NCBI RefSeq assembly: GCF_900100295.1
Contig: NZ_FNEV01000003.1
Span: 268,849-332,848, forward strand
Direction: 5' to 3'
Source of the DNA: Salimicrobium halophilum
Lineage (GTDB): Bacteria > Bacillota > Bacilli > Bacillales > Halobacillaceae
Length of the DNA: 64,000 bases
A program made the translations under genes and the position numbers. The notes beneath the pieces are model-generated. The model worked only from the letters and a program-made list of their open reading frames with translations. It did no database searches and was not told the origin of the DNA. Below, one piece after another: positions 1-64,000 of the stretch. How positions within the stretch are numbered: the first letter of the stretch is position 1; each line of letters starts with the position of its first letter.

Positions 1-454
1 AGTAAATATTTCTTTTATTCTAGAAGTTATAGCTTCAGATAAAGTACAAGAAATTGAACATCTCAAAAATTCACTAGAAGAAACTATAAACTTTAATGAC
101 CCAAAAGATAAATATAATTCCACGTTTGCTAATAAGAAGATAAGAATGGATACAAATCTTGATCGCGAATTTTCTAATTTGCCTGGTTATGAGGAAATTA
201 TCTGGCATATAAGAAGTTTCGCATCGTGTTCTAGCAGGAGTATACTGGGGATAAATGGCATTGTAAATGTTAAGGGGAGTAACAAAGCTTGGGATTACCT
301 TAAAAGTCAATTTCCAGACCATGGTGATCAACAACGTGAAAAAATAGCCATATTTATGCGTTCTCATATGGAAATATACCATGATGTCAAATATGAAGGT
401 GAAAACCACATTGAAATTGGTAGCGAATTGTATAAAAGCATCTCCAAAACTTAA
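1..454 (+). CDS. Hypothetical protein, C-terminal part (runs off left edge)
   Basis: The reading frame is already open at the first bases and runs without a stop to TAA at 454, giving about 150 residues of a longer protein. The first methionine (146) has no convincing ribosome binding site, so the real start is probably upstream of the window. The visible part is soluble, with a charged helical stretch (residues about 12-30) and several aromatic residues in the last third. There is no signal peptide or membrane segment and I recognise no family. Base composition is AT-rich like the rest of the left island. The function is unknown. Confidence 0.55.
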   Translation, partial: VNISFILEVIASDKVQEIEHLKNSLEETINFNDPKDKYNSTFANKKIRMDTNLDREFSNLPGYEEIIWHIRSFASCSSRSILGINGIVNVKGSNKAWDYLKSQFPDHGDQQREKIAIFMRSHMEIYHDVKYEGENHIEIGSELYKSISKT

Positions 455-1265
455 GAGCCATAACATATTTGAAGTTGCAATCCGGCCGGCTTTTTTGCGT
501 GTTTCTCCAGTTCCCTGTGTTGCTTGGTTGAACGAAAGACATATAGAACGTAAAATTGACGAATATGTTTCTTATTAAATATCAACCGCACGCATAAAGG
601 TTTTAAATGAACAACGCCTATCCCTTCACCAATTCATCTTCCCGTTACTGTGGAGAAGAGCAAATGGAGAAAGACTCCCGTGTTAGGTAGGTTATATCAC
701 ACCTATCAGAGATCCTCTTAACATATAACCTCTATGAATCTAACCACCTCTATCCTTTAAAAAAATAACTTTGAAAGGCTTCTTTTGTATGCCTTTATTT
801 CTCCGTTCACCTTGTAAAATGAATTTCTTTCTCCTTGAATGACTCTTATTCATCCTACAATTGTACGCTGAACTCCATATTTCATCAGTTTGCGGAAATA
901 ATTACACCAAATTTTTTTGAAGTCGACAGTTGTTGGCATAGTCCATGCCAGACTTTCTGCATTTTCTTAACGACCTGTCTCTTTAGAACTGCTTTTGGAA
1001 GCATGGTTATAGAAGGCAGGCGCTCCCCCCCTCTCTATGCCTCCCTGTTCAATTCATCGAAGCCAGGTAGCCCGACGTCCATGAAGAATAACCTCTGTAG
1101 AAAAGAGAAGCCCCTTCATCCAGTCGAATGTGTAAGAGTCTTTGACGGATGAAGGGCAAGGAATGAATAAAGGGGGCAAGCGAAGGAAAGCCTCATGCTG
1201 CATAAAGCGAAGCGGCTCTGTTTCTAGATTGATATACATTGAAACACTCCTTATAAATATGAAAT
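455..1265. other. Gene-poor island segment
   Basis: About 800 bases without a supportable gene. Short open frames exist on both strands (835-1152 plus, 1054-1239 minus), but none has a ribosome binding site, a recognisable motif or codon use like its neighbours. The segment is probably decayed mobile DNA. It contains the left copy (973-985) of a 13-base inverted repeat whose partner is at 2139-2151. Confidence 0.4.
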
Positions 1266-2151
1266 TTATTCAACTGATATATCAAAAAGATCTTCATACA
1301 TACTAGTAGCTTTAAGACTTAAATCTTTATATTCTTTAAGAAAATATGAATAGTCAGGATCTATGGAAGTGTCTAGAATCTCCTCGTCCTCGTAATTTAG
1401 AATAGGGATAAGATTCAAAGTGGCCAGAGTACAACTACTTCAATTTCTTCGAGTCTTTCGATAGTTTCTTCGGATGAATTTATAGATTGTTGGTGCATAA
1501 GAACGAGACTGGAAGCAAAAGATGATGGAAAACTAGAAATTCTATTGATATATTCTAGTCGATTTTTTGTCTCTTCAGGAGTGTAACTATCTTTTTCGGA
1601 AACAAAAAGATGTGTTCTTTCGTACAGAGAATCTGACAAAGAAGAATATGATTCTACCGTAGATTCGGATAGTTCTTTTAATATTGACTGAGGAAAAGAA
1701 ACGTCCATTGAATCTTCCAAAAGGAGTTCCACTGCTAGTTCTCTGGATGATTCAATGATGTGATCTTCATAATACTCGACATTTAAAAGAATCTTAGTTA
1801 AATCTCTGGCTTTCTCCTTCTCCGCTTTTTCTTTCTCCGCTTTTTCTTTCTGGGCTTTTTCTTTGCCCACATTCTCTTTCTCAGGCTTTTGTTGCTGGGT
1901 GTTGTTTTCTTTTTGGACAGATGCTTCTTGAACGGCAGCTGGTTGGATTTCTGTTGTCTGAGTATCCTGAAAAGAAACAACGATATAATAGAAAGAAAGA
2001 GCTACGAAAAATATGGCAATAGAAGCGAACACTTTAGCCCTCAAGTTATTCATCTCCTCTTGTTCTTAAAAAAGAACATTTTTTATTTATAGTATCATGA
2101 AAGAGAGGATTTTTCAATAAATTGTAATATCCGGTTATAAAGAGACAGGTG
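973..2151. repeat. Possible element bounded by 13-bp inverted repeats
   Basis: The 13-base word ACCTGTCTCTTTA lies at 973-985 and its exact reverse complement at 2139-2151, in the orientation expected of terminal inverted repeats. Between them is only the frameshifted membrane-protein gene. No transposase is visible inside and no clear target duplication flanks the ends. This is either a small passenger element or a chance match. Confidence 0.25.
1266..2053 (-). pseudogene. Membrane-anchored hypothetical protein, interrupted by a frameshift
   Basis: The intact first part (2053 to 1415, 212 codons) starts with a short cytoplasmic tail and one transmembrane segment (about residues 8-28). A Gln/Glu-rich linker follows, then a coiled-coil-prone run of KEKAEKEKA repeats (about 58-85), then a helical extracytoplasmic domain. 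The frame stops after VVVLWPL. In another frame the sequence continues without a stop for about 50 further codons of similar acidic, helical composition and ends ...MYEDLFDISVE at 1266. The coding region is therefore probably one gene broken by a one-base shift near 1425-1432. A ribosome binding site precedes the ATG at 2053. I do not recognise the family. A sequencing error is the alternative to real decay. Confidence 0.55.
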
Positions 2152-2650
2152 TCGGACGGATGTTCATGGTGCGGGCATTAAAGCTGACCTGATTATTATG
2201 AATAAGATGCTCTCCGATGATTATATTTAAAAAGCCCTGCATAATAAGAGCAGCGACTTCTTCCGTCTTAACCAAGGTGTTATCAGTAGTATTGTTAAAT
2301 GTTTCTGATAATGTTGTTACTGTTGGTGCACTTACATCGCTATTCACGTCTTATACCATTCCAAGATTTATAACGAGCCTTTACCAAACAGGCGGCTTTC
2401 ATCGCATTCGGTGATCCGTCAAAGAACTCGAAGGAATCTGTAAGAGTTTCTTCTCCAGACTCAACAGTTACATCGTAACTACTTTCATCTGTAACTCATC
2501 ATAAAGAGTTAGGGTAGCGTACACGATCTCCGTCTTCACCTTCAATATTAACATCGTTTCGATCGAAAGCTTCTACTTCTTGGTTGAATGTTACTTCAAC
2601 ATTTGTAAGAGTAATCGCACGAACAACATGGAGTTTTGTCACGAGTTCAG
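2135..2650 (-). pseudogene. Remnant of a surface-layer protein gene (copy 1)
   Basis: Bases 2422-2620 are nearly identical to 11850-12085 inside the large surface protein gene, the part encoding the first Ig-like domain (FNQEVEAFDRNDV... to DSFDF). About 40 internal bases have been deleted. Bases 2260-2343 match 8778-8871 of the second remnant, an Ig-like domain beginning NSDVSAPTVTTLSE. The two pieces are joined by a segment of about 78 bases (2344-2421) that also occurs at 8872-8946. No complete frame remains. This is a collapsed paralogue of the S-layer gene, read on the minus strand. Confidence 0.7.
2344..2421 (-). repeat. Shared hairpin-containing segment (group II intron-like), copy 1
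   Basis: On the minus strand this segment holds an imperfect hairpin (2383-2410; arms CCGAATGCG and CGCCTGTTTGG around a GATGAAAGC core). It resembles the GCCGTATGCGATGAAAGTCGC-type stem seen in bacterial group II introns. The same segment, about 85% identical, lies at 8872-8946, also between pieces of S-layer gene. A short frame of 26 codons ending in NGIRRE is kept in both copies. I infer an intron or mobile-element remnant that was already inserted when the S-layer gene was duplicated. Confidence 0.35.
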
Positions 2651-2776
2651 GTAACGATGACCTCAATGCTCCCAAGGGATTTGGAATTTTGAACCTTTGA
2701 AAGATTAGTAAAAACGGAGAGAAAAAATAATAAGTTGAGGAGGAGTCTAGGAAAAGATGAGTAAAAAATGGATGAG

Positions 2777-2812
2777 TAAAAAAAGAAAAGGCCCGCCAAA
2801 ACTGTAGGCGGG
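2777..2812 (-). terminator. Rho-independent terminator
   Basis: On the minus strand a perfect CCCGCC/GGCGGG stem with a 9-base loop is followed by a T-rich tract. It lies about 165 bases downstream of the membrane protein gene ending at 2976 and would end its transcript. Confidence 0.7.
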
Positions 2813-2975
2813 AAAAAGATTACCCTCGACTACCCACAAATTCAAAACCCCGATATACCCTTAAAACCGAGCATAAAAAGAAGAAAAGGCAAATTAATAT
2901 GATGTGGTGAGTAAATTATTGCAACATGTTAACTTATTAAATACTTTCCATCTTACTCAACTGTTTGTTAACCTT

Positions 2976-4073
2976 TTAAAAACCGATCTCTACTTGATTA
3001 TTATTCACAAATGGTAGGAGAAAGTTAAATAACAAGAACGATAAAATAATGGCAAATAATAATGTAAAGAAAGTTGCTTTTATTACTCCTGTTGGATTAT
3101 TTTTAAATTCGAGTTTATAAACATTTAAAAATTTATATATTGCATAATAAATATTTCCTGAAAATTCCTTAACAATCCTGTATAGTTCAGGGTAAGTTAA
3201 CAGTTTACTCTTTAGTTCCTCCAAGTCTTCCCTCCTCTCCTCTAGAGATTCTATGTATGCGTCCCGTCCCTTGTCTAACACTAATGCGAAACTAAAAAAC
3301 AGGGATAATACTGGGGTGTATAGTTCAGTCCAATCAGTCTCCTCTTTAAAAAGCAAATTAATAATATTCTCTCTTGTAACAAAAAAAACACCTATAAATA
3401 GGATTAACCATAACAAAAATTTTCTTTTTGTACTTGATGATTTTTTTGTCGTTGATTCTGAGATAATAGCAACTATAAGCAGTAATAGGACTATAAAAAC
3501 AAAAGCAGCAACTTTTTCGACATTAGTAACTTGAGGGTTCATGTTATTCAAAAAAGTGATTATTATTTCAAAGAGTTTTATAACCAAGAATGTAAACATC
3601 ATTATTAACACAATGGAGATTAATAACTTTCGACGTTGGAATCTTACCATCAAAACTACTAACAGAGAGAAAAAATCCATCACAAGATCCGGTAATTCAA
3701 AATTCAAATCCTTGAAATTCATAATAAGTATCATACAAAATACGATAAATAGTATTCTAATGATAAAGTGTAAATTCTCACCTAAATTAAAATCCAAATT
3801 ATATTGGAAACCTATTACATAAAGTATGAAATAAATAATAGCCCCTAATAAGCATGATATAAAAAATATGTATACAAGGTGTAAAAATAAATATAATATA
3901 AAGGCAATTAAAAATTTGTTTTTTCTTCTAAAAGAGTTAACAGAAATTCTAATAGCTGAACTAAAAATATTCGAAATGTGAAGAAGAATCATTAATGGTA
4001 CATAACGTACCTCGAACTCACTGCTCTCTTTCTGTTGATTTAACTGCATATATTTCTCAACCCCGTTTAACAT
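2976..4073 (-). CDS. Polytopic membrane protein of unknown function
   Basis: A 365-residue protein with about eight hydrophobic segments (roughly residues 25-45, 54-76, 82-100, 108-122, 132-146, 155-175, 188-203, 220-235 and a last one at 335-355). A cytoplasmic charged helix (about 265-300, ESLEERREDLEELKSKL) interrupts them. It is extremely AT-rich in codon use and clearly differs from the core genes to the right, which suggests acquisition. The start is uncertain: the ATG at 4073 has no good ribosome binding site and the ATG at 4049 is an alternative. I recognise no family. The island setting next to an Mrr-like nuclease allows a defence-related role, but nothing in the sequence proves one. 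Confidence 0.65.
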   Translation of the reverse strand: MLNGVEKYMQLNQQKESSEFEVRYVPLMILLHISNIFSSAIRISVNSFRRKNKFLIAFILYLFLHLVYIFFISCLLGAIIYFILYVIGFQYNLDFNLGENLHFIIRILFIVFCMILIMNFKDLNFELPDLVMDFFSLLVVLMVRFQRRKLLISIVLIMMFTFLVIKLFEIIITFLNNMNPQVTNVEKVAAFVFIVLLLLIVAIISESTTKKSSSTKRKFLLWLILFIGVFFVTRENIINLLFKEETDWTELYTPVLSLFFSFALVLDKGRDAYIESLEERREDLEELKSKLLTYPELYRIVKEFSGNIYYAIYKFLNVYKLEFKNNPTGVIKATFFTLLFAIILSFLLFNFLLPFVNNNQVEIGF

Positions 4074-4173
4074 TAATAGTAATTTTATTATCGGGACGTT
4101 AAATACTTTAATTAAATCAACACTTTTTTGGAATTAACTAACTTCCTCGGTCTTGAAAAACAAGAAGGTCATT

Positions 4174-4683
4174 CTATTGAAGAAACACGTTATAACCATA
4201 TCCACTTTGAAACCGATAACGATAACACCCTAACTCAATACAACTCACCTCATAGAAGTCTGAATTTTTCGTTATTACCCAACACTTATTCATTTTGTAA
4301 TAGCTTTTGGCTGAAGCAATTTCTTGAACAGCTTTAACGCCGACATTTCTCTTATATCTCTTTGCTTGGACAATTATCCTGTTTCCCTTTGACGATAATA
4401 TGAGGTCTGCACCAAAATCCCCACTTGCTGGTGTTAATTGTACGTAATACCATCTAGCTTTTAATAATGCTTGGAGATACTCTTCAAACTTCCTGCCTGA
4501 CATTTTATCAACTTCTAAAATACCCGACTTTCTTAGCTTGTGTTCTCTTAGTACTTTTCCTATCATCGCTACTGATAAGGCACCAATAAAAAACAAGATT
4601 AAACCAAGGGTTAATAAGGGGATTGCAGTTAACATAGACCAAAGTAATTCTAAACCCATTTTAAATCCTTCAAAGAAACTCAT
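4174..4683 (-). CDS. Membrane-anchored Mrr-type restriction endonuclease-like protein
   Basis: The 169-residue protein opens with one or two hydrophobic segments (residues 12-40). An Mrr_cat-like domain then spans about 60-150: MSGRKFEEYLQALL, then the catalytic GDFGADLIL, then VQAKRYK, then VGVKAVQEI. These are the E, D and QxK elements of the PD-(D/E)XK fold used by Mrr and related nucleases. Stand-alone proteins with a membrane anchor and this domain are common in Firmicutes, with unknown targets. The C-terminus after VITKNSDFYE does not look like the family (usually an ELA...D tail), so the last 25 residues may be frameshifted. It lies in an island of transferred genes. Confidence 0.75.
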   Translation of the reverse strand: MSFFEGFKMGLELLWSMLTAIPLLTLGLILFFIGALSVAMIGKVLREHKLRKSGILEVDKMSGRKFEEYLQALLKARWYYVQLTPASGDFGADLILSSKGNRIIVQAKRYKRNVGVKAVQEIASAKSYYKMNKCWVITKNSDFYEVSCIELGCYRYRFQSGYGYNVFLQ

Positions 4684-4734
4684 AACCTGCTCCTATTCCT
4701 ACTTTGCTAAAGATGTTTTTAATCTTTCACTAGT

Positions 4735-5601
4735 TCATAAGTCAAAAGACAATTGTATCTCTTGTTTTTTATTTAGTCTCTCTTTATTAAGTAGATCTTC
4801 TCCTCTAATACCTCTTTGATATCTTCTTTTAAGAGTAGAAAAACACATTCCTGCCTCTTTAGCCCATTGATTCATAGTTTTCTTTTCTCCATTTATTTCT
4901 ATAAGGTATTTATGCTTATACAATGATCCAATCGGGGCTAACAATTCTTCTTCACATCCGGTATAAAGTCTTCTTTGTATCGTCTTATATGGCAATCCAC
5001 TTATTTCAGCCCATTCAGCTAAAGTTTTAGTTTCTTCATTAATTGTTATATATCGACTTGTCCTTTTATTTCTTGCTTGTTCTATATCTGTACTCCATTT
5101 ACAGTTTCCAGGTTCGTAATTGCCATCAACATTTATGCGGTCAATCGTTAAACCATCATTATAACCATTCTGATTTGCCCATCTTACAAAACACTTAAAG
5201 TCTTTCCATTCATCACATACTGTTATCCCTCTCCCACCATATCTAGCATAGTGATCCAGGTTTTGATTCGTACATCTTTGTATCATTTGAGTCCAAATAT
5301 TATATAATCTTGTCTTTCTCATCCCATGAGTTTTACATGCCTCTTCTATTTTTAAAAAGGCGCAGTTTTCAGGATGGTAACCGTCTTCCTTATCTTTCCT
5401 AACTAACTGTAACCCTTCTTCATAACCATTCTCTTTTGCCCAATTCACAAAAGCCACAGGGTCATCTTTCCACTCATCACAAACCCATATGTCGCCCTTT
5501 TTATGGTGATTCTCTTTATTACTGCTGTAGCATTTACCCCTCATGGATTTCCAAACCTTATATATTTTCGTTCTGCTTAATCCGTGTTTTTCAACAAACA
5601 T
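4735..5601 (-). CDS. AP2/HNH-type DNA-binding protein with duplicated domain
   Basis: 288 residues from the ATG at 5601, which follows GGTGG at good spacing; a GTG at 5610 is less likely. Two copies of a phage-type module are visible. The first is at about residues 9-75 (IYKVWKSMRGKCY...WKDDPVAFVNWA). The second is at 98-180 (LYNIWTQMIQRCT...WKDFKCFVRWANQNGY...TIDRINVDGNYEPGNCKWST). The second matches a widespread phage and mobile-element family, annotated AP2/HNH-like, related to homing endonucleases. Two shorter C-terminal repeats (...LAEWAEISGLPYKTIQRRL and MNQWAKEAGMCFSTLKRRY) look like helix-turn-helix DNA-reading units. The first module has lost most of the conserved DRI/NC residues. 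It is probably a selfish or phage-derived DNA-binding protein. Confidence 0.7.
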   Translation of the reverse strand: MFVEKHGLSRTKIYKVWKSMRGKCYSSNKENHHKKGDIWVCDEWKDDPVAFVNWAKENGYEEGLQLVRKDKEDGYHPENCAFLKIEEACKTHGMRKTRLYNIWTQMIQRCTNQNLDHYARYGGRGITVCDEWKDFKCFVRWANQNGYNDGLTIDRINVDGNYEPGNCKWSTDIEQARNKRTSRYITINEETKTLAEWAEISGLPYKTIQRRLYTGCEEELLAPIGSLYKHKYLIEINGEKKTMNQWAKEAGMCFSTLKRRYQRGIRGEDLLNKERLNKKQEIQLSFDL

Positions 5602-6090
5602 TATATCCACCGCCTATAACATCTATTAATTTTATACACATTTCCTAGACCCTAGACCTCGATTGATTGTAATTTAAATTTCATCAGTTCGCTATCTTGT
5701 CGCTAACTACTAATTTCAACATTACCATAAATCAACATATTTTTCCTTACAACAAGATATTAATCTAAGGATAAACTTTTACATACCACTAGTGCAGATT
5801 TTGTGTGAAATTTCGGATTGGCTATTTCTTTATGCGTATATGTGGTTTTTCGAAATGCTAAAATACACAGATTTAGACAAGGAAAGAAAGATAGTGGTGA
5901 AGGAATAGGAAGCGGATGTAGCAGCAGCTAAATTAAGTTTTTTTCTCTATTAATGAAAAAACCCTTCAGAAATTTCTGCCCTCCATAGCTTTATCTTTAG
6001 CGTTTTATAGCACGGGGATGAGACCCAAACATTAACACTAACTTTCTCTCTGACGATATATGAAATAACATTTTATTTGGAGGGATTAAC
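5602..6090. other. Intergenic region between HNH gene and transposase
   Basis: Nearly 490 AT-rich bases without a supportable gene. The right part should contain the promoter and left end of the insertion sequence, but I could not find a convincing terminal inverted repeat pair around the transposase. Confidence 0.4.
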
Positions 6091-7197
6091 TTGGAAGTAT
6101 TAAGGTTACTCTACCATTTTTTGAAGCTATGGTGTATGTTACTAAAGCAATTTTTTTCTAATTTCATGGTGAATCATATTGAAATAAGGTTAGAAAATAT
6201 AGCACTACGGAGTCAATTGATGAGGGAAATGGAAAAGCAGAAATTATCCCATTCACCGAAAAGAAAGCAGAATATGGTCTTCAAACAATTGTGGGTGATA
6301 TTATCGAAAGTCTTGCCAAATTGGAAAGATCTTTTATTCAAAGTAAAACCTGAGACGGTTATTGGTTGGCACCGCACTGCATTTAAAATTCATTGGAGAA
6401 GAAAGTCTAAGAAAATGGGCAGGCCAAGCATCTCAAATGAAACCATTGAGCTAATTAAAAAACTACATAAGGAGAATCCTTCCCTTTCTCCAGAGAAACT
6501 ACACGAACAAATAAAGCTTCGAGGCGTGATCCATACTCCAGCCCCTAATACCGTTGCAAAATATATGAAAGCAATGCCTGATAAACCCAAGCCACCTAGT
6601 GAAAAGCAAAAGCAATCCTGGAAAACATTTATAAAAAATCATTTATCGGTTACTTGGGCCGTTGATTTCTTCACAATTCCAACATTCAACTTTAACATCT
6701 TGCATGTATTAGTGATTGTTCATCACAAAACAAGACGAATTGTTCATTTCAATGTTACAACGAATCCTGATGCAGAATGGGTCGTGCAACAGTTCAGATA
6801 TGCAACACCTTACGGTGAAGTACCAAAATATTTAATACATGATAACGATCCGTTATTTAGATCAAACAAATTCCAGCGGTTCCTGAAAATTTCAGGTATT
6901 CAATCTAAAAGAACAGCTTACAAGTCACCTTGGCAAAATGCGTACACAGAAAGAGCAATTGGTACACTTAAACGAGAATGTACCGATCATATTATCCCTT
7001 TTAATGAAAGGCACATTCATGACTTGCTTCATGATTACATTCTTAACTATTACAATTCCAATCGAACACATCAAGGTCTTGATGGTCAAACACCAATTCC
7101 TACACCTACACACCTACCTGTGAACGTAGAAGATATAAAATTGAAAGCAACACCTGTAATGAATGGACTCTATCATACGTACAAACGGATTGCTTAA
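6091..7197 (+). mobile_element. Insertion sequence transposase (DDE integrase core)
   Basis: A 368-codon gene starting with TTG after GGAGGGATTAAC. Residues 1-60 are a basic, helical leader. About 100-150 form a helix-turn-helix with MGRPSISNETIELIKKLH. The integrase core spans about 180-340 with the catalytic triad visible: the Asp of WAVDFFTIPT, the Asp of IHDNDPLF and the Glu of NAYTERAIGTLKRE. Such single-ORF transposases (IS481/integrase-core type) excise and insert their own element. The frame is complete with no internal stop, so the enzyme could be active. A terminator-like hairpin follows the gene. Target duplications and element ends were not identified. Confidence 0.85.
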
Positions 7198-7221
7198 TCT
7201 CAACCTCATAGAATAAAAGGT

Positions 7222-7258
7222 AAGCCTTTTTTTAAAATGAAAGAGAAAAGGCTTTTTT
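7222..7258 (+). terminator. Terminator after the transposase gene
   Basis: AAGCCTTTT and AAAAGGCTT pair around a 16-base loop and a T run follows. It lies 25 bases past the transposase stop. Confidence 0.6.
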
Positions 7259-7349
7259 GTCATGCTTATTTTTAACCTGACTCTCACTTCTATTGATCCC
7301 ATTAGATTCAAATCGTTTTTCTTGAGCTATTTTCACGAAAAAATGAACA

Positions 7350-7399
7350 TAAAAAAGAAAGCCACCTGAGAAAATTCCGGATGGAATCTTCTCAGATGG
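7350..7399 (-). terminator. Terminator of radC
   Basis: On the minus strand a 17-bp nearly perfect stem (7383-7399 with 7362-7378) is followed by CTTTCTTTTTT. The stop codon of radC lies inside the upstream arm, so coding end and terminator overlap. Confidence 0.85.
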
Positions 7400-7883
7400 A
7401 CTTTTTGAAGGCGACAGTGGTTCTTCCGAGAATGACATGATCGAGCAGTTCGATGCCTAAGACCCTTCCGGCTTTGGCTAACCGTTCCGTTACTTTGATG
7501 TCTTCCTTGCTTGGATCTGGGTCGCCGCTTGGGTGATTATGAGCGACGACGATAGAAGCGGCATTCGAAAGAATGGCTGGCTTCATGACCTCCCTCGGGT
7601 GCACAATGCTGGAATTCAGGCAACCGACGTGAACGGTGTTGATGGAGATGGGTTGGTTCTTAGTGTCTAAGGCTGCCACGACAAAGTGTTCCCGATCGAC
7701 GTCCTCCAAATGTTCTTTTAACAATTCGTATCCATCTTCCGGAGAGCGAACGTAGCGATTAGCGTAGAGAAAACTCGTTTCCTTTACGATCTTTACGTTC
7801 ACCACCTGAACTCGTTTGGCTGATTTCTCTTTCTGTTTTACGTTCTGTAACGTAGTTGCTTGTGTTTCATTTATCTCTTCCAT
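7392..7883 (-). CDS. radC: RadC-like JAB-domain protein (mobile-element type)
   Basis: 163 residues starting at the ATG at 7883, which follows GGGAGG; an upstream in-frame ATG at 7928 lacks such a site. After a short N-terminal extension the protein is a single JAB/MPN metalloprotease-like domain. The metal-binding signature HNHPSGDPDPSKEDI (H-x-H ... S ... D) lies near residue 125. The helix-hairpin-helix of chromosomal RadC is absent. This short form is typical of prophages, plasmids and genomic islands; despite the RadC name a repair role is not established for it. Its position next to an insertion sequence fits the island. Confidence 0.85.
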   Translation of the reverse strand: MEEINETQATTLQNVKQKEKSAKRVQVVNVKIVKETSFLYANRYVRSPEDGYELLKEHLEDVDREHFVVAALDTKNQPISINTVHVGCLNSSIVHPREVMKPAILSNAASIVVAHNHPSGDPDPSKEDIKVTERLAKAGRVLGIELLDHVILGRTTVAFKKSI

Positions 7884-8182
7884 GATGATCCCTCCCATTA
7901 AAATAAGCCCTGATACCTCGGAAGGCATCAGAGCTTTACATGATTCATCATGAATATAATATATGTTTGAAATGTGAGTTCTTACACTTATTGCAACAAA
8001 GAAGAAAATTATTATAAAACTTGGGTATCTGACCAGTTAATTGTAAACGCATCCAACTGTATATGAAGAGTAAGGGTTTCACTCTCCCCACCTATAGTTG
8101 TACTTTCTACATATTAAAAAGAAGCTGGAAAATCTAGCTTCTTTCTCATCATAAATTCGCATTGAACTTCAAAGTGACAATT
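7884..8182. other. Short intergenic region with a terminator
   Basis: No gene is visible. A hairpin at 8118-8146 (GAAGCT/AGCTTC, followed on the minus strand by TTTTTAAT) would end transcription of whatever is read through the surface-protein remnant to its right. Confidence 0.5.
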
Positions 8183-8946
8183 TTACTGGTCGCCACCAAG
8201 GTTCGTCCAAGCAGAAACATTACCTACTCTATCTTTGGCACGTACATATACGTTGTTGGTTTGACCAACTTCTATTTCCTCAATTACTACACCATTAGGT
8301 GTGGCAGCCGTCCCTACCGTATTACCGGCCAATTCAGGCGTGGAATCATTTGGAGAGGTAGAAGAAACCGCATAATACAATCCAATGTCTTCCGAAAGGC
8401 CAGGACTATTGGATCCTACAACTACATCAACCGTATCTGAAGCTCCCCCACTATCAACATCACCTGCTACCAACGTAAAACCATCAGTCGCACTAGCTGT
8501 TGGAGCTGCAATTACTTGATCAACAGTCACATTCCCACTAGTCAAATCAGCATCCGTAAACGTTGCAGTATTATTTTGTGAATCCGTGGCATCAAAACTG
8601 AATGTCACATCACCATTACCTGCATCAGCAGCGTCTATGGTGTATTCCAGATTCCATGTGGAAGCATCAGCATCCCCATTATCTGTTACATTAAGCGTGC
8701 CTTGGCCCGCTACTCCATCTACAAAAACCGACTCATTTGAAATAGTTACAGGTTCATCAGCATCCAGAGCTATTGTAACCACTTCATCCGTCTTAACTAA
8801 GGTGTTATCAGTAGTATTGTTAGATGTTTCCGATAATGTAGTTACTGATGGTGCACTTACATCGCTATTCTCGCCTTATACCATTCCAGGATTTATAACG
8901 AGCCTTCACCAAGCAGGCGGCTTTTACCGCACTCGGCGATCCGTCA
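8183..8946 (-). pseudogene. Remnant of a surface-layer protein gene (copy 2)
   Basis: An open frame of about 230 codons without a proper start. It begins right after the stop of the intron-like segment (8872-8946) and reads NSDVSAPSVTTLSETSNNTT through two or three bacterial Ig-like/fibronectin-type repeats to NLGGDQ at 8183. Composition (Asp, Thr, Ser, Ala, Val) and the repeated VDQVIAAPTASATD...VDSGGASDTVDV pattern match secreted surface proteins. No signal peptide or ribosome binding site is present. It is the C-terminal part of an S-layer paralogue that lost its 5' part. The first 85 bases recur in copy 1 near 2260-2343. Confidence 0.7.
8872..8946 (-). repeat. Shared hairpin-containing segment (group II intron-like), copy 2
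   Basis: Second copy of the segment at 2344-2421. The hairpin (CCGAGTGCGG ... CCGCCTGCTTGG) keeps its pairing through compensating differences from copy 1, for example GA/TT against GG/CT pairs near the stem end. This suggests an RNA or DNA structure rather than a random fragment. Confidence 0.35.
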
Positions 8947-8959
8947 ATGATATCTCTTT

Positions 8960-8994
8960 TTAAAAAAAGCCAGCCAAAAACATGCGACTGGCTT
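8960..8994 (-). terminator. Terminator-like hairpin
   Basis: AAGCCAG/CTGGCTT arms followed on the minus strand by a run of seven T. No certain gene lies immediately upstream. Confidence 0.55.
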
Positions 8995-9538
8995 CGAATA
9001 GGTATTTCAGGGAAAGAGATAAGAAATCACTGACTGGGTTCCTTCGCTACGACCGGTTTTGTCCTCTTCATTTCTTACGAAACAAAGGCGTATGGCCCGC
9101 CCTCGTCACTACTATGAACCCGCTGCCACGTGTCAGGCTTCGATGGTGCTGCGTCACCTCTTCCTGAGACGCTTCAAACGTTCCGTTCTGTCTATCCCTT
9201 GTTTTGATGACCGTAGACCTCCACTTTTCCAGGCAAGAGAACGACTCGTGTAACAGCCAATTATACAAATCGCCATATCCGTCTACAAACGAATAGGAAG
9301 AATAGCCAACTCCTAGCAATCTCTGACCATCCTCTAGCTCTCCCTGCTTCAACATGGATTCGTCATCCTGATCCTAGTCATCTTTTAAAGAACCCCGCCT
9401 CTATGTAAGAGTACGACTTCACCTGACTTCGCCCCTTCCACCTCGCAGGGCTTCTCCGGACGCAGGAGGATTAGGCACACAGCGGTGGGCTGTTTGCTGT
9501 GCTTCTGAATTTCACAGAAGATTTTGGACAGAACAGTT

Positions 9539-9583
9539 AGAAAAAAAACCCTGAAGTACTCGCTAAAAGCTTTCCAACAGGGT
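9539..9583 (-). terminator. Terminator of the S-layer operon
   Basis: ACCCTG/CAGGGT arms with further pairing inside (GC-TTTTA-GC), followed on the minus strand by eight T. It lies 66 bases after the stop of the large surface protein gene. Confidence 0.75.
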
Positions 9584-9648
9584 CTATTTCCACTTGTTTC
9601 TTTCACAGGGTTAGTGTGAATTTATCAAGTAACGTTTCGTTTAATTTA

Positions 9649-12495
9649 TTAAGGAGTGAAAGTAAGGGCACTTGTAGTTGACTCAGTGTCGTTACCTGCA
9701 GCATCTTCGTACTCATCAGTTTGAGTAGTGAAGCTGACGTTGATGTCACCTGTAGCACCACTGTAGTCGGCCACAGTCAATTCAATAACACTGTCATCAC
9801 CAGTTTGCAAGCTAGCTGCAGTTACAGCATAGTCAGTAGAGTCACCATCTGTAACTGTGAAACCAGCTCCACTAGCATTTACATTTGCCAAATCTTCGTT
9901 AGAAGAAACTAGAATTGTAGTTGCATCACTACCAGCTGCACTAGTTAGCATAGGAGCACTAGCATCTACCGTGATAGTATTTGAAGCTTGCTCATAGTTG
10001 TTAGAATCATCAACAGAGTATACGAAATACTCACCATCTGTTGAACCATCTGTTTGGAATACATCAGAATAATCAAGAGTCGTTGCTGTATTAGCAGCTA
10101 CGTCATTTTCAACTGTATATGAAGAGTCTAGACCATCGGATGCATCATTGTCAGTAGAAATCACAATATCTAAAGCTTCATCAGCATCAGAGTTAGTAAT
10201 TTCCAAGGAACCTGTATCAATATCATCACTCGCAACAGTAGTAGAAGCAAGTGTTGGAGCATCTCCAGCAGTTGTGTCAGTTACACTAGCTTCCATTTGG
10301 AAGTCTACTGGAACATTTTTACCATCAATCATAATAGAATCGATGAAGAGAGTAGCGTCTCCTGTTTCACCAATCACACTTGTTGTATTAGTAGAATTTA
10401 GAGTGAATGTTGCTTCTCCACCTTCGGAGATTACACTTGTATCATCAGATAGGACTTCTACTGAATCAATATTTGAAACATCTACAGTGCTACCATCTTG
10501 AGTGATTTCAAGTGCACCTTTAACGGCTGCAAATAGATCTCCACCAGTGCTACCAACTTCCACTGAATTATCAGTTTGAGTTACGTCGTATGGAGCTTCC
10601 GTGTCCACCACTTCTACTGTTTCAGTTGCAACTTCTAGAGATCCTACAGTTGCTTCAAAAGTATAAGTTCCTTCAGTATCCAAATCTACTTCGCCACTAC
10701 CATCAGTAGAAAGGTTAAGTTCACCATCAGTAGTAGTTACTGGAGAAACGGATAGCTCATCGCCATTTTCATCCGTAATAGTCCAAGTAGCATCTACAGC
10801 GTCAGACACTTTAACATCATTTTCATCAACTGGGAATACTTTTAGTGCAGTAGTTTCAGCAGTATCAGTGTTAGAAGTGTTTAGATCTAGCTCTTGAGCA
10901 CCCTCAATGTTGTAATCAGCGATTTCTCCAGCTTCTTCAACATTTACGTCGAAAGAACCTGTAATTGTACCATCTGAATTCATAACTGTTACAGTTGAAG
11001 TACCTGATTCACCATCGACTGTTTCTAAATCAAGGTTTACCTCACCGTCAGCGCCTGTATCGATTTGAACTCCGTTTGATGCATCTGAATCGTTATCTAG
11101 ATTAGTTACATCTACTGAGTCTCCATCTACTTCTACAGTAAGAGTTTCATCAGCTGCAAAATCATCACCATATTGGTCTTGAAGGTTAACAGCTACTGTC
11201 TCTTGACCATTTTCAACGTTAGGGTTAAGAGTAATATCTCCACCTAGAAGGTCACCATCTTGGGAGAAAGAAAGGTTAGTGAATTCTGCAGCTTCTACAA
11301 CTTCAATTGTAACAATTTCAGAAACACTTCCATTAGTTACACGAACATCTGCTGTACCTTCTGTTCTTGGAGTTAGCTCTCCAGTACTTTCGTCTACAAT
11401 TAGTACGCTAGGAGTAAGTGATTCGAAAGTAACGTCTCCAGCTGCTGCCTCACCATATTGGTCTACGAAGTAAGTTTCCAAAGTAGCGTCTTGGTCTACT
11501 GCTACATCGTAATCCGCTTCGAAGTCATCAGCATCCCAGTCAATCATGCTTCCTGTAGTATCTACAGTATATTCACCTAGTTCTACAGCTTCACTAGCAT
11601 TCGCTGTTACACGGAAACGATCACTTGTCTCGTCACCTGCAGAAATAGTAACAAAAGCTGACTCTCCATCTGCTAGTGTTATTTCATCACCAGTAATACT
11701 ACCTGGAACTGTTGAATTAAATGTTACGTCAGTAGAATCAGTTACATTCAGACCTGTGTCCGTAAGAACTTCATATTCAATTTCTGTTGCTGTATCAGCT
11801 TTGATTGTTTGATTCTGAACCTGAATTTCAGCAATTTCTCCATAAAGGAAGTCGAAGGAATCTGTAAGAGTTTCTTCTCCAGACTCAACAGTTACATCGT
11901 AACTACTTTCATCTGTAAGCTCATCGTAAAGAGTTAGGGTAGCGGATTGACCATCCTCTGCAAGCTCTACGTTACTTACAAAAACACGATCTCCGTCTTC
12001 ACCTTCAATAGTAACATCATTGCGATCGAAAGCTTCTACTTCTTGGTTGAATGTTACTTCAACAGTTGTAGGAGTAATCGCACTTACAGATTCTACAGTT
12101 ACTTCTTCATCCATACCGTCGTTCCATGCATTTACTGTTTCTTCTGGAACGAATTCAGTGTTCTCGTCTTGTGCAAGATCTTCAAGAACGTCCGCAGATT
12201 CTGTGCCTTCTTCAGCGTCAACGATTGCGTCTACAAGGTCGTCCCATTCGATGAACTTGCCTTCTTCAACACTTACTGCATGCGGGGAAGCGTTCATTAC
12301 GTAGTCGTAAAGTTCGCCTTCGCCGTCTGCAATTGCATCAATATAGTCTTCCCACTGAACGACTGTTACCTCGCCGTCCATTTCGAAAGCGATTGCGTCT
12401 GGAGTTGCTGCGGCAGCTGCTGGTGTCGCTGCTGCTGGAACTGCTACTGCACCAGCGATCGCTGCTGCTGTCATTACCTTAAATGGTGTCTTCAT
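9649..12495 (-). CDS. Large secreted S-layer-type protein with Ig-like repeats
   Basis: 948 residues; AGGAGG precedes the ATG. A signal peptide (residues 1-29, cleavage after an Ala-rich stretch) is followed by an N-terminal domain (about 33-125) built of two related units: VVQWEDYIDAIADGEGELYD and FIEWDDLVDAIVDAEEG. The same domain is in the adjacent small protein. About 130 to 948 is a chain of bacterial Ig-like domains (VESVSAITPTTVEVTFNQEV is the typical opening). The protein is extremely acidic, as in halophile surface proteins. There are no SLH domains and no sortase motif, so it must be held by a partner. It is the third gene of a minus-strand operon, 24 bases after the second. It is probably the main S-layer subunit. 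Two broken copies of its gene lie to the left. Confidence 0.8.
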   Translation of the reverse strand: MKTPFKVMTAAAIAGAVAVPAAATPAAAAATPDAIAFEMDGEVTVVQWEDYIDAIADGEGELYDYVMNASPHAVSVEEGKFIEWDDLVDAIVDAEEGTESADVLEDLAQDENTEFVPEETVNAWNDGMDEEVTVESVSAITPTTVEVTFNQEVEAFDRNDVTIEGEDGDRVFVSNVELAEDGQSATLTLYDELTDESSYDVTVESGEETLTDSFDFLYGEIAEIQVQNQTIKADTATEIEYEVLTDTGLNVTDSTDVTFNSTVPGSITGDEITLADGESAFVTISAGDETSDRFRVTANASEAVELGEYTVDTTGSMIDWDADDFEADYDVAVDQDATLETYFVDQYGEAAAGDVTFESLTPSVLIVDESTGELTPRTEGTADVRVTNGSVSEIVTIEVVEAAEFTNLSFSQDGDLLGGDITLNPNVENGQETVAVNLQDQYGDDFAADETLTVEVDGDSVDVTNLDNDSDASNGVQIDTGADGEVNLDLETVDGESGTSTVTVMNSDGTITGSFDVNVEEAGEIADYNIEGAQELDLNTSNTDTAETTALKVFPVDENDVKVSDAVDATWTITDENGDELSVSPVTTTDGELNLSTDGSGEVDLDTEGTYTFEATVGSLEVATETVEVVDTEAPYDVTQTDNSVEVGSTGGDLFAAVKGALEITQDGSTVDVSNIDSVEVLSDDTSVISEGGEATFTLNSTNTTSVIGETGDATLFIDSIMIDGKNVPVDFQMEASVTDTTAGDAPTLASTTVASDDIDTGSLEITNSDADEALDIVISTDNDASDGLDSSYTVENDVAANTATTLDYSDVFQTDGSTDGEYFVYSVDDSNNYEQASNTITVDASAPMLTSAAGSDATTILVSSNEDLANVNASGAGFTVTDGDSTDYAVTAASLQTGDDSVIELTVADYSGATGDINVSFTTQTDEYEDAAGNDTESTTSALTFTP

Positions 12496-12519
12496 GTGTT
12501 CATTCCTCCTAAAATATGA

Positions 12520-12975
12520 TTAATATATATCGATTACTTCAGGAACCGGACCTTCATCACCGAAAATCGGCTCTCCGTTTTCATCGAATTCCACGTTCTC
12601 CACAATGCTGTCGACTGTGTCCTCTGACATTTGAACGTCAGCATTCGCATGGATATCGTCTAGTACCTCAATGGAACTCATTCCATCTTCAGCGTCGACG
12701 ATAGCATTGACGAATTCATTATAATCGACAAAGCTTCCGGAGTATTTTACCCCTTTGATGCTCGTCTCAGAGTCTTGGACAAGGTCATACATGTTGCCTT
12801 CTCCATTAACGATCAAATTCGCATAATCTCCCCAGCTGACCGAGAAGGTGTTCTCTCCGTGGGAGAAAACGAGACCTTCAGGGCTTTCAGCAGCCATCGC
12901 AGGAGCTGCGGCTGCCGCAGGGAGAAGTGCAAAAGCTGCAGTGAAAGCAACAGCTTTCTTATTGACACTTCTCAT
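12520..12975 (-). CDS. Small secreted acidic protein sharing the S-layer N-terminal domain
   Basis: 151 residues with a signal peptide (1-29, ending AAAAAPAMAA). The mature part is almost only the paired domain found at the N-terminus of the downstream S-layer protein. Unit one is FSVSWGDYANLIVNGEGNMYD; unit two is FVDYNEFVNAIVDAEDG. The gene starts 16 bases after the SLH protein gene with AAGGAG before the ATG, so the three genes are co-transcribed. I know no name for this domain. Its presence in both proteins suggests that they interact, or that this is an assembly or linker subunit between anchor and lattice. Confidence 0.75.
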   Translation of the reverse strand: MRSVNKKAVAFTAAFALLPAAAAAPAMAAESPEGLVFSHGENTFSVSWGDYANLIVNGEGNMYDLVQDSETSIKGVKYSGSFVDYNEFVNAIVDAEDGMSSIEVLDDIHANADVQMSEDTVDSIVENVEFDENGEPIFGDEGPVPEVIDIY

Positions 12976-12991
12976 ATGCTACACTCCTTAC

Positions 12992-14158
12992 TTAGTTAGA
13001 AACCCAAACAGTTGCAGCTTCAAGAGCTTCTACTGTTACAGAAGACGGAATTTCAGCGTTACGGAAAGAATCGTTTTCTGCGTCAAATTCGATGTCATAC
13101 GTTGTTCCATCTTCAAGTTCGATGGATACGTCAGACTCAGCTGTAGCTCCATCAAGAGAATCAAGTGGAAGGTCTACAAGTTTGTTGATGCCTAGAAGGT
13201 CTGCAGTAGTGGATCCTTCAATGTCGGATACAGCACCAAGGTCCATAGGCTCATCAGAATCATCATCTTCCGTTTCAACCATTACGACTGCGTCAAGTAG
13301 GTCTTGTTTATCGAAGGACTTTTCTACTTCACCGTTACGGAAGGAATCTTCTTCAGCATCATACATAAGTTCAATAGTTTCACCGTCTACTTCCAAAGTA
13401 ACCATAGAGTCTGCTGTCGCTCCGTCTAGGTTAGATAGAGGAATATCTACTACCCAGCTAACGCCAAGTACGTCTTTAACTGTACCTGCATCTGCAACAG
13501 TAACTTCAGTGTCCATGTCATAGTTCATTGCAGCATAAAGCATTGCTGCGAAGTCCATACGTTTGATTTCTTCACCCACACCGAAAGACCCGTCAGGGAA
13601 ACCGCTAGCAACGCCTGCGTTTGCAACAGCGTCGATGTAATCCTGAGTAAGAGCACTTTCTCCACGGTCTGTGAAGTCAGATTCCGGAACGTCTTCCCCT
13701 ACTGGAAGATCGTACGCTTTTGTAAGAACTACTGCCATTTGCTCACGAGTAAGTTCTTCATAAGGATCGAAATCTCCGTCTACACTACCCTGGAAGTATT
13801 CTGCATCGTAGACAGCGTCTACAGTGCTTTCATATCCGCCAGGAACATCTTCGAAGTCGTAGCTGATTTCACCATCAGATTCAAGACCTTTTGCACGCTC
13901 AAGCATAAGAGCTGCCTGGATACGAGTAAGGCTCTCGTAAGGGTGGTAAGAACCATCCTCAAAACCCATGATGATTTCATCTTGATATAGTGCATTGATG
14001 GCTTCGTAGTGCGTCATGTCCTCTGCTACATCAGGGAACGAATCCGCTGCCGTGTGATCATCTGCTGCTACTGCACCAGGTGCCATGGCACTCGCTACGA
14101 CTGCAGCACCGGCTGCTGTAGCAAGTACATTACGATAAGACTTACGTTGGTTTGCCAT
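12992..14158 (-). CDS. SLH-domain surface protein (S-layer anchor)
   Basis: 388 residues from the ATG at 14158, which follows AAGGAGG; an upstream frame start at 14197 has none. A signal peptide (about 1-32) leads to three SLH domains (about 35-90, 95-150, 155-215; e.g. GFEDGSYHPYESLTRIQAA, TREQMAVVLTKAYDLPVG and SGFPDGSFGVGEEIKRMDFA). SLH domains bind pyruvylated secondary cell wall polymer. The C-terminal half has two copies of a unit of about 75 residues (DVLGVSWVVDIPLSNLDGA...EDSFRNGEV; DLLGINKLVDLPLDSLDGA...NDSFRNAEI). It is the first gene of the operon, with a promoter and a hairpin leader upstream, and is the likely wall anchor for the two SLH-less partners. Confidence 0.85.
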   Translation of the reverse strand: MANQRKSYRNVLATAAGAAVVASAMAPGAVAADDHTAADSFPDVAEDMTHYEAINALYQDEIIMGFEDGSYHPYESLTRIQAALMLERAKGLESDGEISYDFEDVPGGYESTVDAVYDAEYFQGSVDGDFDPYEELTREQMAVVLTKAYDLPVGEDVPESDFTDRGESALTQDYIDAVANAGVASGFPDGSFGVGEEIKRMDFAAMLYAAMNYDMDTEVTVADAGTVKDVLGVSWVVDIPLSNLDGATADSMVTLEVDGETIELMYDAEEDSFRNGEVEKSFDKQDLLDAVVMVETEDDDSDEPMDLGAVSDIEGSTTADLLGINKLVDLPLDSLDGATAESDVSIELEDGTTYDIEFDAENDSFRNAEIPSSVTVEALEAATVWVSN

Positions 14159-14251
14159 GTAAAATTTCCTCCTTGTTATGTACTTTGGTGAGTACATTTT
14201 TTTATATAAAGATCATCCCGAACATATCAGGAGTCTTTTATAATGTACAAA

Positions 14252-14293
14252 GGTAGCAAAAATTGCTTTGTTAAGCAGTTTTTCCCTACTACC
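14252..14293 (-). promoter_or_regulatory. Stem-loop in the S-layer mRNA leader
   Basis: On the minus strand GGTAG ... CTACC encloses AAAAACTGCTT/AAGCAATTTTT around a 4-base loop. It sits about 95 bases before the start codon and just after the predicted transcription start. Stable leaders are known to lengthen S-layer mRNA lifetime in other bacteria; that role here is inferred. Confidence 0.45.
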
Positions 14294-14307
14294 CGGCTCA
14301 CATTATC

Positions 14308-14335
14308 ATTCTAACAAATGTTACATTTTTTTCAA
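14308..14335 (-). promoter_or_regulatory. Candidate sigma-A promoter of the S-layer operon
   Basis: TTGAAA (14335-14330) and TAGAAT (14313-14308) are separated by 16 bases on the minus strand. Transcription would start near 14301, giving a leader of about 140 bases. Confidence 0.5.
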
Positions 14336-14518
14336 CAAATATTTTCATAGAATGACAATGTGTATCCACTTGATTACAAGTGTAACAAACATAAACTGGG
14401 AATAAATGTGTCTTTGTGTTCATTTTAATTAACAAGCAACAACAAATGTACCATGTAGCCTGAAAATTGGCAACTGAAGATGTGCCCATAGTAAAACTAT
14501 CGACACAGAATGTGTAAC

Positions 14519-15601
14519 CTAAAGTAACCTGCTGTAAACGTTTTTATAAGATTTTGCCATATTCTCTGATGAGAAGTGCTCACTGGCGCGCTTGTAAAGA
14601 TTGTAACCTTTCTGTCTTAATGCTCCCGTATTTTTACAGGTGACAGCCTCTTGAAGTACCTCTTCCAGAGAATCAGGGTCTTTGATCGGGACGACCCATC
14701 CATATTCTTCATTCGGGACGAGTTCTCGTACTCCTCCCACATCTGAAGTGATGACGGGACGTTTCTCTTTGGCCGCTTCTAAGAGTGCCAGTGGGAAACT
14801 TTCACTTACAGAGGTCAATAGTCCGACGTCCGAGATCTGATAGATTTCATCGACGTCGGAGCGTCGGCCGAGGAAGTGGACGTTAGGCATACCTTTTGCC
14901 TGCTCCCGGATTTCCGATTCATATGGGCCGCTCCCCACTACGAGAAGATGAATGTCAGGATGGTTTTTCAGCGCCTCGAAAGCGTACTGGTGCCCTTTCA
15001 CCGGGTGAAGGCGAGCGACCATTGCGAGAACGAGATCATGTTCGGTGAGGCCCAGATCGGATCTCGTTAGTGTACGTGTTTTTCCTGTCGGTTCAAAATC
15101 GATGCCGTTGTAGATGGTCGTGATGTCGATCGCGTGGATGTTGAGGTCGATGAGCTGCTGTTTGAAGCGCTCGGACACGGCAAAGAAGTGGTCCATCCGT
15201 TTATAGGCCCACAAGTTCAGCTTGGTGAATACTTTGCCTTTCACCCCTCCCCCCATGAAGTCGAGCGTCGGGTCGGAGTGCATGGTGGTGACGAGAGGTT
15301 TGTTGAATTTCTTCTTGGCGGTGGCCGCGAACAGGTTGGCACGCGGGCCGTGGCTGTGGACGATGTTTACTTCTTCTTCTTTAAGAAGTTCGACGAGCCG
15401 CTTCGCCGCCGTCATGTCGTACCTGCTCTTCTGTTCGAGCAGTCGGACATCGATATCACGGCGACTGGCTGCGTAGTAGAGGTCCCCTTTCTGCATACAG
15501 ATGAGAAGCATTTCTTCCCGCGGGAACTGTTCCAGGAGCGAGAGGACGTGGTTTTTCGACCCGCCGGTCTCGGCTCCGGAGATGACCTGAGCTATTTTCA
15601 T
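14519..15601 (-). CDS. Glycosyltransferase family 4
   Basis: 360 residues with the GT-B fold of family 4. The N-terminal motif is GAETGGSKNHVLSLL. The C-terminal nucleotide-sugar domain has MVARLHPVKGHQYAFEAL and SVSESFPLALLEAAKEKRPV (the E-x7-E region). It is likely cytoplasmic at the membrane, adding a sugar to a lipid-linked wall polymer or capsule chain. The start overlaps the end of tagA by four bases (ATGA type), so it is translationally coupled to tagA and the dehydrogenase. The exact donor and acceptor cannot be read from sequence. Confidence 0.85.
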   Translation of the reverse strand: MKIAQVISGAETGGSKNHVLSLLEQFPREEMLLICMQKGDLYYAASRRDIDVRLLEQKSRYDMTAAKRLVELLKEEEVNIVHSHGPRANLFAATAKKKFNKPLVTTMHSDPTLDFMGGGVKGKVFTKLNLWAYKRMDHFFAVSERFKQQLIDLNIHAIDITTIYNGIDFEPTGKTRTLTRSDLGLTEHDLVLAMVARLHPVKGHQYAFEALKNHPDIHLLVVGSGPYESEIREQAKGMPNVHFLGRRSDVDEIYQISDVGLLTSVSESFPLALLEAAKEKRPVITSDVGGVRELVPNEEYGWVVPIKDPDSLEEVLQEAVTCKNTGALRQKGYNLYKRASEHFSSENMAKSYKNVYSRLL

Positions 15602-16323
15602 AGGCGTTTCCTTCCTTTCGTGAGGATTTCCCAGGCGAATTTCGGCAGGGCGGTCTGACGTTTGAAGCGTTTCGGATCAGACAGAAGACGGTACAGCCAT
15701 TCGAGATTCATGTCGCGCCATACTTTCGGTGCCCATTGAACAGCCCCGGCCCAAACGTCGAGGCTTCCGCCAACGCCCTGATAGACTTTCACAGGCAGTC
15801 GCTCTTTGTTGCGGCGGATCCACAGTTCCTGCTTCGGGCTCCCGAGTGCGACGAACAGCATATCCGCTTCCGCTTCCTGGATGTGCTGCACCACTTTCTC
15901 CTCGTCGTCTTCATAGCCGTTTTCATAGCCGGCAATCGTGATGTTCGGATGGTTCTTCTTGATATTCGCAATCGCTTCGGTGACGACTTCCTCTTTCGCT
16001 CCATAGATGAAAACGCGAAGGCGCCTCTGCTCAGCGAGATGCAGGAGATACCCCATCATTTCGATACCAGTAACGCGTTCCGTTATAGCGCCGCCTGTCC
16101 ATTTCGATGCAAGGACGACGCCGATGCCGTCCGGGATCTGGAAGGTGGATCCATTGATGAGGTCACGCAACTGTTCGTCTTCGCGGGCTTTCATCACCTT
16201 TTCCGGATTGACGGCGATGACCGTCGACGGTTCGCCTGCCTCGATGTTCTTCGTAATCTGCTTGATGATCTCTTTGTATGTAAGAGGCGCCACATCGACG
16301 CCTAGGAAATTTTCCTTCATCAT
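15598..16323 (-). CDS. tagA: TagA/WecG-type N-acetylmannosaminyltransferase
   Basis: 241 residues, the usual length of glycosyltransferase family 26. Conserved features are VNPEKVMKAREDEQL, IPDGIGVVLASKW, VFIYGAKEEV, LFVALGSPKQELWI and QGVGGSLDVWAG. TagA moves ManNAc from UDP-ManNAc onto undecaprenyl-PP-GlcNAc, the second step of wall teichoic acid or related polymer linkage. A donor of ManNAcA (WecG-like) is the alternative, given the adjacent ManNAc dehydrogenase. Start codons at 16323 and 16320 are both possible. The stop of the upstream dehydrogenase overlaps the start. Confidence 0.85.
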   Translation of the reverse strand: MMKENFLGVDVAPLTYKEIIKQITKNIEAGEPSTVIAVNPEKVMKAREDEQLRDLINGSTFQIPDGIGVVLASKWTGGAITERVTGIEMMGYLLHLAEQRRLRVFIYGAKEEVVTEAIANIKKNHPNITIAGYENGYEDDEEKVVQHIQEAEADMLFVALGSPKQELWIRRNKERLPVKVYQGVGGSLDVWAGAVQWAPKVWRDMNLEWLYRLLSDPKRFKRQTALPKFAWEILTKGRKRL

Positions 16324-17603
16324 GCGTCGATCGGCTCCAATCCGCTCAAGTTTCCGATCGGGTGGATGAGCGTTTTGCCAGTGGAAGCTGGCAGGCAGTT
16401 ACGAGTGTCGAGAACCACGGGTGTCTTCATGTGATCAGCGAAGACGGACGGATCCATCTCTTTGTACTCGTTATGATCGGCGAGGACGAGAGCGACGTCC
16501 GCCTGTTTGAGAGCTTCCTCCATGTCATGCAGACGGAGAGGCACGTGTTGCTGTTTCACATGCGGGTCGTGACAGTATACGTCGTAGTGTTTCTTATTAT
16601 TCGTCAGTTTGAAGACGATATCGATGGCCGGGCTCTCCCTTACGTCATCGACATTCCCTTTATACGTAAGTCCGAGGACGGCGACTTTCGGGTTGGAGAT
16701 ATTTTTCGTCAGTTTATCGACCTGAGACACGACGAAGTCAGGCATCGAGTTGTTGATCTCGCGGGCCGCCTGCATGAGTGGCGAAATGTCTTTCGCTTTT
16801 TCAATGATGAAGTACGGATCGACGGCGATGCAGTGGCCTCCGACGCCCGGCCCCGGCTGGTGAATGTTCACACGCGGGTGCATGTTCGCCAGGTGGATGA
16901 CGTCGTGTGCGTTGACGTTCAGTTTCTCCGATACTTTGGCCAGTTCATTGGCAAGCGCGATGTTGACGTCGCGGTACGTGTTCTCCATCAATTTGGACAT
17001 TTCCGCGGTGAGGGCCGTCGTTTCGAAAATGTCACCTTCGACGACGCGGCGATAGACGTTCGCTGCTTTCTCAGCCGCTTCTTCCGTATATCCGCCGACG
17101 ATGCGGGTGTTTTCTTTCAGTTCCGTCATGATTTTGCCCGGGATGACGCGTTCCGGACAGTGGGATAAGTATAAATCATTGTTGTCGAGGTCCCAGCCCG
17201 CTTCTGTCAGGATCGGTGCCACGTTGTCGTAGATGGTGCGCGGCGGGATAGTTGATTCGACGATGATCGTGTCTCCCTTTTTAATGTAAGGAAGGATATT
17301 TTTCGTCGCTTTTTCGACATAGGTGACGTTCGCTGTCTGGTCGTCGTAGACAGGGGTCGGCACGGCGATGATGAAGACGTCCGCTTCTTTAGGTGTGGTG
17401 CCTGCTGTGAGATGGCCGGATGCGACAGCGTCTTTGATGACGTCGGCGAGGCCCGGTTCTTCGATATGAATGTTTCCTTTATTTAACGTGTCGACTACGT
17501 CTTCGTTGATATCGACGCCGTGAACGTTCGCACCGGCTTGTGCGAAGATTCCTGACGTCGGCAGTCCGATGTAGCCGAGTCCGATGACACAAATGTTATC
17601 CAT
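16320..17603 (-). CDS. wecC: UDP-N-acetyl-D-mannosamine dehydrogenase
   Basis: 427 residues from the ATG at 17603 with GGAGG at proper spacing; the frame also opens 10 codons earlier. The NAD-binding motif is ICVIGLGYIGLPTSGIFA. The active-site region is GPGVGGHCIAVDPYF with its catalytic Cys, the signature of the ManNAc dehydrogenases rather than UDP-glucose dehydrogenases. The C-terminal UDP-binding domain has LGLTYKGNVDDVRESPA. The enzyme oxidises UDP-ManNAc to UDP-ManNAcA. UDP-ManNAc would come from MnaA (51.5-52.7 kb). It is first in a three-gene unit with tagA and the GT4 gene, consistent with a ManNAcA-containing wall polymer. Confidence 0.9.
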   Translation of the reverse strand: MDNICVIGLGYIGLPTSGIFAQAGANVHGVDINEDVVDTLNKGNIHIEEPGLADVIKDAVASGHLTAGTTPKEADVFIIAVPTPVYDDQTANVTYVEKATKNILPYIKKGDTIIVESTIPPRTIYDNVAPILTEAGWDLDNNDLYLSHCPERVIPGKIMTELKENTRIVGGYTEEAAEKAANVYRRVVEGDIFETTALTAEMSKLMENTYRDVNIALANELAKVSEKLNVNAHDVIHLANMHPRVNIHQPGPGVGGHCIAVDPYFIIEKAKDISPLMQAAREINNSMPDFVVSQVDKLTKNISNPKVAVLGLTYKGNVDDVRESPAIDIVFKLTNNKKHYDVYCHDPHVKQQHVPLRLHDMEEALKQADVALVLADHNEYKEMDPSVFADHMKTPVVLDTRNCLPASTGKTLIHPIGNLSGLEPIDA

Positions 17604-17703
17604 AAGTATATTCCTCCGAAATCTTTTTTTCACGCCTATAGTTTATCATAATCGGCGCGGTGAGTGTTATTTTTTGGTGATGAGTCTTTGTAGTTTTCTT
17701 ATT

Positions 17704-18120
17704 CCTTCCCCTGGGTTGCGGGGAAGGATAGGTGATTCTTGATGCTTTGGCACCGTTCATGGGGGTGTTGTTGTGCTGAGTGTCCCGCAAATGCTTTTGC
17801 CACCCACTCACAATATTGGAGATGAGGTGAACGGTGCGGTAGCTGGTTTGCCGGTCACTCAGATAAGATGCGCTGGCCTGAGTGGGCCGCAACGCTCCAA
17901 AGCCAGAAGATCAAGGCTTTAATGACTACCTTCCCCCGCTTTCGGGGAAGGTACATGCATTCTGGATGCTTTTGGGCACCGTTCATGGGTGGTGTGGGTG
18001 TTCCGAGTGTCCCGTAAATTCGTTTGCGACCCACTCATTCTTATGATTCGATTACGAACGGTGCAATAGTGGAAGAAACGGTACACTCACGTCAGGAATG
18101 CCAACTTGAATGTACCGAAA
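17704..18120 (+). repeat. Family I intergenic repeat, two tandem copies
   Basis: Each copy starts with a CCTTCCCC...GGGGAAGG hairpin, then GCACCGTTCA. An inner hairpin follows (GAGTGTCCCGCAAA ... TTTGCCACCCACTC), then GAACGGTGC closing the outer stem, then a tail with ACTCA/TGAGTG pairing. The second copy begins near 17932, about 230 bases after the first. The repeats fill the whole gap between the divergent wecC and csaB genes. Confidence 0.85.
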
Positions 18121-18150
18121 AACCACCTGGGAACCTGAACCAGGGATTAC

Positions 18151-18179
18151 TTCCCCTTTTCTCCGTGTAATGCTATGAT
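18151..18179 (+). promoter_or_regulatory. Candidate promoter of csaB
   Basis: An extended -10 (TGC-TATGAT, 18171-18179) has a weak -35 (TTCCCC) 17 bases upstream. The leader would be about 25 bases long. Confidence 0.45.
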
Positions 18180-18210
18180 GGAACACAGATCACAGAAAGG
18201 ACGGATACAC

Positions 18211-19323
18211 ATGAAGATCGTTATTTCAGGGTTTTACGGGCTCGGAAATACGGGCGATGAGGCGATTCTCGATTCGATTATCGACAACCTGCGCTCGGAA
18301 CTCGATGAGCCTGAGATTACCGTTTTCTCCCTTTCCCCGGGAGATACCGGGAAAAAACATAATGTCCACAGTATTTACCGTGGATGGCGGCACCAATTCA
18401 AGGATAAGGTCCGCGCGCTGAAGGAAGCCGACCTCGTCGTGAGCGGCGGTGGCGGACTGCTGCAGGATACATACCCGACGCGGATCATTTTCGGGCCGCT
18501 TCCTTATTACCTGCTGATCGTTTTCCTGGCGAAGATGGTCCGTACGAAGGTGATGTTCTTTTCTCAAGGGATCGGTCCGGTGACGACGCCTTACGGAAAG
18601 GCCCTTATGAAGACGTTCGGAAATCTGGCTGATTACGTGACGGTCCGTGACCAGTATTCGCTCGACTATCTTCGCGACCTCGGCGTGACGCGTCCGGAGG
18701 GTGAGGTTACAGCGGACATCGTTTTCGCCTATCAGACGAAAGACGACGATACAGCTTATCAATCACTTTCTGTGACCGGTGAGGAAAAACTTGTCGGAGT
18801 AAGCGTGCGTCCATGGTTTCAAGAAGAACAATATAAAAAGGAAATGGCCGAGCTTCTGGATGGTCTGATTGAGGAGCGCGGGGTTACGCCTGTATTCATT
18901 CCTATGGAAGGTCATCATGATACGACGACGTCGAAGGAAGTCCAGAGCTATATGAAGAAAGCGGATCAAACGCTACTGTTGGGTGATGATTTCACCCCGA
19001 ATCAGTACGTGCAGTTTATGAAGCATTGCGAAACGGTGATCGGCATGCGCCTGCATTCGCTTATTTTCGCTTCGATCATGGGCGTGCCTTTCTCAGCGAT
19101 CAGTTATGACAAAAAGGTAGAAAGCCTGGCGAAGCGTACCGGTTTGTGGGACTATTCCACGACGCTCGAAGACTTCACAGCCGCCACGCTTCTCGGGTCT
19201 GTAAAACAGGTGTTTGATGACCGCGAGAAACTGGCTCGTGATTTAGACAAGGCTCAACAGGAACTGAGACAAGAAGCGCTTCACAACGTAGAAATTCTGA
19301 AACAGCGATTCGGGAGGGACTAA
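18211..19323 (+). CDS. csaB: CsaB, polysaccharide pyruvyl transferase
   Basis: 370 residues starting at 18211 behind AGAAAGGA; an in-frame ATG at 18175 overlaps the promoter. It opens with ISGFYGLGNTGDEAIL, the family hallmark, and has VVSGGGGLLQD, FFSQGIGPVTT and VIGMRLHSLIFASIM. CsaB adds a pyruvyl ketal to secondary cell wall polymer ManNAc, and this modification is what SLH domains recognise. Two SLH proteins are encoded within 6 kb, so the enzyme and its clients are neighbours. The stop is two bases before the next gene, a tight pair. Confidence 0.92.
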   Translation: MKIVISGFYGLGNTGDEAILDSIIDNLRSELDEPEITVFSLSPGDTGKKHNVHSIYRGWRHQFKDKVRALKEADLVVSGGGGLLQDTYPTRIIFGPLPYYLLIVFLAKMVRTKVMFFSQGIGPVTTPYGKALMKTFGNLADYVTVRDQYSLDYLRDLGVTRPEGEVTADIVFAYQTKDDDTAYQSLSVTGEEKLVGVSVRPWFQEEQYKKEMAELLDGLIEERGVTPVFIPMEGHHDTTTSKEVQSYMKKADQTLLLGDDFTPNQYVQFMKHCETVIGMRLHSLIFASIMGVPFSAISYDKKVESLAKRTGLWDYSTTLEDFTAATLLGSVKQVFDDREKLARDLDKAQQELRQEALHNVEILKQRFGRD

Positions 19324-19325
19324 CT

Positions 19326-20492
19326 ATGCGCATTATGATGACGACCGTATTCGACTATCCCCACACAGGAGGACTGTCGACGCACGTTGCGACACTAAAA
19401 GCAGGACTCGAAGAACTCGGCCATGAAGTGGACGTCGTATCGTTCACGGACGTGCCGGATGCGAAGAAGCAGGTGGCACGCGGCTCGAGCTTTCTTTTGA
19501 ATAAAGTTTCCAAAGGAAAAGGCATCATCGCCGGCCACCGCGTCCGTCAGCAGCTGCTCGAGGTTCTGATTAAACGGAAAGCGGAAGATAAAGCGTACGA
19601 TATCATCAACGCTCAGGACGTATATGCGTCCCTCGCTTCGTTCAAGAGCGGTGTTCCGGTCGTGTCCACGGTACACGGCTATCTCGCTTTTGAAGCGGTG
19701 AGCCGCGGTGCGGTTTCTTCTAATTCCAAAGAAGCGAAGCATATGCAGGAGCTCGAGCGTGAAGTGTATCGCCAGACGCGTCGTCCGATTACGGTCGACC
19801 AGCGGATCAAGGACTATATCCAGGAGCTTGCCGGAGTCGAAGGAGAACGGATCTACAACTTCATCAACGTCGATCAGTTCCAACCGCAGGTGGAGCGTCG
19901 TGAGGAATTGCGTGCTTCCTTCGGATATGATTCGGATGATGTATTGTTGTTCATCCCGCGCCGGATGACGCGTAAGAACGGGGTTATTTTCCCGGCGAAG
20001 GCCTTGTCGTTGATTCATGAGAAATATCCGCGCGTGCGTCTGTTGTATGCAGGTTCCGGTGAGGAAGAGCAGAATATCCGTGACATTGCCCGCGAGACTG
20101 GCGTCGAGGATCATGTCCATTTTCTTGGAAACATTCCACATGAAACGATGAAAGACTACTATGCGATGAGCAACGCTACGTTGATTCCGTCCATCCACTC
20201 GGAAGGGGTCGAAGAAGCGACATCGATCTCCGCACTTGAAGGCATGGGCGCAGGTGTACCTGTCGTCGCTTCAGGCATCGGCGGTCTGAAAGAACTGATT
20301 GATGACGGAGAAAACGGTCTGCTCGTCGAGGAACAGTCGCCGGAAGCGATCCGCGATGCCGTCTTCCGTATTATTGAACAACCAGAAGAAGGCGAACAGA
20401 TGGCCAAGGCGGCACGGGCGCTGATCGAGGAGAATTATTCCCACCACGCAGCCGCTGAGAAATTTGCCAAGATCTACGAAAGTGTACTTTAA
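19326..20492 (+). CDS. Glycosyltransferase family 4
   Basis: 388 residues and GT-B fold. Visible features are TTVFDYPHTGGLSTHVATL near the N-terminus, VSTVHGYLAFEAVSRG, then IPRRMTRKNGVIFPAKAL and HSEGVEEATSISALEGMGAG with the C-terminal nucleotide-binding loop. It is co-transcribed with csaB (two-base gap) and followed by a terminator. It probably elongates the same polymer that CsaB pyruvylates. The sugar specificity is unknown. Confidence 0.87.
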   Translation: MRIMMTTVFDYPHTGGLSTHVATLKAGLEELGHEVDVVSFTDVPDAKKQVARGSSFLLNKVSKGKGIIAGHRVRQQLLEVLIKRKAEDKAYDIINAQDVYASLASFKSGVPVVSTVHGYLAFEAVSRGAVSSNSKEAKHMQELEREVYRQTRRPITVDQRIKDYIQELAGVEGERIYNFINVDQFQPQVERREELRASFGYDSDDVLLFIPRRMTRKNGVIFPAKALSLIHEKYPRVRLLYAGSGEEEQNIRDIARETGVEDHVHFLGNIPHETMKDYYAMSNATLIPSIHSEGVEEATSISALEGMGAGVPVVASGIGGLKELIDDGENGLLVEEQSPEAIRDAVFRIIEQPEEGEQMAKAARALIEENYSHHAAAEKFAKIYESVL

Positions 20493-20495
20493 TAG

Positions 20496-20530
20496 AAGGG
20501 TGCCCGTTTGACGGGACCCTTTTCTTTTTG
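20496..20530 (+). terminator. Terminator of csaB-GT4
   Basis: AGGGTGCCCGT and ACGGGACCCT form a GC-rich stem with a short loop, followed by TTTTCTTTTTG. Confidence 0.85.
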
Positions 20531-20633
20531 TTTACTTATAAAACGGACGATTGAATAGTAGATGGTCGCAGCGACATTTCTTGTCAAAAACGCTGCAACT
20601 TCATCACATACTTACAATTATGGAGGACATGCT

Positions 20634-22157
20634 ATGGGACGTTTGAAACAGGCAGCCATTTGGATTACCTTGCTGTCTCTGCTTTTGAAAGTGATGGGAT
20701 TCTTCCGCGAAAGTGCCATCGCCTGGGAATTCGGGGCGAGTGAGCTGACGAACGGATTTTTCCTCGCTTTCGCTTTTGTAACGCTTACCGTTACGATGGT
20801 CGCCAACGGATTCAATACAGTATTCCTACCCGAATACTTGCGCCACCGCCGAGAGATGGAAGGCCGGGAAGGCGAAGCCGAACGTGACGCTTCAGGTGTG
20901 CTAAGCTACACGGTGCTTCTTTTTCTTCTTATGTCGATTATTCTGTACGTCATTGCGCCGTGGTTCGTGCCGTTCATCTATCCTGGCATGGGGATGCTGG
21001 AACGCGAAGTCGCCGTTGAAATTACGCGCGTCTTCTTCCTGTTCATGTCGGTAATTGCGCTCAGCGGGATGCTGGAGTCGTACCTGCAGAGCCTGCGCAT
21101 CTTCGTACCGACGCAGGTGGCGAAAATCAGCGGTACCCTCTTCTCCGTCGTGTTCATCTTCCTGTTCGGAGATATGTGGGGCATCCACTCCGTCGCGTAC
21201 GGGTTCGTGTTCGGTACCATGATCGGTGCGGGCGTGCAGTTCTATTATCTGATGAAAGGCGGCTTCCGCTTCCGTCCGACGTTGAAGATGGATTTCGGGT
21301 TTTTGAAAGGGTTCCTGCTGATGCTCGCGCCTGCCCTGCTCCACTCGTCAGTCGGGCACGTGAACGTTTTTGTCGATAAAGCATTTGCTGCCGGTATTCC
21401 GGGGGCAGCCGTTACGTATCTGAACAACGCATCGCTTTTGATGAGTATTCCGAGTACGATGTTTGCGACGACGTTTGTCGCGATCGTGTTCACGCTGTTG
21501 TCGGAACGTGCCGATGATACGAAAGCATTCCAGGATACCCTGTTCACCGGCTATCAGCTCGGTGTCATCGTGCTTCTGCCGATTGCGGTCGGAATTTTCC
21601 TCATCGGGGAACAGGCGATTGCGTTCATCTACGAGCGCGGTCAGTTTACGGCCATGGATACAGAAGCCGTGTTTGATGCCTTGAAGTTCTATGTACCGAT
21701 TATCGTGACACAAGGACTTTTAACCATTTCCGTTAGAGCGATGTACGCGAGTGGTCGTGGTAAGCAGATCCTTATGGTCAGTTCGACGACGATTTTGTTG
21801 AATCTACTGTTCAACTATCTGCTCGTCGGGCCGCTCGGATATCCGGGGCTTGCTTTGTCCAGTGCGCTGGTATCGCTCTACTACTTCACGATGATTACGC
21901 TTGTGCTGTACCGTGACCACGCCAAGTCTGAATTGGTGCGATTCACCGTGATGCTGTTGCGTGCGATTCCACCGGTTGTGATCATGGGCGTTGTCGTGTG
22001 GGCGGTCGAAGTCTATACGCCGGTTACGCAGTTGTATTCTCTCTGGCAGCTGGCGATTCTCGGTAGTATCGGCGCGCTTGTGTATGTAGGTAGTGTGTAT
22101 GTGCTTTACAGGAGCGGTTTCCAAGCTGTTGTGCGTATGGTCAAGAAGAGAGCTTGA
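20634..22157 (+). CDS. MurJ/MviN-type lipid flippase
   Basis: 507 residues starting at 20634 behind TGGAGG; the frame extends upstream to 20562 without a site. There are about 14 transmembrane helices. The first helix region has LLKVMGFFRESAIAWEFGAS, and later RAMYASGRGKQIL and LLNLLFNYLLVGPLGYPGLA, as in the MOP superfamily. It could flip lipid II (MurJ) or a lipid-linked wall polymer (Wzx-like). Its place beside csaB and glycosyltransferase genes favours export of polymer repeat units, but sequence alone does not decide. Confidence 0.85.
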   Translation: MGRLKQAAIWITLLSLLLKVMGFFRESAIAWEFGASELTNGFFLAFAFVTLTVTMVANGFNTVFLPEYLRHRREMEGREGEAERDASGVLSYTVLLFLLMSIILYVIAPWFVPFIYPGMGMLEREVAVEITRVFFLFMSVIALSGMLESYLQSLRIFVPTQVAKISGTLFSVVFIFLFGDMWGIHSVAYGFVFGTMIGAGVQFYYLMKGGFRFRPTLKMDFGFLKGFLLMLAPALLHSSVGHVNVFVDKAFAAGIPGAAVTYLNNASLLMSIPSTMFATTFVAIVFTLLSERADDTKAFQDTLFTGYQLGVIVLLPIAVGIFLIGEQAIAFIYERGQFTAMDTEAVFDALKFYVPIIVTQGLLTISVRAMYASGRGKQILMVSSTTILLNLLFNYLLVGPLGYPGLALSSALVSLYYFTMITLVLYRDHAKSELVRFTVMLLRAIPPVVIMGVVVWAVEVYTPVTQLYSLWQLAILGSIGALVYVGSVYVLYRSGFQAVVRMVKKRA

Positions 22158-22173
22158 TGTTTGTTTGGTTGGG

Positions 22174-22219
22174 CGCGACGTTCGGGCCGGGGTTTTCCGG
22201 TCTTGAGCGTCGCTTTTTT
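22174..22219 (+). terminator. Terminator of the flippase gene
   Basis: GCGACG ... CGTCGC arms with an inner CCGG/CCGG pairing, followed by TTTTTTG. Confidence 0.85.
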
Positions 22220-22252
22220 GTTTTGCGGTATGTTCTAGGAGGGGTTTTTTTG

Positions 22253-22583
22253 CCTGAGTGGTTCGTTTCTTTCGTATTACACCGTTCGTGAGCCTTGATA
22301 AGAGCGTGAGTGGTTCGTTTCTGGATTTGCGGTACGCTCAGCACAGGTTCTCCATCTGTGAACGGTGCACAAATGCATTCAGAATGCTTGTCCTTCCCTG
22401 CGAGCAGGGAAGGAGTTTATGGAGAGCGCTTGCTGGACACTTAGGTTAGAGTTTCTCTCTTGAGTGGGGCGCTATTTTCATACGGCGCCGTTCAAAAGTT
22501 AAACCGACGCGTGAGTGGGGGCAAACAGATTTGCGGGACACTCGGACTCAGCCTTCTCCCCTGAACAGCGCCCAATGCATTCA
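22253..22583 (-). repeat. Family I intergenic repeat, about two copies
   Basis: Here the modules read on the minus strand. GAACGGTGC, the GCATTC/GAATGC word and the CCTTCCCTGC...GGGAAGG hairpin occur in reverse order (hairpin near 22393-22413). A second copy has the CGCCGTTCA and GAGTGGGGGCAAA/TTTGCGGGACACTC stems at 22485-22560. Confidence 0.8.
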
Positions 22584-22599
22584 ATCTTTCAAAGACAAC

Positions 22600-22635
22600 A
22601 AAAAACGCCTTCCCCTTTGATCAGGAAAAGACGTT
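22600..22635 (-). terminator. Terminator of the 39-codon gene
   Basis: AACGTCTTTTCC and GGGGAAGGCGTT pair across an 8-base loop, then TTTTTTG on the minus strand. Confidence 0.8.
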
Positions 22636-22640
22636 ATGTA

Positions 22641-22760
22641 TCACTTCTGTAAGAGTTGCATTAACTGTTCAATGACATCCTGAGAACTCGCCAGTTCTGA
22701 TGTCTCTGCCCGCTCTTTGACGCTTTGGAGGGCTTCTTTCAGTTGATCAGCATGTTTCAT
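22641..22760 (-). CDS. Small 39-residue protein next to sinR
   Basis: A short frame starts at the ATG at 22760 behind AAAAGGTGG and ends at TGA 22643-22641, just before a strong terminator. Start site, stop and terminator together make a real gene likely. The product is soluble, helical and charged (starts MKHADQLKEALQSVKERAE, ends QLMQLLQK). It lies 295 bases downstream of sinR on the same strand. B. subtilis SinR has a small antagonist, SinI, but this peptide lacks the EWxxLMxEA motif shared by SinI and SinR, so homology is not claimed. A regulatory partner is one possibility; an unrelated small protein is another. Confidence 0.6.
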   Translation of the reverse strand: MKHADQLKEALQSVKERAETSELASSQDVIEQLMQLLQK

Positions 22761-23054
22761 GATAACCACCTTTTTCACCGTTTTTACTATATTCGTAAGT
22801 TATTAGACTTTTTAGACGCTTTTTTACAACTTTCCACATTGTACCACAAACTAACAGTATTTCCACTGGGATTTCCAATATAATATGCAAAATAACGGAA
22901 AACGTGCATACAATCCATATATTCCCGTATCGATTATCATTAAACTATTCTTTATATAGAACATTTTATTCCTTAAATAGGTAAAAGTCAACATCTTTCG
23001 TAGAGGATTCTATGTATTTCTACACAAAAGTAAGCGTACCTTCGAGAGGCACGC

Positions 23055-23390
23055 TTACTGGTTGTCGTTCTTATTCAGTTTCCATCTATTGAATTCCAGA
23101 TAGTCCCGGAACTGTTCCTTCGAGATACCGGAATTCATGGCGTCTTTCACGAGGTTGATCCATTCATCATCGAGTGGTTCGTTGATGTCCTGTTGTTCCC
23201 CATGTAGGAGGTAATTCATCGAGACATCGAGTTCATTAGAGATCTTCTCTAAAAATTGGATAGATGGGTTCTGCTGGATGTTACGTTCAATGGAACTCAA
23301 GTACGATTTTGCTACCTTTGCTCTTTCAGCAAGTTCGGATAACGAAAATCCACGATCTTTTCGTATATGCTGTATACGATCCCCTATCAT
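23055..23390 (-). CDS. sinR: SinR, biofilm/motility master regulator
   Basis: 111 residues from the ATG at 23390 (AAGGTG precedes). The N-terminal Xre-type helix-turn-helix (residues 1-64) has FSLSELAERAKVAKSYLSSI and NPSIQFLEKISNELDVSM, almost identical in pattern to B. subtilis SinR. The C-terminal oligomerisation hairpin is DDEWINLVKDAMNSGISKEQ with FRDYLEFNRWKL. SinR represses matrix genes and, with partners, governs the switch between motility and biofilm. No sinI with the usual motif is adjacent. Confidence 0.9.
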   Translation of the reverse strand: MIGDRIQHIRKDRGFSLSELAERAKVAKSYLSSIERNIQQNPSIQFLEKISNELDVSMNYLLHGEQQDINEPLDDEWINLVKDAMNSGISKEQFRDYLEFNRWKLNKNDNQ

Positions 23391-23611
23391 GTCTCTCACC
23401 TTCTTTCCAAAACCAGTATAGCACATAGTTGACCCACGTTCTATATAAAGTACCCTGTTTTTTTACCAATAAACGATTTTTTCAAAAAAACATTACTTTT
23501 TTCCTAACGTATGTGCGAGTAGTTATACGAGTGTATAGACTCTATATTTTTCAGCCTTTCCCTTTTCATTTAATTGGTAATCATATTAAGTGCCTTATTT
23601 TCTAAAACGAA

Positions 23612-23645
23612 CAAAAGCCTTCCAGCAAAATGGAAGGCTTTCTTC
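23612..23645 (-). terminator. Terminator of the second SLH gene
   Basis: AAAGCCTTCCA and TGGAAGGCTTT pair around a 6-base loop with T-rich sequence after, on the minus strand. Confidence 0.85.
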
Positions 23646-23654
23646 TTTAAACTT

Positions 23655-24791
23655 TTACGGAGTATAACGGATTTGGAAAAGGTTCAGTGTCGCTGATTCG
23701 TCAACTTGATCCACTTGTGTCAATCCGTCCTCTCCTTGGGAAAGCTGGTGCTCTCCGTTTGCATTGAAAGAGACGAAATAGTCCCCTGCATTGTAACGGT
23801 AAGAGACGCCATCGAACAGTTCATTGTAATAGACTTCATCCGGTTCCCCGAGAGAAGCTTTCACATCTGCCAGTGTCGAATCACCAGTACCTCTGGCATC
23901 CGGGAACCAGGCGATGCTGTTCACGAGCTCATCCGCATCATCATCGTTCATGCCACTGATGCCTAAGAAAATATTTCCGTAACGTTCGCGCGGCCCTTCG
24001 ATATTGACCTGCTCATCCGGGTCGCCGTACTCAAGAGTGACCGTCGGGAAATACTGACCGAGCATTAGACGTGTGTCGAACAACGCGCCTCCTGCTTCCA
24101 CTTCATCGAGCGCTTCCTGACCACCTGCCAGGAAATCAGAAGGTTCATAATCACGGAGCGCGGTCTGCTCTTCGTAGTCTTTATCCTCGACGTTCATTGC
24201 ATTGAAAAGCATCGCGGAAAAGTCCTGACGCTTGATCGGGTCGCCGACGCCGAATTCATGATTCGGATACCCGCTGGCTACGCCGAAGTGATAGACAGAG
24301 TCGAGATAGTCGCCGAGGGACGTCCAGCCACGATCATCGAAATGTACCGTAGGCACATCCTGGAGCTGAAGATCGAATGCTTCTACTAGTACCTTCGCCA
24401 TCTGTTCTCTTGTCAGTTCATCATACGTACCGAATTCATCGGAACTTTGCCCCTGGAAAATCCCTTCTTCATAAAGCATGTCGACGACTTCATTATATTT
24501 GTCGGGAACGTCCTCAAAACTGTGGCTCACTTCACCGTCGAAATCGAGGTTCAGCGCACTTTCGAGCATAAGCGCCGCTTCAATTCTTGTTAGGGACTCA
24601 TTCGGACGGAACGTACCGTCGTTGAACCCGCTGACGACTCCCTTCTGGTACAGCTGATTGATCGCTTCGTAGTGTGTCATGTTCTCCGATATGTCCGAAA
24701 ACGAATCCGCTGCCGTGTGATCATCGGCTTGCACGCTCATCACTGAAGTAGCGGCAAGCGCACCGGTAAGTATAGCAGTTCTTTTTTTCAT
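23655..24791 (-). CDS. SLH-domain surface protein with DUF4309-like C-terminus
   Basis: 378 residues behind AAGGAGGGG. A signal peptide (1-22) leads to three SLH domains (about 28-80, 85-140, 148-200; e.g. SGFNDGTFRPNESLTRIEAA, YDELTREQMAKVLVEAFDL, GDPIKRQDFSAMLFNAM). The mature start DDHTAADSF is the same as in the S-layer anchor. The C-terminal region (about 240-378) contains TLADVKASLGEPDEVYYN and FDGVSYRYNAGDYFVSF, which resembles the DUF4309 domain of secreted Bacillus proteins such as YjgB. It is wall-bound through pyruvylated polymer. The function beyond anchoring is unknown. It is monocistronic. Confidence 0.8.
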   Translation of the reverse strand: MKKRTAILTGALAATSVMSVQADDHTAADSFSDISENMTHYEAINQLYQKGVVSGFNDGTFRPNESLTRIEAALMLESALNLDFDGEVSHSFEDVPDKYNEVVDMLYEEGIFQGQSSDEFGTYDELTREQMAKVLVEAFDLQLQDVPTVHFDDRGWTSLGDYLDSVYHFGVASGYPNHEFGVGDPIKRQDFSAMLFNAMNVEDKDYEEQTALRDYEPSDFLAGGQEALDEVEAGGALFDTRLMLGQYFPTVTLEYGDPDEQVNIEGPRERYGNIFLGISGMNDDDADELVNSIAWFPDARGTGDSTLADVKASLGEPDEVYYNELFDGVSYRYNAGDYFVSFNANGEHQLSQGEDGLTQVDQVDESATLNLFQIRYTP

Positions 24792-24820
24792 AAAAAAATT
24801 CCCCTCCTTAGTATAGATAC

Positions 24821-24847
24821 ATTCCCTAGTGGGAAACTTTTCTAAAC
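24821..24847 (-). promoter_or_regulatory. Possible sigma-B-like promoter with inverted repeat
   Basis: On the minus strand GTTTAG and GGGAAT are separated by 15 bases, close to the general-stress pattern GTTTAA-N13-15-GGGTAT. The same place holds TTCCC-ACTA-GGGAA, an inverted repeat that could instead be an operator. A TATACT box follows 9 bases later. Confidence 0.3.
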
Positions 24848-24941
24848 GTTTTTGTTCATTATTGAATGCAGTGATATTGTTCTGCTAGGACAATCCTATG
24901 CAGACCGTAAGCGGTGTTATGCGGAGAGTTTTTACTGACTA

Positions 24942-25479
24942 CCTTCCCCCGCTCTTGGGGGAGGTACTCTAATACTTGGGCGCCGTTCACGGGTGGTGCG
25001 CTGCCCCTGAGTGTCCCGCAAATGCTTTTGCCACTCAGAAAAGGATTCCTAGCTTGAGCGTCCAGCAATAGACTCCTTCCCTGCCAGCAGGGAAGGACAA
25101 GCATTCTGAATGCATTTGTGCACCGTTCACGGGTGGTCCACCCGACTCGAGTGTACCGCAAATCCAGAAACGAACCGTTCATGTTCTGATTCGAGTCACG
25201 AACGGTGCAGTACGAAAGAAAAGAACCACTCAGCGAAGAATTTCTCGCCTGAACGTCCAGCATCTCGAACATATCCAGTATCTTCCAACCTACCTTCCCC
25301 GCCCTTGGGAAGGTATAAGGATTCAAATGCCCTTAGGCACCATTCACGAATAGCGATTTTGCGCTGAGTGTACCGTAAATCCTCGAATGGACCGCTCACG
25401 CTCTTTTGAAAGCTGGCGAACGGTGCATTTAGAAAGAAATGAACCGTTCAGCGACATTTTCTTCGCATGAACGGTTCGC
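24942..25479 (+). repeat. Family I intergenic repeat, three degenerate copies
   Basis: Three copies, each led by a CCTTCC...GGAAGG hairpin (24942, 25077, 25292) followed by GCRCCGTTCAC and GAGTGTMCCGYAAAT modules. The copies have diverged more than elsewhere and are partly truncated. They fill the gap between the SLH gene and the efflux operon. Confidence 0.8.
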
Positions 25480-25518
25480 AAAAAGAAAACCGCCGGGGCG
25501 TAAAACCCCTGGCGGTTG
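25480..25518 (-). terminator. Terminator of the efflux operon
   Basis: AACCGCCAGGGG and CCCCGGCGGTT form a long stem with a short loop, followed by TTCTTTTT on the minus strand. Confidence 0.87.
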
Positions 25519-25519
25519 A

Positions 25520-28500
25520 TTATTCCACCCGCTTCCGGAAGAAGCCGGTGATTTTTGCTGACAGATCGTCAAAATACGTGTAGACGACTGGAATCAATAC
25601 GAGCGTGAAAAAACTCGATACGGTCAGACCGAAGATGATCGTGACTGCGAGCGGCTGCTGGGCCTCCGCTCCCTGGCCGATACCGATGGCAAGTGGCACC
25701 ATACCGAGAACGGTGGTGATCGTCGTCATCAGAATCGGTCGCAGGCGGTTCGGTCCCGCTTCGAGAATCGCTTCGTACCGGTCGTAGGAACGCCTGCGCA
25801 AAATGTTGATATAGTCGACCAGCACGATAGCGTTGTTCACGACGATACCGGCGAGCATGATTACCCCGACGAATGCCGGCATGCTGAGCGGCAATCCGGT
25901 GATGAACAACCCTCCGGCGACACCGACGATGGTGGCTGGCAGGCTGAACATGATGATGAACGGGAACAGGAAGTTCTCGAACTGCACAGCCATGACCGCG
26001 TAGACGAGGAATAGCGAGAAAAGCAATGCGACGAATAGATCGCCGAACGCTTCTTCCATGTCCTGGGCTTGGCCGCCGACTTCGTACGTGTACCCTTCCG
26101 GATAATTGAGCCGGTCGAGCGCCGCTTCCACGTCCGCCGTCACGCTCCCGAGATCACGTTCTCCGATGTCCGCGGTGACGTTCACCTGCGGCTGCTGATT
26201 TTCCCGGAGCAGCGTTACCGGTCCTTCGATCTGGCGTACTTCCGCTATGGAAGAAAGCGGGACGAGCGCGCCTGTCGCTGTCGATATCGGCAAATTCTCG
26301 AGGTCCGCAATGGTCGAATGTTCATCGACCGGCGTCACGAGGCGAACTTCAATTTCCTCGCCGTTTTCCCGGTATCTCGTCGCTGTCTGTCCCTGGAAGG
26401 CGAGCTGCACTTCCGAGATGACCTGCTGTTCAGTGAGCCCGTACTGGCTCGCTTTCTTCCGGTCGACCTGGATGTCGAGCTGCGGTTCGGAGTCTTCCGT
26501 GGAGGACGAAGGTGCGACGATGCCGTCGATGTCTTCGATCATGTAGACGACCTGATCGGCGAGTTCGTTGAGCACCTCATATTCCTGACCGTTCAACTGG
26601 ACCTGGATCGGGGAACCGGTGCCGAGCCCGGCGGACATTTCCGTCACTTCCACCTCAGCCCCGACGACGTCCTGCAATTCTTCATCGAGCTCTTCCATCA
26701 CCTGCTGGGTGGACCGCTCCCTTTCCCCGGGATCGACGAGCTGGATCGTGTAACTGGCCCGGTCGGCACTTCCCCCGGCAAGCCCCATTTCTCCGCTCCC
26801 GATCGACAGGTAATGCACGTCGATCACGTCTCCGAACGCGTTGAGACGTTCGCTGATGTCTTCGGTCACTTTTTCCGTTTCTTCAAGCGCGGTACCACGT
26901 TCCAGGGAAACGTCGACTTCAATCTGCCCCTGGTCGGATTCAGGAATGAACGATGTTCCGATCAGCGGAACGAGAGCAATACTTCCTCCTATCGCCAGAA
27001 GCGTAAGGAGCACCGTCGTCTTCCGGAATTTCAATACCTTCCGAAGAACGCGCTGATAGCCACGGTTCACCTTTTCAAGAAAACGGTCGAACCAGTAGCG
27101 CTTGCCGTTCTCCATCGCTTTGGTCAAAAGTTTCGACGACAGCATCGGAATCAGCGTCACGGAAACGGCGAGCGATGCGATGAGCGCGAAGGAAATCGTG
27201 AGAGCGAGCGGCGTGAACAGCTCGGACGCGATGCCTTCCACCAGCATGATCGGCAGGAATACGACAAGGGTCGTCGTAGCCGATGCAATAACGGCCGGCG
27301 CGAGTTCGGACGCCCCTTCGCTTGCCGCTTCTTTCATCGAATACCCCAGCTGTCGGTACCGGACGATATTTTCTAAGATAACGATCGAACTGTCGACCAT
27401 CATCCCGATCCCGAGCGCGAGTCCGCCCATCGTCAGGACGTTCAGCGTCTCGCCGGTGAAGTACATGAGCGTGAACGTCGAGATGATCGCAATCGGAATG
27501 GAGATCCCTATGACGAGCGTGGCTCTGACACTTTTCAGGAAAAGTAACAGGACGGCGACCGAGAACAGGCCACCGAGCAGAATGTTGACGATGACGCTGT
27601 TGATCGAAATCTTGATGAATTCCGAAGTGTCGAGCACGGTATCCATCGAGACCTGATCGGGCAGGTCGGGCGCGAGTTCATCCATCGCCGCCTGGATATT
27701 TTCCGCGGTCTCCACCGTGTTGGCATCCGTTTTCTTCAGAGCGGAAAGAACGACGGCTGTATCGTTGTTCACTTCGGAGACGGTGCCGGTGTCTTCGATT
27801 TCTTTTTCCACGGAAGCGAATTGATCCAGCGTCAGCCGGGCTCCCGCTTCCGTTGTGATGATGGTATTCCTTATGTCTTCAATCGACGAAAACTCTCCGT
27901 TGACGCGGATACGTATGTCTTTGTCCCCTTTATCGATGGAACCCGCGGAGGCCGCCTGATTCGAAGCGTTCAGCGTCTGGACGATCGTCTGGGTGTCGAT
28001 GCCGAGCTTATTCAGTTCCGCTCGGTCGATCTCGATCTGGACTTCTTCCGTCCGGCCACCCTCGATGGAAATCGAAGCGACGCCTCCCTGACGCTCAAGG
28101 AACGGCACAATCTGATCCTCAGCAATCTGCTGCAGCTCCTGCGGCGTATCTCCGGAAAGGCCGATTGTCATAATCGGCAGCGCCTGTGGATCGAAGCGCA
28201 GAACGTTCGGTTCCCCTGCTCCTTCTGGCAAGACACCGGAGACTTGCGAGACCGCTTCCCTAACTTCGAGAAGCGCACTATCGAGATCCACTCCGGTGGA
28301 AAACTGCATGAAAATGAGCGAGGCCCCCTGTTGGGACTGCGACTGCAGAACTTCCAGGCCTTCGAGAGAACTGACGGACCCTTCGATCGGACGACTGACG
28401 AGCTGTTCCACGTCCTGGGGCGCGGCTTCTTCATAGGTGGTCGAAACGACAGCCACCGGCAAATCGATGTCCGGATAAAGGTCGATGGTCAGGTTGCGCA

Positions 28501-28585
28501 GCGATACGAACCCGAGAGCGAGAATCGCCGCGACGATCATGATGACGCCAACGGGGCGTTTGATGGATGTCTGGACGAGCTTCAT
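25520..28585 (-). CDS. RND-family efflux transporter (AcrB/SwrC type)
   Basis: 1021 residues, normal for the family, with 12 transmembrane helices in the 1+5+1+5 pattern and two large extracytoplasmic loops. The start resembles other members (KRPVGVIMIVAAILALGFVS; IDLYPDIDLPVAVV). The proton-relay helix has GMMVDSSIVILENI; the first Asp is present while the second Asp of AcrB is Ser, as often in Gram-positive members. The closest characterised Bacillus protein by type is SwrC/YerP (surfactin and drug export). The ATG lies directly against the stop of the adaptor gene, so both are translated from one message and work together as a pump. Confidence 0.9.
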   Translation of the reverse strand: MKLVQTSIKRPVGVIMIVAAILALGFVSLRNLTIDLYPDIDLPVAVVSTTYEEAAPQDVEQLVSRPIEGSVSSLEGLEVLQSQSQQGASLIFMQFSTGVDLDSALLEVREAVSQVSGVLPEGAGEPNVLRFDPQALPIMTIGLSGDTPQELQQIAEDQIVPFLERQGGVASISIEGGRTEEVQIEIDRAELNKLGIDTQTIVQTLNASNQAASAGSIDKGDKDIRIRVNGEFSSIEDIRNTIITTEAGARLTLDQFASVEKEIEDTGTVSEVNNDTAVVLSALKKTDANTVETAENIQAAMDELAPDLPDQVSMDTVLDTSEFIKISINSVIVNILLGGLFSVAVLLLFLKSVRATLVIGISIPIAIISTFTLMYFTGETLNVLTMGGLALGIGMMVDSSIVILENIVRYRQLGYSMKEAASEGASELAPAVIASATTTLVVFLPIMLVEGIASELFTPLALTISFALIASLAVSVTLIPMLSSKLLTKAMENGKRYWFDRFLEKVNRGYQRVLRKVLKFRKTTVLLTLLAIGGSIALVPLIGTSFIPESDQGQIEVDVSLERGTALEETEKVTEDISERLNAFGDVIDVHYLSIGSGEMGLAGGSADRASYTIQLVDPGERERSTQQVMEELDEELQDVVGAEVEVTEMSAGLGTGSPIQVQLNGQEYEVLNELADQVVYMIEDIDGIVAPSSSTEDSEPQLDIQVDRKKASQYGLTEQQVISEVQLAFQGQTATRYRENGEEIEVRLVTPVDEHSTIADLENLPISTATGALVPLSSIAEVRQIEGPVTLLRENQQPQVNVTADIGERDLGSVTADVEAALDRLNYPEGYTYEVGGQAQDMEEAFGDLFVALLFSLFLVYAVMAVQFENFLFPFIIMFSLPATIVGVAGGLFITGLPLSMPAFVGVIMLAGIVVNNAIVLVDYINILRRRSYDRYEAILEAGPNRLRPILMTTITTVLGMVPLAIGIGQGAEAQQPLAVTIIFGLTVSSFFTLVLIPVVYTYFDDLSAKITGFFRKRVE

Positions 28586-29719
28586 TTATTCGTCCTCCCC
28601 GATGACGCGGATGGTCGCTCCATCCGTAAGGGTGATCTGCCCGGAAGTGACGATCCGGTCTCCTTCGTCGAGATCCCCGGTGACCGCTGATTCTTCGGTT
28701 TGCGAAGCTTCGACAGATACCGGAACCTGGACGGCTGTATCTTCTTCGATTTTATAAACGTACGCTTCCTCTGATGTCTGCACGAGCGCTTCCGTAGGGA
28801 TAATTATCGTATTGTCCACGACGGTCTCGGGTAAAAGAAGCGTTGCCATCATCCCAGGCTTGATGACGTTATTCGGGTTCGGGATTTCCGCTTCCACGTC
28901 ATAGAGCCCCGTGTCTCCCGGTACGGACGACACATAGGTCACGGTCGCTTCGTTCGGGTTGGCGAGGACGTCCATGGCTGTGCGGTAGGATTCGTTTTCC
29001 TGAAAAAGGGGAAGCTGACCTGCCGGAATGGAAGCGGTGATGACAGCCGGATCCGTCGCAACGATGGTCATGAACGGCTGCTGGTTCGTTGCAATGTCCC
29101 CGACGTTTCCTTCAATAGAAGTAACGATCCCGCTTCGTGGTGCGGTAATCGTCTCCGGAGCGGCCTGGTCTTGTGCCTGTTCGAGCTGGATCTGCGCCTG
29201 TTCCACTTGCAGGCGTGCCTGCTCGACACTGGATTCTGCCTGATCGAGCTGCTGCTCGGCCTGGGAAACTTGCGCTTCGAGTTCCTGTTCGGATGGACCC
29301 AGGAACCCGTTCCCTGCTGATTCTTTCTGGTCGCGGGCATCATTCACTGCCTCCTGAGCCTCTTCACGGGAAGATTGGGCTTGAGAGAGTTGTTGACGGG
29401 CTTGTGCGAGAGCATTTTCCTGCAGTTCAACCTGGGACTCTCCCTGCTGAGGCGTGACTTCTGCCAGTGCGTCTCCCTCTGTGACGCGATCTCCTTTAGC
29501 TACGCTGATGAATGTGATTTCTCCCGGTGTTTCCGGTACTACAGCTGATGTGGCGGCAGGTGAGGATTGAGCGATGACTTCCCTATTGACGGTGAAGGTG
29601 CCTTCGCGTACGTCGGCTGTTTCGACCGGCGTAACTCGCTCGACTTCTTCTTCGGGCGTATCGTTCGAGCATGCGGCTAGTAGTAGGATAAAAAGGAATG
29701 CGAGTAGTGCTTTCTTCAT
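28586..29719 (-). CDS. Periplasmic-adaptor-type (HlyD/MFP) lipoprotein
   Basis: 377 residues with a lipoprotein signal peptide (LLLAAC lipobox, Cys 17). The split biotinyl-lipoyl domain is visible as VVPETPGEITFISVAKGDRV and ITAPRSGIVTSIEGNVGDI. Between them lies a coiled coil of about 95 residues rich in Gln, Glu and Ala (QVSQAEQQLDQAESSVEQA). Beta-barrel and membrane-proximal domains follow. It links an RND pump to the wall space. First gene of a two-gene operon with the pump. In front of it lies a five-unit 21-bp array. Confidence 0.9.
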   Translation of the reverse strand: MKKALLAFLFILLLAACSNDTPEEEVERVTPVETADVREGTFTVNREVIAQSSPAATSAVVPETPGEITFISVAKGDRVTEGDALAEVTPQQGESQVELQENALAQARQQLSQAQSSREEAQEAVNDARDQKESAGNGFLGPSEQELEAQVSQAEQQLDQAESSVEQARLQVEQAQIQLEQAQDQAAPETITAPRSGIVTSIEGNVGDIATNQQPFMTIVATDPAVITASIPAGQLPLFQENESYRTAMDVLANPNEATVTYVSSVPGDTGLYDVEAEIPNPNNVIKPGMMATLLLPETVVDNTIIIPTEALVQTSEEAYVYKIEEDTAVQVPVSVEASQTEESAVTGDLDEGDRIVTSGQITLTDGATIRVIGEDE

Positions 29720-29743
29720 AAGATCTTCCTCTCTTCGATGAAT

Positions 29744-29843
29744 GCGGACCCCTGGTCGGGAATTTGCGGACCTTGGCTTATGTTTTGCGGACCTATTGTC
29801 TGTTTATGAATCATTTGAGGACTTTTCCTCAGATTTTGCGGAC
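29744..29843 (-). repeat. Family III phased array (GTCCG type), copy B
   Basis: Five units of GGTCCGCAAA-like sequence are read on the minus strand. The CGGAC word starts at 29745, 29767, 29788, (29818, AGGAC) and 29839, spacings 22, 21, 30 and 21. Read in unit orientation the order is 21, 30, 21, 22, matching copy A at 41858-41957 including the single long second spacer. It lies between the adaptor gene promoter side and a terminator. Confidence 0.75.
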
Positions 29844-29850
29844 CATCGGC

Positions 29851-29881
29851 AGAAAAAAAGCTGCCGTTTCTTAACGACAGC
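29851..29881 (-). terminator. Terminator of the 205-residue protein gene
   Basis: GCTGTCGTT and AACGGCAGC pair around AAGA with seven T following, on the minus strand. Confidence 0.85.
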
Positions 29882-29891
29882 CTTATCCTTA

Positions 29892-30509
29892 TTATAGCGT
29901 CGAGCCCAGCTGTGATACAATCAGATCGATTTTCTTTTCCTCAAGGAGCTCATAGTCTCCGAAGCGCTGGTCGAAATGATCGAACACCGGCTTCAGCTCT
30001 TCCTTTTCGAGAAGGTTCTGATACGTCTCGTAGATATGACGATATTGATCGATATAGCGTTTCATTTTTTTATAAAAGCCGGACAAATGATACGTCGACG
30101 AGAAATCGAATGCTTTGAACACGGACGTCTCATAATGCGGAAACGCCGGATGAATTGCATGCAGCATCGCAGTCGCGACCGGAAACTGCAGCGTATGGTT
30201 CCCCTTATGGTTCGGAATCTCGAATAGTTCTTTCGTAATCCGGTAAATATTCGGGCGCTTCTCTTCCCGCGCGTTCTCCATCAGCTGAAAGTACGTCGCT
30301 TTGAACTCATCCGTCAGACTCGGATTCTCGAGACGGAAAAAGTTGCGGAATACAAACTGATAAAGCCCGTCCTCCGGCACATATGTAGCGTGGTACATAC
30401 GATGGGCGTACAGGTAGACCTCGATTTTCTCTTCCGGTATGTGATTGATCAGCTGCTCGTAATCGTCTAATATCCATGATGTCAATTCTTCTGACGTTCT
30501 ATATTTCAT
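29892..30509 (-). CDS. Conserved-looking hypothetical cytoplasmic protein
   Basis: 205 residues behind GTGAGG with a terminator immediately downstream, so it is a real single gene. No signal peptide or membrane segment. The sequence is rich in aromatic residues and His (YLYAHRMYHATYVPEDGLYQ; HAIHPAFPHYETSVFKAFDF) and predicted mostly helical. I do not recognise a family and see no catalytic motif. Base composition equals the core genome, so it is not obviously recent. Confidence 0.7.
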   Translation of the reverse strand: MKYRTSEELTSWILDDYEQLINHIPEEKIEVYLYAHRMYHATYVPEDGLYQFVFRNFFRLENPSLTDEFKATYFQLMENAREEKRPNIYRITKELFEIPNHKGNHTLQFPVATAMLHAIHPAFPHYETSVFKAFDFSSTYHLSGFYKKMKRYIDQYRHIYETYQNLLEKEELKPVFDHFDQRFGDYELLEEKKIDLIVSQLGSTL

Positions 30510-30590
30510 AGTTTCCTCACCCCGTCTTTATTTTCGCACACTGTACTATTCCCCATTTTACAGAAGGATGACGGGTTTTTCCAATCTATT

Positions 30591-30615
30591 TAGAAAAATA
30601 GGGCTTGTCCGATAA
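30591..30615 (+). promoter_or_regulatory. Candidate sigma-D promoter of yjfB
   Basis: TAGA-N13-TCCGATAA resembles the motility sigma-D pattern TAAA-N15-GCCGATAA (7 of 8 in the -10 box). It lies just before a YjfB-family gene, whose B. subtilis relative is considered motility-linked. Confidence 0.5.
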
Positions 30616-30636
30616 TAAAAAGGAGGAGGGATGATT

Positions 30637-30819
30637 ATGGATATTGCAGCCCTCGCTACCGTAGCGAGCCAGATGCAAGTCAGACAGGATGCCAGTCTCA
30701 AGGTCATGGACAAAGCCATGGGGGACGCTGAACAGCAGGGGAACCAGATGGTAGAGATGCTGGAATCCAGCAAAGTGCAACACCCCGACCTCGGGAATTC
30801 CGTTGATGTGAAAGCATAA
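30637..30819 (+). CDS. yjfB: YjfB-family putative motility protein
   Basis: 60 residues (62 if the in-frame ATG at 30631 is used; AGGAGG lies just upstream). The start MDIAALATVASQMQV followed by a Gln/Met-rich amphipathic helix is typical of the small YjfB family, annotated as putative motility proteins. The biochemical role is unknown. A sigma-D-like promoter precedes and a terminator follows. Confidence 0.8.
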   Translation: MDIAALATVASQMQVRQDASLKVMDKAMGDAEQQGNQMVEMLESSKVQHPDLGNSVDVKA

Positions 30820-30828
30820 CGGGTCACG

Positions 30829-30856
30829 GCTCCGCTATTTTGGCGGAGCTTTTTTC
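30829..30856 (+). terminator. Terminator of yjfB
   Basis: GCTCCGC/GCGGAGC with a 7-base loop, then six T. Confidence 0.88.
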
Positions 30857-30860
30857 ATTA

Positions 30861-30887
30861 GAAAAAGCCGCCTCGAGGGGCGGCTTT
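30861..30887 (-). terminator. Terminator of the small lipoprotein gene
   Basis: AAAGCCGCC/GGCGGCTTT stem, then TTTC on the minus strand. It stands back to back with the yjfB terminator. Confidence 0.8.
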
Positions 30888-30892
30888 CATCC

Positions 30893-31054
30893 TTATTCGT
30901 CCATTTCTGTATCTTGATCTTCGCCATCCATGTTGTCGTCCATCTGGTCCTGTTCTTCCGTGTTCTCGCCATCCTGAGGTTCTTCATCCGTCGCACAGGC
31001 TCCGAGAAGCGATAGAGACAGAATGCCGGCAAATAGCCATTTCCATCGTTTCAT
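30893..31054 (-). CDS. Small acidic lipoprotein
   Basis: 53 residues behind GAAAGGAGG. A lipobox (SLLGAC, Cys 20) ends the signal peptide. The mature part of about 34 residues is nearly all Asp, Glu, Gln and Asn, with no folded domain visible. Such short acidic lipoproteins are common in halophilic Bacillaceae and have no known function. Confidence 0.75.
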   Translation of the reverse strand: MKRWKWLFAGILSLSLLGACATDEEPQDGENTEEQDQMDDNMDGEDQDTEMDE

Positions 31055-31139
31055 TTGTTCGACCTCCTTTCTCTCGTCACAGTATGACCAGGTTCGGAGG
31101 TTTCTATAACTTTTTTGTTGGTTGTGTTTGTTGGGTTTG

Positions 31140-31712
31140 CTGGGGTTTCTGGACGTTCGCGCTCGATTTTCTGGCGTGAGTGGGTGGCTATGGCTTTTGC
31201 TGGACACTCGCGCTTGAGCTTCTGTCTTGAGTGTCCAGCTTCTTCTGTACCGCGCCGTTCACCTGTAGCCCCAGGGTGTGAGTGGGCGGCAAACGTATTT
31301 GCTGGACACTCAAACAGCATTCCACCTCCTGAACGGCGCACGTGTATAGTATGCTCTGGCCTTTGTTCTTTATCATGTTTGCACGACACTCACGCTTGAG
31401 CTTGTGATCTGAGCGTCCAGCTACTTCCGTACCGCGCCGTTCACCTGTAGCCCCAGGGTGTGAGTGGGCGGCAAACGTATTTGCTGGACACTCAAACAGC
31501 ATTCCACCTCCTGAACGGCGCACGTGTATAGTATGCTCTGGCCTTTGTTCTTTACCATGTTTGCACGACACTCACGCTTGAGCTTGTGATCTGAGCGTCC
31601 AGCTACTTTCGTACCGCGCCGTTCACCTGTAGCCCCAGGGTGTGAGTGGGTGGCTACAGCATTTGCTGGACACTCAAACAGAATTCCCCCTCCTGAACGG
31701 CGCCCATGTACA
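31140..31712 (-). repeat. Family I intergenic repeat, three near-identical tandem copies (182-bp period)
   Basis: The word CCGCGCCGTTCACC starts at 31250, 31432 and 31614, exactly 182 bases apart, and the copies are nearly identical. Each has an outer stem CGCCGTTCA ... TGAACGGCG around an inner hairpin GAGTGGGCGGCAAA ... TTTGCTGGACACTC. A second hairpin follows (GACACTCA ... TGAGCGTC). The CCTTCCCC hairpin seen in other clusters is missing. Confidence 0.9.
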
Positions 31713-31811
31713 TAAGTTAAGTGGATAGGTAACTTTTTCAGAACAAAATATTCCAATTTCCCTCTTTTTTCTTAGAAGTACGATATAATAACAGATACAG
31801 TAAAAGAAAGG

Positions 31812-32723
31812 ATGATGCTTTTGATCATGAAAGAACGCCAACCCCCGTTCCTTATGAAAGTTCTGCAAGCGCTGGAACGACGAAAGATACTAAATGAAAA
31901 AGAAGAAACGTTGAAAAGAAGACTTGTCAAAGGATGGCACGGTGAATTGATTTTCGACCAGATGATGAAGGAACTCCCCGATCACATGCTGATCCTCAAA
32001 GATTTAAATTTGAAACATAAAGGGTCCAAGTTCCAAATCGATACCGTGGTGATAGAATCCCAATGCGTCCATCTATATGAAGTGAAGTATCATGAAGGAA
32101 ACTATTTCTATAAGGACAACGAATTTCAATTATCATCGGGGAAAGGAATTTTGAATCCTTTTCATCAATCATCGAGAGCAAGGACACTTCTCACACAATT
32201 ACTCGAAGATCATGATTTTTTCGTTCCTGTAAAAGCACATGTGATTTTCCCCCACCCCCATTTCTATCTTTATCAAGCCCCCAAGCTTAAAGAATTCATT
32301 TTCCTCTCTCAATGGAAAGATCATTTTACTGAGCTGATTCAAAACACTTCTTCTATTCCTAACCGTCTACAACCCATCGCAGATTTATTATGCTCGAAGC
32401 ACAGAGAGCAGTTCTCGTCTGAAGACTCTCCGGTTTTTCATTATGATCAACTCAAAAAAGATGTATTCTGCCCTCATTGTTCTTCGGTAATCCGTTCAGA
32501 AACAAGAACATTCATGTGCGACAACTGCGAGCTCCGTTCCACTACGGAAATGGTTCTGCTTCAGGCTGTCGAAGATCTTCGAGTTCTCTTTCCCAAACGA
32601 CGCATCACCACACCGTTAATTCATGAATGGTGTAAAGGGAAAATATCCAAAAAACGAATTCAGCGTGTCCTCTCTAAGAACTTTGAAAAAGCAGGAATAG
32701 GAAGAGGAATCCATTATTTCTGA
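31812..32723 (+). CDS. NERD-domain nuclease-related protein with zinc ribbon
   Basis: 303 residues. Start codons at 31812, 31815 and 31827 are all possible behind GAAAGGA. The NERD domain (about residues 38-150) shows GWHGELIFDQMM, KFQIDTVVIES and HLYEVKYHEGNYF, the spaced E, D and E-x-K of nuclease-like folds. The C-terminal third has a zinc ribbon (CPHC ... CDNC, about 218-237) and a basic winged-helix-like tail. NERD proteins are linked to DNA processing, but the reaction is unknown. It is flanked on both sides by Family I repeats with the same 182-bp period. Confidence 0.85.
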   Translation: MMLLIMKERQPPFLMKVLQALERRKILNEKEETLKRRLVKGWHGELIFDQMMKELPDHMLILKDLNLKHKGSKFQIDTVVIESQCVHLYEVKYHEGNYFYKDNEFQLSSGKGILNPFHQSSRARTLLTQLLEDHDFFVPVKAHVIFPHPHFYLYQAPKLKEFIFLSQWKDHFTELIQNTSSIPNRLQPIADLLCSKHREQFSSEDSPVFHYDQLKKDVFCPHCSSVIRSETRTFMCDNCELRSTTEMVLLQAVEDLRVLFPKRRITTPLIHEWCKGKISKKRIQRVLSKNFEKAGIGRGIHYF

Positions 32724-32739
32724 TTTTGCGCGACGCTTA

Positions 32740-33052
32740 CGCCGGAGTTGCTGGCATGAGTGTCGCTCTTTTTTTAATACCGAGCCGTTCAACCGTTGCT
32801 TCAGGGTGTGAGTGGGTGGCAAACGCATATGCTGGACACTCAAAAAGGAGTCCCTCTTCTGAACGGCGTCCAAGTATATCATGCTCTGGTCTTTGATTCT
32901 TGCCATGTTTGCGCGACACTCACGCTTGAGCTTCTGACCTGAGTGTCCCACTTCTTTCCTACCGCGCCGTTCACCCGTCGAACCAGGGTGTGAGTGGGTG
33001 GCTACGGGATTTGCTGGACACTCAAGCAGCATCCCATACCCTGAACGGCGCC
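32740..33052 (-). repeat. Family I intergenic repeat, two tandem copies (182-bp period)
   Basis: CCGAGCCGTTC at 32780 and CCGCGCCGTTC at 32962 are 182 bases apart. The same stems as in the cluster at 31140-31712 are present, with GAGTGGGTGGCAAA and TGCTGGACACTC. Together with that cluster it brackets the NERD gene. Confidence 0.88.
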
Positions 33053-33064
33053 CAAAAGCATCCC

Positions 33065-33116
33065 ACAAAAAAAGCAGCCCCTCCCTGAAGAACTTCATCT
33101 CCAGAAAAGAACTGCT
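33065..33116 (-). terminator. Terminator of fabZ
   Basis: AAGCAG and CTGCTT arms enclose a partly paired interior; seven T follow on the minus strand. Confidence 0.65.
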
Positions 33117-33123
33117 TCCTCTT

Positions 33124-33546
33124 TTATTTCAATGCGAACATAATCTCCGCTTCGCAAGAGACTTCGCCGTCGACGGAGGCGACCGCTTTTCCTTTACCCA
33201 TCGGCCCTTTGAGACGGACGATTTCCACTTCGAGCTTCATACGATCGCCGGGCTTCACCTGGCGCTTGAAGCGGCACTTGTCGATGCCTGTGAAAAAGGC
33301 GAGCTTGCCCTGGTTCTCTTCCTTTTTGAGCATAGCGACCGCTCCGGTTTGTGCCAGAGCTTCTGTGATCAGTACCCCTGGCATTACCGGGTAGTCAGGG
33401 AAGTGTCCCTGGAAGAATGGTTCGTTGATGGTTACATTTTTATACGCGACCGCGCGTGTTCCTTCTTCGAGTTCTTCTACTTCATCGATGAGAAGAAACG
33501 GGTAGCGGTGCGGAATGATTTCTTTGATCTGATTGATATCTAGCAT
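33124..33546 (-). CDS. fabZ: 3-hydroxyacyl-ACP dehydratase FabZ
   Basis: 140 residues from the ATG at 33546 behind GGAGG. The hot-dog fold motif with catalytic His and Glu is [20 protein letters not shown], and the start [17 protein letters not shown] is typical. It removes water from 3-hydroxyacyl-ACP in type II fatty acid synthesis. In B. subtilis fabZ (ywpB) also lies next to flhP-flhO-mbl, so synteny supports the call. Confidence 0.95.
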
Positions 33547-33637
33547 ATGTATGGCCTCCTTTTTCTTCATTATAAGCGGGGTGCGTGTGGAACGCAAAAG
33601 TACTTCTGAATGGAAAAAAAGCAGAGCGTCCCGATAG

Positions 33638-33907
33638 TCAGGATTGCTCTGCCCCTGTCATGATGTCTATGATGTGTTGCCAGATCGACCAGTCGAATAC
33701 ATCGAGCGGATCTCCGCTTCCGAGTACACTGTATCCGATCATCAGACCGATTGCGAGAGCCAGAAGGCTGAAGAACAATACGAGAAGGACACGCAACCAG
33801 ATAGGCAGCGCTCTCCGTTTATGTTTTTCTTTTCTGGTCGTTGCTTTTTCTTCTTTCGCCTCTGACGGTTTCTTCTTGGTCGTCTTGTTTTTAGAATCTG
33901 TTGCCAT
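33638..33907 (-). CDS. EpuA-family membrane protein ('RNA polymerase subunit beta' in databases)
   Basis: 89 residues. A basic, Lys-rich cytoplasmic tail of about 35 residues is followed by [21 protein letters not shown], a transmembrane helix, and the conserved [16 protein letters not shown] with a short external tail. This is the EpuA family (often mislabelled RNA polymerase subunit beta), usually found between mreB-like, flagellar rod and fab genes. The function is unknown, presumably envelope-linked. A terminator-like stem (33611-33652) overlaps its 3' end. Confidence 0.75.
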
Positions 33908-33925
33908 GCTTAAATCTCCTTATGT

Positions 33926-34762
33926 TCAGGATCGTAATTGATTGACGAGTCCCATCATTTCGTCCGAAGTCGAAATCGACCTTGCATTGAACTGATACGC
34001 ACGCTGCATGTTCATCATGTTGACCATCTGCTCTCCGGTATCGACGTTGGAGGCTTCGAGTGTCTGACTTTGCAAGGAGCGATCTTCATCCGCGACAAAA
34101 GCGAGAATTTCGTCTTCGTCAAATCCGAGTTCCTCTGTATCCGGAAGGCGGAAACGATTGCCTCCGACCGCTTCAAGCATACGTGGACGAATCGCTTCGA
34201 TCACGTCGAGCTGCGCTTCCGTTTCCTGTTCTTCCCCGCGTCTCACCAGGAAGGAACCGTCTTCCTGGATCGAAAATTCGTCGAAACCTTCTTCGATCAG
34301 AATCTCTTCCCCGTTATCTCCGAGTACCGGGTGTCCTTCACTCGTCGTCAGCAGAAGCTGGTTGTCTTCCACCGGCGAGAAGTAGAAGTTCCCGGCGCGC
34401 GTGTACTGGGTCTCAGGACCATCTTCCGTATTCACCTGCATCTGGAACATATGACGGTCTTCGAGCATTGCGACGTCCAACTCACGATCTGTCGTCTGCA
34501 GGCTTCCCTGACTGAGGTTCAGGTTCGTATGACCGATACGGGCGCCGGAACCGAGGCGGATGCCATCCGGCGTTTCGCGTCCCACCGCCGCATCTTCATC
34601 TTTCAGGTTGTCGATGTTCTGAATGAGCAGCGACGTGAAATCAGCCTGGCGGGCTTTGTATCCCGTCGTATTCGAATTCGAAAGGTTGGTTCCGATGAGG
34701 TCGAGTTTCTTCTGGACCTGCCCCATTGTAACAGCCGACTGCATCATTGCGCGATTCACCAT
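33926..34762 (-). CDS. flhP: Flagellar hook-basal body protein FlhP
   Basis: 278 residues of the FlgG/FlgF rod family. The N-terminal rod signature is QKKLDLIGTNLSNSNTTGYK. The C-terminal motif LEASNVDTGEQMVNMMNMQR with AYQFNAR closes the coiled-coil part. FlhP is part of the distal rod in Bacillus. It lies downstream of flhO and mbl on the same strand, as in B. subtilis. The gap to flhO contains a Family II element. Confidence 0.9.
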   Translation of the reverse strand: MVNRAMMQSAVTMGQVQKKLDLIGTNLSNSNTTGYKARQADFTSLLIQNIDNLKDEDAAVGRETPDGIRLGSGARIGHTNLNLSQGSLQTTDRELDVAMLEDRHMFQMQVNTEDGPETQYTRAGNFYFSPVEDNQLLLTTSEGHPVLGDNGEEILIEEGFDEFSIQEDGSFLVRRGEEQETEAQLDVIEAIRPRMLEAVGGNRFRLPDTEELGFDEDEILAFVADEDRSLQSQTLEASNVDTGEQMVNMMNMQRAYQFNARSISTSDEMMGLVNQLRS

Positions 34763-34834
34763 GTGCGTTTCCTCCTTCGTTTCCGGCTTTTCTTAACGGT
34801 CTACGATCTGGTAAGAAAAGTTTTTTAAAATTAT

Positions 34835-34979
34835 TGGGCGATGCCACTTTCATTCTATCCAGTTCCATCACCCAGAAATCCGAGCCATAAGTAGCCCGGA
34901 TCAGAGAAAGAAAATAACGTCTTTCATATGACCGGTCTACTTATGACTGAGATTTCTAAACGGGGCGATGCCACTTTCA
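34835..34979 (-). repeat. Family II palindromic element, copy c
   Basis: Read on the minus strand it has the arms GCTTAGAAACCTC..ATAAG and CATAAG..GGGTTTCTGGG in degenerate form (AGAAATC, CATAAGTAG, CTACTTATG, GAGATTTCT). It separates flhO from flhP, which normally abut, so it was inserted inside an operon. Confidence 0.7.
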
Positions 34980-35801
34980 TTACTGAAGTCGACCGATTTC
35001 CGAGACAGCGGTCTGCATGTTCTGGTCATACGCACGCATCACACGCTGGTTGAGTTCGAAGGAGCGGTAGTTGCTCATCATCTCGGTCATCGTCTGTTGT
35101 GCGTCGACGTTCGACCTTTCAAGCATTCCCTGCTGCACTTCGAAGTTCACCCCGTCCGCCGCACGGGCATCAGCCACGACAGCGTCCTCACCCGCTTCAA
35201 ACAGATCATCGCCCTGTTTGATGAATTCAGAGGAATTAGACGTGTACGTGACGCCGAGCAATTCTTCGTCATCTCCGATTTGCATCGTACCATCCTGCAG
35301 GATATTGAATTCCATGCCTCCGGTCTGAATCGGATCTCCGTCTTCATTCAGAACGTAATAGCCATTGTTCGTCGTAAGGAATCCTTCGCCGTCTACGGTG
35401 AAGTTCCCGTTTCTCGTAAAGCGCGCTTCCCCTTCTTCATTTTGCACATTGAAAAAAGTGAAACCTTCTTCATCCGGGACTTCTCCCTGAACGAGTGCCA
35501 TATCCGTCGTATTGCCGGTTTCTCTAACATCCCCTTGCGTAAAAGAAGGCACGGTTTCCTGAAGGTACATGCCTGTACTCATCGAGCCGATCTGACGGTC
35601 GATAGGGATGTTCAACCCACGCTTCGTAGGAATCGATTTGGAGCCCATTTCATGGATGAGCATCTCAGGAAATGCCCGTTTGACGCCCTGGTCCTGTTTG
35701 TAACCCGGTGTATTCGCATTGGCGATGTTATTCGAGAGCGTTTCCTGGTTGCGTTGATTGGCGACCATCGCTGATGCGGACGTGTAAAAACCTCGGAACA
35801 C
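34980..35801 (-). CDS. flhO: Flagellar hook-basal body protein FlhO
   Basis: 273 residues of the flagellar rod family. The start is MFRGFYTSASAMVANQRNQE with NNIANANTPGYK; the end is NVDAQQTMTEMMSNYRSFEL plus NQRVMRAYDQNMQTA. It matches B. subtilis FlhO in order and in the FPEMLIHEMG segment. It forms the rod with FlhP. It is 17 bases downstream of mbl, so probably co-transcribed. Confidence 0.9.
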   Translation of the reverse strand: MFRGFYTSASAMVANQRNQETLSNNIANANTPGYKQDQGVKRAFPEMLIHEMGSKSIPTKRGLNIPIDRQIGSMSTGMYLQETVPSFTQGDVRETGNTTDMALVQGEVPDEEGFTFFNVQNEEGEARFTRNGNFTVDGEGFLTTNNGYYVLNEDGDPIQTGGMEFNILQDGTMQIGDDEELLGVTYTSNSSEFIKQGDDLFEAGEDAVVADARAADGVNFEVQQGMLERSNVDAQQTMTEMMSNYRSFELNQRVMRAYDQNMQTAVSEIGRLQ

Positions 35802-35818
35802 GAGCTGTACCTCCCTTT

Positions 35819-36823
35819 TTAGCCGATTTTATTCTTCTTCGTGATTCGATCGATATTCTCAAGCATAATGCCTGTCCCTTTCGCTACGCAGTCCATCGGA
35901 TCTTCCGCAACGAATACCGGCACTTTCAATTCTTCGGCAAGTAGCTGATCGATGCCGTGAAGCATAGCACCACCGCCGGTCAAAATGACCCCGCGATCGA
36001 TGATGTCTGCGGAAAGTTCAGGAGGCGTCTGTTCGAGGACCTGCTTCGCTGCCTGGACAATCACCTGTACGGATTCTTTCAAAGCGCCTTCGATTTCCTT
36101 CGATGTGACCGTAATCGTTCTCGGTAGTCCGGAAACCATATCGCGTCCACGGATTTCGATTTCTTCATCACGACTTCCCGGGAATACTGTAGCAACGCTC
36201 ATCTTAATCTGTTCCGCTGTACGTTCCCCGATCAGAAGCTTGTACTCTTTTTTGATATAACTCAAAATGTCGGCATCGAATTTATCCCCGGCCATTTTGA
36301 TCGACTGGGCCGTAACGATATCTCCCATCGACAGCACAGCGACATCCGTCGTACCGCCACCGATGTCGACGACCATATTCCCGCTCGGCTGGAAAATGTC
36401 CATGCCGGCACCGATCGCCGCTACTTTCGGCTCCTCTTCTAAGTATACTTTCTTCCCGCCGGATTTCTCCGCTGCTTCGCGGATCGCTTTCTGCTCGACT
36501 TTTGTAATGTTCGTCGGGCAACAGATCAGCATGCGCGGTTTCGACAAGAATCCCTTTACATTAATCTTTTCGATAAAATGCTTCAACATCGCTTCCGTTA
36601 CGTCAAAATCTGCAATGACGCCATCTTTAAGCGGACGAAGCGCCTCAATGTTCCCAGGCGTACGTCCGACCATGCGGCGAGCTTCCTCACCGACTTCGAG
36701 CACTTTGCCGCTATTGCGGTCCATCGCTACGACGGAAGGTTCGTTGAGCACGATCCCTTTTCCTTTTACATGTATCAGTACGTTAGCCGTACCAAGGTCT
36801 ATTCCAATATCTCTAGCAAACAT
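35819..36823 (-). CDS. mbl: MreB-like actin homologue Mbl
   Basis: 334 residues of the MreB family with the nucleotide-binding motifs DIGIDLGTANVLIHVKGKG, VVDIGGGTTDVAVLSMG and GVILTGGGAMLHGID. Mbl polymerises under the membrane and directs side-wall peptidoglycan synthesis. Placement between spoIIID and flhO-flhP identifies it as Mbl rather than MreB or MreBH. It lacks the membrane-binding helix of Gram-negative MreB. Confidence 0.95.
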   Translation of the reverse strand: MFARDIGIDLGTANVLIHVKGKGIVLNEPSVVAMDRNSGKVLEVGEEARRMVGRTPGNIEALRPLKDGVIADFDVTEAMLKHFIEKINVKGFLSKPRMLICCPTNITKVEQKAIREAAEKSGGKKVYLEEEPKVAAIGAGMDIFQPSGNMVVDIGGGTTDVAVLSMGDIVTAQSIKMAGDKFDADILSYIKKEYKLLIGERTAEQIKMSVATVFPGSRDEEIEIRGRDMVSGLPRTITVTSKEIEGALKESVQVIVQAAKQVLEQTPPELSADIIDRGVILTGGGAMLHGIDQLLAEELKVPVFVAEDPMDCVAKGTGIMLENIDRITKKNKIG

Positions 36824-36974
36824 GATGGTATGATCCTCCCTAATTGAATCACTGGGTACTTTTTCCTGTTATAAAAAAGAACGCATCTAATACATTATTT
36901 TATCACAGAATGGAGAAATTCGTCTCATTTTTCAGGAAAAATTCTTTCCAATTCTGTTTAGGGAGGACCTTGGT

Positions 36975-37238
36975 CTACTTTACAACTTTTTTGTTGTTGC
37001 TATATTTTCGCTTGGTCGCTTCACCGCCACGAAGATGACGGATTTCTTTATGATGATCGAGGATTTGTTTCACCTGCTGGTACAACTCTTTATTGATATC
37101 AGGAAGTCGTTCGGTCAAGTCTTTATGAACAGTGCTTTTCGATACGCCGAATTCTTTCGCGATGACTCGTACGGTCTTTTTTGTTTCGACAATGTAGCGT
37201 CCGATCCGGATCGTTCTCTCTTTGATGTAATCATGCAC
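36975..37238 (-). CDS. spoIIID: SpoIIID, mother-cell sporulation regulator
   Basis: 87 residues, starting MHDYIKERTIRIGRYIVETK as in B. subtilis. The helix-turn-helix is VRVIAKEFGVSKSTVHKDL (residues 23-41), followed by the basic C-terminal arm HLRGGEATKRKYSNNKK that also contacts DNA. It activates and represses sigma-E genes in the mother cell and leads to sigK. A sigma-E-like promoter precedes it. Confidence 0.95.
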   Translation of the reverse strand: MHDYIKERTIRIGRYIVETKKTVRVIAKEFGVSKSTVHKDLTERLPDINKELYQQVKQILDHHKEIRHLRGGEATKRKYSNNKKVVK

Positions 37239-37307
37239 ATCGCTCGCCCCCTGTGATGTCCATCCAAGGAGGGTGGGTAAAGGACAGGGTTCTCATGCGT
37301 TTCTCTT

Positions 37308-37334
37308 TCTGTATGCCCCCGGATGCTTATGTAA
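37308..37334 (-). promoter_or_regulatory. Candidate sigma-E promoter of spoIIID
   Basis: CATACAGA on the minus strand (37315-37308) agrees with the sigma-E -10 CATACAHT in seven of eight positions. The -35 region (TTACATA, about 13 bases upstream) is poor. spoIIID is a known sigma-E gene. Confidence 0.35.
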
Positions 37335-37375
37335 CATCATTTTATTATCCGGAACGGGAATATATGCTTAGAAAA

Positions 37376-37497
37376 GCGGAGATGCCCCGTTTAGAAGCTC
37401 TAATATAAGCGGACGAGCCTGGCTTCGGATGCCCTTTTCCGAAACAGGGTTGGCCGCTTATATTACGGGCTTCTGGGCATCGCAGCTAGACATTAAA
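37376..37497 (+). repeat. Family II palindromic element, copy d
   Basis: AAGCGGAGATGCCCCGTTTAGAAGCTC..ATAAGCGG and CCGCTTATATTACGGGCTTC-TGGGCATCGCAGCTAGACA form a long imperfect palindrome. The outer words (AAGCGGAG at one end, GC-GCAGCTAGACA at the other) resemble a repeat common in Bacillaceae intergenic DNA. Confidence 0.75.
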
Positions 37498-37514
37498 AGC
37501 TTCAGTGCCCGTTT

Positions 37515-37950
37515 ATTTGATGCTTTGCGCACCGTTCAGAAAGGCGTTCCCCGTCTGAGTGTCCAACAAATACATTTGCCACCCACTCGCGCGCGGACAC
37601 CACTCTTGAACGGTGCGCTATACAAATACCGGGACACTCACGAGTGAAACTGAGATCCCAGCGTCCCGCAACACCCCATGCCAGAACCACAAAATCTTTA
37701 AAACACTACCTTCCCCCGACTTCGGGGAAGGTACATGCATTCGAATGTCTTTGCGCACCGTTCAGAAAGGCGTTCCCCGTCTGAGCGTCCAGCAAATACA
37801 CTTGCCACCCACTCGCACCCCAGCTCCACAGTTGAACGGCGCGGTACAGAAAAAGCGGGACACTCAAGACAGAAGCTCAAACGCGAGTGTCCAGTAAAAG
37901 CTCTAGCCACCCACTTACACTAGAAAGTCGAGCGCGAACGTCCAGCAACA
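37515..37950 (+). repeat. Family I intergenic repeat, two to three copies
   Basis: CACCGTTCAGAAAGGCG begins near 37530 and again near 37756 (226 bases apart). The CCTTCCCC-CGACTTC-GGGGAAGG hairpin of the second copy is at 37709. Modules continue to about 37950. The cluster directly adjoins a Family II element. Confidence 0.85.
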
Positions 37951-37959
37951 ACCCCAAAC

Positions 37960-37992
37960 GAAAAAAAGCTGCCTGACATCAGTCAGGCAGTT
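37960..37992 (-). terminator. Terminator of spoIIQ
   Basis: CTGCCTGA/TCAGGCAG stem with a 6-base loop followed by seven T on the minus strand. The upstream arm touches the stop codon. Confidence 0.88.
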
Positions 37993-38785
37993 ATTCTTCC
38001 TCTTTTTCGAGCTCGTCACGCAGCTCTTCTGAATCTTTTTGTTCCTCGTCGTCCCGCTCTTCATCCGATGATTCTTCCTTGTCTTCTTTGTCTTCCATCG
38101 GACGGCCGAACCATTTCTCCGGATCGAGAGCCAGTTCCTGATCGCGGATTTCGAAGTGGACGCGTGGTCCTTTTCCTTCGCCCATTTCACTCTCGCCGGC
38201 AGTTCCGATCATGTCTCCCTGCTCAACGTCTTCTCCTGGGCGGACACTCACTTCTTCCAGGCTTCCGTAAAGGCTTGAAACATCGCTGCTGTGATTCACC
38301 TCTACCACGGTTCCGAGCATCGGGTCTTCGCGGACTTCCGTAACCGTGCCGGACATGGCCGCTGTCACTTCGAAGCTGTTTCCACTCGCAGAAGCAAGCT
38401 GGATTCCTTCACTCTGGCGATATTCGTTGCCGTATTTCACCAGACCGAGTTCCTGATCCTCGAGCGACCGGTCGAAATCGAAGAACTTCGTTACGACTTC
38501 CGTATCGACACTCGGAGATACCGGCATCCGCCACAGCTCCTGTTCTGTCATGACCGGAACCGCATCATCCTTCTCTTCATCCGGAGATGTAGTCGTCACA
38601 CTTTCCTCTTCCTGCTGAACCTCCGGCTTCGGCGGTTCTGCCAGATCCCCGCCCTGCTGGTACCACCAGACACCGAGGAGCGCAATTGCCGCAACCGTCA
38701 AGTAAATAGCAGGATAAAGCCACTTCTTCCCTAGTAGGCGTTTGATTTTGAATTTCCAAACGCTTCTTTTGTCTTCCTCTCTCAT
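37991..38785 (-). CDS. spoIIQ: SpoIIQ, forespore LytM-like engulfment protein
   Basis: 264 residues from the ATG at 38785 behind GAGGTG. One transmembrane segment (LYPAIYLTVAAIALLGVWWY, about 25-44) is followed by an acidic linker and a LytM/M23 domain (about 105-215). Metal ligands are degenerate: where peptidases have H-x-H the sequence is GPRVHFEI, and no His-x3-Asp is seen before GTVTEV. So it is probably a catalytically dead scaffold, as in B. subtilis, where SpoIIQ binds SpoIIIAH across the septum. The acidic C-terminal tail (about 45 residues of Glu/Asp/Lys) is a halophile-like extension. A perfect sigma-F promoter precedes it. Confidence 0.92.
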   Translation of the reverse strand: MREEDKRSVWKFKIKRLLGKKWLYPAIYLTVAAIALLGVWWYQQGGDLAEPPKPEVQQEEESVTTTSPDEEKDDAVPVMTEQELWRMPVSPSVDTEVVTKFFDFDRSLEDQELGLVKYGNEYRQSEGIQLASASGNSFEVTAAMSGTVTEVREDPMLGTVVEVNHSSDVSSLYGSLEEVSVRPGEDVEQGDMIGTAGESEMGEGKGPRVHFEIRDQELALDPEKWFGRPMEDKEDKEESSDEERDDEEQKDSEELRDELEKEEE

Positions 38786-38804
38786 GTGCATCACCTCAGA
38801 AACC

Positions 38805-38833
38805 ATTGTTGCCGGGTCCCTGATAATTTATAC
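38805..38833 (-). promoter_or_regulatory. Sigma-F promoter of spoIIQ
   Basis: GTATA (38833-38829) and GGCAACAAT (38813-38805) with 15 bases between fit the forespore consensus GYATA-N15-GGNNANAHT at every position. It starts within a few bases of the spoIID stop. Confidence 0.8.
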
Positions 38834-38834
38834 C

Positions 38835-39779
38835 TTAGGAGGAAGAAATTTCTTCGATCTTCGTTTCCGAATAGTAATGAGCGATAATATCTTTATAGGA
38901 CTTACCTTCTGAAGCCAGACCATTCGCTCCGTATTGACTCATGCCGACCCCGTGACCGAAGCCTCTCGTTGTGAAAATGAAGTGATCCCCTTTTTGTTCA
39001 ATGGAAAAATCACTGGATTTCAGTCCGAGCTTCTCACGTATGTCGCGACCTGTGAATGTTTTCTCTCCGATCGTCATCGTCTCGACGCGCTCGCCTTCCG
39101 TGCGGGATAGTTCTATATCCGAAGCAGAAAACGTCGGCAGTGTAAGTTTCTCCATGAGTTCCGACTGCGTGAGCGTCACCTGATCCAGATATGTCGGTGC
39201 GTCTTTATCCCAGGGGCTTATAACGCTCTTCAGATAAGGGATATCGTGCTCCCAGTAATCTCCGGAATTCTCGGTGTACCCGTTGCTCGTAGAGAAGAAA
39301 GCAGCCGTAATCGGTTCCTCTTTATAGGTGATGATTTCACCTTTCGTCGCCTGAACGGCTTCCTCTACCTTGGCACGGTTCTCCTCATAGTCGTCTTTCC
39401 ATATCTCCCGCAGCTGCTGCTCGTCCTTGTACACCTGGTGCTGGACGGTGTCCGTCACATCTGCCCCCTCGAACGTAGATCCGGAAGCTTTATGCTTCAT
39501 AATGTACGTTCGTGCCGCGAGCGCCTGAGCTTTCAGTGCTTCCATCTCGAACGTGACTGGCATTTCGGAAGCGACGACGCCCGTGACATACTCTTCAAGA
39601 GGAATCTCTTCCACCTTATCTGTGTCACTGCGGAGAACGCGTACGGTTTCTTCTCCTTCTTCAGCTTCTGAAGAAACAGGTTGTGCTTCCTTTTGATCAG
39701 CCGCAGGCAGCACGACCAGCGTCGGAATGAGAAGCAGAACTACATACAACCCGAAAACGGACAAAATGACTCTCTTCAC
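38835..39779 (-). CDS. spoIID: SpoIID, sporulation lytic transglycosylase
   Basis: 314 residues from the GTG at 39779, which follows AAGGAGG; the open frame extends upstream to 40031 but without support. N-terminal anchor VILSVFGLYVVLLLIPTLVV. The SpoIID domain shows IPLEEYVTGVVASEMP with the catalytic Glu, KAQALAARTYIM and GFGHGVGMSQYGANGLASEG. With SpoIIP and SpoIIM it thins septal peptidoglycan and drives engulfment. Normal neighbours are murA upstream and spoIIQ downstream. Confidence 0.93.
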   Translation of the reverse strand: MKRVILSVFGLYVVLLLIPTLVVLPAADQKEAQPVSSEAEEGEETVRVLRSDTDKVEEIPLEEYVTGVVASEMPVTFEMEALKAQALAARTYIMKHKASGSTFEGADVTDTVQHQVYKDEQQLREIWKDDYEENRAKVEEAVQATKGEIITYKEEPITAAFFSTSNGYTENSGDYWEHDIPYLKSVISPWDKDAPTYLDQVTLTQSELMEKLTLPTFSASDIELSRTEGERVETMTIGEKTFTGRDIREKLGLKSSDFSIEQKGDHFIFTTRGFGHGVGMSQYGANGLASEGKSYKDIIAHYYSETKIEEISSS

Positions 39780-39806
39780 GCACCACCCTCCTTTCCTTCT
39801 AGTACA

Positions 39807-39835
39807 AATATATCCATCTCCGTACGTTAATAGAA
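39807..39835 (-). promoter_or_regulatory. Candidate sigma-E promoter of spoIID
   Basis: TTCTATT-N14-GATATATT on the minus strand matches the sigma-E pattern in five of seven -35 and six of eight -10 positions. spoIID is a sigma-E gene in Bacillus. The fit is modest. Confidence 0.4.
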
Positions 39836-39876
39836 CCTTACTAGAAAGGAAAAGTAGCAGAAACAATTCTTCCAAC

Positions 39877-39910
39877 CAAAAAGAAGCACCGCTCTTTAGA
39901 GCGATGCTTC
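39877..39910 (-). terminator. Terminator of murA
   Basis: GAAGCATCGCTC/GAGCGGTGCTTC stem with TAAA loop followed by TTTTT on the minus strand. Confidence 0.87.
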
Positions 39911-39927
39911 TCTCGTATAATAATGGG

Positions 39928-41226
39928 TTATGATGTCGATAATGATTCCTGAGGCAGTTCCTGCTCTTCTTTGACACGTTCGATGTTTGCGCCAAGCTTT
40001 GCAAGTTTCTCTGTGAAATTGACGTACCCACGATCGATGTGACGAAGTTCTGTCACCCTTGTATAACCGTCTGCAACGAGACCGGCCAATACGAGTGAAG
40101 CTCCGGCACGGAGATCTGTAGCCGCGACTTCCGCTCCCTGAAGATCGGATGGACCATCTACGATGACGCTGCGTCCTTCGATACGGAGATTCGCGTTCAT
40201 GCGGCGGAATTCTTCGACGTGCATGAAACGATTCTCAAAGACCGTTTCTGTAATGACGCTCGAACCTTTAGCACGAAGCATCAAGGCCATCATCTGTGAC
40301 TGCATATCCGTCGGGAATCCTGGATGCGGCATCGTCTTGATATCGGTCGATTTCAAATACTTCGGACCGATGACGCGTAGACCTTCTCCTTCTTCCTGGA
40401 TGGTTACTCCCATCTCTTCAAGTTTCGAGATGACAGCGCGGAGATGTTCCGCTTCTGCGCGTTCAAGCAGGATGTTTCCTCCCGTGATCGCAGCGGCTAC
40501 CATAAAGGTACCTGCTTCCACACGGTCTGGAATGATCGTATGCTCGGTTCCGCGCAATTTCTCGACACCGTCGATTTTTATCGTTTCTGTACCGGCGCCG
40601 ACGATTCTTGCCCCCATTTTGTTCAAATAATTCGCAAGATCGATGATTTCCGGTTCTTTTGCTGCATTTTCAAGAACCGTTCTTCCCTCTGCGAGCGCTG
40701 CTGCCATAATCAGATTCTCGGTAGCACCGACACTCGGGAAGTCCAAATAGATCTTGGCACCTTTCAGACGACCGTCTGTGTTCGCTTCCACGTAACCGTC
40801 TCCCACTGTAACTTGGGCACCCATCGCTTCAAACCCTTTCAGATGCTGATCGATCGGACGGGATCCAATCGCACATCCTCCCGGTAAAGCGACTTTAGCG
40901 TGTCCATAGCGGGCCAAAAGCGGTCCCAGTACGAGCACGGATGCACGCATCTTACGTACATACTCGAAAGGAGCTTCCGTTTTCAGCGGTTGTGTCGCAT
41001 CGACAGTCACTGTATTTCCGTTTGTTGTGACTTCCGCATTCATATGGGAAATCACCTGGTTGATCGTCGTTACATCAGCCAGTTCCGGGACTTCATGTAG
41101 CACACTTTTACCTTCACTTGCAATAATACTTGCTGCGATGACAGGCAGTACGGCATTCTTTGCACCTTCGACTTTGACGGTACCATTCAGCTGCCCCCCA
41201 CCACGGACAATGATTTTTTCCACCAT
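39928..41226 (-). CDS. murA: UDP-N-acetylglucosamine 1-carboxyvinyltransferase MurA
   Basis: 432 residues. The catalytic Cys lies in [14 protein letters not shown]; substrate-binding residues are in [14 protein letters not shown] and [11 protein letters not shown]-like [16 protein letters not shown]; the C-terminus has [13 protein letters not shown]. The enzyme adds enolpyruvate to UDP-GlcNAc, the first committed step of peptidoglycan synthesis. The position between ywzB and spoIID identifies it as the MurAA homologue. Confidence 0.96.
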
Positions 41227-41358
41227 TCATTCTCCTCTGCGTCCAGATTCGTTAATATCATATTCATTCGTCATTGATTGCGTTCCACTTGATGATCCAT
41301 ACACTGGTTGATTGATTGCTTCGTTAGTTTTTTCACACACTAAAACAACATTCATCAT
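41227..41358 (-). CDS. Possible small ORF directly upstream of murA
   Basis: 43 codons from the ATG at 41358 to a TGA touching the murA start codon (TGA-ATG). The product (MMNVVLVCEKTNEAINQPVY..) has no signal, motif or known relative that I can name, and the start site is weak. It could be a leader peptide whose translation couples to murA, or simply the murA leader region. Confidence 0.25.
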   Translation of the reverse strand: MMNVVLVCEKTNEAINQPVYGSSSGTQSMTNEYDINESGRRGE

Positions 41359-41494
41359 ACCACCATTCCTCACTAATCGACAAGGGGTAAATGGGGGATT
41401 TTTCAAACTAATCGACGAATCTTCATTATTTCTTCCAATTCTTGCTTCGTGTTCCACTTTCCCGACAATTATCCAGTATAAACACTTTTATCCG

Positions 41495-41728
41495 CTAAAA
41501 TAGATAGATGAGACTATTGGACCACGACAGGAAATCCAGGAAAAATCTGCTTACCGTCGCTCCGAGGGCGATAGTAAGGAAGATCATAAGGATCCGTGCT
41601 TCGAACACTTTCCCTTTCCGGAACAAGCCGTCCAGGTTGAGCGCCTGGAGAGCATACCAGGTGATGACGATGAAAATGAGGTGTGAAGTCATACTCGTCA
41701 GGGCATCCTGAACAAAAAATTCTTCCAT
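41495..41728 (-). CDS. ywzB: DUF1146 membrane protein YwzB
   Basis: 77 residues with two transmembrane helices (about 14-30 and 47-65) and the family pattern WYALQALNLDGLFRKGKV and ARILMIFLTIALGATVSRFFLDFL. YwzB-type proteins lie between the atp operon and murA across Bacillaceae. Function unknown. It has its own promoter (41794-41821), separated from atpC by the atp terminator. Confidence 0.88.
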   Translation of the reverse strand: MEEFFVQDALTSMTSHLIFIVITWYALQALNLDGLFRKGKVFEARILMIFLTIALGATVSRFFLDFLSWSNSLIYLF

Positions 41729-41748
41729 ACAACTGTTCCTCCTTCGAC

Positions 41749-41762
41749 ATTTCCCGGGAAAT
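41749..41762. promoter_or_regulatory. 14-bp perfect palindrome in the ywzB leader
   Basis: ATTTCCCGGGAAAT lies between the predicted ywzB promoter and its ribosome binding site. A related half (TTTCCCGAA) lies just upstream. It could be an operator or an RNA hairpin that limits translation. Confidence 0.45.
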
Positions 41763-41793
41763 ATCCCTCTATAGAGTTCGGGAAATTGTTTCT

Positions 41794-41821
41794 TTTATAG
41801 GGGGTGATGTGAATCTGTCAG
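41794..41821 (-). promoter_or_regulatory. Candidate sigma-A promoter of ywzB
   Basis: CTGACA (41821-41816) and TATAAA (41799-41794) with a 16-base spacer on the minus strand. Confidence 0.6.
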
Positions 41822-41856
41822 AGAATAAATGGAACGCTCCTCATCTTGGAGAGGAT

Positions 41857-41958
41857 GGTCCGAAAATATCAGCTCATTGTCCGCAAATGAAGCTGCAACA
41901 TGGCTTCAGGTCCGCAAATTTGAGCGTAACGTCCGTAAACTAGCAGCAAAGGTCCGCA
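41857..41958 (+). repeat. Family III phased array (GTCCG type), copy A
   Basis: GTCCG words start at 41858, 41879, 41910, 41931 and 41952, that is spacings 21, 31, 21 and 21. Each unit reads GGTCCGCAAA with seven to twelve variable bases after it. Copy B near 29.8 kb has the same number of units and the same single long second spacing. Confidence 0.8.
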
Positions 41959-41992
41959 CTTAGATTCCAACTTTTCTATTATATCATCCCAC

Positions 41993-42026
41993 AAAAAAAC
42001 TGCTCTCCGAAGAGAAAGCAGTTTTT

Positions 42027-42028
<2 letters not shown>
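41993..42028 (-). terminator. Terminator of the atp operon
   Basis: AAACTGCTTTCTC and GAGAGCAGTTT pair around TTCG with seven T after, on the minus strand, directly behind atpC. Confidence 0.92.
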
Positions 42029-42443
<415 letters not shown>

Positions 42444-42455
42444 TTAGGCAATAGA

Positions 42456-42485
42456 ATAACAAGTGCCTGAGGCGGCACCTGTTAT
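42456..42485 (-). promoter_or_regulatory. Intercistronic hairpin between atpD and atpC
   Basis: ATAACAGGTGCC and GGCACTTGTTAT form a 12-bp stem with one G-T pair around a 6-base loop. There is no T run, so it is an mRNA processing or stability element rather than a terminator. Confidence 0.5.
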
Positions 42486-42496
42486 CCGTCATGTTC

Positions 42497-43894
<1,398 letters not shown>

Positions 43895-43928
43895 CTATTC
43901 CCTCCTAACTTAACTTCTCCCTCTTCTA

Positions 43929-44804
<876 letters not shown>

Positions 44805-44949
44805 TCACCACCCTTTCTGAAAACCCTTCCTGTCCTGAAAGAGGGAGAACCTGCCGTATGAAAGACGCAGTGCGCGCTGATACATGTTCCGCGCCTTATC
44901 GTGCGGCGGTTTCCCCTTCAGACGGATGAGTCTATTTAGTCCTTATCAT

Positions 44950-46467
<1,518 letters not shown>

Positions 46468-46473
46468 TCACCC

Positions 46474-47564
<1,091 letters not shown>

Positions 47565-47683
47565 TTACCTGCATAAGAATAGCGCTTATCACCCGGCCGT
47601 CCCCGATTAACCCTCGGCTTGTAAGGCATGAGGTACAAGCGCTAGTGCCAGAAGTATATCGTTTCATTATTGTATTTCCAGGG

Positions 47684-47719
47684 TAAAAAGATACAAGAAA
47701 GGCGAAGGTAGACTCCGCC
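47684..47719 (-). terminator. Attenuator-like hairpin after atpE
   Basis: GGCGGAG and CTTCGCC (one mismatch) pair around TCTAC, followed on the minus strand by TTTCTTGTATCTTTTTACC. It is weak for a terminator and lies only 16 bases after the atpE stop. Partial termination or mRNA processing here would help to make more c subunit than the other subunits. Confidence 0.4.
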
Positions 47720-47734
47720 ATTTCTGAAACGGCA

Positions 47735-47962
<228 letters not shown>

Positions 47963-48003
47963 TCAAATATTGTAGTAATAGATTGTTGTTTCAAAAAAAT
48001 ATG

Positions 48004-49118
<1,115 letters not shown>

Positions 49119-49119
49119 G

Positions 49120-49341
49120 CTAATCGTCCCCCGTGTACTTTCTTACTAAATGAATGGTTCCATATGTACCTGTCCCTAAACCGGCAAGGAGTCCGATTAT
49201 GAGAAACAGCGGGCTGGTTGCGAACTGTTCATCCACCCATTTGCCGATGAAGATACCGGCGAGTGGGCCACCTGCGAGTTGCGAGGAAATGGCACTGGTC
49301 AGTCCGATTGCACGAAAAGAACCTCTATGATTCCGGTTCAT
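49120..49341 (-). CDS. atpZ: AtpZ/AtpI family protein
   Basis: 73 residues with two membrane helices (GGPLAGIFIGKWVDEQF and LIIGLLAGLGTGTYGTIHLV). This is the AtpZ family, found ahead of atpI in many Bacillaceae and thought to act with AtpI in ATP synthase assembly or magnesium handling. Its last codons contain the ribosome binding site of atpI. Confidence 0.85.
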   Translation of the reverse strand: MNRNHRGSFRAIGLTSAISSQLAGGPLAGIFIGKWVDEQFATSPLFLIIGLLAGLGTGTYGTIHLVRKYTGDD

Positions 49342-49412
49342 TCCACCACCACGTTTTCCTTGTGCGTGAAACCGCTTTTTTGTGTGAAAACCTTATCATT
49401 CCACACTATGTT

Positions 49413-49441
49413 AGATTACAATAGCAGTCCAGTGATGTCAA
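49413..49441 (-). promoter_or_regulatory. Sigma-A promoter of the atp operon
   Basis: TTGACA (49441-49436) and TAATCT (49418-49413) with a 17-base spacer. Transcription would start near 49406, giving a leader of about 65 bases before atpZ. Confidence 0.75.
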
Positions 49442-49563
49442 TGCGTTACAAGTTAAAAGTACACATGTTCGACACAATTCTTTTCACATTTCTGCCACAT
49501 TTCCTGTTTGGTTATGCAAACGTTTGTATATTATGGAGTGGGAGCTTCCGTTTAGATACATTA

Positions 49564-50215
49564 CCTTCCCCCGACTTCCGGGGAAGGTACATGCATTCGA
49601 GTGCTTTTGCACGCCGTTCAGAAAAGTGAATCTCGTCTGAGCGTCCAGCAAATCTATTTGCCACCCACTCGCTCACGGACGACTTTCGTGAACGGCGTGC
49701 TATACATTTTCCTGGACACTCAAGATAGAGACCCTGGCGTGAGTGGGGGGCTACACGCAACAAGAGAAAGAAACGCAAGATCTTTATTGATTACCTTCCC
49801 CCGACTTCGGGGAAGGTACGTGCATTCGAGTGCTTTTGCACGCCGTTCAGAAAAGTGAATTTCGTCTGAGCGTCCAGCAAATCTATTTGCCACCCACTCG
49901 CTGACGGACGACTCACGTTAACGGCGCGCTATACATTTTCCTGGACACTCAAGATAGAGACCCTGGCGTGAGTGGGGGGCTACAAGCAACAAGAGAAAGA
50001 AACGCAAGATCTTTATTGATTACCTTCCCCCGACTTCTGGGGAAGGTACATGCATTCGAGTGCTTTTGCACGCCGTTCAGAAAAGTGAATCTCGTCTGAG
50101 CGTCCAGCAAATCCGTTTGCCACCCTCTCTCTGACGGACGACTCACGTTAACGGCGCGCTATACATTTTCCTGGACACTCAAGATAGAGACCCTGGCGTG
50201 AGTGGGGCGCTACAC
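49564..50215 (+). repeat. Family I intergenic repeat, three tandem copies (229-230-bp period)
   Basis: The CCTTCCCCCGACTT hairpin starts at 49564, 49794 and 50023. Each unit continues with GTACATGCATTCGAGTGC, then GCACGCCGTTCA. The inner hairpin GCGTCCAGCAAAT-CT-ATTTGCCACCCACTC follows, then TGAACGGCGTGC, then a tail hairpin (GGACACTCA ... GCGTGAGTGG) and a conserved 40-base spacer. Copies are over 95% alike by eye. They fill the gap between the atp promoter and a lipoprotein gene. Confidence 0.92.
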
Positions 50216-50248
50216 CTACACCCTTCAAGATTCAGTCACCCCAATCAA

Positions 50249-51175
50249 TCACTCGTATAAATTCTTGCCACGGAACCCTGTCATCTCATAGCGCTCTTCT
50301 TCCGGAAAGGCCTTATAAGTAAAATAGACGATGTCTCCTTTTTCTACATCAGCCAGTCTATCCGGATCTTCCATTTTATACACCCCACATGCTCCATTGC
50401 GGAACGCCGTAGCATCGCAGAACTCTATTTCGATCGCTTCCCCGCTCAGCACTTCCGTCACTTCTCCTGCCACCGAGTTCTCAAGCATTTGAAAATCAGG
50501 TGCAACGAAGTCCACGTCTTCTTCAACGCCATTATCCACCGGCATCGTTTCAAGCATAGACATGATCTCATACAGTTTCTCCTCGATTTCTTCCTGGGAT
50601 ACACCTTTTTCAAAACCTATGTACGCTTCCTGGCTATAGTCTTCTGTATATCGATTGATTCCATAACCCACTTCCAGCGATTCGAACTCAGGGATCCCCT
50701 TCTCGAAGACTACCACCCTTTCATCGAGGTAAGGGTGTTCGAATCTTCCCTCTTCCACCGGACTGTAGTCCCCGGGTATATTACCTCCCGAATAATTGGA
50801 TTGGAACGACGAGCCCCGATTGTCTTCCCTAAGCTTATGCTCTATCTGAAGAATTCTTCTGCGAATGTTTTCGCTATACTTTCTATTCTTGATTTTGGCC
50901 CGGACATTGATACCTACGAGCTCATCGTATTTTTGCGATAAGGTGTATCCGTTGATCGTTTTGATGCTTCCGGTAGAATGTGCCAGATCATATTCGATCG
51001 TTTCATGAATCTCTTCAGACCCGTCAGCCCGGGTCACTATGATTTCGTCTTCTTTCAGTCCCGGTTCTTCTTTCTTCTCTATCTCTTCTTGCTCGGGTTC
51101 GTGCTCAGTACTTTCAGCCGCTTCCCCGCATGCCCCCAATAGCAGAAACAAAATCATCCATAAACTCTTTTTCAT
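50249..51175 (-). CDS. Lipoprotein of unknown function
   Basis: 308 residues. The signal peptide ends in a lipobox (LLLGAC, Cys 16). An acidic linker of about 25 residues precedes a mixed alpha/beta domain with no motif that I can assign (GYTLSQKYDELVGINVRAKI; GVSQEEIEEKLYEIMSML). The C-terminus from about 240 (SVAGEVTEVLSGEAIEIEF ... GDIVYFTYKAF) looks like a small beta-barrel of OB or SH3 type. Surface-anchored. Not obviously in an operon. Confidence 0.75.
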   Translation of the reverse strand: MKKSLWMILFLLLGACGEAAESTEHEPEQEEIEKKEEPGLKEDEIIVTRADGSEEIHETIEYDLAHSTGSIKTINGYTLSQKYDELVGINVRAKIKNRKYSENIRRRILQIEHKLREDNRGSSFQSNYSGGNIPGDYSPVEEGRFEHPYLDERVVVFEKGIPEFESLEVGYGINRYTEDYSQEAYIGFEKGVSQEEIEEKLYEIMSMLETMPVDNGVEEDVDFVAPDFQMLENSVAGEVTEVLSGEAIEIEFCDATAFRNGACGVYKMEDPDRLADVEKGDIVYFTYKAFPEEERYEMTGFRGKNLYE

Positions 51176-51236
51176 TTTCCTTCTCCTTCTGTCTCAATAA
51201 AATCCGCCTTCGTCTATCCCAAAGACGGATCAATTC

Positions 51237-51410
51237 CTATTCTGAATCATTTTCTTTTTCATCAAGTCTTTCCTCAAGTCGTCTGATTCTCCGTAGGTTG
51301 GACTATGTAACTGCAAACACGGCGCCAATACCTGCCCCACCGATGAATCCCAGTGGTCCAAACACTATGGCACCAATAACGCCGAACACCATCATGTACA
51401 CAAAAATCAC
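51237..51410 (-). pseudogene. Small membrane protein gene with an in-frame TAG
   Basis: From a GTG at 51410 behind GGGGAG the frame reads one glycine-rich hydrophobic hairpin (VFGVIGAIVFGPLGFIGGAG) and meets TAG at 51305-51303. The same frame then continues SNLRRIRRLEERLDEKENDSE to a second TAG at 51239. The part after the stop is a typical charged, cytoplasmic helix, as in small membrane proteins with an RRIRRLEE tail. One nonsense mutation of an intact 57-codon gene explains this best. A 35-residue product or read-through are alternatives. Confidence 0.5.
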
Positions 51411-51452
51411 ACAAACTCCCCTTAAAGTGGTAGCATTCCTTCTTCATTTTAC

Positions 51453-51496
51453 CAAAAAAAGCACCGGGTACGCGTGGCTGCGTAGGGCCGGTGCTT
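51453..51496 (-). terminator. Terminator of mnaA
   Basis: AAGCACCGG/CCGGTGCTT stem with a partly paired loop and seven T, on the minus strand. Confidence 0.88.
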
Positions 51497-51508
51497 CATG
51501 TATGAGCT

Positions 51509-52657
51509 CTATTCGATTTCAAAAGGTGCCGGTTTATCCGTGCGGTGCTCAAAGAAATAGCGGATCGCTTCCGCAATGCGGGCCGATGCATTGCCATCCC
51601 CATAAGGGTTCGAGGCTTTCGACATCGCCTTGTATGCTTCCTCATCCGAGAGAAGCTCGTTCGCCAGGTCGAAGATGTGATCTTCTTCCGTGCCGGCAAG
51701 CTTCAGCGTGCCTGCTTCGATTCCCTCCGGACGCTCCGTCGTATCGCGGAGTACCAGTACAGGGACACCGAGAGACGGCGCTTCTTCCTGAACACCTCCG
51801 GAATCTGTAAGGATCAGATGAGCGCGGGACGCAAAGTTATGGAAGTCGATGACGTCAAGCGGAGAAATCAGCTTGATGCGATCATCGTTCCCGAGAATCT
51901 CATCTGCTGTTTCCTGTACAACCGGATTCAAGTGGACGGGATACACGACTTCTACATCCTCATGCGTCTCGACCATCCGCTTGATGGCGCGGAACATCTG
52001 CTTCATGTTATTCCCGAGATTCTCCCGGCGGTGTGCCGTCATGAGGACGAGACGTTTTCCTTCAAGAGAGTCCAGGACTTCACTCGTATACGATTCATCC
52101 ACCGTCGTTTTCAGCGCATCGATGGCCGTATTCCCGGTCACGAAGATGTTATCTTCCGGCTTATTCTCCGCAAGAAGGTTATCCCGCGACTTGTTCGTCG
52201 GGGCGAAATGAAGATCCGCCATGACACCCGTCAGCTGACGGTTCATCTCTTCCGGGAACGGAGAGTATTTGTTCCAGGTACGCAGTCCTGCTTCCACGTG
52301 ACCGACAGGAATCTGGTTGTAGAAGCCTGCAAGAGAAGCGGCGAATGTCGTCGTCGTGTCTCCGTGGACAAGGACGATATCCGGTTCCGTCTCTTTCATC
52401 ACTTCATCCAGACCCTCCAGTGCCCGGGTCGTCACCTGAGCCAGGGATTGCTGCTTTTTCATGATGTTCAGATCATGGTCCGGGGTAATGTCGAAAATGG
52501 ACAGAACCTGATCGAGCATTTCACGGTGCTGGGCCGTCACGGTAACAATCGGCTCGAACTGCTCCGGGCGTTTTTTCAGTTCAAGAACGAGCGGTGCCAT
52601 CTTGATGGCTTCCGGTCTCGTCCCGAAAATCGTCATTACTTTGATAGGCTGTGACAT
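51509..52657 (-). CDS. mnaA: UDP-N-acetylglucosamine 2-epimerase MnaA
   Basis: 382 residues from the ATG at 52657 behind GGAGG. Family motifs: MTIFGTRPEAIKMAPLVLEL, VLVHGDTTTTFAASLAGF, HVEAGLRTWNKYSPFPEEM, LTDSGGVQEEAPSLGVPV and LRDTTERPEG. It interconverts UDP-GlcNAc and UDP-ManNAc and so feeds TagA and the dehydrogenase of the wall-polymer locus 35 kb away. It lies ten bases behind upp and ahead of the atp operon, the usual Bacillus order. Confidence 0.94.
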   Translation of the reverse strand: MSQPIKVMTIFGTRPEAIKMAPLVLELKKRPEQFEPIVTVTAQHREMLDQVLSIFDITPDHDLNIMKKQQSLAQVTTRALEGLDEVMKETEPDIVLVHGDTTTTFAASLAGFYNQIPVGHVEAGLRTWNKYSPFPEEMNRQLTGVMADLHFAPTNKSRDNLLAENKPEDNIFVTGNTAIDALKTTVDESYTSEVLDSLEGKRLVLMTAHRRENLGNNMKQMFRAIKRMVETHEDVEVVYPVHLNPVVQETADEILGNDDRIKLISPLDVIDFHNFASRAHLILTDSGGVQEEAPSLGVPVLVLRDTTERPEGIEAGTLKLAGTEEDHIFDLANELLSDEEAYKAMSKASNPYGDGNASARIAEAIRYFFEHRTDKPAPFEIE

Positions 52658-52667
52658 AATGGCCTCC

Positions 52668-53300
52668 TTATTTCGTTCCGTACAGACGGTCACCGGCATC
52701 ACCGAGACCAGGAACGATGTACCCTTTGTCGTTCAACTTCTCGTCGAGTGCCGCGAGATAGATATCTACATCAGGGTGCGCTTCTTTCATCAGCTCGACG
52801 CCCTCCGGAGCTGCGACAAGGCACATCAGACGAATCTGCTTCGCTCCGCGTTTTTTCAGGGAATGTATCGCTTCGATCGCGGACCCGCCGGTTGCAAGCA
52901 TCGGATCGAGGACGATCAGTTCACGTTCTTCGATATCACTAGGCATCTTCACGTAGTATTCCACCGGTTTCAGCGTCTCCGGATCACGGTAAAGACCGAC
53001 GTGACCGATTTTCGCTGCTGGAATAAGGTCAACCATACCATCTACCATGCCAAGGCCGGCACGCAGAATAGGAACGAGTCCCACTTTCTTTCCGGATAGA
53101 ACTTTCGCTGTTGCGTCATCGACGACAGGCGTATCGATGGACACTTCCTCAAGCGGAAGGTCGCGGGTAATCTCGAACGCCATAAGCGTAGCGACTTCAT
53201 CCACGAGTTCGCGGAAATCTTTCGTCCCGGTCTCCTTTTTTCGTATGTACGTCAGTTTGTGTTGGATCAACGGGTGGTCCAGTACGTAAACGTTGCTCAT
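52668..53300 (-). CDS. upp: Uracil phosphoribosyltransferase
   Basis: 210 residues. The PRPP-binding loop is [17 protein letters not shown], and the uracil-binding C-terminus is [17 protein letters not shown]. It salvages uracil to UMP. First gene of the pair upp-mnaA, with a clear sigma-A promoter and no pyrimidine attenuator visible. Confidence 0.96.
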
Positions 53301-53341
53301 CGAAGCACACTCCTTCGTTTTTTCTTATTCATATCTGTACT

Positions 53342-53370
53342 ATTGTACTGAATAATAGATTTGTTTGCAA
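53342..53370 (-). promoter_or_regulatory. Sigma-A promoter of upp
   Basis: TTGCAA (53370-53365) and TACAAT (53347-53342) with a 17-base spacer on the minus strand. The leader is about 35 bases. Confidence 0.65.
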
Positions 53371-53387
53371 TGAGGAAAGAAAAGTGG

Positions 53388-53506
53388 AGTCATCCCGCTT
53401 AGAAACCTCAGCCATAAGCAGACTCAGCTTCTTTTGGGTGAATTTTCCCGAAAAAGGTGAGTCTGCTTATGGCTCGGGTTTCTGGGTGGTGCAACTGGAT
53501 CTGAAA
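53388..53506 (+). repeat. Family II palindromic element, copy a
   Basis: CCCGCTTAGAAACCTCAGCC plus ATAAGCAGACTC pairs with GAGTCTGCTTATGGCTCGGG plus TTTCTGGGTGG around a loop containing CTTTTGGG. Long imperfect palindrome of about 110 bases. A shorter degenerate half follows to about 53540. Confidence 0.82.
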
Positions 53507-53549
53507 AGAAATGTGGAAGCACCTGTTTAGAATTTCTGCCATCCAGGAA

Positions 53550-53643
53550 ATTATCGTAACTTTTGGTCGGTTTATCGTAACTAATTTTCATTTGTCGTAA
53601 CTTTTTACACCTTTATCGTAAATAATGAGCTATTTATCGTAAA
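53550..53643 (+). repeat. Family III phased array (TTATCGTAA type)
   Basis: TTATCGTAA or one-base variants start at 53551, 53572, 53592, 53613 and 53634: five units with spacings 21, 20, 21, 21. The bases between units are unrelated. The array lies between the Family II element and the glyA terminator. Confidence 0.82.
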
Positions 53644-53660
53644 AAACGATCCAGCGCATG

Positions 53661-53686
53661 AAAAAAGCCGCTCCGGGGAGCGACTT
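53661..53686 (-). terminator. Terminator of glyA
   Basis: AGTCGCTCC/GGAGCGGCT stem followed by TTTTT on the minus strand. Confidence 0.85.
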
Positions 53687-53695
53687 TCTTCCTAA

Positions 53696-54952
53696 TTATT
53701 CAGATGCACTTTCGAGAGACGGATATAGCGGGAAGCGGGATGTGAGGGCACGGACGCGCTCTTTCGCTTCTGCCAGCTTCTCTTCATCTTCGTGATGATC
53801 TAGAGTGAAGGCGATGAGTTCTCCGACTTCTTTCATCTCCTCTTCTTTGAAACCGCGTGTCGTCACGGCTGCTGTTCCGATACGGATTCCGCTTGTTACG
53901 AATGGGCTCTCCGGATCGAACGGAATCGTATTCTTGTTCGTTGTAATACCGACTTCGTCCAATGCTTTCTCGGCAACTTTACCAGTGAGGCCTTTGTTGC
54001 GAAGGTCGAGAAGCAGAAGGTGGTTCTCTGTGCCGCCGGAAACGAGACGGACTCCGTTCTCCTGCAGAGACTCGCCGAGTTTCTTCGCGTTCTTCACGAT
54101 TTGACCGGAGTAGTCGCTGAACGAACTGTCGAGAATCTCTTTGAATGCCACAGCTTTCGCAGCGATGACATGCATCAGCGGGCCACCCTGCATGCCAGGG
54201 AATACGTTTTTGTCGATTTTCTTCGCGAACTCTTCTTTACACAGAATCATTCCACCACGCGGACCGCGAAGCGTTTTGTGCGTCGTCGTCGTTACGAAGT
54301 GCGCATGAGGAATCGGATCGGAATGATGCCCCGTCGCTACAAGACCGGCCACGTGTGCCATATCGACAAGCAGGTACGCACCTACTTCGTCAGCGATTTC
54401 GCGGAACTTGGCAAAATCGATGTCACGTGGATAAGCACTTGCACCGGCAACGATAAGTTTCGGCTGAACTTCTTTCGCTTTTTCAAGAACGGCATCGAAA
54501 TCGATTCGTTCCGTATCTTCATCTACCCCGTACTCTTCGAAGTTGTAGAGGGAACCGCTGAAGTTCACCGGGCTGCCGTGAGTCAGGTGACCACCGTGGT
54601 TCAGATTCATACCAAGCACCGTATCACCCGGCTTAAGGACTGTGAAATAAACAGCCATGTTCGCCTGGGAACCGGAGTGAGACTGGACGTTGGCGTGCTC
54701 CGCTCCGAAGATCTGTTTCGCGCGATCACGGGCAAGGTTCTCCGCTTCATCGACGAATTCACAGCCGCCGTAGTAACGCTTGCCTGGATAACCTTCTGCA
54801 TATTTGTTCGTCATGACAGATCCCATCGCTTCCATCACCGCTTCTGATGTGAAGTTTTCGGAGGCGATCAGTTCGATATTGTAATCCTGACGATGGTGCT
54901 CTCTCTGAATGGATGCGAATAGTTCCGGGTCTTGCGATTTCAATTGTTTCAT
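53696..54952 (-). CDS. glyA: Serine hydroxymethyltransferase
   Basis: 418 residues. The PLP lysine is in [16 protein letters not shown]; the folate and substrate regions include [20 protein letters not shown] and [18 protein letters not shown]. It converts serine and tetrahydrofolate to glycine and methylene-THF. Its neighbours upp and ywlG are as in B. subtilis. Confidence 0.97.
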
Positions 54953-55021
54953 CGGTTCGTATTCCCCTTTCTCCTGACTCTTCTGTTCTTTTCCTATGGC
55001 TTCCTATGGACGGGCTTGCAC

Positions 55022-55552
55022 TTACTCATACACCGCACGCGGACCGCCGATCAGTGGAGGTCTTGTCCGGGCCGCTGTGATACGGGCGTTGCCGATCGAC
55101 TTCTGTTCGAGACGGAGCGGAACCGCTACACGCTTCAAGTGCATTCCGATCAAGGTGTCTCCGATATCAATACCGGCATCCGCTTCAATCGATTCAATCA
55201 GCACCGGATCGTTCATATGACGATACGCGTACGCAGCCATAGAACCGCCGGCTTCCCGGACCGGAACAGCTGCCACGATGCGCCCGTGATGGCGCTCTGC
55301 CGTTTCACGCTCGACGACAACCGCTCGATTCAAATGTTCACAGCACTGAAAAGCGAGCGACATCCCTGTTTTTTCTCCGAATGTACGGAGTTCGGCGAAT
55401 AAGGCCGCAGCGACCTCATCACTTCCCGAGGTCCCGATCCTTTCCCCGATAACCTCGCTCGTCGAACATCCGATGATCAGTGTTCCACCCGTCATGAACC
55501 CCGTCTCCATCAGCTGATGAAGAGCGACAGACGCGTCTTTTCCAACATTCAT
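55022..55552 (-). CDS. ywlG: YwlG, DUF436 family protein
   Basis: 176 residues from the ATG at 55552, eight bases behind AGGAGG. The family pattern is LIIGCSTSEVIGERIG, AFQCCEHLNRAVVVE, MHLKRVAVPLRL and ARTRPPLIGGPRAVY. Function unknown, but conserved beside glyA in Firmicutes. Confidence 0.92.
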   Translation of the reverse strand: MNVGKDASVALHQLMETGFMTGGTLIIGCSTSEVIGERIGTSGSDEVAAALFAELRTFGEKTGMSLAFQCCEHLNRAVVVERETAERHHGRIVAAVPVREAGGSMAAYAYRHMNDPVLIESIEADAGIDIGDTLIGMHLKRVAVPLRLEQKSIGNARITAARTRPPLIGGPRAVYE

Positions 55553-55705
55553 CACAGCATCCTCCTTTCTCTCACAAAGTCTCCCGCAACCGGCGTAATC
55601 CGTCCCGCGAGTATGGCAAACAAGAGAAGCATCGGCCCCTCTAAAAATCTTTCCCTTATTGTATTACTTATTTTCCGATTCGGCAATGTTCGGGTTTTAA
55701 AGTAA

Positions 55706-55826
55706 AAGGTGGAGCCACCCCGCTTAGAAACCTCAGTCATAAGCAGACCCGGCTTCTTTTGGGTGCCTTCTCCCGAAAAAGTCGGGTCTGCTTATGGCTC
55801 GGGTTTCTGGGTGGCGCAACTGGATT
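55706..55826 (+). repeat. Family II palindromic element, copy b
   Basis: Nearly identical to copy a: CCCGCTTAGAAACCTCAGTC plus ATAAGCAGACCCG pairs with CGGGTCTGCTTATGGCTCGG plus GTTTCTGGGTGG. The two central arms differ from copy a on both sides (GACTC/GAGTC against GACCC/GGGTC), so the pairing is kept by matched changes. Confidence 0.85.
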
Positions 55827-55837
55827 ATGTAAAAAGC

Positions 55838-56062
55838 GGAGAAGAACGTTCAGAAGCTCTACTCTAAGCAGACGGGCCTGGCTTCGATAAAAGATTTTAT
55901 GCTTTGCGCACCGTTCATGAAAGAGATTTCGTTGTGAGTGTCCTGCAAATCATTGAGCGGGACACTCACGCTTGATTCACCAGCTTGAACGGCGCTCTAA
56001 AGTAAATGCCACCCACTCAGAAAAACCTGCTTCGCCTGAGTGTACCGCAATGCGCCCACCAA
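55838..56062 (+). repeat. Family I repeat, partial copy joined to half a Family II element
   Basis: AAGCGGAG..TTCAGAAGCTC..TAAGCAGACGGGCCTGG (left half of Family II) runs at 55885 into TTTGCGCACCGTTCATG, GAGTGTCCTGCAAAT and GCGGGACACTCAC of Family I. The same junction of the two families occurs at 37497-37530. Confidence 0.75.
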
Positions 56063-56101
56063 TAAAAAAGTCCGCTCACCCTAACCAGGATAAGCGAACC
56101 C
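56063..56101 (-). terminator. Terminator of the chemoreceptor gene
   Basis: GTTCGCTTATCCT and AGGGTGAGCGGAC form a long stem with few mismatches, then TTTTTT on the minus strand. Confidence 0.85.
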
Positions 56102-56106
56102 ATCAA

Positions 56107-57411
56107 CTATGCATGCTGTTTTTCTAAAGAGAACCGCTCCATGTCTGCACGAAGCCTGCCCGCCTGCTCTTCCAATTGCGTCGCAAGCGCATCGACGTCT
56201 TCGAGCATCGTAGTCTGCTCTTCGATCGAGGCATTCACTTCCTCCGCTCCGGCTGACGTCTCTTCGGCTACGGCCGCGACTTCCTGTGATTGTCTCGACG
56301 TTTCCTGGATCATCTCAAGCTGCCTGTCCACATTTTTCGAAATGTTGGTGACGGCTGTGGCGACCTCGTGGATCGAGGAGGTCATGGTTTCCATCGCTTC
56401 CCCGGTCTTCGCTCCCTTTTCCGCTTCCTCTCTTCCATAAGAGACCTGTTCGGAAATACGGGAGACGACTTTCGTTACGCCTTTCTGCATCGCATCGACG
56501 AGCGAAGAAATGTTATGTACCGCTTCTGAACTCTGATCGGCCAACTTCCGGACTTCCTCCGCGACCACGGCGAATCCTTTGCCGTGTTCCCCGGCACGCG
56601 CCGCTTCGATGGAGGCATTCAGAGCCAGAAGGTTCGTCTGTTCCGCGATATCTCCGACGAGAGTGACGATGTTGTTGATTTCTTTCGCATTCGCTTCCAG
56701 GGACTCCACTTCCTCAAGCGATTTCTCCTGATCATCGGACAGATTACGAATTCCTGTCAAAAGTTCCTCCAACACTCGGCTGGAATGATTCAGACTGTCA
56801 ATCATCTGATCCGCTTTCTGTTTCGATGCTTCCGCTTCTTTCTGAATTTCTCCGGCAAGCGTCGTCGCATCGTTCACGTAATTCGCTGTGTCCTGGATGG
56901 AAACCGCCGATGACTCCGCCCCGGATGAAATTTCGCGGATCGTCTGTTCCACGGTACGCGCCTGATCGGTGACATTCGATGTAGACGTCCGCATGCTTGT
57001 TACGGTAGCATTCGTTTCATCGAAATTGCGCTCGATTTCTGTGATAACCTCCCGCAAATGCCCGACCATACGATCGAACGCGACAGCCAGCGAACGGATT
57101 TCATCATCCGACTCCGGTATATCCACGCGCTGGGTAAGATCCCCTTCCGCGACCTGGACCGCCACGTTTTCAAGCTTCTTCAATTCTTTCGTAATCAACC
57201 CGGCCATGACATAAGCAAGGACTCCGGACCAGAGAACACCCATCACGAGCGTCATAACCGTGAACGCCGTCTGTGACATCGGGAGAACTCCCTTAGCCAT
57301 ATCCCACAGTACATAAATGAACAATGCAGAGAACGTATACGTAATCATCGCCAGTACTGTTACAAACAGGACGATTTTCAAACGTAAACTGAACCGATAC
57401 TTCTGACTCAC
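56107..57411 (-). CDS. Methyl-accepting chemotaxis protein without a large sensor domain
   Basis: 434 residues from the GTG at 57411 (GGAGG eight bases upstream; the TTG at 57426 overlaps it). Two adjacent membrane helices (about 12-32 and 45-65) have almost no external part between them. A HAMP domain (about 65-120, [20 protein letters not shown]) follows, then the signalling helix bundle with the hairpin tip [40 protein letters not shown]. It probably senses membrane or cytoplasmic states rather than an external ligand. A sigma-D-like promoter lies upstream. Confidence 0.92.
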
Positions 57412-57437
57412 ACCTATCTCCTCCAAACTACCTGTTT

Positions 57438-58004
57438 CTATTTATTATCATCGGCTTTTCCGATCAATAATTCAATATACTCCTGGAGTTCCTGATAGGT
57501 TTTTCGATAAACGTTTTTGTCTCCACCGAACGGATCCATGATGTTCACATCCGGAAGCGAATTCTCGATGTCTTCGATTTCTTCAAGTTCCTGTCGGGAG
57601 GCCTCTTTCCAATCTTTCTCCTGCACCCGTTTTTCTTCTACCTTACTGTAAAGCGACTTCAGCCGCTCCCACTTGTCGTCTGAAATAAGCACATATTCTT
57701 TCAAGGTGAAAAGTTTTTCGTCATGACCGTCGTATTGCATCGCAAGCGCCTGTTTGTGGCGTTCTGTCATCGTCAGAATGAGATCGGCCCATGCCAACAG
57801 ATCCTGAGTCACCGGCTGAGAAGCATGATCCACCTCGACGCCTTCTTCTTCCAGTACCTGTCTCGATCCTTCGGAGATCGGCTGGCCCTCTCCTGCGAAA
57901 ATTCCTGCAGATGCGACACTGAAATCATTGCGCTTGTCTTTCAGAATCGCTTCCGCCATAGGGCTCCGGCATGTGTTTCCTGTGCAAACGAATAGTATAT
58001 TCAT
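57438..58004 (-). CDS. ywlE: YwlE-type protein arginine phosphatase
   Basis: 188 residues from the ATG at 58004 behind AGGAGG. The phosphatase loop is [16 protein letters not shown]. The Thr in CTGNTCRS is the residue that gives B. subtilis YwlE specificity for phosphoarginine rather than phosphotyrosine. The general acid is in [20 protein letters not shown]. The protein is longer than B. subtilis YwlE (about 150) because of an acidic insertion around 95-140. It counteracts the McsB arginine kinase in stress response. Confidence 0.9.
57448..57474 (-). promoter_or_regulatory. Candidate sigma-D promoter of the chemoreceptor gene
   Basis: TGAA-N15-GCCGATGA on the minus strand fits TAAA-N15-GCCGATAA in 10 of 12 positions. 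It lies within the last codons of ywlE, 37 bases before the chemoreceptor start. Confidence 0.5.
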
Positions 58005-58018
58005 AACTATAGATCCTC

Positions 58019-58528
58019 CTAGTGAAAAATCATCTGTAGTCCGAGCAGACAAAGGATCATTCCGCCCGCCTGCTCACTATAGGAACCGAACAAACTTCCG
58101 GCTTTTCTTCCAATTATGAAACCCGTCCACGTCATAAGCGCGGCAACCACTCCTATCAGCACCACGGAGATATCCGTATCCCCAAGGCCGGCACTAACCC
58201 CAACCGGAAAGCTGTCCACACTTACGCCGAGAATAAACAGAGCCAATCCTTTTTTCGTTGTGGCATGAAATGTCTCCCCTGCGCCGAACATCATCCATGT
58301 TCCGAGAGCGACGAGCAGCCAGGCCGACACGAAGTCTGCATACCCCTGGATGGTCCCTGATAGAAACGTCCCCGTCATGATTCCGAGTTCCGGAAAAATG
58401 ATATGACAAAGGCCTGTCCACAGTCCCGTCTGGATGAAAAATCGGAGCGGAAGCAGTTGCATGCCAATTGCCAGGGCAGCTGAGAACGCGTCCATCCCCA
58501 GCGCTACCGCTATCGCCGCTTCCTTCAC
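58019..58528 (-). CDS. mntP: Manganese efflux pump MntP
   Basis: 169 residues from the GTG at 58528 behind GGAGG (an ATG at 58555 has no site). Six membrane helices in two repeats. The conserved acidic residues lie in ALGMDAFSAALAIGM and ILGVSVDSFPVGVSAG. It exports manganese. No yybP-ykoY riboswitch is seen upstream. In B. subtilis it also lies between ywlC and ywlE. Confidence 0.92.
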   Translation of the reverse strand: MKEAAIAVALGMDAFSAALAIGMQLLPLRFFIQTGLWTGLCHIIFPELGIMTGTFLSGTIQGYADFVSAWLLVALGTWMMFGAGETFHATTKKGLALFILGVSVDSFPVGVSAGLGDTDISVVLIGVVAALMTWTGFIIGRKAGSLFGSYSEQAGGMILCLLGLQMIFH

Positions 58529-58579
58529 ACGTATGCCCCCTCCCACTTTTTCCATTGTATGAGTGGGGGAAGAACGGTA

Positions 58580-58760
58580 TACGTAAGAAAAGTGGGAGCG
58601 CCTTGCTCATCTCCCCAAGTATAAGCCCGGTTTCAAATGAGGTGTACTTTCTTTATTTCGAATTCGGGCTTATATCTTCCGGGAGATAGGCGCTGGACTT
58701 GGACATAGCACTACCGCCGTATCATCTCTCATCCTCCGGGAAAAGTGGAAGCGCCTCGCT
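58580..58760 (+). repeat. Family II-like palindromic element, copy e
   Basis: AAGTGGGAGCGCC ... AGTATAAGCCCGG pairs with GGGCTTATATCTTCCGGGAG ... GGCGCTGGACTTGGACA, followed by a second AAAAGTGGAAGCGCCTCGC. This is the most diverged copy. It links mntP and ywlC. Confidence 0.65.
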
Positions 58761-58761
58761 T

Positions 58762-59763
58762 TTAAATGATCCGGTCGGCGGCTTTCTTGAGACGGTTCAT
58801 GACAGCGGCTCCGACTTCCGTCTCCTCGAACGTTTCCGCTAAAATCACATCGACATCGGACTGTTTGTAGGAACGGAGAGCTCCGTACAATTCCACGGCT
58901 ACTTCAGAGAGATCCGTCCGTGATCCGCATACAGCCATCCGAGGGTGATCAAGTTTTTCTGCCAGTTCACGACTTGCGATGACGCCGACTCTCTTCCCTT
59001 CCTGTTGATAGAATGAAAGTTTTTCCACAAATCGCTCATCGTCACCTTCTACGAGCAACAATGGAACCTCCGGAGCGTAATGTCGGTATTTCATTCCCGG
59101 AGATTTCGGTTTCTCTTCCTCATCAGAAAGAGCGGGATCGACGCGCACTTCTTCAAATACTTCTTCCAATTGTTCTTTCGTCACGCCACCAGGCCGGAGA
59201 ATGACAGGAATTTCTGCGGTACAGTCCACAACCGTCGACTCCACCCCGACACCGGTACGGCCACCATCCACGATTCCCGCTATTTTTCCGTTCAAATCCT
59301 GATACACGTGCTCGGCGCTTGTCGGGGAAGGTTTCCCGGAACTGTTGGCACTCGGCGCTGCAATCGGCAACTTCACTTCCCGTAACAGCTTGAGAGCTGT
59401 CGGATGATCCGGCATCCTCACCCCGATCGTCTGGAGACCTGCCGTCACATTCTTTGCGGCCTTGCCATTCGAAGGGACGATAATTGTAAGAGGTCCCGGC
59501 CAGAATGCATCCATGCACTTCTCAGCCGTTTCCGTCCAATCAGCGGCGATGGTTGCAAGCTCTTCCCGCTCTCCAATGTGGACAATCAGTGGATTATCCG
59601 CAGGACGCCCTTTCGCATCGAATATTTTCTGAACCGCTTCTTCCCTTGTCGCATCCGCCCCGAGACCATACACCGTCTCCGTCGGAAAAGCGACGGCCTC
59701 CCCAGCTGATAGAGCCTCCGCCGCTTCCCTCATTCCATCCTCCTGTTTCCATAAACGTGTCAT
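58762..59763 (-). CDS. ywlC: Threonylcarbamoyl-AMP synthase (Sua5/YwlC)
   Basis: 333 residues. The YrdC domain (about 10-200) shows AVAFPTETVYGLGADATREE, KGRPADNPLIVHI, FWPGPLTIIV, GVRMPDHPTA, PIAAPSANSSGKPSPTSAEH. The C-terminal Sua5 domain (about 215-333) follows a SPGMKYRHYAP linker. It makes threonylcarbamoyl-AMP for the tRNA t6A modification. An AGGAG precedes the ATG. Confidence 0.95.
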   Translation of the reverse strand: MTRLWKQEDGMREAAEALSAGEAVAFPTETVYGLGADATREEAVQKIFDAKGRPADNPLIVHIGEREELATIAADWTETAEKCMDAFWPGPLTIIVPSNGKAAKNVTAGLQTIGVRMPDHPTALKLLREVKLPIAAPSANSSGKPSPTSAEHVYQDLNGKIAGIVDGGRTGVGVESTVVDCTAEIPVILRPGGVTKEQLEEVFEEVRVDPALSDEEEKPKSPGMKYRHYAPEVPLLLVEGDDERFVEKLSFYQQEGKRVGVIASRELAEKLDHPRMAVCGSRTDLSEVAVELYGALRSYKQSDVDVILAETFEETEVGAAVMNRLKKAADRII

Positions 59764-59898
59764 TCGAGTTACTCCTTTATCTTTCTTTTCTAGTATCTAT
59801 TATGGACAAAGCTCCTTGTGTAGGCAAGTTAAAGGCAGAATCCCCCTCTTTGCTTATTCTCGATTTGATAAGTAAAGTTTGTTTTTGTATAAGTTTAC

Positions 59899-59927
59899 TT
59901 TACTTTTATATAAGTTTTATTTATAAT
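59899..59927 (+). promoter_or_regulatory. Promoter of the Xre regulator gene
   Basis: TTTACT and TATAAT with a 17-base spacer. The word TATAAGTTT occurs twice across it, 22 bases apart (59888 and 59910), a possible binding site for the regulator itself. Confidence 0.55.
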
Positions 59928-59949
59928 TTGATAATAAGAGGTGAAGAAC

Positions 59950-60189
59950 ATGAAAAAAGACTTTGGTGATTCGGTATCGAATAAAGTCTACGACTATCGA
60001 GTGCTGGCCAAGATGTCTCAGATGGAGCTGGCGAAAAAGGTCGGTGTTTCCAAACAGACGATTTTCGTAATGGAAAAAGGGAATTACGTTCCCTCCTTAC
60101 TCCTGGCTCTTCGTATCGCAGATTTTTTCGAAGTCGATGTGAACGACATTTTTACTTATGAAAGAAAGGATGATGGAATTGATGAATGA
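59950..60189 (+). CDS. Xre-type transcriptional regulator
   Basis: 79 residues from the ATG at 59950 behind GAGGTG. Helix-turn-helix MSQMELAKKVGVSKQTIFVMEKGNYVPSL in shortened view: MSQMELAKKVGVSKQTIF. This short YozG/YgzD-like class is usually encoded just ahead of a small membrane protein, as here (overlapping genes), and controls it. Plus-strand genes in an otherwise minus-strand region suggest an inserted module. Confidence 0.85.
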   Translation: MKKDFGDSVSNKVYDYRVLAKMSQMELAKKVGVSKQTIFVMEKGNYVPSLLLALRIADFFEVDVNDIFTYERKDDGIDE

Positions 60190-60520
60190 GCTGACAGAAT
60201 CCCTGTTTCAACCTTTGAGGACCTGGGCGGAAATTTCGGCGGGGAACTGGAACATCCTTATTGTGGGTGGGTTCGTGCTGTTCATGATCAGCATCGGTGT
60301 GATGTTTATGTGTTGGAGAATGATAGGAGAAGAGGATGAAAGGACCAAAGGCATCTATCTTCAAAGTGCAGCGATTGCTTTTCTCGTACTCGTTCTATGC
60401 GATATTCTTTTTCCGAAAGAATACATGTGGCAAGTGTTCTTTCTTTTCAAGTATTCTTTCGCCTTCCTGGCCGGCGGTATTTACCTTGCCACCCGCTACC
60501 TGAGGGATCGGACCGTCTGA
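60182..60520 (+). CDS. Small integral membrane protein paired with the Xre regulator
   Basis: 112 residues from the ATG at 60182; ATGs at 60158, 60170 and 60173 are in frame and the best site is uncertain. Three to four membrane helices (about 20-42, 58-72, 80-104). Its 5' end overlaps the regulator's stop codon, so translation is coupled. It resembles the small membrane partners (DUF2178-like) of such regulators. Function unknown. Confidence 0.75.
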   Translation: MNELTESLFQPLRTWAEISAGNWNILIVGGFVLFMISIGVMFMCWRMIGEEDERTKGIYLQSAAIAFLVLVLCDILFPKEYMWQVFFLFKYSFAFLAGGIYLATRYLRDRTV

Positions 60521-60531
60521 TTCAGCACGAA

Positions 60532-60556
60532 AGGGAGATGTCCGTCTCTCTTTTTT
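60532..60556 (+). terminator. Terminator of the Xre-membrane protein pair
   Basis: AGGGAGA/TCTCTCT stem with a 6-base loop followed by TTTTT. Confidence 0.65.
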
Positions 60557-60570
60557 ACATTTCCACAGTT

Positions 60571-60718
60571 TTATCCACAGAATCCGTTTGCAATTGTCTA
60601 TAAAAGTCGAAATATAACCGTTTTCTAAAATACTTACCCACAATATCCACAGGGTGTGTGCATAAATTATCAACTTATTCACAATTCCCTGTGGTTAACT
60701 CCACCAATCTGTGAATGA
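60571..60718. promoter_or_regulatory. DnaA-box cluster
   Basis: Three perfect boxes (TTATNCACA): 60571-60579 plus, 60657-60665 minus, 60675-60683 plus. Four have one mismatch: 60634-60642 plus, 60643-60651 plus, 60690-60698 minus, 60710-60718 minus. Seven boxes in 148 bases, with AT-rich DNA between the first and second. No dnaA or dnaN is near, so this is not the origin. B. subtilis is known to have DnaA-box clusters away from oriC, and from memory one is near ywlC. Confidence 0.8.
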
Positions 60719-61168
60719 ATCCCATTGTTTCGCTATCCAAGACTCTTTTTTCACTTCTTTTTCCTCAGGCAGACAGATATCCGGAAACAGCAGACACCAC
60801 CAATTATCCCCATCCCCGTCTCCGATGGTTACGAGAATCGCCTCGTACTCTCCGGATTCGTACCCTTCTTTTTGAGGAAAGTACACGTCCTTCCGAAACT
60901 CCACAGTAAACGGACGGGTCGTTTGGGTATCCACAATTTCGTTCAATATATGTAATTGATTGTCCACCGCTTCTCTCGCTTCGCCGATCGTTTCCCCGGC
61001 GCCCATGATTTCCTTTAGCTTCGGATACATCGCCTCGGCCACCTGCATCTTTTCCTGCTGATCGGCTTCTTCGTTGCTATGAGCCAGGATGCGGATGCGC
61101 AATGTTTCTTCCGCTTGTGCAGTAATCGGTATGGAAAGAAGAAGCGTCAGTATCAGTATGATTCTCAT
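60695..61168 (-). CDS. spoIIR: SpoIIR, signal for sigma-E activation
   Basis: 157 residues with a signal peptide (1-19). Conserved parts are IRILAHSNEEADQQEKMQV and the C-terminal GDGDGDNWWCLLFPDICLP. SpoIIR is made in the forespore under sigma-F, is exported into the intermembrane space and triggers SpoIIGA to process pro-sigma-E. Its 3' end carries a DnaA box. Confidence 0.92.
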   Translation of the reverse strand: MRIILILTLLLSIPITAQAEETLRIRILAHSNEEADQQEKMQVAEAMYPKLKEIMGAGETIGEAREAVDNQLHILNEIVDTQTTRPFTVEFRKDVYFPQKEGYESGEYEAILVTIGDGDGDNWWCLLFPDICLPEEKEVKKESWIAKQWDSFTDWWS

Positions 61169-61209
61169 AAAAAATGCTCCCTGTCTCTGACGGATTTCTT
61201 TTCAACGTC

Positions 61210-61238
61210 AGTATAGACAGAGAGTCATAGAGTTATAC
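61210..61238 (-). promoter_or_regulatory. Sigma-F promoter of spoIIR
   Basis: GTATA (61238-61234) and GTCTATACT (61218-61210) with 15 bases between fit GYATA-N15-GGNNANAHT with one mismatch. The -35 lies in the last codons of prmC. Confidence 0.65.
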
Positions 61239-62069
61239 CCGGGCCGTCACGATGCGGTCGCGGCCGTTCAAATCTTTAATTACTTCCACCGTATAGGTTG
61301 GCAGTGCATCCTGGAGCATCCGTCTCACAGCACCGCCTTGCGTATGGCCAATCTCAAACGCTACGAAACGGGGGGTGTCGTTGCGCGCTTTCAATTCCTT
61401 ACATAGGGTTTCATAGGCAAGTAACCCATCGTTTTCCGCAAAAAGCGCAAGCGCAGGATCGTATTTCTTCACCGTCTCATCGAGCTCTTCTTTTTCCTCC
61501 CAGGCGATGTAAGGGGGATTGGAGACGAGAATATCGATATGTTCCTTTTCGAGTGGTTCAAGAAAACTTCCTTCATAAAAACGTACGTCTGCTCCGAGAG
61601 ACGCCGCGTTTTCGCGGGCGATTCCTAAGGCTTCCTTCGAAATATCCGTTGCCAATACGTCGGCTTCTGTCTCCAGAGCGAGCGTCACCGCAAGCACTCC
61701 ACTGCCGGTGCCGATGTCAGCGATCCTGTCGCCATGGCCCGTATTTTTCCTGATCAGATCCATCAGTTCTTCCGTTTCCTGGCGAGGGATCAGCACATCC
61801 GGCGTCACCCGGAAATAGCGACCGTAAAATGGTGCACGTCCGGTAATATGTTGATACGGCTCACCGGTTTCCGCATGGGTTCTCACCGCTTTGATGAAGC
61901 TTTCTTTTTCTTCAAGAGAAAGTTTCCGATCATCTTCAAGGAAAAGTCCGGATCCTTCGAGCCCCGTGTAATGTTCGAGAAGAAGGACCGCCACGCGCGA
62001 CTCACGACCATGTTCCTGCAAAAAAGAAGAAGCCCACTGAAGAGCTTCTCTTATCGTCATATCCGTCAT
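61233..62069 (-). CDS. prmC: Release factor glutamine methyltransferase PrmC
   Basis: 278 residues from the ATG at 62069 (a GTG at 62078 inside prfA is also possible). Rossmann methyltransferase with IADIGTGSGVLAVTLALE and the NPPY motif in DILVSNPPYIAWEEKEEL. It methylates the Gln of the GGQ motif in PrfA, which is encoded one base upstream in the same operon. Confidence 0.95.
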   Translation of the reverse strand: MTDMTIREALQWASSFLQEHGRESRVAVLLLEHYTGLEGSGLFLEDDRKLSLEEKESFIKAVRTHAETGEPYQHITGRAPFYGRYFRVTPDVLIPRQETEELMDLIRKNTGHGDRIADIGTGSGVLAVTLALETEADVLATDISKEALGIARENAASLGADVRFYEGSFLEPLEKEHIDILVSNPPYIAWEEKEELDETVKKYDPALALFAENDGLLAYETLCKELKARNDTPRFVAFEIGHTQGGAVRRMLQDALPTYTVEVIKDLNGRDRIVTARV

Positions 62070-62070
62070 C

Positions 62071-63141
62071 TTATTCACCGATCTGCTCGAGCTTTTTCGC
62101 CTGTTCTTCCATAAGGAGCGGCTCGATGATCTGATCGAGATTGCCCTGCAGTACCTGGTCGAGCTTCTGCAAGGTGAGTCCGATGCGGTGATCCGTCACA
62201 CGGGTCTGCGGGAAGTTGTACGTACGAATACGCTCGGAACGGTCCCCGGTACCGACCGCGGATTTACGGCTTTCATCATACTCTTCCTGAGCTTCGCGCT
62301 GGTATTTGTCATAAATACGGGCACGCAGGATACGCATCGCTTTGTCTTTGTTCTTGATCTGGGATTTCTCATCCTGACACGAAGCCACAATGCCTGTAGG
62401 CTCGTGCGTCAGGCGTACGGCGGACATGGTCGTGTTTACACTCTGACCACCGGGACCACTGGATGCGAAAGTGTCGACGCGGATATCTTTTTCATTGATA
62501 TCGACTTCCACTTCTTCCGCTTCCGGAAGACAGACGACGGTCGCTGTGGACGTGTGGATCCTACCGCCGGATTCCGTTTCCGGTACACGCTGAACACGGT
62601 GGGCCCCATTTTCATATTTGAAGCGGGAAAACGCACCTTCCCCTTTCACCATGAAAATGACTTCTTTATAGCCACCGACTTCGTTCGGCGTGGAATCGAT
62701 GACTTCGATCTTCCATCCCTTACCTTCTGCGTAGCGGGTGTACATACGGTACAAGTCTCCAGCGAAAAGAGACGCTTCGTCTCCGCCGGCTGCTCCGCGG
62801 ACTTCCATGATAACGTTCTTCTTATCGTTCGGATCTTTCGGAAGCATGAGGACGCGCAGGCTTTCTTCGAGCTCTTCCTTACGTGTCGTAAGTTCGCTGA
62901 GTTCTTCCTTCGCCATTTCCTTCATTTCTTCGTCCGATTCATCGTCGAGCATTTCTTTCGTATCATCGATCTGTGACGTGACATCTTTATACTCGCGGTA
63001 AGCCTGAACCGTTTCTTCGAGGTCCGACTGTTCCTTCGAGTATTCCCGAAGCTTTGTCGTATCACTGATCACCTCAGGGTCACTCAAAAGTTCGTTCAAT
63101 TTATCGTAGCGGTCTTCTAACGTCTGTAACCGTTCGATCAT
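62071..63141 (-). CDS. prfA: Peptide chain release factor 1
   Basis: 356 residues from the ATG at 63141 behind GAGGTG. The GGQ motif is in [19 protein letters not shown]; the stop-codon-reading loop region includes [18 protein letters not shown]. It releases peptides at UAA and UAG. It pairs with prmC. Confidence 0.96.
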
Positions 63142-63214
63142 TTCATTCACCTCTTTTTTGTCTGCCATTCGTATTATATTATAGGGGTTCCTTTGTTACA
63201 ACCTAGCCCCCTCG

Positions 63215-63787
63215 CTAAAGTGGAGGATCATCGTGACACTTGCGGCAGACCGGATAATAAGCATCGTTGCCGCCGATCTGGATCTGCTCTCCGGAATAGA
63301 CCGGCTGTCCTTCTTCATTGACGCGAAGGTTCATGACCGCTTTCTTTTCACAGAACCAGCAGATCGTCTTCATTTCCTCAATTTTATCGGCATACAGAAG
63401 AAAATACTTGCTGCCTTCGAACAACTCGTTCTGGAAATCGTTCTTCAGTCCGAAGCCCATCACCGGGATATTCAGACGATCGACGATTTTCGTCAGCTGC
63501 AGAATGTGCTCTTTATCGAGAAACTGAGCTTCATCCACGAGTACGCAGTAAGGCTGCTGTTCTTCCTGTTTCACCGTTTCATACAGATCCGTCTCTTCAA
63601 AAATCGGATACGCCTTCCGTCTCAGGCCGATCCGTGAAGAGACGTAGCCGATTTCATCCCGGTCGTCGATGCCGGGGGTGAAGATGAGAACCGGCTTGTT
63701 CTGCTCTTCGTAGTTGTGGGCGACTTTTATGATTTCGATCGATTTTCCGCTGTTCATCGCTCCATATTTAAAATACAGTTGTGCCAT
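63215..63787 (-). CDS. tdk: Thymidine kinase
   Basis: 190 residues from the ATG at 63787 behind AGGGGAG; the open frame runs further upstream without support. The P-loop is [18 protein letters not shown], the Walker B-like [15 protein letters not shown], and the zinc ligands lie in CWFCEKKA and VCRKCHDD. Salvage of thymidine. In B. subtilis it also precedes prfA. Confidence 0.95.
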
Positions 63788-63889
63788 GTATGTGACTCCC
63801 CTTTTTCTAAACGCTTCCCCCATTATACACAAAATTACGGGTTCTGAGGATGTCTTCCTGAAGTTATTGGAAAGGAGTTTTGGAATGGT

Positions 63890-64000
63890 CGTATGGAGGT
63901 TTCTTAGCTTGAGCGGTTCGTTTCTTTGGTATTGCACCGTTCAAAGGGTCGGATTGGCGTACGAACGGTTCATTTCTGATTTAATGAACCGCTCGTTCGG
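63890..64000. repeat. Family I-like repeat at the right edge
   Basis: GAGCGGTTCGTTTC, ATTGCACCGTTCA and GAACGGTTCATTTC words, like those at 22253-22330 and 25395-25479. The element continues beyond the window. Confidence 0.6.

Follow-up and report, generated by a model that had tools for sequence, protein, structure and literature searches.

Phased GTCCG word arrays behind terminators in Salimicrobium halophilum: candidate one-face protein-binding sites at the ends of transcription units

Two short intergenic arrays built on the word GTCCG lie in the window, i.e., the whole 64,000-nucleotide stretch of Salimicrobium halophilum DNA analyzed here. Array 1 follows atpD-atpC and their terminator and precedes ywzB and murA, and array 2 is located between the terminator of a 205-aa open reading frame and the gene of an RND efflux adaptor. 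The features in window coordinates are:

41858..41960, + strand: array 1, five GTCCG words starting at 41858, 41879, 41910, 41931 and 41952 (spacings 21-31-21-21); genome copy C10:310704-310809, profile match E 6e-18
41879..41909, + strand: long unit of array 1 (31 bp), in which the inner motif GAAGCTGCAACATGGCTTC replaces the commoner TGTCGAA...TTGTCGAA
41993..42028, - strand: terminator of the atp operon, a hairpin with T/A tails (inverted repeat I1), firing toward array 1
42027..42431, - strand: atpC (F1 ATP synthase epsilon; NF001846, E 1e-53), final gene ahead of array 1
41495..41728, - strand: ywzB/DUF1146 (TIGR02327, E 3e-20), first gene past array 1
29741..29843, - strand: array 2, five units starting at 29843, 29822, 29792, 29771 and 29749 (spacings 21-30-21-22); genome copy C10:298588-298693, profile match E 3e-16
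within array 2, - strand: second unit, GTCCTCAAA, reading GTCCT instead of GTCCG
29857..29884, - strand: intrinsic terminator of the gene upstream, firing toward array 2
29892..30509, - strand: 205-aa open reading frame without family match, terminating ahead of array 2
28586..29719, - strand: RND efflux adaptor gene (TIGR01730, E 3e-49), start codon ~20 bp past array 2

A first-pass annotation of the sequence had given the word positions and spacings of array 1 correctly. For array 2, its spacings and its five units also stand, with the exception that the second unit deviates from GTCCG. Five GTCCG within 100 bp did not occur in any of 300 block shuffles of the window sequence, and all five window copies of GTCCGCAAA (0.58 expected) are inside array 1 or 2. 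Tandem Repeats Finder detects neither array; inverted repeats are absent from array 2 and from the interior of array 1, and nothing resembling a promoter turned up around array 2. About 95 bp ahead of array 1, at 41749-41762, the window carries the exact palindrome ATTTCCCGGGAAAT, which matches the site bound by Noc, the nucleoid-occlusion protein. The same palindrome is also found directly ahead of another array (L049), and TTTCCCGGGAAAT adjoins an array in L141.

According to the first-pass annotation, the pattern would be coincidental if the genome held only these two arrays or if the words were randomly spaced. However, about 27 arrays are present, nearly all of them with five units spaced 21-31-21-21 or 21-21-31-21, so that this refutation fails. 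Chaining of words in a pattern search of the genome yielded about 21 arrays, and the sequence-only profile R1 recovers 27 full-length copies as well as fragments in 3.16 Mb (E 1e-9 to 1e-24). Among the 21 chained arrays, twelve are spaced exactly 21-31-21-21, three show 21-31-21 with a weak or absent last word, and two are off by 1 bp, the long interval being the second in each case; four are spaced 21-21-31-21. Six additional full copies fit the profile end to end with unchanged length. In an alignment of 20 arrays, the word (A)GGTCCG(C/T)AAAA(A/T)(T/C) carries up to ~2 bits per base, with ~2 bits over GTCC, while information is near 0 in most spacer columns and ~0 in the middle of the 21-bp spacers; ~12 bp lie between words. 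Identity between loci is 0.87 in the words and 0.30 in the spacers (0.26 expected), and spacer identity within arrays amounts to 0.29 (0.26 expected). The long unit is occupied as well, by TGTCGAA...TTGTCGAA in most copies and by a different sequence in a minority, including array 1. Since RNAalifold predicted 0 consensus pairs for the arrays and no Rfam family matched, a structured non-coding RNA was rejected. A module, AAAAGCGGAGACATCCCGCTTAGAAA, with a short inverted repeat is found directly ahead of only some arrays of this genome (L040, L047, L052-L055, L156, and L157).

The genomic position of the arrays is biased. A terminator-like hairpin fires toward 20 of the 27 arrays, compared to 36% of random intergenic placements (p = 5e-5), the right-hand gene, as seen on the GTCCG strand, points toward the array in 22 of 27 cases (p = 0.0015), and a single array of the 27 is located in a divergent gap, compared to 17 of 54 control gaps (p = 0.004), with terminators and ORFs called by simple scripts. 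Most arrays in genus g81 and in G010, a genome of another genus of the same family, likewise follow terminators; those of G010 do so in either orientation relative to the terminator. The intergenic site beside terminators, claimed early on for the two window arrays, is therefore shared by the genome arrays and by those of relatives, and mapping against gene ends places the arrays at gene ends behind terminators.

Exact-word searches of 40 relatives gave no match, and a search for the exact word in fixed geometry among 84,980 named species, a set from which the own genome may be absent, returned 21 scattered matches and no cluster recognizable as an element. Variant words were revealed by profile search only: three loci in the congener G001, and many in G010. 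The G010 arrays consist of eight units of GTCCGAA(A/T) with spacings 21-21-19-21-21-21-21, and profile R2 has 109 matches in this genome, some of which are parts of one array. R2 matched 56 genomes in 28 genera among 397 genomes of the order at E <= 1e-4, and only two among 398 genomes across the phylum at the differing threshold of E <= 1e-5. Sister arrays are thus found across the order, with a geometry fixed per lineage: in genus g15, arrays are (21)n-32-21 with a fixed closing 32-21, and 42/43 where a unit is missing; in genus g81, most have six units, all spaced 21. Further words at 21-bp steps include GTCAG (g5), GTCCA, GTCCC, TTCCGCA, and others. The spacings 21, 31/32, and 42/43 equal two, three, and four turns of B-DNA (multiples of ~10.5 bp) in independent lineages, the exception being the 19 of G010, so that the helical phasing noted for the window pair extends to the own genome and to relatives. 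Perfect or near-perfect tandem repeats of GTCCGAATCGCGCCAAACGAG are present in two congeners of G010 (G031:C33:63739-63869, L163; G062:C13:22060-22106, L165) and are possibly newborn arrays preceding spacer divergence. In G010 itself, the array copies at C2:127964 and C5:115223 (L142, L143) are near-identical including their flanks, and are a recent duplication of an array plus its surroundings.

Constraint on words and spacers can be compared directly in related copies. Nine duplicate-array pairs from G010 and from species of g81 show changes at 4 of 205 positions in the five-base GTCCG core, compared to 84 of 482 in the spacers (p = 5.5e-10); in four orthologous pairs among g81 species, whose flanks are 71-96% identical, the figures are 4 of 110 and 66 of 264 (p = 1.6e-7). 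Units were matched by coordinate, but the pairs were picked as recognizable arrays, which makes both p-values optimistic. Change rates are thus 2-4% in the word core and 17-25% in the spacers, and the orthologous pairs retain unit number and spacing. The pairs L249/L257 and L251/L256 have kept their units in register even though over one third of their spacer positions differ. The core resists change while the spacers vary, and selection therefore targets word and spacing. The early suggestion that selection acts on these rather than on the whole sequence is borne out by column information, duplicate pairs, orthologous loci, and word versus spacer identity alike.

The word itself can shift. 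In one species, G384, GTCCC is the predominant word at five of the six loci, and two of these five have GTCCG arrays as orthologs elsewhere; sister genomes have almost only GTCCG. This move from GTCCG to GTCCC is what a trans-acting factor that reads the word would lead one to expect: because the G384 spacers are locus-specific, simple copying explains the shift poorly, and a changed trans-acting reader explains it. Nevertheless, the word could have shifted through copying rather than through a changed protein.

On the strength of these sequence comparisons, we consider it fairly probable that the arrays are one-face protein-binding arrays marking the ends of transcription units. A putative sequence-specific DNA-binding protein would read GTCCGnAA, here GGTCCG(C/T)AAAAA, at sites that would all be on one face of the double helix. 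The sites would be read on double-stranded DNA, because there is no RNA fold, both orientations occur, and the phasing is DNA-like. The putative protein would probably assemble cooperatively in a fixed geometry, with five units over ~103 bp in this species, and the spacers would be informative by length alone. Placed just behind intrinsic terminators, such arrays might delimit or insulate transcription-unit ends, acting as a read-through roadblock or as a local nucleoid or supercoil boundary. Protein binding, cooperativity, and effect are the parts of this scheme that we infer, and for a word-binding protein the evidence is indirect, namely constraint and word shift; the proposal, first made for the window pair, that the words are protein sites on a single face of the DNA is supported by the data. 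Whether the effect is to halt read-through, to bound a loop or to absorb supercoils cannot be told from sequence. Against a polar roadblock argue the two orientations of G010 arrays relative to the terminator. A search of the literature on roadblock arrays found nothing relevant. The fixed 19-bp spacing of G010, which is out of helical phase, counts against the one-face reading as a whole, as do copy numbers of 0 to ~100 between congeners. Such swings imply that the arrays are dispensable and would suit selfish or neutral DNA equally well; their role may thus be selfish or dispensable. The most economical reading would still be that a protein assembles on one face at transcription-unit ends, in a geometry fixed per lineage. 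A bolder extension, for which we would not give even chances, is that the arrays represent an undescribed chromosomal nucleoprotein element, widespread among Bacillales-type bacteria, in which a one-face protein array of fixed geometry caps the ends of transcription units and the reader switches its word from species to species while dozens of sites follow.

Copy number also bears on the view that the arrays are neutral or selfish satellites, i.e., 21-bp repeats arising by slippage and spread by duplication, which gather in tolerant 3' intergenic DNA without host function and owe the word to copying or recent descent. The erratic copy number among species is what satellites would show, insertions are best tolerated at the 3' position, G031 and G062 have young arrays that are homogeneous, and tandem amplification of 82-bp blocks or of terminator-plus-array blocks is observed. 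However, neutral decay cannot retain words while spacers randomize in the same duplicates or orthologous loci, and loci with unrelated spacers have retained the number of units and the one odd spacing. Moreover, in viral contigs the 53 matches to 21-spaced GTCCG triples are for the most part homogeneous tandem repeats of the ordinary kind, with conserved spacers. We therefore regard satellites as unlikely. None of the 53 viral matches is a recognized array, and a phage origin was rejected on these grounds. Also rejected were a 12-kb transposon bounded by the inversely oriented window arrays, as the stretch holds the chromosomal genes murA and ywzB and other arrays are not so paired, and, judged by repeat length and distribution, a CRISPR array, which would have longer near-identical repeats, unique spacers, and adjoining cas genes, whereas the repeat here is ~9 bp at ~27 scattered loci.

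Helical phasing and the location at transcription-unit ends would also suit loading sites of DNA gyrase or another topoisomerase that ease supercoils at gene ends, similar to the BIMEs of E. coli but made of phased direct words. Gyrase wraps a length of DNA comparable to the array spans of 103-165 bp. Yet gyrase is conserved, while the word differs between genera and even inside one genus, and the array geometry is asymmetric and without palindrome, which makes such sites quite improbable. That the arrays act at the RNA level, as a transcribed small RNA or an RNA-protein scaffold, is one option raised by Subirana and Messeguer, and 52-nt repeats of B. coagulans do appear in RNA-seq (PMC8625621). 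Conserved structure is absent, however, the arrays are positioned behind the terminator and, in G010, face the incoming transcript in both orientations, and their spacing matches B-DNA (10.5) and not A-form RNA (~11); we give this option very little weight. Even less credit is due to ordinary operators of one transcription factor controlling an adjoining promoter. Array 2 would fit, with the start codon for the efflux adaptor only ~20 bp away, but arrays are nearly absent from divergent promoter regions, no promoter-like site was detected around array 2, and the two window arrays have unrelated neighbors (atp operon, ywzB, RND efflux).

Among known repeats, the REP/BIME elements of enterobacteria are dispersed extragenic repeats, often at 3' ends, which are protein-bound and form palindromic hairpins. 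The arrays are likewise dispersed and extragenic, but consist of direct words without pairing: 0 consensus pairs are predicted and there are no inverted repeats in the arrays. The STAR elements of Staphylococcus are also intergenic, with a short conserved motif, variable spacers, and no described function, but their 14-bp GC-rich motif, T(G/A/T)TGTTG(G/T)GGCCC(C/A), recurs with spacers of at least 40 bp and without two-turn phasing (PMC3532100), whereas the arrays have GTCCGCAAA and spacers of ~12 bp. Both families resemble the arrays only in outline.

A closer relation is found in the constant-size repeats of 20-21 and 52 nt with variable sequence and short species-specific signals that were described in Bacillus and other bacteria (Subirana and Messeguer, 2021; PMC8161180). 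The initial claim that no element of this form had been described is thus not tenable. In the main text of that paper, the two-turn length is remarked upon and a polymerizing protein or small RNAs are suggested, with no function described. The 20-21-nt repeats and the arrays have in common the period, a variable non-coding sequence, many arrays per genome, a species-specific short signal, and an erratic distribution, and a protein needing a constant repeat size was likewise proposed by those authors. Measured against the definition in that text, both window arrays have at least four repeats of mostly 20-21 nt (five units, three of four intervals 21 +/- 1), are intergenic and belong to ~27 arrays per genome, and share a short sequence, GTCCG(C/T)AAA, with 87% identity between loci. 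They deviate in tandem alignability within an array, as spacer identity is 0.29 vs. 0.26 and Tandem Repeats Finder returns nothing. As far as that text goes, the arrays are diverged members or a variant of the Subirana-Messeguer class, distinguished by unalignable spacers, which is why a standard repeat finder misses them, and by one odd spacing in a fixed geometry. Constraint on the word, retention at orthologous loci, location at gene ends, and the shift of the word are demonstrated here; neither these nor a fixed geometry of several units with a single odd spacing in phase were found in the main text of PMC8161180, so that priority on some points is provisional.

Repeats of 20-21 nt in bacilli have been described as enigmatic, with a constraint on repeat size and none on sequence. 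In the present arrays the parts are separate: word and helical phase are kept, the remainder is free, and one lineage has swapped the word at several loci. This separability makes the open question testable, with a short synthetic array as bait for a word-reading protein. If confirmed, the one-face reading would show how ~30 to 100 gene-end sites per genome are organized by one unnamed factor.

The 52-nt Bacillus repeats of Subirana and Messeguer resemble the arrays in that their size is constant and close to a whole number of helical turns, but have a 52-nt unit and inverted words and can be aligned over their entire length. In Table 1 of PMC8161180, the 52-nt consensus sequences of several Bacillus species contain TTCGGAC...GTCCGAA or TGTCC...GGACA, and one word may thus link the 52-nt and 21-nt repeat classes. 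The window itself holds tandem repeats of 182 and 229 bp (31196-31710, 32725-33055, and 49560-50215) with the inverted words GTGTCCAGCAAA / TTTGCTGGACACTC, a further class of intergenic repeats with a GTCC word.
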